Notes under the pieces: generated by a model
The model's input: the letters and a program-made list of their open reading frames with translations, nothing else
Databases searched by the model: none
What the model was told of the DNA's origin: nothing
Part shown: positions 1-24,240 of the stretch, piece after piece
How positions within the stretch are numbered: the first letter of the stretch is position 1
How the letters are laid out: each line of letters begins with the position of its first letter
IMG/VR virus record: IMGVR_UViG_3300005533_000241
Coordinates: 1 to 24,240 of that record
Source of the DNA: a virus
Reading direction: 5' to 3' (one strand)
Length of the DNA stretch: 24,240 bases
Position numbers and translations under genes: made by a program

Positions 1-2685
1 TCACCTCAGTAGTACGCGGCTAACGCTGCCGCCACCTGCTGCTCCGGTGCCACCGCCTGTGCCACTTCCACCGCCACTAGACACGGTTGTAATTGCGCCC
101 ATTGGAACGATGCCATCGTTGCTGGAAAGAACTTGGTTGGAAGGTGTGGCAAAAATGGGTTGCGATCCGCCAGCAAAGAAAGGATCGATTGCATACACGG
201 CAAAAGTGCCGTACGAGCCTGGGTTCACTGATCCAGAGTTATAAGAAATAACACCAGCGCCGAACTGGTAGCTGTTTGAAGCAACCGCTATAGAGGTAGA
301 CGTGCCTATTTGCGTAAGCGGATTTGGTCCCGTTGGTGCCGCGTTTGTGTTTACAGGGTTGTTTTTGAACGAATTGAGAATCTGGCCCACGCCATTCAAC
401 CCGGTTATTGCTCGGCGCGATCCCGCTGCTACCTCCGAGAGTCGAAATCCGCAGATCTCGACCTGCTGGCCGACGCCCGCAGCATCTCCGGACAGGAAAA
501 GGACCGCAGAAACGTAAGCGCAGCCAGAATTGAATTGCGTGGACGATGGACTGGTACTGAAACCGGATATTTCCGTCGACGAGAACTGCCACGTATTGCC
601 GACAGTGGATGCCGCTAAGAGAAAGGAGCACCACATGGCAAAAGCGTTGCCGGGAAAGTGAAATATCTGATTTTTGTTGAGGTCATATTCCTGCAGGCCG
701 CAGAAGAAACGGATGCCACCTGTGAACGGCGCGACGATTCGCAACCAGCACTCCATCAAATAGACCTTGTTAACGTCGACCGGGATCAATTCAACGCTTT
801 GAAACTGAAAACCCTGCGATGTGGGGTTGATCATCAATTCCGACGATCCACGAGGAAGGCCGGGAATGTTGTGGCGAACCTGAAATCCGGCGTTTGGTAT
901 GACAGACGACCAATTGCCCATACCTTGCTCGAAATCGCCATTGCGTATGAGATTGTCGGTAGGCAGGGAGAGCGGCAGATCGCCGCGAACTATGGATGAA
1001 CCCAGCGGAACGTTGCCAACTGACACATCCGAAAAAGCACCAGGAATAAACTGCAGAAGCTTCACTTCGACAGTTGCTACGTTTATGGACGAGGAACCGC
1101 TATTACTGCTGCCGGAGTTATTACTAGACGAACTCGACGGATGATTGATCGTGGCATCTACGATCTCATAGTCGCCAGCAAATTCCTCAGAAATGGAGCG
1201 ATCGATCGTCAGCACATCTCCCAAGAGCTGCTCCGCAAAAGAGCGCCCTTGCGAGTCCACAGCGTCCCAGTAAATTGTCATTTGGGCAGTCCATGGAGCG
1301 TTATATGGAGACGCATCAACGCCGAGGTTGCGAACCTTCAAGAAGTTGAGAATGCGGAACGTGCGTTCACTTGTGTTGTTTCCAAGCGAGATGTTCAACG
1401 GCACTCTACGGAACGCCGCATTTAGCTTCAGCCCCCTCTGGCCAATAGCGTTCTGATGCTTTTCGTGATCAACAGTGGTGGATCTGCTGATGAAGCGGCT
1501 TTCTGGAGTGCCACAGTAACCGTTGCCGCTGGTTGCATTTGGTCCGGGCTGGGCAAAAGTGAAATTGACCGACGTCGGCACAGATGCCACGGTAAAGACG
1601 CCAAGAAAGCTGGGATCGTCGCAATTCAGAATCTGCACGTTGTCGTTTTGAAGGAAAGGAAGCTGTCCCTTGGTTTTGACGGTGACTATCCCGCCATTAC
1701 GTACCAGTCCATTGTTAGCTGCCGTCTCGATATCGGCCTGATCCATAGGATTCAGATCGTTGTACGACGCAATGATTCTGTTGCTTGTTCCGTGCAGGTC
1801 GATCTTGTCGAAGTTGCCCGTGCCGGGAACAATGTGATCCGTGGTGAGTGTAAAGGTGGATACGCGTGGTTTATCGGCGCGAATGAAGATACGCCCAGCA
1901 GCTTCGTGAACAAAGAGCTGCGACATTGTGAGGAGCTGCGCCAGAGCTTGCTGCAATTTGATGGTAGATGGAAATGCAACGCTGGATTCAAAGCGTTTGA
2001 TGCCCGTTGCGATATTGAAATCACACCATGCCGCTGAATCGACAACAGAAGGAAAGTCGATCCTAGCTTTTTCATCTGCTGTGAGGTCTCCGCCTGCCGA
2101 GGCGGCCGCGCTTGGAAGCCAGTCCGGCTTGAGCACCTTTCTCAAGATCAGATCGAGCGCCTGCCATGCTCCGTTGGTGGAAAAACCATAAGCGGTCTGG
2201 TTGCCGTTTATATCGAACTGTCGAACCTTACAACAGCGAAAATCTCCTACAACATCTAGAGTGGCGCTTGGGGCGGCCGGATCGGGCTGCACATGGAGAG
2301 CAACATAGGCTTTACGTGAATACGTCACGCGCTGAAAATTACCGGGTAAGAGTGAGAAAAACTTATCGACTCCCTGGTCGCCACCAACAGAGGTTGGATT
2401 GAGTCCTGAGCCAAGCACACCATCAATACCGGGATGAAAGTGAAACACGGATGTGTCGGCGGTATTAGCAAGCTTCCGATTGATCCAGAACCGCTCCGGT
2501 CCATCCCACTCACCCTCGGCGTAGATATAAAACGCCACAGTGCTTTTATCTGTGAGCTGCTGCAGAAGAACATTATTTCCACGGACGCGGTTGTATCCGT
2601 AGGCCAGCGGAAGAGCAATACCGAGCTGAGCATTCGCGATCTGAGAGAACGCTGGCGATCCTTGAAGTAGTGCAACTGATCCCAT
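1..2685 (-). CDS. tail tip hub / central fibre protein (gpJ-like), 894 aa
   Basis: This is the last gene of the tail block, complete in the window: its TGA stop is the first three bases. The first ~480 residues resemble the hub part of siphovirus tip proteins: an FYIYAEGEWDGPERFW segment near residue 55 and a QLFVHEAAGRIFIRAD segment near residue 265 are typical of gpJ/tail-tip proteins of B3-like phages. A Ser/Asn-rich linker at about residues 515-531 separates this from a region starting NLIRNGDFEQGMGNW (~576), which looks like a jelly-roll carbohydrate-binding module. The C-terminus is glycine rich (SSGGGSGTGGG) and ends in SRVLLR. It would sit at the tail tip and probably contact the host surface. 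The start follows an AGGT-type ribosome site 5 bases after the upstream stop. The hub role is inferred from position and these motifs; receptor specificity cannot be read from the sequence. Confidence 0.75.
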   Translation of the reverse strand: MGSVALLQGSPAFSQIANAQLGIALPLAYGYNRVRGNNVLLQQLTDKSTVAFYIYAEGEWDGPERFWINRKLANTADTSVFHFHPGIDGVLGSGLNPTSVGGDQGVDKFFSLLPGNFQRVTYSRKAYVALHVQPDPAAPSATLDVVGDFRCCKVRQFDINGNQTAYGFSTNGAWQALDLILRKVLKPDWLPSAAASAGGDLTADEKARIDFPSVVDSAAWCDFNIATGIKRFESSVAFPSTIKLQQALAQLLTMSQLFVHEAAGRIFIRADKPRVSTFTLTTDHIVPGTGNFDKIDLHGTSNRIIASYNDLNPMDQADIETAANNGLVRNGGIVTVKTKGQLPFLQNDNVQILNCDDPSFLGVFTVASVPTSVNFTFAQPGPNATSGNGYCGTPESRFISRSTTVDHEKHQNAIGQRGLKLNAAFRRVPLNISLGNNTSERTFRILNFLKVRNLGVDASPYNAPWTAQMTIYWDAVDSQGRSFAEQLLGDVLTIDRSISEEFAGDYEIVDATINHPSSSSSNNSGSSNSGSSSINVATVEVKLLQFIPGAFSDVSVGNVPLGSSIVRGDLPLSLPTDNLIRNGDFEQGMGNWSSVIPNAGFQVRHNIPGLPRGSSELMINPTSQGFQFQSVELIPVDVNKVYLMECWLRIVAPFTGGIRFFCGLQEYDLNKNQIFHFPGNAFAMWCSFLLAASTVGNTWQFSSTEISGFSTSPSSTQFNSGCAYVSAVLFLSGDAAGVGQQVEICGFRLSEVAAGSRRAITGLNGVGQILNSFKNNPVNTNAAPTGPNPLTQIGTSTSIAVASNSYQFGAGVISYNSGSVNPGSYGTFAVYAIDPFFAGGSQPIFATPSNQVLSSNDGIVPMGAITTVSSGGGSGTGGGTGAAGGGSVSRVLLR

Positions 2686-2690
2686 AACGA

Positions 2691-3392
2691 TTACCTAAGC
2701 ACCAATGGCTGGCGGAGCCTGGGAGGAACGCGGCCGCCGCCACCGCCGCCACCAAATTGAGTTGGCGGCGTAGAGACGGTCACATTAGGAACAATGGTGA
2801 CGATTGCGTTGAACCGCTCAACAGCGCCGTGCAACACACAATCAGAAAAGAGCTTTGTACATGTTGTCGCAGAGTCGGTCGCGCCGCACTGTGGGCTCTT
2901 GTAGCGCCACGTGCATATTTCCGACTGTACGTCATCGGCAACGTCGTATTGAGACGTGTCGAAAAGCTGCAGCATCCGAAATGAGACCTCATCCTCACGC
3001 GGACTCTCCTCCGACAGGGTCATGTGCAACTCGTCGCGAGATGCCGCTATTAACGGAGACCAGAAACGCACGATTGCCAAAGCGCCTTCGAACTCATGGT
3101 TCTTAAGTGCCGCTGCAACATCCCGATCAATCGTATTTCCAGAAAGATTCTGCACAACCAAGTCTCCACTGTCTGTGGAGAGATCGCGTGTGCGTTTGAA
3201 AGGACCAGCAGACTTTACCCACGGCACATAGAATTGATTGCCTGCAACGATTCGGGCTGGATACACGCCCTCTACATCCGTCCAGAAGAACGTGCTGCCA
3301 TCTGCAGTCTGGATGTCTAGCAAGATTGCATCGACAAACCCACCATGCTTCGCAAGCTCAGCCTGCATTCCTGTTGGAAGAGTTCTAGGCAT
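2691..3392 (-). CDS. tail tip assembly protein, gpL/BR0599-like with four-cysteine cluster, 233 aa
   Basis: The position between the distal tail protein and the hub fits lambda gpL-type or DUF2163/BR0599-type tip proteins. The N-terminal ~150 residues are beta-rich (LLDIQTADGSTFFWTDV, RTRDLSTDSGDLVVQNL). The C-terminal part carries Cys160, Cys169, Cys178 and Cys185, spaced C-X8-C-X8-C-X6-C, including the CTWRYKSPQCG element usual for this family. In lambda gpL four C-terminal cysteines hold an iron-sulfur cluster, and the outer pair spacings (X8 and X6) agree with what I recall of gpL. A run of seven glycines (~residues 213-219) leads into a basic tail. The ATG directly follows the TAG stop of the upstream gene, so the pair is probably coupled. 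The family call is good; metal binding is inferred. Confidence 0.75.
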   Translation of the reverse strand: MPRTLPTGMQAELAKHGGFVDAILLDIQTADGSTFFWTDVEGVYPARIVAGNQFYVPWVKSAGPFKRTRDLSTDSGDLVVQNLSGNTIDRDVAAALKNHEFEGALAIVRFWSPLIAASRDELHMTLSEESPREDEVSFRMLQLFDTSQYDVADDVQSEICTWRYKSPQCGATDSATTCTKLFSDCVLHGAVERFNAIVTIVPNVTVSTPPTQFGGGGGGGRVPPRLRQPLVLR

Positions 3393-4718
3393 CTATTGCA
3401 TTGCCTCCACTGCATCAGCAGCGATGATGAAATCGGAGCTGCCTGCATTCTTTGTGTTGGTTGGAGAGATTTTTACCCGGTGAAGTCCGAATTGGATATT
3501 CTGCACGGTAAGCACCGGCGCAGAAGCAGTTAGCACAGGCGCGAACATGTCGACGTTGCCAACGCCAACTCCATCAATGAACGCCTGGGCGATGCCCATG
3601 TCCGTGTTGCGAGGAGACCAGAGACGGAAGCCATAGCCCAGGTAAATCCACTCTGCTGCATCGGCTGGAGACGTGCCCGGAGACCAGTAAGCGAAGCCAT
3701 TGAAGTAAGCCGGGTTGGGATTGGGAGCGGGAAGTTCCACGACAGCATTGGTTGTGGATGTGTATACACTCGGTGCAGTGCCGGATTCCAACTGCCAGCC
3801 CCATGCAGTAACCTTCGTGCCGGCAGCTCCGGGAATTGTGAGACCGGCAAGGATCAATCCGCGATTATTGGCCCCGAAACCGGATGAGGTAAAGCTGAAT
3901 CGCTGCGGCGCAGTTGTGAGTGTCAAAGGTATGGAATTCGTGGCTATGCTGGTATCCGAGAAATTCAACGTGACGCCTGGAAGTGCAGCCGCTCCTGGAG
4001 GAACTGCTAGATAGCATGACACCGTGAATGATTGAGATGGGCGCGGGAAATAGGCAACTGGCTGAAATATGCTGGCAAAGTTAATGAAAGATCCACCACC
4101 CTTGGTAAGCACGTCGGCCAGTTGGCCACCATTTGGATCTGGCGCGCTATCGGCTAGAACAGAACTTCCTCCGTCGAAAAACCAACCTCCCGGCGTATTG
4201 TTTACGGGCGTCGTGTTTTCCATGTCTTGAGAAAACAAGAGCAAGTTCTTAGTCCTATGGTCCCAATTGCCAGTGAGCTTTACAAGGTCGGCACCAAAGC
4301 CGTCGCGCTCATCAAACATGATCGAGTCGATTCCCCATGTGGACGGATACTGAAACATAGGCAGTCCGGGAATCACCACAAAGGTTGCCGTGATGTTCAC
4401 TTTGTCGTTGCCGATGATTTCATATTGAGGCTCGTCCTGAAACTGACCGCTGTAATAGCGCCCGCCATCGATGTCGTACAGGGTGAAGAAATCCTGCGAG
4501 TACTGACGGAACCATTGCCGCAATCCGTTGTATGTGGAGAATTGCCGGTTATTCCATTGAAGAGAAAACACCGGGCCGCGAGCCACAACACGCTTGGCAA
4601 ATACGCGCCCACTGCGCGCCTGAGCCCGGGCGACCGTGCTCGGATCAACTATGCGAAGCGGATATTCGGGATTAAACACGCTTGATGAAGTTGGGTTGAG
4701 AATATTGTTTTGGCTCAT
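3393..4718 (-). CDS. distal tail protein (DUF2460-like) with inserted carbohydrate-binding-like domain, 441 aa
   Basis: This gene overlaps the tape-measure stop by four bases (ATGA), the usual slot for a distal tail protein. Residues ~15-125 (YPLRIVDPSTVARAQARSG, VFSLQWNNRQFSTYNGLRQW, FFTLYDIDGGRYYSGQF) resemble the DUF2460 tail-tip family: a beta-sandwich ring that joins tube and tip. Residues ~155-320 form a second module that begins NLLLFSQDMENTTPV and ends WGWQLESGTAPSVYTSTT. This start and end are characteristic of jelly-roll carbohydrate-binding-like modules in phage tail proteins, and suggest a sugar-binding decoration on the tip ring. The remaining C-terminal ~120 residues are beta-rich and unassigned. 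Confidence is good for a tail-tip role and moderate for the domain boundaries. Confidence 0.7.
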   Translation of the reverse strand: MSQNNILNPTSSSVFNPEYPLRIVDPSTVARAQARSGRVFAKRVVARGPVFSLQWNNRQFSTYNGLRQWFRQYSQDFFTLYDIDGGRYYSGQFQDEPQYEIIGNDKVNITATFVVIPGLPMFQYPSTWGIDSIMFDERDGFGADLVKLTGNWDHRTKNLLLFSQDMENTTPVNNTPGGWFFDGGSSVLADSAPDPNGGQLADVLTKGGGSFINFASIFQPVAYFPRPSQSFTVSCYLAVPPGAAALPGVTLNFSDTSIATNSIPLTLTTAPQRFSFTSSGFGANNRGLILAGLTIPGAAGTKVTAWGWQLESGTAPSVYTSTTNAVVELPAPNPNPAYFNGFAYWSPGTSPADAAEWIYLGYGFRLWSPRNTDMGIAQAFIDGVGVGNVDMFAPVLTASAPVLTVQNIQFGLHRVKISPTNTKNAGSSDFIIAADAVEAMQ

Positions 4719-7700
4719 ACCTTACCCTCTTGCTTAGCGCGGTTCAGCGCGGCAAGGATCTGGTCGATGCCGCCGTTACGCAACCATCTTTCATCCACGC
4801 TCTGCGCTTGAATGAGAGAACCGTGAATGTGAATATCGCCACCAACGGAACTGCCGCCATTAATGCGTTGCAAGGTTTGCAAATTATCGGCAGTGGAAGA
4901 AGCATTCACGACGAACTCGCCCTTACGAAGAACAGCGTGCAGTTCTCCTGGGACAGTGGCGAAGCTGGAATAGGACGAAGACACATAGCCTCCATCATGA
5001 AATTGTGGAGGTCCGAAAAGCAGTCCGGATCTGCGCTGGCGCTCCACTTCGAACGAGTCGATATCTTTGTCGGCCGCCAAGATCGCTGGATGTACCTTGT
5101 TTTTCCAGACGCTCTTTCCTTCGTCCTTTAACTTCTTCAACTCATCTTCGGCCTGCTGATCGAGCTGATCGAGTTGCTGGTGTGCGCTCAGCGAGTCAAG
5201 CTGGAAGCTCTTGTACTCATCCTCAATTTTTTGAATTGCTGGCTGAATTTGCTTAGTGAAATAGTCGTTGGCTTCGCGCTTGCGCTTGCTACCCCCAAAT
5301 AAGCCGCCAAAGATTCCTCCAAGCAACCCAACAATTCCACCTACCACCAAGCCAATGGGACCGCCAATGCCGGAGATAAGGCCCAGCAGTGCGCCGATCC
5401 CAATGCCGCCGCCAGCTCCAGCAAGAGCGCCAGCCAAAGGTCCGTGTTGCAATCCAACGCCAAAACCAAGTAGACCGCCACCGGCGGCCGAAGCCAGACC
5501 CAAGCCAAGCGCTCCAGAGATGAGGCCGGATGCAAGCCCGAAAGGATTCAACGCCGCGAACAAAGGCAGCGACGCACCCAGCAGTCCGAGCTTTCCGCCA
5601 ACAGCGTTGCCTAGCAATGGCAACAGTCCGGCAGTGAGACCGATGCCAGCGCCGCCAGCGCTGAATAGATTTTTCAGCCCACCAAGCAACCCGCCCTGCA
5701 CCTGGGGAGCGCGCAAAGGTTGAGTGATCGTGTCAGCGAAGCTAGCGGTGCTAAGTGCGCCCGATGGTGTTAGAAGGCTACTGCCGAAAGAGGATGTGGA
5801 GCCACTTGGAGCAAATGGCGGAGTTACGCCGGTTGTGCCACCGCCAAACGGAGCGCCACTGAGACCAAACAGCGATGAAAGATCGGGGCCGGATGACGCT
5901 GCGGGAACGGATGCCGTCGATCCGCCGCCCAGCGGAAGTCCACCCAGACCAAACACACCGGGAGCAGTTGCGTTGGCTCCGGACGAAATGAATGGTGGAG
6001 TTCCTGACGCTGTGCCACCACCGCCAAATAGAGGACCGAGCAAACCACCAAGTGGATTTCCTGCACCGCCACCGCCGCCGCCGAAGACTCCAGCACCGAC
6101 AGAGCCTTGTCCGAAGACGATAGAACCAAGAATGTTGCCAGCTCCGGACTTCATGGAACCCATGGTGAGAAGCCATTGCGCAAGAATCTGAAAAAACAGG
6201 TGCTCCATGTTCTTCAAAATCGTTTGGCCGATCTTGCCTGAACCAATGTCGTTAAAAACACTCTCAAGTTCGCTGCCGAGTTGTTGCGTGAGCTTTTCGT
6301 TTTCAGCAATGATCTTCTCGTTTATTTCGGCATGGACTGCGGCGCGCTCGGCCTCGGCAGCAGACTCAATCGCAACGTACTCCTGGCTACCGGCCTTATA
6401 TTTACTGAGCTGCGACTGCTCCTGCTTATCGATGGTCAGCAATCGCTTATTACTCTCTACTTGAATTTGGGCATAGGCTTTGAGCCACGGTGGAACCGTT
6501 GCCAGCGCTGCAGCGGCTTCAGCATCTCTTTGCCGCTCTGCCGCTTGCTCAAGCACCTGCGCCCTTTCCTCGGCAGCCTGATTTCTTCCTGCAGTAATCT
6601 CAGCATCAGTTGCAGTCCAAAGCGCTTGTTCCTTCTGGGTAAGTGAGACAAGACGTTCAAGCTCAAGAGATGTAAGGTGTTCACCAGCCTGCGAAAGAAT
6701 ATTTTTGCGCTCATCTTCGAACTGTTTGATTTTGAGGTTGCGCTCCGCGTTGAGGCGGTCCTCACCCTGAAGCGTAGAGAGTTGCTGTTCAAGGATGAAG
6801 TCCTGAGTACTCTGCTCTACCTTGGAGATTTCAAGATTAAGAGCACGAATTTTGATGGCGGCCTGCTGATGGATTGCGACCTCACGTTCCTTAATGTCTT
6901 TGAGGGTAATTAGGCTGCGCTGCCGTAGCTGTTCCACCTCTCGAATCGAGAACTCCTCGTCGGCACGGATCTTATCTTCGTCGTGTAGTGATTCATCTGC
7001 CACTTGGTGGCGCAGAGCGAGAGTTTGCTCTGTTGCCTGGCGCTCAAGGTCAACGATCTGCGCGGTGGAGATCTTATGGGCTGCAGCAACAGCTCTTTGG
7101 TATTCCTGGGAGTTACGAGACAAGACTCCGAACTGGTCATTTAGTGCTTTGAGCGCCTGCTGTTGTTCGACAGCAATCTTTGCAAAGCCAGTCTTACCTG
7201 CCAATGCAGCTTGCTTTTCGGTAGAGATAACTATTTCTTCCAATTGTTGTCGCTCATGTTCGAGCAGTTTCTCCTTCTGTTCTTCAAGACCCTTAGCCTC
7301 AGCGTTTAATCGATTCAACTGAGTCTGAGATTCAAGTTCGGCACCTTGACTCGCATTGCCTTCTGTAAACGCATCCAACTCGGCTGCATCGGCATTACGT
7401 TGACCTGATTGATCTGAGAGTTGTTTTTTCTTCTCTTCGATATCGGCAAGTCTAGTATTGATCTCGTTCAAGTGTTCTAAGCTGGCACCGAGAGTTCCCG
7501 GTTCAATGAAATTCTTCCTGCTGGCCTGGATTGTCTCCTGCTCCATCCTCTTGATTTCTTCCGTATAGCCGCCCATGTCGTCGGTGATCTCGATGATCTT
7601 TTTGCCGATTTCACCGATAACTGGAATAACAGCAGCGAAAATGGATGCTCCAAAGGCCGCTTTAAAGACAGGCCCCAGAAGAGAGCTATGCGCGATCACG

Positions 7701-8041
7701 TTTTCGAGAGCGCGAGGCATCTCTACGCCTAACGTGCGGGTAATAAGTTGACCGGCGATATGTGCTCGCCGTTCTTCGGACTCAATGCCCTTGAACGCGC
7801 TTTCAGCCTTGTTATCCGCAGCCGCAAGACCGAATGTTCTGCGGAAGATCTCTTCCATTTTTTCTGCTTCGGTTTGCGTCCCTTTCAGGGCATTGCTGGT
7901 TTCATCTATGGCGGACTTGCTGCCGGTTGCCCAGGCTTTAACACCAGCAAAGAAATCAAAAAACTTTTTCTTCAGGTTATCGATCAGCAAAGGTGCTCCA
8001 CCTGCATCAAGATGGAATTCAAGCTCCAACTGTGTAGACAC
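4715..8041 (-). CDS. tail tape measure protein, 1108 aa
   Basis: The longest gene in the window. It sets tail length, fills the tube and is ejected with the DNA. Residues ~160-610 are almost continuous charged coiled coil, rich in Glu, Gln, Lys and Leu. A low-complexity Gly/Ser/Pro stretch (~residues 640-760) has degenerate repeats of the type FGGGGTASGTPPF. A long Gly/Ala/Leu-rich hydrophobic stretch (~790-920) has the glycine-zipper look of membrane-active tape-measure segments. The C-terminus has FHDGGYV followed by VPGELHAVLRKGEFVVN, the common end motif of tape measures in this group. The start is GTG, directly after the TAA of the upstream gene, with a GGAG site about 9 bases before it. 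If tail length scales as ~0.15 nm per residue, the tail would be roughly 160 nm (inference). Confidence 0.92.
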   Translation of the reverse strand: MSTQLELEFHLDAGGAPLLIDNLKKKFFDFFAGVKAWATGSKSAIDETSNALKGTQTEAEKMEEIFRRTFGLAAADNKAESAFKGIESEERRAHIAGQLITRTLGVEMPRALENVIAHSSLLGPVFKAAFGASIFAAVIPVIGEIGKKIIEITDDMGGYTEEIKRMEQETIQASRKNFIEPGTLGASLEHLNEINTRLADIEEKKKQLSDQSGQRNADAAELDAFTEGNASQGAELESQTQLNRLNAEAKGLEEQKEKLLEHERQQLEEIVISTEKQAALAGKTGFAKIAVEQQQALKALNDQFGVLSRNSQEYQRAVAAAHKISTAQIVDLERQATEQTLALRHQVADESLHDEDKIRADEEFSIREVEQLRQRSLITLKDIKEREVAIHQQAAIKIRALNLEISKVEQSTQDFILEQQLSTLQGEDRLNAERNLKIKQFEDERKNILSQAGEHLTSLELERLVSLTQKEQALWTATDAEITAGRNQAAEERAQVLEQAAERQRDAEAAAALATVPPWLKAYAQIQVESNKRLLTIDKQEQSQLSKYKAGSQEYVAIESAAEAERAAVHAEINEKIIAENEKLTQQLGSELESVFNDIGSGKIGQTILKNMEHLFFQILAQWLLTMGSMKSGAGNILGSIVFGQGSVGAGVFGGGGGGAGNPLGGLLGPLFGGGGTASGTPPFISSGANATAPGVFGLGGLPLGGGSTASVPAASSGPDLSSLFGLSGAPFGGGTTGVTPPFAPSGSTSSFGSSLLTPSGALSTASFADTITQPLRAPQVQGGLLGGLKNLFSAGGAGIGLTAGLLPLLGNAVGGKLGLLGASLPLFAALNPFGLASGLISGALGLGLASAAGGGLLGFGVGLQHGPLAGALAGAGGGIGIGALLGLISGIGGPIGLVVGGIVGLLGGIFGGLFGGSKRKREANDYFTKQIQPAIQKIEDEYKSFQLDSLSAHQQLDQLDQQAEDELKKLKDEGKSVWKNKVHPAILAADKDIDSFEVERQRRSGLLFGPPQFHDGGYVSSSYSSFATVPGELHAVLRKGEFVVNASSTADNLQTLQRINGGSSVGGDIHIHGSLIQAQSVDERWLRNGGIDQILAALNRAKQEGKV

Positions 8042-8431
8042 TTAGCGAAGCTCCTTTCTGCATTTGTGGCAACGCATGCTGACTGTGCTGTACTGGAAAT
8101 AGCCGCAGTAACGGCACGGCGGGTGCTTGGTTACAAATTCCTGACGCGCAGCTTCTATTGCGCGAAGTCCCTCAGCTTCGCCATCTGTGAGGTCAAATTG
8201 GACTCCGGCACCGATCATGGATTTGAGCCACAGAACATAGACGACAAAGTCTCTATACCCAGGGGACAGGCTGCTGTTAGGAGACAGCTTTGCCAGCAAG
8301 GCGTCATCGATGTCACCGGATATCAAGGCGTTGGCAAGAGCGCGATCCGCGTCGTGGCGGTGGAGTTGCTCTTCGAACAACTCCAACGCCGCTATGCGCA
8401 CTCCGTCATGATCCTGCGAGACGGTGATCAT
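8042..8431 (-). CDS. candidate tail assembly chaperone partner with C-terminal zinc ribbon, 129 aa
   Basis: A small gene just upstream of the tape measure, where siphoviruses carry the second tail-assembly chaperone (gpT of the lambda G/GT pair). It overlaps the upstream gene by ATGA and abuts the tape-measure start. Residues 1-100 look helical and contain DFVVYVLWLKSMIGAG. The C-terminus has Cys106, Cys109, Cys121 and Cys124 (C-X2-C-X11-C-X2-C), a zinc-ribbon-like knuckle with basic residues around it. I see no slippery heptamer at the end of the upstream gene, so expression probably relies on coupled initiation and not on the frameshift used by lambda. The chaperone role is inferred from position only; the cysteine motif is directly visible. 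Confidence 0.55.
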   Translation of the reverse strand: MITVSQDHDGVRIAALELFEEQLHRHDADRALANALISGDIDDALLAKLSPNSSLSPGYRDFVVYVLWLKSMIGAGVQFDLTDGEAEGLRAIEAARQEFVTKHPPCRYCGYFQYSTVSMRCHKCRKELR

Positions 8432-9195
8432 TCACCCTGCCCGGCATCTGCAGATTTAGAAGCTCCAGCAAAGAGAAGCTCAACAGCCTTGACTTTGTGA
8501 AATCCATCCATATCGTTACGGATATCGTTCAGGTCGGTTAAAGGCTGATCCCGGACCTTGTAGCCGTCGACGCTCAGAATCAACTCATCATAAAAAGAGA
8601 AAAGAAGCCTGTGCCGCAGAGCATGGATGGTTTTTCCATTGCGGCTCCCACCAACAACACGGCTCTCGCTGCTGGCTCGGTAAAACTTACGCCGATGCTC
8701 TGCGGTCACTGGAGCAAAGCGGTGAATCAGCCCTTCATAGCCACTCATCTTGCCGGGTTCCGTAATTCCCCACGCGGCCGTGAGTCCAACTTCTATGCAC
8801 TCAGGATCAAAGGGGCGATCCTCGCCGAACCCATCACAAGGGCCGACGAACCGAAGCAGCCATGCTGCTGGCCGCAAATGGCGCGGCATGATCTTCGCCT
8901 GCCATCCAGGCTTAGAAGCGAAATCTCCGCGATATCCCTCGACGCGGATGAGTTTTTGCTGGACAAGATCAATGCCGGGATTCTCCATATCCAGCACGGT
9001 GAGTTGCGATTCCCGCTGGTTCTGCGTGGTGTATACAACCCCTTCAAAATAGGTTTGCCAATCGCCCTGCGTTAGGCGAGAGAAATAGAACGTGTAGGGA
9101 AACTTGCCATCAATAAAGGACACAGCCCTCTCGCCATCGAGCGGCAACAAGGCTCCATCACTGATTTTTTGCAGCACCGGCTGTGTATCTTCCAT
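8428..9195 (-). CDS. phage tail-region protein, candidate tail assembly chaperone, 255 aa
   Basis: I do not recognise the family with certainty. The gene lies between the tail tube/Acb2 pair and the zinc-ribbon protein, upstream of the tape measure, the place of the first tail-assembly chaperone. Residues 1-60 are beta-rich (ALLPLDGERAVSFIDGKFPY, FYFSRLTQGDWQTYFEG), the middle contains RHLRPAAWLLRFVGPCDG, and the C-terminal half is charged and partly helical. The ATG has a GGAG site 8 bases upstream. Its stop overlaps the next start (ATGA). The protein is longer than lambda gpG (about 140 residues), so a different tail role is possible. Confidence 0.5.
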   Translation of the reverse strand: MEDTQPVLQKISDGALLPLDGERAVSFIDGKFPYTFYFSRLTQGDWQTYFEGVVYTTQNQRESQLTVLDMENPGIDLVQQKLIRVEGYRGDFASKPGWQAKIMPRHLRPAAWLLRFVGPCDGFGEDRPFDPECIEVGLTAAWGITEPGKMSGYEGLIHRFAPVTAEHRRKFYRASSESRVVGGSRNGKTIHALRHRLLFSFYDELILSVDGYKVRDQPLTDLNDIRNDMDGFHKVKAVELLFAGASKSADAGQGE

Positions 9196-9254
9196 TTGAT
9201 TCGCTCCAAGTTGTAAATGAATGATCGGAATTGTTCTGTCGAGCTATCTATCAA

Positions 9255-9328
9255 GCAGGTAGCGAAGCGATGCGACCTGCAGGCCGCGAAGCAGTGCGGC
9301 CAATCCGGAAGCGAAGCGGTGCTGCCGG
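9255..9328 (-). repeat. array of three tandem hairpins with conserved GCGAAGC-RR-TGC core
   Basis: The gap between the Acb2-like gene and the next tail gene contains three copies of a 12-base core, GCGAAGCGATGC (9262-9273), GCGAAGCAGTGC (9286-9297) and GCGAAGCGGTGC (9311-9322) on the plus strand, with start-to-start spacing of 24 and 25. Each core is flanked by different but mutually complementary arms: GCAGGT/ACCTGC (9255-9260 with 9275-9280), GGCC/GGCC (9282-9285 with 9298-9301) and CCGG/CCGG (9305-9308 with 9325-9328). The ends of the core (GCG and TGC) also pair. Arms that vary while keeping complementarity point to selected RNA or DNA structure. The 24/25 spacing breaks any reading frame, so it is unlikely to be coding. 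There is no U-tract on either side, so it is not a simple terminator. Strand is given as the sense of transcription. Confidence 0.6.
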
Positions 9329-9378
9329 TACTTCAAGAAGGAGGGACACGGCAAAAAATTGACGTGCCCACAATTGTT

Positions 9379-9588
9379 TCAGCAGATCCCGTCAAGAGCG
9401 ATGGCAGCATTGGCAGTCATCATGGACTCACGTATCTTCCTGATAGCTGCTGTCTGGTCTGCGCACTTGGGAGTGTTTTCAAGCACTGTCTTGGCGTATT
9501 GGTGCGCGGCCTCTCTGATTGCCGAATACTTCGGCAACTGATCCTCGCGAGGCGAGTGGTACTGGAAAATGGTTTCCAAGTTTTGCAT
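9379..9588 (-). CDS. Acb2/Tad1-type hairpin protein, predicted anti-CBASS cyclic-nucleotide sponge, 69 aa
   Basis: This small protein matches the Acb2/Tad1 hairpin family pattern as I know it: an FQYHSP motif near the N-terminus, then a long first helix (KYSAIREAAHQYAKTVLENTP), a short polar turn (KCADQT) and a second helix ending in M-ANAAIAL. Acb2 proteins are small phage proteins that form hexamers and bind cyclic oligonucleotides, so that CBASS effectors are not activated; some relatives also bind Thoeris signals. Length (~70) fits the family. Two ATG codons follow each other after AGGAGG; the second gives the better spacing and is used here (the first would add one Met, start 9591). It lies 12 bases after the tail tube stop, so it would be made late with virion proteins. 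Family call is fairly sure; which nucleotide it binds is unknown. Confidence 0.78.
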   Translation of the reverse strand: MQNLETIFQYHSPREDQLPKYSAIREAAHQYAKTVLENTPKCADQTAAIRKIRESMMTANAAIALDGIC

Positions 9589-9600
9589 CATTCCTCCTTT

Positions 9601-10914
9601 CTACGCCGCGATCATGTACGCGGGAACGTTATTGACTACCGTGGCCTGAAAAACCTCGTTCACGCCATTCTTGATGACGTCCTGATCTCCTGCGGTGAGT
9701 TGCCACGTCAGCTCGACTCCCTGCGACGCAAGCTGAGTGGTGAAGTAAATGCCAGGAAATTTCATCGAGAGCTGCTGAGAGGGCCCGCTGTTGATGTTGA
9801 TTTGAAGCTCTCGCGGAGTGTCGTTGATGAAAAGAGTGCGGATGTCATCGACATCCTTGGCCGCAACCTGCAATGTGCATGTTGCCCGCTGCTTTAGCAC
9901 CTTCATGAACGTGGCGAATAATCCGCCACCTGGAGCACGATGCGGAGACATGTCCATTGCCAGATGTACTTGCCATTCACGGACACGCTCTTTGATGCTG
10001 CTGAGAGCTGTGGTAGTCAGCGGCAACGCAGCTCCTGCAATGAGCCCGGCTGCAGGAAGCTGAAAAGGAGCACCGATGGCGTTGGGGGCGACATTCTGCT
10101 TCGTCTCCGTGCCTGTGGCGTTGGATAGATAACAATTCCAGCCAGTCGCTCCGGGCATGGCTGCAGGAGAGCCAACTTGCGGCACGCTGTTCGCTGGAAT
10201 GACGATTGACGCTTCAGGCCCGGCCAGAGTCTCGCCGGCGGCCGTCGTGTACGTGATTCTTACGAAATAGGTCGCGCCAGCCAGCGCCCCATTGACCACA
10301 GCGCTCAATACCGGCGCGAGCTGCGGAGAAGGAACGCCAATCAGAATATCCGTATCGGACGCCAGCAAATATTGAGGAACCGTTGTGGGAGGAAGCTGCA
10401 CAGCACCGTCGACAAACTTGCCGGACCCAACCATCTTGAATTGTGCCTGGGCTGTGCCGGTATCCTTGCCTGTAAGAACAAGGTCGGAGATCGCCAAGTC
10501 CGGCATCTGATAAAAGATGTCGTTGGTGTCCTGAAATAACAGGCTCGTAACGGGCATCTGATTTGAGGACTGCAGAAACTTGAACACGTGAGTAAACGGG
10601 CCAGCCCCACTCACAACCACCGATCCCATCGAAAAAGCCATCAGCCAGCCAGCAAGAAAATTGTCCAGATCCCAGGTGGCATCGAAGCCGGTCGTATATT
10701 GAGTGGGAATTCTCACTGTAGGCCACTGATGCCCTTTGTTGGCCAACTGCTCATCAGAAAAATACGTCTTTTGTATCTGAGCAAAGCTTGTGCCGGGAAT
10801 GCGAGGCCGTTGCGTGTAGCTGGCCAGCGCCACGGGCTGCTGCAGTGCCGCCTGTTTGTTGGGCGCAAGCGCCACGTTTCTGACTTCCAGTAAATGTTGC
10901 GGCTCGTAACTCAT
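9601..10914 (-). CDS. major tail (tube) protein with inserted Ig/FN3-like domain, 437 aa
   Basis: Position and sequence fit a siphovirus tail tube protein. Residues 1-195 and ~305-437 make up the tube part, with QWPTVRIPTQYTTGFDATWD, FNIDTP-like LFINDTPRELQININ and a typical C-terminal GVELTWQLTAGDQDV. Between them, residues ~198-298 form an inserted domain, GATYFVRITYTTAAGETLAGPEASIVIP and then GATGWNCYLSNATGTET in order, the pattern of fibronectin-III/Ig-like modules that decorate phage virions. Such a domain would project from each tube ring and could bind surfaces weakly. The start overlaps the stop of the upstream 89-residue gene (ATGA). There is no sheath gene next to it, which supports a non-contractile tail. 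The tube call rests on context as much as on sequence. Confidence 0.72.
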   Translation of the reverse strand: MSYEPQHLLEVRNVALAPNKQAALQQPVALASYTQRPRIPGTSFAQIQKTYFSDEQLANKGHQWPTVRIPTQYTTGFDATWDLDNFLAGWLMAFSMGSVVVSGAGPFTHVFKFLQSSNQMPVTSLLFQDTNDIFYQMPDLAISDLVLTGKDTGTAQAQFKMVGSGKFVDGAVQLPPTTVPQYLLASDTDILIGVPSPQLAPVLSAVVNGALAGATYFVRITYTTAAGETLAGPEASIVIPANSVPQVGSPAAMPGATGWNCYLSNATGTETKQNVAPNAIGAPFQLPAAGLIAGAALPLTTTALSSIKERVREWQVHLAMDMSPHRAPGGGLFATFMKVLKQRATCTLQVAAKDVDDIRTLFINDTPRELQININSGPSQQLSMKFPGIYFTTQLASQGVELTWQLTAGDQDVIKNGVNEVFQATVVNNVPAYMIAA

Positions 10915-11180
10915 GAATTACTCTCCCTTTTCTGCGCCTTGGCGGGCGCGATCTTTTCACTAGGTGGCTCTGGCTTTGGCGCGATCTCAAACAGCGGGTG
11001 TCCATCGATCTTCTGGCGGCTGAGCACGACAAGCCAGTCGAAGGCTCTGGTGACGCGCTGAGATTGACCCGGCGAGAAAGCAAATTCATGTCGGCCTTCA
11101 TGGACGCGCACCATCGTGCCACCGGACCATTTAGCACCGAACTCACTGAGTTGCACATCGACAAAATCTTCCCCTGACAT
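10911..11180 (-). CDS. small phage protein between gp37-like and tail tube genes, 89 aa
   Basis: Unassigned small protein in the tail-completion region. Residues 1-65 look like a compact beta-rich fold (DFVDVQLSEFGAKWSGGTMVRVHEG, AFDWLVVLSRQKIDGHPLFE), followed by a proline- and lysine-rich disordered tail (PKPEPPSEKIAPAKAQKRE). In Mu-like phages this slot holds a short gp38-like protein of unknown role. Two adjacent ATGs follow AGGAGG; the second (used) has 4-base spacing, the first would start at 11183. The stop overlaps the tail tube ATG. Real gene by ribosome site, coupling and density; function not known. Confidence 0.7.
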   Translation of the reverse strand: MSGEDFVDVQLSEFGAKWSGGTMVRVHEGRHEFAFSPGQSQRVTRAFDWLVVLSRQKIDGHPLFEIAPKPEPPSEKIAPAKAQKRESNS

Positions 11181-11189
11181 CATTCCTCC

Positions 11190-11642
11190 TCAAAACTGTG
11201 CGATGGCTTCCACGCGCACACGAACTGAATACCAAGTCCCATCCTTGCCAAACTGCTCAGCGGTTGTGCCAGCCAACTCGATTGGTCCAGAGAACGATGA
11301 ATCACCATCGAGTGGAATTCTTTGTCCAGCCAGGGCTGCACGGACTTTTTGAACAAGGTCTTGCGCGCCGCCACGCTCGGTCGACACATCTCGCAGATCC
11401 TCAGAACCAACGAAAATTACCCAATCCTGATATGTCTGATAGGTCTTACGAGTGATATCGCGGCTTTGGTCTTGAGTGGAATCAAACATCACTAGCGCAG
11501 CAGGAGGCACGGCCAACAAAGTGCCTTGTTCGTCGAAGTCTTTGCTGCTTAGCGCCGAAACCTGCACAGCTTCTGGCAGCGATGCTTTAAGCAGAGCAAT
11601 CAATCCGGACTCGCAATCATCCATCCTGAATTGCGTTGGCAT
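11190..11642 (-). CDS. Mu gp37-like (DUF1834-type) protein, 150 aa
   Basis: The protein follows the gpG-like gene and precedes the tail tube, the slot of Mu gp37 or of a tail terminator. Features consistent with that family are MDDCESGLIALLKASLP at the N-terminus, a PPAALVMFDSTQDQS strand pair, the WVIFVGSEDLRDV strand followed by GGAQDLVQKVRAALAGQRIP, and a final beta strand TWYSVRVRVEAIAQF. This alternation of strands with a central helix is the tail-terminator-like fold seen in gpU/gp37 relatives. It would cap the tail or join it to the head. A GGAG site lies about 10 bases upstream of the ATG. Family assignment is by pattern and position, so moderate. Confidence 0.7.
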   Translation of the reverse strand: MPTQFRMDDCESGLIALLKASLPEAVQVSALSSKDFDEQGTLLAVPPAALVMFDSTQDQSRDITRKTYQTYQDWVIFVGSEDLRDVSTERGGAQDLVQKVRAALAGQRIPLDGDSSFSGPIELAGTTAEQFGKDGTWYSVRVRVEAIAQF

Positions 11643-11644
11643 TT

Positions 11645-12115
11645 CTATTTCGCTCCTGTCTGCACGTACCGCTCTATCGCGGCCTTGATCTTGCCGGGAT
11701 CTTCAGGACGAACCACAAGAAAGGGACGGGCTGGAATTCTCACCTTACGTCCTCGTCCGGCCAATCCACCTTCCTGCTGGATGCGCGCATAAATAAGGTT
11801 GGAGCCAATACGCAGCACATTGCCGGAGATCACATAGGCCGCATTGTCTGTGACTGAGTTGCGCAGCCTGCCGCTCTGAATAAGGGTCTTTCGTCCGAGC
11901 CCGCCTTTGCCACGCTTCAGAGTTGCCGGAGACAGCGGCCGCCACGATCCCGGTGGAGATCCCTGGTCCTGAAAAGTGCGGACGATAGAGCTGCGCATGA
12001 TCTGGCCGATAATCTTCAATATGGGTTGCGGATTGAGCCGTTGATTGAAGTTGCGCAGAGCAATCTGCACCTGCTGATCGTTGATGGCTATGCCGATTGT
12101 AGGGATATAACTCAC
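11645..12115 (-). CDS. virion morphogenesis protein (Mu gpG / phage tail completion family), 156 aa
   Basis: The sequence matches the gpG/tail-completion S family: an N-terminal IAINDQQVQIALRNFNQRL helix, IGQIMRSSIVRTFQDQGSPPGSWRPLSPATL around residues 38-67, then a LIQSGRLRNSVTD motif, IGSNLIYARIQQEGG and finally RKVRIPARPFLVVRPED. In Mu, gpG is needed for virion completion and attaches at the neck. In Mu the gene precedes the protease gene, whereas here it lies after the DUF1320 gene, as an HK97-gp10-like tail-completion gene would in a siphovirus. The start is GTG, overlapping the upstream stop in a GTGA unit. High confidence for family. Confidence 0.85.
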   Translation of the reverse strand: MSYIPTIGIAINDQQVQIALRNFNQRLNPQPILKIIGQIMRSSIVRTFQDQGSPPGSWRPLSPATLKRGKGGLGRKTLIQSGRLRNSVTDNAAYVISGNVLRIGSNLIYARIQQEGGLAGRGRKVRIPARPFLVVRPEDPGKIKAAIERYVQTGAK

Positions 12116-12540
12116 ACGTACCCCGCTAGGTTGTCGTCGCTGAAGCGCTCAACGGTTTGTGTGGGTCTGACGTCTCCAGCTCCGGACTGCGGAGCGGCAG
12201 CTACGGGTTGATCGAGAGATGCCTTCCCTGAAGCCACGTCGCGAAGGAACTGCACCGCATAGTCGTAGGCTTCGCTTACGTCCTTCTTCATTTTCTTGCG
12301 GCGCTGATAAAGGAACCACTCGGCAATCGTGAGCGTAAGTCCTTTGACTTGGTTGGACGCCTGTAAAGGGATGGTGTATCGCTGACGGCAGTACGAGTCT
12401 ATCAATGCAGATGACTCATTCAAGATGTCGGAGACCATCACCGTGTTTACCTTCCCGGAGTTGGTGTCATCGGTCAACTGAACCAACTCCAGGGCGGTAA
12501 TACGGCGCGGCGACAGGTCGTCTTGTGTCGCGTAGGCCAT
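12112..12540 (-). CDS. DUF1320 family head-tail connector protein (Mu gp36-like), 142 aa
   Basis: Residues 1-25 (MAYATQDDLSPRRITALELVQLTDD) are the characteristic beginning of DUF1320/gp36 proteins, followed by a helical stretch with NESSALIDSYCRQRYTIPL and TIAEWFLYQRRKKM, and a variable Ala/Pro-rich C-terminus. These are helical adaptor proteins that form the connector between portal and tail. The ATG overlaps the TAA of the gp35-like gene by one base, and its own stop overlaps the gpG-like GTG. High confidence. Confidence 0.88.
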   Translation of the reverse strand: MAYATQDDLSPRRITALELVQLTDDTNSGKVNTVMVSDILNESSALIDSYCRQRYTIPLQASNQVKGLTLTIAEWFLYQRRKKMKKDVSEAYDYAVQFLRDVASGKASLDQPVAAAPQSGAGDVRPTQTVERFSDDNLAGYV

Positions 12541-12704
12541 TAGTCCTCCTTCACGACGCGCTGCAGAACCTCAGCGCCGATTGACGATACTTCCTGCTGC
12601 GTCAACTCAAGCACAGATCCAGCGGCATGATCCTCACCATCGCGGCGCAGTGGAAACAACAGGCGATAAGCATTGCGAGTTGATTGAGATTTCTCGTTAG
12701 CCAC
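12540..12704 (-). CDS. Mu gp35-like small protein, 54 aa
   Basis: A short gene in the gp35 position between the capsid region and DUF1320. The translation from GTG at 12704 is MANEKSQSTRN followed by a YRLLFPLRRDGEDH segment and a VLELTQQEVSSIG segment, which matches a small-domain pattern common in Mu-like phages (Y..L.PLR.DG....G..LELT..E). An AAAGGAG site lies 11 bases upstream, a little far. The open frame extends upstream to 12896, but that part overlaps the 3' end of the exported-protein gene and looks noncoding, so the short form is preferred. The stop TAA shares a base with the next ATG. Function in assembly is unknown. Confidence 0.7.
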   Translation of the reverse strand: MANEKSQSTRNAYRLLFPLRRDGEDHAAGSVLELTQQEVSSIGAEVLQRVVKED

Positions 12705-12748
12705 GTTCTTTGCTACTCCTTTCACGGAAGAGATGTAATGACTTGCGC

Positions 12749-13222
12749 TTAGTTGAACAACAGGCGCACAGATGTAGTCGAGGCGTCCGTCTGAATACAC
12801 ACGTCCTGCCCGGACGGAACTTGCGCGCCAAGGTAGTACGTCTGCACAGGCGGATTCACAACCGGACCAAGCAGTACGGTTGTTCCTGTGCCGCAATTGG
12901 TTCCGGTGCCAAACTGGATGGTGAATGATCCGGCTGCGCCGGTTGATTTCTCCACTGCCACCGAACGAATGTAGGTCTGCCCCGTAGCTGGAGCGGCCAC
13001 TACACGAGTAAGGGTGGATGAGGCGACGGCAGGCGAAAGAATACTCAGGTCGCCGGTCTGAAGGATGTTCAGCCCTTGAGGGCTAGCGCCTGAGCCAATG
13101 AATCGCAGCTTGAGCAAGTTCTGCTCTCCAACTTGCTGCGCAATCACGTGGGCTGATGGAGCAGTCATCAATCCCACAATTACCGCTAAAACGACTACCA
13201 CCAAGATGGCGGCCTTTCTCAT
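12749..13222 (-). CDS. Sec-exported beta-rich protein within the head gene cluster, 157 aa
   Basis: The ATG at 13222 has a near-perfect AAAGGAGG site 7-8 bases upstream; the open frame continues to 13318 but that extension (MEVAENRQSC...) reads through an inverted repeat and is rejected. The N-terminus MRKAAILVVVVLAVIVGLMT followed by APSAHVIAQ is a clear signal peptide, with likely cleavage near residue 24. The mature ~130 residues are Ser/Thr/Gly-rich beta strands, with a GTGTNCGTGTTVLLGPV segment and a QDVCIQTDASTTSVRLLFN end; the two cysteines could form a disulfide outside the cytoplasm. The GTGTNCGTGT element resembles segments in metagenomic phage surface proteins as I recall. Head proteins are normally not exported, so this may be a late accessory protein acting in the envelope. 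Function unknown. Confidence 0.75.
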   Translation of the reverse strand: MRKAAILVVVVLAVIVGLMTAPSAHVIAQQVGEQNLLKLRFIGSGASPQGLNILQTGDLSILSPAVASSTLTRVVAAPATGQTYIRSVAVEKSTGAAGSFTIQFGTGTNCGTGTTVLLGPVVNPPVQTYYLGAQVPSGQDVCIQTDASTTSVRLLFN

Positions 13223-13260
13223 AATCGTCCCTCCTTTGAAGGTGATTGTTGATTGTTGAC

Positions 13261-13290
13261 GCCGTCCAGGGATTGCTCGCCCTGGACGGC
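13261..13290 (-). repeat. perfect 11-bp inverted repeat downstream of the major capsid gene
   Basis: Arms 13261-13271 (GCCGTCCAGGG) and 13280-13290 pair perfectly around an 8-base loop. It lies 68 bases after the capsid stop and before the exported-protein gene. No T-run follows on the minus strand, so it does not look like a standard intrinsic terminator; an mRNA-stability or processing hairpin is more likely. A weaker 6-bp inverted repeat (13330-13335 with 13349-13354) lies between it and the capsid stop. Confidence 0.6.
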
Positions 13291-13357
13291 AGCTCTGGCG
13301 ATTCTCCGCGACCTCCATTAGTTTGAATTTCCGCCGCGTGAATCAACGGGCGGAGCT

Positions 13358-14326
13358 TCAAGCAACCGTGTTGCGTAGCAGATATGCGCTTATGTTCGAC
13401 GTGACCTGCTGGCCATAATAGAAGTGGACCGACAGTTCGTCGCTTTTCGCGCTGGCCGGAGTGAGCCTCGCAATCTCCGTACTGAATCCTCCCACCGTCC
13501 CCGGAGCGTTCTTCCAGACAAACGTCTTTCCGAACGATGGATCTTGCGGAGTAGGATTGGGTTGGGCGTAAGCAAGAATTGCATTCTTACCCCAGACGAA
13601 GTTCGAGTTGCCATTGACATCGATCTGTATGGCAGATGCCAAGACGACACGTGGCACTCCGAACACGGCTGCAAGATCATCGAGCGTGACTTGGCCGCCT
13701 TTGGTGTACACGAGCCGCTGCACAATGGCCGGATGCACACGGAGCTTCTGATACACCGGATCGCCGATGATCATCAGATTGGCTTCCTGGCCGATCTGCC
13801 TTATCTGGCTCTTAGCCGTCTCGACATCGGTAATTGGAGTGGAGTTTGCGGCATCACTCCACTGCGAACCACCGGCAAGCGTTACAACGTTCGTTGGCGC
13901 GTAACTCACCGGGTTGGTGGCAAGAGATGCGGCGCGCATTTCCTCGCGCAAAAACAGCTTGTCCAATATGGTCTGCGTTGCCCATTGCTCCAGATTGCCT
14001 GCAGAAAAGTTGGAACGCTCTTCGTCCGGAATCTTGCGGGCCAAGGCGTGGTCCGGGCAGAAATATCGGTTCTTCGACAGCGTCTGCTGGATGCCTTCGG
14101 CGGGCGATCCCGGGGCGCGAACGTCGTTTTCACGCACCATCTGGTTTTCACGGCCAAACAACCAATAGAAATCCGACTGTTCTTCGACTTCGACGCGCGG
14201 TAGAAGCAGCTCTGCGACCAGCGTGTTGTTCCGGTAGAGTTGGGCAAACTGACTTAAGGCGACATCGATCTTGCCCTGGACGGGGTTGACCATAGCGCCT
14301 GCAAAATTGATCGGGCGTGTTGCCAT
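13358..14326 (-). CDS. major capsid protein, 322 aa
   Basis: This is the shell protein, expected to have the HK97 fold, and it follows the protease/scaffold and cement genes as in Mu-like heads (Mu gpT position). Recognisable parts are NNTLVAELLLPRVEVEEQSDFYW near residue 34, a charged E-loop-like region (RENDVRAPGSPAEGIQ, residues ~63-78), ILDKLFLREEMRAASL in the spine-helix region (~118-133), LMIIGDPVYQKLRVHPAIVQRL (~184-205), and a beta-rich C-terminus with VHFYYGQQVTSNISAYLLRN. The length of about 320 residues is usual. The start at 14326 has AGGAGG 8 bases upstream; the frame is open to 14368 but the extra 14 residues place the start upstream of the ribosome site. Confidence 0.85.
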   Translation of the reverse strand: MATRPINFAGAMVNPVQGKIDVALSQFAQLYRNNTLVAELLLPRVEVEEQSDFYWLFGRENQMVRENDVRAPGSPAEGIQQTLSKNRYFCPDHALARKIPDEERSNFSAGNLEQWATQTILDKLFLREEMRAASLATNPVSYAPTNVVTLAGGSQWSDAANSTPITDVETAKSQIRQIGQEANLMIIGDPVYQKLRVHPAIVQRLVYTKGGQVTLDDLAAVFGVPRVVLASAIQIDVNGNSNFVWGKNAILAYAQPNPTPQDPSFGKTFVWKNAPGTVGGFSTEIARLTPASAKSDELSVHFYYGQQVTSNISAYLLRNTVA

Positions 14327-14347
14327 CTGCATTTCCTCCTGATAAAT

Positions 14348-14361
14348 CCCGCCCAGGCGGG
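14348..14361 (-). repeat. short GC-rich hairpin between cement and capsid genes
   Basis: CCCGCC (14348-14353) pairs with GGCGGG (14356-14361) in the 60-base gap between the cement stop and the capsid start, about 20 bases before the capsid ribosome site. There is no T-run. It is one of four inter-gene structures in an operon whose genes otherwise overlap. Confidence 0.4.
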
Positions 14362-14386
14362 GAATCAAAATCGACTAGCGCTATGT

Positions 14387-14776
14387 TTAGACGCGCTGTG
14401 GAATAACGAACAGCAAGAACTCGTCGCCAGCATTTACTGCGGCCTCAAGCGCCAGCCCAACAACCTCGGTGCCAAGCACGGCCGGTGCTGGGGATAACTG
14501 TCCGGTTGCATCGTTGACCTGCACCCACTGCAGTCGGGCGATAGGCACGGCGGCTATTGCCGTGACTTCACCCAGCTCGATGACGGGGACAGGATCGCCA
14601 GGGTTGATGGTGGCAAGAGCAGTCACTCCCACTGCGCGGGAGCCTTGAGCACCGGGCAGTGCCACCGACGCAACAGCCGCACCAGCTCCAACAGCGACAC
14701 CAGCGGACAGGGCAACGTCACCGGTATAGGTGCGAGTGATATTCGGCTGCAGAACTCCAAACTGCGATTTGGCCAT
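14387..14776 (-). CDS. capsid decoration/cement protein (DUF2190-like), 129 aa
   Basis: A small Ala/Val/Gly-rich beta protein immediately upstream of the major capsid gene. The order ITRTYTGDVALSAGVAVGAGAAV, then GVTALATINPGDPVPVIELGEV and finally GTEVVGLALEAAVNAGDEFLLFVI is the pattern of DUF2190-type capsid cement proteins (an 'initial value, then parameterised beta turns' look), which bind to the outside of the shell and stabilise it. The start at 14776 (MAKSQFGV) has AAGGAAGG 4-5 bases upstream; an open extension to 14815 is rejected because it is Ala/Arg-rich and lacks a ribosome site. Role is inferred from family resemblance and position. Confidence 0.72.
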   Translation of the reverse strand: MAKSQFGVLQPNITRTYTGDVALSAGVAVGAGAAVASVALPGAQGSRAVGVTALATINPGDPVPVIELGEVTAIAAVPIARLQWVQVNDATGQLSPAPAVLGTEVVGLALEAAVNAGDEFLLFVIPQRV

Positions 14777-14832
14777 ATTGCCTTCCTTCGCCCGATCAGC
14801 GGCGGCGGCCCGCAAATAGATTGATATGTGAC

Positions 14833-14848
14833 CGCTGATAGATCAGCG
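14833..14848 (-). repeat. CGCTGAT/ATCAGCG hairpin downstream of the protease/scaffold gene
   Basis: Just after the protease stop, CGCTGAT (14833-14839) and ATCAGCG (14842-14848) form a tight hairpin. A further GATCAGCGG copy at 14794-14802 could pair with the first arm instead, giving two alternative structures in the 76-base gap before the cement gene. No T-run follows. Confidence 0.4.
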
Positions 14849-14852
14849 AGAC

Positions 14853-15572
14853 TTACACGTTGCCGGCTGCTGAATAACCGGGATCGTCATACTCTCCACT
14901 GGCACGCAAACGGGTTAGAGCTTCGCCGTAAGGAATCTTCTCTTTTAAAGAAAGCTCTCTTGCGGCTTCGGCCAAAGCAACAGATTGCTGATCGACTACA
15001 ACGCCAGTTCGCGCTGAAGGCTCAGTGAATTTGACGGACCTGCTGTTACCTTTGGCAGATCGTGTTGTAGTGACGGCAATTTCTCCTCCGGGCACCATCT
15101 TCGGAAGGGCTAACAGGAAATCGGCAAAGCATTCGGCGAGTGGCTTATCGACTTTCTTGTCGCCTTCGCCAAAACTTACTTTCGTGTCCGCCAGCGCCAG
15201 GTCTGAGAAGATCTGCGGGATTCCCATCTTGTCGAATGCCGGTATCCAACGCTGTCCGTCTTTGACGCGCTTGATTTGAGCCTCGGCATAGTTTGCGGCA
15301 GCCTTCTTCGTTTTCTTGTCGGACTTTGACTTGTCGTCGGGTTCGTCCTCGTCCGTGTCATCGTCGTCGTCGTTGTCAGGATCGTCTTTCGACTTTGCTG
15401 CGAACTTCGCCAACTGCTCTTCAAACTTCTTGGTCGACTCCGCAACTGCATCGGCGATGCGTTTTTCAAGCTCCTTCTCGTTCATCTCTCCGATAGTCTT
15501 GGGCTTGACTAAATCGGAGAAGAATTTCTTGAGCGATTCCATGAAGCTCTTCTGCATTTGCTCTGGGTCCAT
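14853..15572 (-). CDS. nested in-frame scaffold protein (Mu gpZ-like), 239 aa
   Basis: Within the protease gene, Met144 (MDPEQMQKSFMESLKKFF) is preceded by AAGGAGG with a 5-base gap (15578-15584), the strongest ribosome site in this gene. Internal initiation here would release the C-terminal 239 residues as a separate scaffold: a helical stretch with KELEKRIADAVAESTKKFEEQL, a very acidic run of Asp/Glu, a Lys-rich segment and a helical tail. Mu gene I/Z and lambda C/Nu3 use the same arrangement, with a protease whose C-terminal part is also made alone as scaffold. No separate scaffold gene exists in the cluster, which supports this reading. Confidence 0.6.
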   Translation of the reverse strand: MDPEQMQKSFMESLKKFFSDLVKPKTIGEMNEKELEKRIADAVAESTKKFEEQLAKFAAKSKDDPDNDDDDDTDEDEPDDKSKSDKKTKKAAANYAEAQIKRVKDGQRWIPAFDKMGIPQIFSDLALADTKVSFGEGDKKVDKPLAECFADFLLALPKMVPGGEIAVTTTRSAKGNSRSVKFTEPSARTGVVVDQQSVALAEAARELSLKEKIPYGEALTRLRASGEYDDPGYSAAGNV

Positions 15573-16001
15573 CTCATCCTCCTTGAAATCAACTGCGATT
15601 GCGTCACCAGCGCCGAAAGAAGCAAGCTTCACATCAGCGAGGCCTTTCACCTCGGGCGGCATCGCGCCGAGGAAACCAACGTGCCGCAGTGCCGGTCCAT
15701 TGGCAGTGCGGTAAAAACTGATCGAGCGTTTCTTGAAGCTGCCAGCGCGTACTAGCTCCTCAAATGCTGATGGCACCTGCTTGAGCTTGCCCTGCAACAC
15801 ATCTCCAACCCGGCGAAGCTTCTCCACCCAGCCGTATGCGGGCGCGTCGTCTTTCGGGTGACCAACAACAACGGGTGCTTCGTGCTTTCCCGGATCGTAG
15901 AGAGCGATCATCTTGTCGATGTCTGAGGTCGTATACGATCCCTTGTCGCCGTAGTCTCCAGCGCGAAACAACTCGATCCACTGTCCATTGAGAGTGCTCA
16001 T
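14853..16001 (-). CDS. prohead protease-scaffold fusion (Mu gpI-like), 382 aa
   Basis: Residues 1-140 match the Mu gpI protease family: WIELFRAGDYGDKGSYT at the start, APVVVGHPKDDAPAYGWVEKL with His48, and AGSFKKRSISFYRTA with Ser93 and Ser95; His48 and one of these serines are the likely catalytic pair of the herpes-assemblin-type fold. Residues ~144-382 form the scaffold, with an acidic run near residue 207-222 followed by a basic segment. The enzyme would cleave scaffold and capsid proteins during head maturation. The ATG overlaps the MuF stop (ATGA). The stop is followed by a hairpin. High confidence. Confidence 0.88.
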   Translation of the reverse strand: MSTLNGQWIELFRAGDYGDKGSYTTSDIDKMIALYDPGKHEAPVVVGHPKDDAPAYGWVEKLRRVGDVLQGKLKQVPSAFEELVRAGSFKKRSISFYRTANGPALRHVGFLGAMPPEVKGLADVKLASFGAGDAIAVDFKEDEMDPEQMQKSFMESLKKFFSDLVKPKTIGEMNEKELEKRIADAVAESTKKFEEQLAKFAAKSKDDPDNDDDDDTDEDEPDDKSKSDKKTKKAAANYAEAQIKRVKDGQRWIPAFDKMGIPQIFSDLALADTKVSFGEGDKKVDKPLAECFADFLLALPKMVPGGEIAVTTTRSAKGNSRSVKFTEPSARTGVVVDQQSVALAEAARELSLKEKIPYGEALTRLRASGEYDDPGYSAAGNV

Positions 16002-16813
16002 TCTTCTGGTTCTCCTCCAAACCCATCGTCAGGCACTCCTGCTGCCGCAGGCGGAATGCGGCGCAGCCCAGGGGTGTCTGCTTCTTTGTCGACATCGTCG
16101 GGACCTTCGGCGGTCACGAGGCAGCGGCAGTTGTAGCCCAATGGCGGATACAGCCGATTCCACACCGGGTCGTCGTTGCGGGCCGCAAATCCATTCAGCA
16201 CAGCGTGAGACAGGCGGACGCGATCATCTCCAGCAGTGCGCAACACCCAGTACGGGAGAACGGCCGCAACGTCCGGATCGGTCATCTGCTCGTAGCGACC
16301 ATTTCCGTATGCCGTCATCACGTTGGTCTGAAAGACCGTGTCGATTTGCACCTGCGATAGCCGATCGATTCCAGCCTCATCTGTGAGCTCGTCAACGGCT
16401 GCGCGAAAATCGTCCGCGGTGCCGCCGCTCTCCAGCACATCCGCTAGAGCGCTCTTGATCTGCTGAATCAATTTCAGGTCGCTTATCCCTGAAATGGTGA
16501 ACGCCTGTTTCTGATACTTCTTAGCAAGGCCATCGAACGCGTCACGCTTGATTCCGATCAGCTTGATGATCCGATCAATGGCAGCAGTGAAAGGAACATT
16601 CTCGAAGCCAAGTTCATCGGCGAAGCTGACCGTCGTCGACGCACGAAATTGCTTGCCTGTCTTTTTCCTGGCATCTTGGAGCACATGGGCGCGGCCCATG
16701 ATGTCAAATGCGGCAAGGTAGCTGGCATACACGCCGCCCAATTCCCTCTGGAATGTATCGGTAAGCAGATGAGGCGCCACGCTTGCCAGAGCGCGATGGT
16801 GAACGGAGATCAT
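15998..16813 (-). CDS. MuF-type minor head protein (phage head morphogenesis), 271 aa
   Basis: The C-terminal half carries the MuF signature: VQIDTVFQTNVMTAYGNGRYEQM, then VLPYWVLRTAGDDRVRLSHAVLNG and finally NRLYPPLGYNCRCLV, including the two cysteines of the CRC element. The N-terminal half is helical and variable. MuF proteins (Mu gp30, SPP1 gp7) bind the portal and are packaged into the head, and some carry C-terminal toxin domains. Here the tail after CRCLV is short (about 40 acidic/proline residues), so no toxin is attached. The start overlaps the portal stop and the stop overlaps the protease start, both ATGA. Confidence 0.9.
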   Translation of the reverse strand: MISVHHRALASVAPHLLTDTFQRELGGVYASYLAAFDIMGRAHVLQDARKKTGKQFRASTTVSFADELGFENVPFTAAIDRIIKLIGIKRDAFDGLAKKYQKQAFTISGISDLKLIQQIKSALADVLESGGTADDFRAAVDELTDEAGIDRLSQVQIDTVFQTNVMTAYGNGRYEQMTDPDVAAVLPYWVLRTAGDDRVRLSHAVLNGFAARNDDPVWNRLYPPLGYNCRCLVTAEGPDDVDKEADTPGLRRIPPAAAGVPDDGFGGEPEE

Positions 16814-18276
16814 TCGATGCTGCCTCCCCTCAGACCTTCGGCGACCTCGTGGATGCGCTTCTTGTAGAGAGCGCCGAGACTGCCCTGAAGTGAACCGAGC
16901 AAGCTGCGGACCTCTCGAAGATTGTGGCGTGCAACTGCGTCACTCAGACTGCTGATCGCGGCAGCACCGCTCGAAATCGCTGCGCCAGGGGCTCCCGATG
17001 GCGCCAGCACAACATCCTGCGGACCCGGCTCTGGTATGCCATAGCGGGATTGCATGTACTTTTTGGGAATTGGCACGCCCATGGCTTGTGCCTGGGAGTC
17101 GATGCCGATGCGCTGAACCAAGTCTTCTTCATCTTCCTTATCGATCACGAACTTCGGCGCAGGGACGTTCGGGCCAAAGTTCCAGATGGTGAGCCGTCGC
17201 AGCAGTTGATTGGTAATGATCGTCTCAAGCTGTCCAGCAAGCTCGATGTCTTTCAGGAAAAACATTTTGCGGTGTACGTCGCCCTGGCTGCGCGATCCTG
17301 TGCCACCTTCATTGCCGTAGCTGGTAAGCGTTTGACCCAAGATCACACGGGCGATCTTGTAGTTCATCTTGTCGTGCAGCTTTTCGTACACGGCTGGATT
17401 CTGCGTCCTCGACGATGTCAGCAATTCCTTCACGACTTGAAAATTGGAGGGAACGGCAATGGCAACCTTCTCGATCATCGCTTCAGCGGCGGCCAGGGCT
17501 TTACTCTTTTCGTCATCCGTCGCTCCGGGCTGATACATCACTGCCGCTGTGCCTGGACCCTTCTCAGCAAAGCGAAGCCAGAAGCGCACAGTCTGGCGCT
17601 TAAACCAACTCGGCCAGAACACACGGCGCAGCAAAGGTCGCCCGCGCCGATTTCCGCTCCTGGGGCGAAAACTGAAGATCAAGAATTTTTCTTCTGGTAC
17701 CAGATCGCCCGCGTCGACAGCGTACGGATTTTTGAGCAACCTCAAAGGGCCGGTTTGCAGCAAGTATTGAGGATTGAAGCTGAATAACTCCTGGGGCAGA
17801 TCATGAATGGATGCCAGCCCGGCCTGCCCGGCGCTCACGTCATATACGATCTCCGAGATCGACAGACCGTATCCGGCAGCGTCCAGCAAGGATTCCAACA
17901 CGCCGCGAAAGTTTGCGAGTCCTTCCACTTGCTGCTTGCAGAACTGCGCAGCGTCTTGAGCGGGTCCAGATTCGTCGCCTGGGAGAATCTGCCATTCACG
18001 CGACAGCACCGCCAACTTCAGCATTTCGAGCGCAGAGCCTACGTCGTCGTCTTTTTCTTCCAGCTCTCTGTAAAAGAGGAAAGCTGTGCGGAAATCCCGG
18101 ATCATAGCCGTCCAAATCACTGTGGGATCGCTGACGCCCACGAATGCGTTTGCCAGAGACAGCGTGGTCCTGGCTGCGCCCTCCAACACATCCGGCGTGG
18201 CCAACTCTCCCTTGGGGGGACTGGACGGCAGATCTGCCGCAGCCATGTTCACGAATTGTTGTTCGTTCTGGCTCAT
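16810..18276 (-). CDS. portal protein, DUF935 family (Mu gp29-like), 488 aa
   Basis: The protein matches DUF935 portals: AMIRDFRTAFLFYRELEEKDDDVGSALEMLKLAV near residue 75, LDAAGYGLSISEIVYD, a stem/clip part with FLIFSFRPRSGNRRGRPLLRRVFWPSWFKRQ and FWLRFAEKGPG, the KLHDKMNYKIARVILGQTLTSYGNEGGTGSRSQGDVH segment, and a helical C-terminus. It forms the ring through which DNA enters and leaves the head. The start chosen is the ATG at 18276 overlapping the terminase stop by four bases; the frame is open to 18369 but the extra 31 residues are Arg-rich and lie wholly inside the terminase gene. High confidence. Confidence 0.92.
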   Translation of the reverse strand: MSQNEQQFVNMAAADLPSSPPKGELATPDVLEGAARTTLSLANAFVGVSDPTVIWTAMIRDFRTAFLFYRELEEKDDDVGSALEMLKLAVLSREWQILPGDESGPAQDAAQFCKQQVEGLANFRGVLESLLDAAGYGLSISEIVYDVSAGQAGLASIHDLPQELFSFNPQYLLQTGPLRLLKNPYAVDAGDLVPEEKFLIFSFRPRSGNRRGRPLLRRVFWPSWFKRQTVRFWLRFAEKGPGTAAVMYQPGATDDEKSKALAAAEAMIEKVAIAVPSNFQVVKELLTSSRTQNPAVYEKLHDKMNYKIARVILGQTLTSYGNEGGTGSRSQGDVHRKMFFLKDIELAGQLETIITNQLLRRLTIWNFGPNVPAPKFVIDKEDEEDLVQRIGIDSQAQAMGVPIPKKYMQSRYGIPEPGPQDVVLAPSGAPGAAISSGAAAISSLSDAVARHNLREVRSLLGSLQGSLGALYKKRIHEVAEGLRGGSIE

Positions 18277-19622
18277 GCGTACACGTGCGCCTGGCTCGAT
18301 GAGCTGGCAAGAAAATCGGTTGATAGATTGGGACCGGATGCGGCGGCGGCCGCCAGCGCCAGGGACCAAAATTCGTCCGCGTGTCCCTGTTCGGTACGAG
18401 CCGCGTCAAAACGAAAGTGTCCAGTCGTACTGGTGTAGCGCTTTACCGCGTTAATCGAGCGTCGCAACCCGGGGCATGAAGCGATCCGGATGCGTCTCTC
18501 CTCGAACAATCGCTTCAGGTCGGTAGCCATCGCCTCTTTGTTCTCTATGTTGAAGACGACTTCTTCGACTTTGGTCCCATGCTTAAGTCGCAGATCTTCG
18601 GCCAACTGAGCGCCGATACCCGTAGCGTCGATGCAAGAGCGCCGAGCGCGGCGGGTTACCGGCTCGATGAGATCGAATTGCGCGCCAAAAGGAGTGCGTT
18701 CCATCACGTTCATGCGGCGCATCCACAACACGTCGCCAACCTTTTCAAGCGCGGTATCTACCGTGCGATCTTTTTTGCGGCCAATATCGACGCCTTCATA
18801 GATGTGGCCAACCAAATTCTCTACAGCCAGATCGACAGTAGCATCGGCACTCTCGCAGGAGACCACCAACTCCATGGGGATGTAGTTCTGTGCATCAGCA
18901 AGAAATGCGCAGCAGTACTCCTGCAGCCACGTGTCCTCATCTCCTGCAGCTTCTCGGAGAGCGGCAACGTCGACCGGACACCCTTCTTCCACGGCCGAGT
19001 AAATATCCAGCCAATGAACAGACCAGATTCCCTTCGTCCAGCGGCGCTCTTTCATGCCGCCGAGAGGATCGACACCAGCGGCACGGGCGATGTCCCAATA
19101 TTTCCCCGATTGGCCGTTGGGGGTGGAGATCACCTCAAGGCTGTGGCCACGGCTGATGATCGCCATAGCGCCGCGCCAGATCTTCATGGCGTCCCTGTGG
19201 AACGCGAACTCATCTAAAACCACATCGCCGGAGAAGCCGCGAATCGTGTCCGGATTGGCGGGCATGGCGATGATGCGCGATCCGTTGTGATGAAACGTGA
19301 TCTGATACGCCTTTTCCGTCGTATCCGGAAACTCGATTTCCTCAAAACTGAAGGCCTCTTTCACCGCTTGCAGATGGACTTTGCAGTATTCGATGGCCTC
19401 CTTCGATTGACGCTCCGACGCCGATATCCATACGGTCGTGCCTTTGGTAGCAAGACGACGGCGCACATGGCGCAAAGTGGTTGAAAATGTCAGGCCGGTC
19501 TGGCGGCCTTTCACCATCAGCTTGAATCGAGACTCATCCTGTATCCATCTCTTCTGGTAGGCGTACAGCACAACCAACGCCATCAGCGTGGCCAGCACGC
19601 CAGCTTTTTTTCTAGCGCTCAC
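18273..19622 (-). CDS. terminase large subunit (Mu gp28-like), 449 aa
   Basis: The ATPase part shows a Walker A-like KGRQTGLTFSTT (residues ~38-49, a degenerate form as in Mu-type terminases), a Walker B VVLDEF (134-139) and a coupling motif EVISTPNG (163-170). The C-terminal nuclease part has EGVDIGRKKDRT and SCIDATGIGAQLAEDL, with the metal-binding aspartates. The enzyme packages DNA through the portal and cuts it. Two GTG starts are possible: 19622 is preferred because GGAG lies 7 bases upstream and it forms a GTGA overlap with the endolysin stop; 19628 would add two residues with a ribosome site almost touching it. High confidence. Confidence 0.92.
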   Translation of the reverse strand: MSARKKAGVLATLMALVVLYAYQKRWIQDESRFKLMVKGRQTGLTFSTTLRHVRRRLATKGTTVWISASERQSKEAIEYCKVHLQAVKEAFSFEEIEFPDTTEKAYQITFHHNGSRIIAMPANPDTIRGFSGDVVLDEFAFHRDAMKIWRGAMAIISRGHSLEVISTPNGQSGKYWDIARAAGVDPLGGMKERRWTKGIWSVHWLDIYSAVEEGCPVDVAALREAAGDEDTWLQEYCCAFLADAQNYIPMELVVSCESADATVDLAVENLVGHIYEGVDIGRKKDRTVDTALEKVGDVLWMRRMNVMERTPFGAQFDLIEPVTRRARRSCIDATGIGAQLAEDLRLKHGTKVEEVVFNIENKEAMATDLKRLFEERRIRIASCPGLRRSINAVKRYTSTTGHFRFDAARTEQGHADEFWSLALAAAAASGPNLSTDFLASSSSQAHVYA

Positions 19623-20059
19623 TGCCACTCTCCAGTCTCAATCTGCTTGGCAATGCGAATCGCCCTTCCGCCAACCTGCTCAGCCCAGGATGATTTCAAC
19701 AGTTGCTGCGCTGCAAGCGTAAAGTGGCCGGATTCAATGGCAGCAAGAGCTTTCCGGAATTTGAGTAGTCCTTTCAGTCCAAGATTGAAAGACATGTTCA
19801 CCAGAGCTGATTGCCGGGAATCATCAAGGCGAGACACCCATGGCAGGGCCGCGGCCAGAGCATTGAAGTGCCTGCTGATGTCGTTGCACAGAAGGGATTG
19901 AGCCTCATCTTGTGTGATCCCAACCGACTCAAGGTTGCGCCCGTATCCGATTGTTAGGACTCCCCTAGAATCCCTGTAGGGCTTCAAGCGCAGACCTTCA
20001 TCTCTGGCAATCTGCGCAATCACGTTGCTCGACTTGAGTTGTTGCGATTGATCCTTCAT
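19619..20059 (-). CDS. endolysin, GH24 (T4-type) lysozyme, 146 aa
   Basis: The catalytic triad of T4-type lysozymes is visible: Glu21 in RDEGLRLKPYRD, Asp30 and Thr36 in GVLTIGYGRNL (E-X8-D-X5-T). Further family features are SLLCNDISRHFNAL, a SRQSALVNMSFNLGLKGLLKF segment and AEQVGGRAIRIAKQIETG at the end. It cleaves peptidoglycan to release progeny. There is no signal peptide or N-terminal anchor, so it needs a holin to reach the wall. The gene is embedded between small and large terminase genes: TAATG overlap upstream and GTGA overlap downstream. In Mu the lysozyme gene lies further upstream. High confidence for function. Confidence 0.93.
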   Translation of the reverse strand: MKDQSQQLKSSNVIAQIARDEGLRLKPYRDSRGVLTIGYGRNLESVGITQDEAQSLLCNDISRHFNALAAALPWVSRLDDSRQSALVNMSFNLGLKGLLKFRKALAAIESGHFTLAAQQLLKSSWAEQVGGRAIRIAKQIETGEWQ

Positions 20060-20709
20060 TAGTCAAGCCCGTAAATTTGGTCGATCTTTCTCTGCAGGTC
20101 TTCAGGAGAAAGGTTCTTTTTCTCCTGGATCTCTTTCTTGAGAGCTTTGGCTTTCTCCTGCATCTGGGAGATCCGCATCTCTAGCGCCTTCTCGCTGGTC
20201 GACTGTTTGCGCTCGTTCGTTTCCTGGGCGCGCTCCATGATGTCCAGCTTGCGCTGCTCGACCAGCAGCAGGCCCAGCTTCAGCAACTCGCTGCGAAATC
20301 TCTGCTGGTCTTTGGCGTTGGAGGATTGCATCAGCGCGAAGATCTGATCTCCGAGCGCGTTCTTCACGGCGTCCGGCAGCTTGTCGAATCCGCGATCAGC
20401 GAACGTCTCGGCAAATTCCCGCGCCACTTGCGCCCGCGCCATTACTTCGGCCCTTACCTGGGAGACCCTTATGTCGTACCAACGATGGAGCGAAACTTTA
20501 GGAAGCCTTTTGCCTGGGAATAGCAATTGAACTTCCGCAGGCACGTTTTCCCATTCCTTAAACGATGGAGATAACTCTTCGATCTCGTCCCATGTTCCGC
20601 CTTGGGCGCGCTCCACCTGAATACGGTCGCGCAATTCCACCGGCAGCCGATCTATCTTGAGCGGTTGCTCGGTCTTGCGCTTTTCTCCAGTGTGCGGACG
20701 CTTGGCCAC
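20059..20709 (-). CDS. DUF3486 family, small terminase-like protein (Mu gp27-like), 216 aa
   Basis: The pattern fits DUF3486: IDRLPVELRDRIQVERAQGGTWDEIEEL near residue 20 (a helix-turn-helix-like DNA-binding part), LHRWYDIRVSQVRAEVMARAQVAREFAETFADRG, then a long charged coiled coil to the C-terminus (MRISQMQEKAKALKKEIQEKK) ending LQRKIDQIYGLD. The family sits directly before the large terminase in Mu-like phages and is taken as the DNA-recognition subunit. Here one gene, the endolysin, comes between them. The start is GTG, sharing a base with the TAG of the winged-helix gene; the stop TAA shares a base with the endolysin ATG. Confidence 0.85.
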   Translation of the reverse strand: MAKRPHTGEKRKTEQPLKIDRLPVELRDRIQVERAQGGTWDEIEELSPSFKEWENVPAEVQLLFPGKRLPKVSLHRWYDIRVSQVRAEVMARAQVAREFAETFADRGFDKLPDAVKNALGDQIFALMQSSNAKDQQRFRSELLKLGLLLVEQRKLDIMERAQETNERKQSTSEKALEMRISQMQEKAKALKKEIQEKKNLSPEDLQRKIDQIYGLD

Positions 20710-21029
20710 TAGACCACCTGTACCAGAGGATCAGTTGCGATCCGGGCTACGATCCTCAAGCCCAGAGCTGTGATTTGAATTTCGCTAATACTGACTTCGC
20801 CGGTCACATCGTCTTTGTGCTGGGCAAACTTCAAATAACCCAACTCGCAGAGGTCTTGCAGGAGAGTCAGCACATCGTTCTTGCTGACTGGATAGCCGAG
20901 ATCTTGCATAAGTCCCCACAGCGACAAATCATCGAGACGGCTTTCCTGCTTAATATGGCCATTGCGCACAAGCGACAACACCACGCCGCGCCAACGCTTC
21001 ATCTGTGCTTCCCGCTGGATGCTGCTCAT
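20709..21029 (-). CDS. winged-helix phage protein (Mu gp26-like position), 106 aa
   Basis: Small predicted DNA-binding protein with a winged-helix look: QMKRWRGVVLSLVRNGH, then LSLWGLMQDLGYPVSKNDVLTLLQDLCELGYLKF (recognition-helix region) and a beta wing EVSISEIQITALGLRIV. In Mu-like phages the gene before DUF3486 encodes such a protein of unknown role. Two starts are possible: TTG at 21038, overlapping the upstream stop, and ATG at 21029 with GAGAGG 9 bases before it; the ATG is preferred. The stop shares a base with the next GTG. Confidence 0.78.
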   Translation of the reverse strand: MSSIQREAQMKRWRGVVLSLVRNGHIKQESRLDDLSLWGLMQDLGYPVSKNDVLTLLQDLCELGYLKFAQHKDDVTGEVSISEIQITALGLRIVARIATDPLVQVV

Positions 21030-21034
21030 GCCGA

Positions 21035-21430
21035 TCAACCTCTCGTTCTATGGTGATTCTTCAACTCATCTATCGAACTGCGCAGATCGTCTTGCGACTC
21101 GATTACGCGCTCTAACTGGCTTCCTACATAACTGAGCAACCGGCGCTGCTCTGTCCGTTCGCGGTCGTCTTTATCGGTTATCGACCGCACAGCATCCGCA
21201 AGCTCCTGCTGCGATGAGGCCATCTTCTGTCCGACATCGAGTGCCTTGCCGAATCTGCTATCGACCAGCACCGCGATAAGGCCAGTGAACAACCACGCCG
21301 GACCGAAATGCTGCAACGTTTCGAGAAGCAACCGTGGCTCTTTCGTTGCCAGCGCCAGGGCAACTCCAGCACCAACCCCGGCACCGCCCAGCAGGAGATT
21401 TTTTGCCGACATCGCCCTTTCGACCGTCAT
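21035..21430 (-). CDS. membrane-anchored coiled-coil protein (DUF2730-like position), 131 aa
   Basis: The N-terminus holds two short hydrophobic stretches (LLLGGAGVGAGVALALAT and AWLFTGLIAVLVDS), followed by a charged, mostly helical part (GQKMASSQQELADAVRSI to the C-terminus) that looks like a coiled coil facing the cytoplasm or periplasm. DUF2730-type proteins of Mu-like phages have this plan (membrane helix plus coiled coil) in the same place before the winged-helix gene. A lysis role (holin or spanin-like) is possible but not shown. The frame is open to 21541, but that part is the palindromic patch and is rejected; ATG 21430 or 21412 are the candidates, and 21430 overlaps the stop of the upstream open frame as ATGA. 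Confidence 0.62.
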   Translation of the reverse strand: MTVERAMSAKNLLLGGAGVGAGVALALATKEPRLLLETLQHFGPAWLFTGLIAVLVDSRFGKALDVGQKMASSQQELADAVRSITDKDDRERTEQRRLLSYVGSQLERVIESQDDLRSSIDELKNHHRTRG

Positions 21431-22356
21431 GCCACCCCCAAAATCTGACTTTTGGGGGTGGAACCGGGTTTTAAAGTGCCTTCGTGCCATGGCACGAAGG
21501 CTGTGTGCCATGGCACGAATTCGGGGAAGGTATCTGGACACCCCTCAAACGCTCTTAGGGCGTTTAAACGCGAAATTCGGCCAGTACCAAGTTGGGTATT
21601 GACTTTGCGAGATTCAGAGTGGTTAAAGGCAGCCAATACTAGCTGTGCGTTGGCTCGTGGGCGGCCGCCTGCAGCTTCTGCAGAAACGCCTGCACTCTGG
21701 CTTGAGCCGCTGAGTTGATCTGAGATGCTTTCTCGATCAACTGTGCATCCGACAGGCCAGACTCCGCTCGAAGCGTATGCACGAGTTCGGTCGCGTTGGT
21801 CACGGTTTGCACAGCCAGATCGAGCGCTTGCACGATACGGTCTTGGTTCACTGATCACCTCACTGGTTGTTTTCACGGCATTGACGGCCGCGTTGATTGT
21901 TTGAATTAGAAGAGGCACCGACGCAAAAGCTCCGTTGAGCCGCTGCTGCGCCGCCGGATTCTTCACTCCCAGGACACCCTGAGCATTGAGCCTTGCAAGG
22001 CCAGCAGATAGTTCGCCCACCCAAGCGATGACTTGCTGCTTGTTAGAGACATCGACACTATTGAGCGTTTTGATGTGGTCGATAAATGTTTGATTGAGGC
22101 TGATGGCATTGTTGGCTGCGACGCTGGCCGCAATCGACTCGTCCACCGAAATCAGATTTGCGGCATACACTGCCTCAATCTCTTTCTCGCCGGCATCGAG
22201 AATGGCTGCCATCTTGTACGCGGCTGAATCGATCTGGCGCAGGGGAGTCTGCGGAGATGGCGTCACCGGAACCTGAGTTTGAGTATTGCTATGTCCAGCG
22301 CAACTTATGAGCACTGCGCAGAACGCGATCATGACGACGAGAAGGGCTACTTTCAT
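21427..22356 (-). CDS. lipoprotein; open frame runs through the next gene, 309 aa as read
   Basis: The start is certain: AAAGGAGGG lies just before the ATG, which overlaps the stop of the 54-residue gene. Residues 1-19 are a lipoprotein signal with lipobox LISC (Cys19), so the product is probably exported and lipid-anchored. Residues ~40-172 are helical and Ala/Asn-rich (SAAYKMAAILDAGEKEIEAVYAANLI, FIDHIKTLNSVDVSNKQQVIAWVGEL, AQQRLNGAFASVPLLIQTINAAVNAVK). After about residue 172 (21840) the composition changes sharply to Arg/Ser-rich, because the frame then runs out of phase through the 70-residue gene and the palindromic patch. The biological C-terminus may be near residue 172 if a one-base change removed a stop. 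Function unknown. Confidence 0.7.
   Translation of the reverse strand: MKVALLVVMIAFCAVLISCAGHSNTQTQVPVTPSPQTPLRQIDSAAYKMAAILDAGEKEIEAVYAANLISVDESIAASVAANNAISLNQTFIDHIKTLNSVDVSNKQQVIAWVGELSAGLARLNAQGVLGVKNPAAQQRLNGAFASVPLLIQTINAAVNAVKTTSEVISEPRPYRASARSGCANRDQRDRTRAYASSGVWPVGCTVDRESISDQLSGSSQSAGVSAEAAGGRPRANAQLVLAAFNHSESRKVNTQLGTGRISRLNALRAFEGCPDTFPEFVPWHTAFVPWHEGTLKPGSTPKSQILGVA
21432..21461. repeat. perfect 12-bp hairpin before the coiled-coil gene
   Basis: CCACCCCCAAAA (21432-21443) pairs perfectly with 21450-21461 around a 6-base loop (TCTGAC). It ends one base from the ATG at 21430, so in mRNA it would cover the ribosome-binding area of the coiled-coil gene. The run of four A/T pairs at the loop side and lack of a tract outside do not fit a terminator on the minus strand. 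Confidence 0.6.
21478..21519. repeat. palindromic repeat pair with GTGCCATGGCAC cores
   Basis: A perfect 24-bp palindrome (21478-21501) and, 4 bases on, a second 12-bp palindrome (21505-21516) share the 15-base direct repeat GTGCCATGGCACGAA (21484-21498 and 21505-21519). Another perfect 12-bp palindrome, GCGTTTAAACGC, lies at 21560-21571. The patch 21432-21638 has no gene of its own. From memory, GTGCCATGGCAC-type palindromes recur between genes of acidobacteria, so this may be a dispersed REP-like element; that needs a genome search. Confidence 0.65.
21639..21851 (-). CDS. small helical protein following the lipoprotein, 70 aa
   Basis: The GTG start at 21851 has GAGG(TGATCA) six bases upstream, a good ribosome site that lies inside the lipoprotein open frame. 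The product (MNQDRIVQALDLAVQTVTNATELVHTL, then LSDAQLIEKASQINSAAQARVQAFLQ) looks like two or three amphipathic helices and ends in AAAHEPTHS. Its codon pattern is protein-like, unlike the lipoprotein frame across the same bases. Both genes would be made from the same mRNA. Family not recognised. Confidence 0.68.
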   Translation of the reverse strand: MNQDRIVQALDLAVQTVTNATELVHTLRAESGLSDAQLIEKASQINSAAQARVQAFLQKLQAAAHEPTHS

Positions 22357-22517
22357 TTGCCCTCCTTTAAGCTAACCGGATTCTTGGCATGGTGGATGTG
22401 GAGGACGTGAGCGACTGGCTTGACCACATGCTGATTTACAGCATGTGCCGTCTTCTTCGCTCCATACCCTACCGCGCCAATTGCGGCCGCAAGAACGATG
22501 ATTCCTGCAGGTGGCAT
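22353..22517 (-). CDS. small membrane peptide, 54 aa
   Basis: A short gene found by reading upstream of the lipoprotein: ATG at 22517 with AAAGGG about 8 bases before it, stop overlapping the lipoprotein ATG (ATGA). The N-terminus MPPAGIIVLAAAIGAVGYGAK is one hydrophobic membrane segment. The rest is basic and His-rich (HAVNQHVVKPVAHVLHIHHAK). Size, single membrane helix and place in a block with an exported lipoprotein allow a lysis (holin-like) or other membrane role; no family is recognised. Confidence 0.62.
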   Translation of the reverse strand: MPPAGIIVLAAAIGAVGYGAKKTAHAVNQHVVKPVAHVLHIHHAKNPVSLKEGK

Positions 22518-22543
22518 GTTTTTTCCCTTTCTGTTTTTAGGTT

Positions 22544-22592
22544 GGGCGGCCCCTTCCGTGCGGGAGAAGGAATTTCTTGGAAGCGGCCGCCC
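22544..22592. repeat. nested inverted repeats in the leader of the late block
   Basis: GGGCGGCC (22544-22551) pairs with GGCCGCCC (22585-22592), and inside it CCTTC (22552-22556) pairs with GAAGG (22566-22570). This lies 30-75 bases upstream of the 54-residue gene, in the 289-base gap after the methylase. A further inverted pair, CAGTTG (22600-22605) and CAACTG (22625-22630), flanks an AT-rich stretch. The gap must hold the promoter of the genes below, but no convincing -35/-10 pair is visible. Confidence 0.35.
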
Positions 22593-22717
22593 GCCGCGTC
22601 AGTTGTGCGAGTCGAGATATAAATCAACTGCGGGCGATGGAGTGTCTGAGCTAAAGAAGAAAAAGCACCTGAAGAAGATGATGATTATGACGTTAATAGA
22701 GAGAGGATCTCTTGGAC

Positions 22718-22762
22718 GTTAAAAACAACAACGCGGCTTGGAGTTTATCCCAGGCCGCGTTG
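22718..22762 (-). terminator. intrinsic terminator of the methylase gene
   Basis: CAACGCGGC (22729-22737) pairs perfectly with GCCGCGTTG (22754-22762), extended inward by TTGG/CCAG with one G-T pair to a 13-bp stem and an 8-base loop. On the minus strand the stem is followed by TTGTTTTTA. It sits 45 bases after the methylase stop and separates that gene from the late block. Confidence 0.85.
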
Positions 22763-22806
22763 AAATTTCTATTACCTTGCTGTTCACCCTGCAACCAGAA
22801 CATGAC

Positions 22807-23613
22807 CTATCGCAGTCGCAGGGAGTAGTTGGCGATCAGCAGCTCACGCTTCTTTTGGTGCGTCCCACGCGCCAGCGAATAGGAAGTGCTTACCGTTCGC
22901 ACTGTCATCTTGTTCAGGCGTGCAAGTTTGCGGATGATTGCCGCGTCGTCGAAACTCATCAGGAATTTTCCCTGGATGTGGGCCAGCAGATTGAACAGCT
23001 CTGGCACACGGTCTCCAAGAGGCTTATATCGGCTGTTTGGTGCGAAGTTGGTATAGGGAGGATCAAGGTAAAAGAATGTTTCCGGGCAATCGTTACGGCG
23101 GATACACTCTGCAAAGTCCCTATCCTCAACCAGCACGTTCGCAAGCCGCGCCGAAGTTTGATCGAGCAGCGCACTCACGCTGGCCAGGGAACGGCGCAGA
23201 GCATGTTTGGAGCCCAGATGCTGCACCGTGGAACTCGCAAACGTTCGCCCCATGCAGCCAAATGAGTTCCACGTGAGATAGCCGAAACGTAAGGCTCGTT
23301 CGATCTCGCCTTCGGTGTCGCGGATCGCGGGGCAGCCGGACTGCCGCAGCAGATCGCGGAAGCGTTGTGACGCCACTAGGTCTCTCTCAAGTAGCTCGGC
23401 CAGGGCGGACGGCCTATGCTTGGCGACACGGAAGAAATTGACTACGTCACCGTTGATATCGTTCAGCACTTCCCATTCGCTTGGTGGTTTAGAGAAGAGG
23501 AGTTTCGCTGAGCCGCTGAAAACTTCCACATAGGCTCTGTGCTGCGGAATGAGGGGAAGAAGGGTCTTGATCAGCGAGCGTTTGCCGCCCGGCCATCCGA
23601 AAGGTGCATCCAT
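22807..23613 (-). CDS. DNA adenine N6-methyltransferase, D12 (Dam-like) class, 268 aa
   Basis: Motif X is FGWPGGK at residues 5-11, motif I is VEVFSGSAKLLF at 29-40, and the catalytic motif IV is DPPY at 184-187, the order of D12/Dam-type (alpha class) adenine methylases. Between them lies the target-recognition part (LRFGYLTWNSFGCMG and around). The length is typical. It methylates adenine in a short target I cannot predict. No restriction enzyme lies beside it, so it is an orphan that may protect phage DNA from host nucleases or act in regulation. It has its own terminator, and a 135-base upstream gap that probably holds its promoter. The ribosome site is weak. High confidence for class. 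Confidence 0.9.
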   Translation of the reverse strand: MDAPFGWPGGKRSLIKTLLPLIPQHRAYVEVFSGSAKLLFSKPPSEWEVLNDINGDVVNFFRVAKHRPSALAELLERDLVASQRFRDLLRQSGCPAIRDTEGEIERALRFGYLTWNSFGCMGRTFASSTVQHLGSKHALRRSLASVSALLDQTSARLANVLVEDRDFAECIRRNDCPETFFYLDPPYTNFAPNSRYKPLGDRVPELFNLLAHIQGKFLMSFDDAAIIRKLARLNKMTVRTVSTSYSLARGTHQKKRELLIANYSLRLR

Positions 23614-23748
23614 ACTGCTTTTGGGGAAAATCGCCTGAACTATGGAACGAGCACTGGAGCAGGATTTTGGACGATCATGAAGGAGATTTTGAAGATGGCG
23701 AAGAATAAGGGAAACTATTCAAAAATAAGTCTGGGCTGGATGAATCAA

Positions 23749-24240
23749 TCAAAGATCGTTCTTGCGCATTTTTGATTTAAGTGCGGAGTTAGCTGAAACG
23801 TGCTGCTTCCATAATTCATCGCACAAAAAATCGATCTCTGTGTACCTGCTGAAGCGGGAAAATGTAAGCGTAGTAGTATCGTCATGCCATTTCACAATCT
23901 TGGAGGTGGATTCGGTGGGAGGTCCATATTTCCTTTTTAGATCTTCCAACACCTGCGGATCTTCCCATCCAGCGATTCTGTAACTTAGGCTCATCAACCT
24001 TCCATGAAAGAAAATGGCGGAAGTGTCCGCCGCAACGCCAGCTATAGTTGTACTTCCTATGCAACTTTCATGATCAAATTGACAATCTGCTGGATGCTTT
24101 TGTTTATATTGGGAGTAAGGCATTCCCATCACATTACCTTTGACTTCAGACAAGGGAGCCGAGTGGGCAACCGGAGTTGGTTGTGCAAAACCAATCATGC
24201 ATCGCAATAGAAACATGCCAACGAGAAACGTGTTCTTCAT
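23749..24240 (-). CDS. secreted protein of unknown function, 163 aa
   Basis: The ATG is the last codon of the window; the hydrophobic start MKNTFLVGMFLLRCMIGFAQ is a convincing signal peptide, so this is probably the true start. The mature part has GMPYSQYKQKHP, a two-cysteine stretch (CQFDHESC), SAIFFHGRLMSLSYRIAGWEDPQVLEDLKRKYGPPT and VKWHDDTTTLTFSRF, a pattern seen in small exported proteins that compare a linear protein with a weak beta-sheet periplasmic domain. The C-terminus is helical and basic. Base composition is more AT-rich than the phage genes. It could be a host gene next to the prophage or a phage-carried accessory gene. Confidence 0.7.
   Translation of the reverse strand: MKNTFLVGMFLLRCMIGFAQPTPVAHSAPLSEVKGNVMGMPYSQYKQKHPADCQFDHESCIGSTTIAGVAADTSAIFFHGRLMSLSYRIAGWEDPQVLEDLKRKYGPPTESTSKIVKWHDDTTTLTFSRFSRYTEIDFLCDELWKQHVSANSALKSKMRKNDL

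Follow-up and report, generated by a model that had tools for sequence, protein, structure and literature searches.

A tandem array of octaloop hairpins in the leader of a probable tail-assembly chaperone gene, most likely a translational control element

The DNA analysed here (the window, 24,240 bases, an entire IMG/VR record) carries three tandem hairpins in front of p255, the gene of a probable tail-assembly chaperone. The functional strand of the array is the minus strand, i.e. the mRNA, and comparison with relatives strongly supports selection on the RNA hairpins. Their function is most likely translational control of p255: with moderate confidence, we read the array as a cis-acting RNA leader that controls p255 translation from the late tail transcript. 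The motif is new, although it belongs to a known kind of element, the phage translational leaders, within which its tandem-loop design is unusual.

The window contains exactly three copies of the GCGAAGCNNTGC pattern (9262, 9286 and 9311), all of them on the plus strand, and none of 100 shuffled sequences reached three copies (mean 0.19). A scan for the loop plus its stem recovers the same three hairpins (9256–9328) as the only ones on the minus strand and none on the plus strand, where shuffled sequence gives 0.01 per strand, and the three tandem hairpins of the original prediction are therefore real. Folding positions 9252–9332 as mRNA gives just three hairpins (−35.9 kcal/mol, z −3.46); the plus-strand fold of a wider stretch around the array has a z of −1.46. 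The array is intergenic (Table 1). The absence of a U-tract, also noted originally, is borne out by a terminator scan, which finds no terminator-like site at the array, and by the lack of a U-run after any of the hairpins, so an intrinsic terminator is rejected. The arms are self-complementary as described, but imperfectly so, as two of the three window stems have a mismatch beside the GC pairs. The core is not one block, as had been thought: its outer GC/GC are two base pairs of the stem, and what is conserved is the 8-nt loop.

Table 1. The hairpin array and the neighbouring genes and start signals in the window
Feature	Position	Strand	Remarks
Probable major tail tube protein	9601–10914	−	position; insert domain
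Acb2 (anti-CBASS cyclic-nucleotide sponge)	9379–9591	−	PF24729 above cut-off
Hairpin 1 (first in the mRNA)	9305–9328	−	CCGGCAGC-ACCGCUUC-GCUUCCGG; loop 9313–9320; fits unit model R1
Hairpin 2	9280–9303	−	UUGGCCGC-ACUGCUUC-GCGGCCUG; loop 9288–9295; fits unit model
Hairpin 3	9256–9279	−	CAGGUCGC-AUCGCUUC-GCUACCUG; loop 9264–9271; fits unit model
GGAGCGA, p255 Shine-Dalgarno region	9201–9207	−	can pair with UCGCUUC in the loop of hairpin 3
p255 start codon and codons 2–3	9187–9195	−	window AUGGAAGAU; relatives AUGGAAGCGG, exact complement of CCGCUUC
p255, probable tail-assembly chaperone, 255 aa	8428–9195	−	between tube and tape measure
p129	8042–8431	−	start overlaps p255 stop (ATGA)
Tape measure	4715–8041	−	gene list

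Relatives were collected by a tandem-core scan of viral contigs, a tail-tube search, a p255 search (in viral contigs, with an alignment of closer relatives) and searches of Acidobacteriaceae genomes, and their tube identity ranges from 50 to 100%. In the mRNA sense, each unit consists of a variable stem of 6–8 bp and an 8-nt loop, AHYRCUUC, in which the A and the CUUC are invariant across 31 distinct units. In these units all eight stem pairs vary on both sides with 88.7% of the cells paired, and the stems contain 68 double changes against 23.4 in shuffled sets. The covariation score is 0.675 against 0.209 after shuffling (0/500; kinship ignored), and sliding the partner abolishes the signal. 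G·U pairs outnumber A·C pairs 20 to 3, which identifies the mRNA as the selected molecule, rather than the complementary strand or the DNA. Even the GC ends of the core are replaced, by A-U or G·U pairs, in L086, L090, L091 and L121. Relatives swap the closing pairs compensatorily (AC..GT in L009 and L086, A-U in L091 and L121). A selected RNA structure, as proposed originally, is thus strongly supported, with arms that vary and loops that are kept, and every relative that has the region retains both core and pairing. The sequence GCGAAGC was considered as an extra-stable DNA mini-hairpin and rejected, since relatives show ACGAAGT or A-U closing and yet keep the octaloop; the G·U asymmetry likewise indicates the mRNA instead of a DNA-level role. 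The array has no match in an Rfam covariance-model search at E values up to 1, and no paper describing the motif was found in the open-access literature.

The array is located between the tube gene and p255 in every record of the group that holds both genes, and the two array-less records (L087 and L100) break off inside the tube gene or a short way past it. A scan with the unit model finds one array per genome, including a single one in a 3.7 Mb metagenome-assembled genome (MAG; G017). A dispersed intergenic palindrome of the REP type is rejected, because there is a single array per record and the tandem pattern is not dispersed in GTDB genomes. Most of the tandem-core matches outside this phage group (42 GTDB stretches and other viral contigs) lack pairing arms, and single-unit matches in Acidobacteriaceae genomes are mostly isolated and chance-like, except in G067 and G017. 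Acidobacteriaceae are very probably the hosts, because copies of the array reside in a MAG of that family (L081) and in a second genome of it (L121, from G067, with two hairpins and a p255 start that does not match the loop). The terminase large subunit of the window (18273–19628, minus strand) is 35–38% similar to those of B3-like transposable phages, a likeness that suggests a Mu/B3-type siphophage of Acidobacteria. The window also encodes a D12-class N6-adenine DNA methyltransferase (PF02086; 22807–23613, minus strand).

The genes flanking the array (tube, Acb2, p255, p129 and tape measure) are all on the minus strand and p255 is the next one, so the array lies in the p255 leader. In all 14 array genomes, 55–99 nt separate the last loop from the p255 AUG, whereas the gap between the upstream gene and the array can be anything between about 37 and about 400 nt and may or may not hold Acb2 or other small ORFs; the array therefore belongs to p255. 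It tracks p255 and not the tube or Acb2, which among the relatives occurs between tube and p255 only in L085, L092, L094 and L097. Sensing of phage RNA by CBASS was rejected as a link to Acb2 because the latter is missing from most array genomes. The tube protein has an insert domain (residues about 197–305) that resembles major tail proteins of Arthrobacter phages and is missing in the short tubes of many Acidobacteriaceae prophages.

Neither Pfam nor PHROG yields a match to the p255 product, and named phages have no homologue of it. Its predicted model (pLDDT 75) gives weak Foldseek matches to viral proteins (E about 2e-3 to 5e-2), some of them annotated as chaperones, and a weak fold match to HK97 2ob9 (Z 2.4). 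Together with the position of the gene, these matches make it a probable tail-assembly chaperone. As in HK97- and lambda-type phages, the gene is placed between tube and tape measure, but the protein is 255 residues long and has no detectable sequence similarity to their chaperones, and a separate zinc-ribbon ORF, p129, comes next and overlaps its gene. The p129 protein is helical and ends in a CxxC...CxxC zinc-ribbon-like motif retained in most relatives; its fold search gave no matches, and it is a candidate RNA-binding partner by inference. The ATGA overlap of p255 and p129 would suit translational coupling.

Array and gene are also linked by the complementarity of the loop to the p255 start. 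In 10 of the 14 array genomes the sequence at this start is AUG-GAAGCG(G), to which the loop heptamer CCGCUUC is complementary (6–7 Watson-Crick bp). Watson-Crick runs of at least six to ACCGCUUC are found at those ten p255 starts and at none of 104 other gene starts on the same contigs, a comparison that ignores kinship; with G·U allowed, the counts are 13 of 14 and 23 of 104. The p255 proteins of the ten genomes are 46–77% identical, and of their 78 conserved degenerate columns codons 2 (GAA) and 3 (GCG) alone are single-codon throughout. Across the coding sequence of the loci, 45% of the codons for Glu are GAA and 35% of those for Ala are GCG. Two more columns are also uniform in a nine-genome set, so the evidence from codon freezing is good but not overwhelming. 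No comparable freezing is seen at the tube and p129 starts. Kinship is ignored in these codon comparisons as well. Judged from these alignments, the p255 codons that match the loop are conserved at the nucleotide level.

The window itself departs from this pattern. Its codons 2–3 are GAAGAU, and with them the start heptamer is lost, as it is in L085. Its best match is UCGCUUC/GGAGCGA, only 7 bp with one G·U, which is equalled by 5.3% of random 42-mers, and several other genes of the window also reach a 7-bp match when G·U is allowed. Taking the window and L085 together, the matches are 6–7 bp and are equalled by 5–13% of random stretches. The mechanism proposed for the window is accordingly argued mainly from its relatives.

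The leaders of more distant prophages with a homologous p255 mostly contain one or two octaloop hairpins followed by a hairpin with a 5-nt loop (CCUUC, UCCUC, CCCUC or CCUCC) located 40–55 nt before the AUG. The 5′ half of the latter is complementary to the Shine-Dalgarno region of its own genome, e.g. GGGUCCUUC with GAAGGACCC. The covariation of the two is clear: duplexes of each leader with its own start sum to −201.5 kcal/mol, against −156.7 kcal/mol when shuffled among the 15 genomes (0/50,000; kinship ignored), and exact 5-mers between leader and Shine-Dalgarno are present in 10 of 15 against 3.9 expected (p 8e-5; kinship ignored). These prophages keep the octaloop although their starts do not match it, and the octaloop matches elsewhere in their leaders are short and inconsistent. 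The loop must thus have another partner or an older role; a protein may be an additional partner of it, or may have been its original one. In a third group (L180, L182–L184), read directly, the Shine-Dalgarno sequence is inside a stem, GAGACAYCU...AGGUGUCUC, adjoining the AUG. The conserved p255 leader of L180 (2650–3000), L182, L183, L184 and L198 is of this different type, with CCCGGAACGGGC...AACAAGCUGGCCGGG ahead of that motif, and it looks like another undescribed structured RNA. Leaders that pair with the Shine-Dalgarno sequence and leaders that enclose it in a stem thus both exist, so that p255-family leaders have repeatedly been built to cover the start.

Because the loops usually match the p255 start, they are probably a built-in brake on p255 protein. 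In the proposed mechanism, the three hairpins would offer the same loop, an A followed by a pyrimidine-rich heptamer ending in CUUC, and the heptamer would pair with the p255 start, at codons 2–3 after the AUG in most relatives and at the Shine-Dalgarno region in the window, hiding the start from ribosomes. One form of this pairing would be an H-type pseudoknot, in which the single A is the short loop and the seven loop bases make the second stem; the other would be a strand exchange in which one hairpin is opened. The geometry of the former is suitable, since a 1-nt loop before a 7-nt pairing strand fits H-type pseudoknots, and the first loop of the T4-type gene 32 pseudoknot is also 1 nt long. 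The heptamer and its target hardly vary in the array genomes. Nested folding opens one hairpin in some genomes, and it gives the start region other partners too. In cells, such pairing would repress p255, with the putative purpose of keeping the chaperone low relative to tube protein. Relief or reinforcement of the repression might come from a phage-encoded factor, for which the zinc-ribbon protein p129 and p255 itself are candidates. Why a single target should have three copies of the loop is left unexplained by the p255-leader reading.

Alternatively, p255, p129, the tube protein or a host protein could bind the octaloops, with three sites for cooperativity, and repress or activate p255, the complementarity of loop and start being secondary. 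We consider this rather unlikely, though it deserves to be weighed. The loop letters are kept where the arms vary, even in those distant prophages that lack a matching start, the loop is constant at 8 nt with its fixed A and CUUC, and operators of T4 gp43 and gp32 are found 40–67 nt upstream of the start (PMC3014915). The zinc-ribbon-like C-terminus of p129 is present in the array relatives and in most others, which fits a binder of the array, but these others include relatives with octaloop-less leaders. Moreover, protein binding predicts neither the exact complement of AUG-GAAGCGG, with its 10 of 14 against 0 of 104, nor the frozen codons.

Two further readings place the function of the array outside translation. 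The hairpins are stable, intergenic and preceded by a probably highly expressed structural gene, and could be exonuclease barriers that separate the tube/Acb2 part of the mRNA from the downstream tail genes. Some relatives have an extra strong hairpin directly after the tube gene; in L088, L092, L093 and L094 it has an A-rich loop (GCAGGGCGGAGCAAAAAAUCUUCGCCCUGC type), lacks a U-run, is followed by a similar stretch GGUCCAAAGAUGUGGUA, and is a possible transcript-end or processing element. A processing or stability role for the array is nevertheless improbable, since the spacing is constant to p255 and not to the upstream gene and neither the fixed loop sequence nor the start-codon complement would be needed; the originally suggested stability element for the tube/Acb2 mRNA is disfavoured further by the absence of Acb2 from most relatives. 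The tandem hairpins with fixed loops are also similar in form to put-like or boxB-like RNAs that act on RNA polymerase, here for antitermination in a late operon, a reading that beyond the hairpin form is no more than a lead. It is very improbable: the scan shows neither a nearby promoter on the gene strand nor a terminator at the array, the array is always tied to one gene, and the start-codon complement would stay unexplained. The boxB RNA of lambda N in particular is rejected, as its loop is a GNRNA-type pentaloop and not the 8-nt AHYRCUUC.

As a translational leader, the array resembles several known systems. Like a phage cis translational operator, it is a structured and conserved RNA a short way ahead of a single gene, and in most relatives its loops could cover the start region. 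The autogenous operators of genes 32 and 43 in T4 and RB69, at the distance from the start given above (PMC3014915), are also structured RNAs (a pseudoknot or hairpin) that control translation of a phage gene from upstream of its start. However, their genes and sequences are different, and here there are three tandem, nearly identical loops that are complementary to the start itself, with a binding protein that is only a candidate. In com/mom of phage Mu, a structure hides the start, and the loop of a hairpin close by is bound by Com, a small zinc-finger protein of the CCCC type that recognises CC(N)2-3GAG (PMC6483171). The p255 leader would likewise hide a start in an operon that encodes a zinc-ribbon-like protein, and the B3-like terminase adds to the Mu likeness, but CC(N)2-3GAG is absent from the loop, the sequence, gene and layout are unrelated, and p129 is only a candidate binder. 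Anti-Shine-Dalgarno leaders, such as RNA thermometers, r-protein leaders and riboswitch expression platforms, contain a strand complementary to the Shine-Dalgarno sequence or the start. The leader of the distant prophages is of exactly this kind, whereas a tandem octaloop array and pairing to codons 2–3 are unusual for it.

What is known of how phages balance tube, chaperone and tape-measure proteins mainly concerns frameshifting. Masking of the chaperone start by a conserved leader would add a second solution, one based on RNA, and would do so for Acidobacteria, whose phages have hardly been studied at the molecular level. The array motif shows strong covariation, is missing from Rfam and makes clear predictions for reporter and probing work. 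A bolder reading, which we consider less likely than not, is a new family of phage RNA switches, in which tandem, nearly identical octaloops serve as redundant antisense loops against the start of their own gene. One phage lineage would have produced at least three different start-masking leaders for this one chaperone gene (loop on codons 2–3, hairpin on Shine-Dalgarno, Shine-Dalgarno in a stem), possibly with release by the zinc-ribbon protein of the neighbouring gene. If true, such a family would let chaperone synthesis sense tail assembly.

Follow-up and report, generated by a model that had tools for sequence, protein, structure and literature searches.

A moron-like gene for a probably exported protein lies between the capsid and connector genes in a clade of uncultured tailed phages

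The window analysed here is an entire virus contig of 24,240 bases (record G000), and the gene under study, which we call X, occupies positions 12749..13222 of its minus strand, with an ATG at 13222 and a stop codon at 12751-12749. The original prediction placed a gene at these coordinates, and a 157-codon open reading frame is indeed found there, while the plus strand of the same interval carries six stops. The perfect ribosome site ascribed to X was also recovered, in the form of the Shine-Dalgarno sequence AAAGGAGG (13237-13230, minus) 7 nt ahead of the ATG, and so was the placement of the gene, with the major capsid protein (MCP) gene on one side and gp35/gp36-like genes on the other. The 157-aa product, predicted to be exported, begins with MRKAAILVVVVLAVIVGLMTAPSAHVIA and continues after the putative cleavage point with QQVGEQN. 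Upstream of X, the MCP gene (13358..14332, minus; start codon picked by eye) matches phrog_1005 at E 3e-73 and Phage_cap_E (PF03864), and is itself preceded by a phrog_673 capsid-type gene. Downstream, the genes follow in the order gp35-like frame, gp36 (PF07030), Phage_tail_S and gp37-like. The gp35-like frame (12540..12704, minus; 57 aa, GTG start picked by eye) is named from its position and has no family match in PHROG or Pfam; the Mu gp36-like head-tail adaptor (12112..12540, minus) is identified by PF07030 (E 2.1e-28) and phrog_195. Two further minus-strand genes, coding for proteins of 437 aa (9601-10914) and 90 aa (10911-11183), have no PHROG or Pfam match at E<=0.001 and are conserved throughout the X clade; judged by position they are probably the major tail protein and its partner. 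A lysozyme-like ORF, named by eye, is situated far from X at 19619-20059.

Profile and alignment scans of the viral_contigs set with successively wider X alignments returned 4, 5, 8, 11 and 11 contigs, showing that the search had saturated with relatives of X in 11 other viral contigs. Window included, these resolve into eight distinct sequences: the window (=L002), L003, L004 (=L005), L006, L027, L028 (=L034), L033 and L035, the others being 59-81% identical to X of the window. Here L005 was merged into L004 on the agreement of their tblastn matches, and the L027 group takes in the contigs of L031 and L032, which give the same tblastn match and were not separately aligned. The slot is the same in all eight, after the MCP gene and before gp36, and a gp35-like frame follows X in six of them, none being found in L004 and L006. 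In the comparison with L003 the dN/dS of X is 0.06, which identifies X as a real, selected gene; values of 0.06-0.19 were obtained in the five of seven pairs with finite dS and are rough, as dS is near saturation. Relative to the window, X and MCP are 81% and 82% identical in L003, 71% and 72% in L004, and 66% and 68% in L006, whereas in L027, L028, L033 and L035 the identity of X drops to 59-61% with MCP at 68-70%. X therefore evolves at about the capsid rate in the nearer relatives and faster in the farther ones.

Not every related phage carries the gene. A portal search of the viral contigs added L025-L030, among them L029, whose MCP and portal are 66% and 62% identical to those of the window and which has neither X nor gp35, leaving about 120 nt between the MCP stop and the gp36 start. 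This stretch (8413-8533 of L029) still holds the hairpin element described below. L029 also gives no match to the 437-aa protein of the window, so its tail module is probably different. L030 is too distant to be judged for X (portal 25%, gp36 29%, MCP unmatched), and an MCP search for further relatives gave no new contigs. Among the ten G records searched, the X profile matched four; G001 and G002, with MCPs 42% identical to that of the window, gave no X profile match at E<=0.1 in 26.6 kb and 33.7 kb of sequence, respectively, and G003, G004 and G010, which match neither X nor MCP, were left out of the loss count. The slot between MCP and gp35 in G001 is taken by a 91-aa collagen-like Gly-X-Y ORF (L144, reverse complement 1311-1586) that is followed by a gp35-like frame, while G002 has the gp35-like frame alone. 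Because the close relative L029 and the distant G001 and G002 lack it, X is accessory. It thus shows the patchy presence between core genes by which morons are recognised, and can be described as an addition of this clade to a slot with varying occupants. Searches of cultured phages by tblastn gave no match for X, for its C-terminal part or for the mature parts of L028 and L035, and pattern scans of GTDB genome contigs, with a reach limited to close relatives, confirmed no copy of X.

The gap between MCP and X holds a conserved noncoding element, GGAGGTCGC-GGAGAATCGCCAGAGC with a hairpin (13319-13261, minus), which is not part of X and includes a 16-mer (13307-13292) and a GC-rich hairpin (13290-13261) on the same strand. 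It can be written as AAAGGAGGTCGCGGAGAATCGCCAGAGC plus hairpin, or in a longer form as GGAGGTCGCGGAGAATCGCCAGAGC followed by the GC-rich hairpin, and its consensus is AATTCGG.GAGGAAAGGAGGTCGCGGAGAATCGCCAGAGC with a hairpin of varying sequence. The element contains a perfect Shine-Dalgarno sequence lacking a start codon, as well as several GGA motifs. As it is kept in the X-less L029, it is not a leader of X. Morons were originally defined as having a promoter and a terminator of their own, and this hairpin ahead of X is found in L029 as well, where X is absent. Among the X-bearing contigs, the 16-mer of L035 carries a one-base insertion, the element is interrupted in L006, and L028 has the hairpin alone. 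Exact 16-mer matches occur in 102 stretches of viral_contigs, and all loci gathered (the window, L004, L025, L029, L033 and L040-L135 being those with the element) gave 91 distinct 16-mer contexts, 90 of them with enough flank. At least 8 of the 12 letters of AAAGGAGGTCGC stand upstream of the 16-mer in 74 of these 90 (0.3% expected by chance); the other 16 include real members with an offset (L004, L029) and probable chance matches in coding regions. The 70 nt after the element fold better than the shuffle mean in 70/74 contexts, the first 60 nt after it do so relative to the average of six windows taken further downstream in 68/72, and perfect stems of at least 7 pairs starting within 14 nt are present in 61/72, compared with 45/72 in the best of three control windows. 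The hairpins have 54 different stem starts, and T-runs follow the element in 16/74. After nine loci had been dropped as chance-like or coding, the flank scan took in 49 upstream proteins (of 51 listed) and 48 downstream ones (of 55 listed), which are diverse and include capsid, endolysin, terminase, tail and portal families; the larger flanking ORF is on the strand of the element in 48/60 cases upstream and 45/59 downstream. Rfam gave no match in the window stretch at E<=1, nor in 15 loci at gathering scores, and a 33-nt query against cultured phages and plasmids found only partial, chance-level matches. Dozens of unrelated uncultured phages have the element next to late genes of diverse kinds, and we read it as a putative, unannotated late-operon signal (terminator, processing or translation-linked) that may be shared by many uncultured soil phages.

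The N-terminus of X is predicted to be a Sec signal peptide (residues 1-28, 13139..13222, minus) ending in HVIA-QQ, where the hyphen marks the cut. To score such signals we used our own heuristic, which looks for a 12-residue uncharged window of mean hydropathy >=2, a net positive n-region and a subsequent [AVSTLIG]x[AGS] site. Within the window, X and a lipoprotein-like ORF are the only 2 of 137 ORFs of at least 60 aa that pass it. Composition shuffles of X pass in 1145 of 20000 trials (5.7%). Applied to one sequence, the test is therefore of moderate strength only, and it is the conservation of the signal that carries the claim of export. All eight distinct homologues pass, with predicted signals of 28-38 residues, and all eight have the cleavage-site motif [VA]xA-QQ, with V or A at -3 and A at -1. 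Moreover, the signal is 29-64% identical to that of the window and the mature part 64-85%, and such drift beside a constrained mature part is as expected of a working signal peptide. The signal peptide of the original prediction is therefore well supported by the sequences, and homologues lacking it, which would have spoken against that prediction, were sought and none was found among the eight, each having an SPase I-like site. Sec export of X is very likely on this evidence, and from the same sequences we infer translocation and cleavage. None of the eight homologues has a lipobox Cys after the signal (Ala-Gln-Gln stands there instead), and X has no membrane anchor other than the signal. The second signal-bearing ORF (21427-22356, minus) has a start, MKVALLVVMIAFCAVLISC-AG, that resembles a lipobox; it has relatives of about 30% identity in L025 and L028, and in its 3' part it shares sequence with a different frame (21035-21541), which may point to a frameshift. 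An ORF at the contig edge (23749-24240, minus) has a signal-like start (MKNTFLVGMFLLRCMIGFAQP) and fails the heuristic.

The mature part of X (12752..13138, minus; 129 aa) is predicted to form a beta-sandwich. Its length is 129 aa in seven of the eight homologues and 131 in L028, and every homologue has exactly two mature cysteines at matching places, the invariant C110 (12895-12893, minus) and C142 (12799-12797, minus). These fit the disulfide that had been suggested earlier, of which the bond itself stays a prediction. A first AF2 model reached pLDDT 55 and a second, built with 6 sequences, a mean pLDDT of 61.8, which is low confidence; in both, the signal forms a helix at the N-terminus, followed by a disordered region and then by a sandwich of seven strands at about residues 72-156, and in this low-confidence form the second lends support to the earlier description of the mature part as beta-rich. 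Foldseek against the PDB returned no match to the X model at E<=0.001; between 5e-3 and 1e-2 it listed the BC2L-C lectin, the Sf6 needle knob and the KHP40 trimeric cement protein (7dou_4, E 7.7e-3 with the pLDDT 61.8 model). VIA-align aligned the second model with plant nucleoplasmin (7vrr; Z 8.7, 87 aligned, 2.5 A), CBM35 (3zm8; Z 7.7, 94 aligned, 2.7 A), KHP30 cement (7dn2_1; Z 7.5, 100 aligned, 3.8 A, again at pLDDT 61.8) and the HFTV1 turret (Z 6.9, 89 aligned, 3.3 A), and the first with CBM35 3zm8 (Z 8.8, 94 aligned, 2.6 A), nucleoplasmins (Z 7.8, 84 aligned, 2.7 A), a Klebsiella phage baseplate protein (Z 7.7, 92 aligned, 2.9 A) and the lambda tail tip (Z 7.6, 97 aligned, 2.8 A). Both models thus match jelly-roll sandwiches of a generic kind (nucleoplasmin, CBM and C1q as well as tail and capsid domains) with scores in the range that the aligner flags as possibly a common arrangement, and for this reason we describe the mature part, at low confidence, as a jelly-roll-like sandwich and claim no fold family. 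Of the 13 BFVD matches at E<=0.001, nine are viral proteins of 100-147 aa without a named function. Another BFVD match is a 273-aa protein of Rhodococcus phage Finch, presumably, from its length only, SEA_FINCH_33, the start of which would not be signal-like.

Sequence families gave nothing comparable. In Pfam the best score for X of the window was DUF2808 with 13.6 bits against a cut-off of 25.3, PHROG and NCBIfam had nothing above cut-off or convincing for any X member (best E 0.034 and 0.016), and PADLOC returned no match to the 8 members at E<=0.1. PDB sequence searches listed TCR chains (E 0.02-0.07), rejected as chance, and type IV pilin (E 0.06-0.18), rejected as the match straddles the signal and X lacks what we take to be the prepilin motif. 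X is thus an orphan family, without a homologue of known function in the searched sets. We also looked at what cultured phages with related capsids have in this place, using 11 annotated phages from 103 records with a capsid match (a twelfth had no annotation). Of 13 MCP-adjacent gene products, one passes the signal heuristic, that of Curvibacter phage TJ1, and this is probably a hydrophobic strand of a gp35-like protein. The expectation that only cytoplasmic virion proteins are encoded here is therefore broadly right, with 12 of the 13 products failing the heuristic.

Taken together, X is a moron-like accessory protein encoded by a single clade of uncultured tailed phages from soil. Our preferred reading, to which we give slightly less than an even chance, is that of a late, exported and probably disulfide-stapled accessory protein in the envelope of the infected cell, most plausibly with an anti-superinfection role. 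X would be made late, together with the capsid proteins, and be taken across the inner membrane by Sec; signal peptidase I would cut it after Ala28, and the mature part would fold in the periplasm into a small jelly-roll domain with a C110-C142 disulfide. By analogy, it may then act on the envelope of a cell that is already infected and block the adsorption or DNA entry of further phages, or keep progeny off the host receptor. In favour of this reading are the signal in 8/8 homologues, drifting much faster than the mature part, the constant MCP-gp35/gp36 slot of an accessory gene and the two cysteines of every mature form. A superinfection or receptor task appears most plausible by analogy with exported superinfection-exclusion proteins: those that block DNA injection, namely HK97 gp15, TP-J34 Ltp, Tuc2009 and P22 SieA, are described in PMC10883804 as membrane proteins or lipoproteins. 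Likewise, SPP1 has a moron ORF (14) between its capsid and head-completion genes, according to PMC6316719. Against the reading, X has no lipobox, extra anchor, PADLOC match or homologue with a known function, and in the nearer relatives its conservation matches that of the capsid, whereas exclusion proteins would in general be expected to diverge. Such capsid-like conservation fits a virion role as well or better.

One such role would be that of an exported capsid decoration, in which X is stockpiled and oxidised (disulfide) in the periplasm and coats finished capsids at lysis. We consider this rather unlikely. The gene adjoins that of the MCP and keeps its pace in the nearer relatives, the mature part has a fixed length, and the model matches include the KHP40/KHP30 trimeric cement and the HFTV1 turret, along with the nine small unnamed viral proteins in BFVD; yet model confidence is low, plant nucleoplasmins, CBMs and lectins score equal or better, KHP is not among the best 50 matches listed for the first model, and a capsid-type gene (phrog_673) already stands ahead of MCP. 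The collagen-like ORF in the G001 slot recalls gp12 of SPP1, a dispensable and collagen-like capsid accessory that attaches to capsid sites exposed on expansion (PMC6316719), and Soc and gpD trimerise on capsids (PMC7602432). Decoration proteins can thus bind finished capsids, and coating after lysis is therefore physically possible. However, a limited literature search, including passages of PMC5567305 and PMC5735904, brought up no decoration protein of a tailed phage that bears a Sec signal, and by term search 'periplasm' and 'secret' are absent from the decoration review PMC7602432. If true, an exported decoration would mean that virions are assembled in two steps, one in the cytoplasm and one outside it.

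Alternatively, X might be a virion or assembly protein that is cytoplasmic or anchored by an uncleaved N-terminus, its signal-like stretch serving assembly. Its location in the head operon and the MCP-like rate in nearer relatives would suit this; the SPase I-type motif in 8/8 homologues with a freely drifting hydrophobic stretch is instead the pattern of a cleaved signal, and the two invariant cysteines suit an oxidising compartment, making this alternative improbable. X might also be an exported lysis aid or an envelope-modifying, carbohydrate-binding protein, suggested by the CBM35/CBM6/CBM36 and BC2L-C lectin entries in the fold lists, CBM35 3zm8 included; but X belongs to no catalytic family and is far from the lysozyme-like ORF, and CBM-like sandwiches are common matches for any small jelly roll, so that we think it quite improbable. 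Finally, a non-functional X, in which the ORF is spurious or decaying and its hydrophobic start is due to chance, would accord with the shuffles that pass the heuristic but is already contradicted by conservation, given eight distinct intact homologues, low dN/dS wherever measurable and a strong ribosome site, and is extremely improbable.

The envelope accessory that we favour can be set beside several known systems. In Mu/B3-like phages, the gp35-like gene after MCP occupies the slot that X has here, whereas X comes on top of a separate gp35-like frame in six of the eight homologues and, unlike nearly all slot products of the annotated cultured relatives, carries a signal. The KHP30/KHP40 cement proteins and the lambda gpD group resemble X in being small, beta-rich and encoded beside MCP, with a weak fold match to KHP cement; this match is not specific, however, and capsid binding by X is a hypothesis. 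We know of no export signal in these cement and gpD-type proteins. Secreted phage accessory proteins are mostly treated as products of lysogeny genes that lie outside the virion operon, and X would be a secreted-type protein locked in the head operon that keeps pace with the capsid among the nearer relatives. TP-J34 Ltp and Aquarius gp41 are, like X, small phage proteins with a signal sequence that act outside the cytoplasm, but X lacks the lipobox of Ltp-type lipoproteins and is a predicted beta-sandwich, whereas Ltp has HTH-type domains (PMC11480721). Moron genes in structural operons, such as SPP1 ORF 14 and HK97 gp15, are similarly non-core and inserted in the late head/tail order, and HK97 gp15 is reported to act at the envelope; X differs from them in being of a secreted type with no anchor beyond the signal and with capsid-like conservation in nearer relatives, and it has no sequence similarity to any named family among those searched. 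Whether X guards the envelope late in infection or is a virion part that is exported is a choice open to testing. Accessory proteins encoded within the structural operons of phages are a known kind, and X is an orphan family of that kind.
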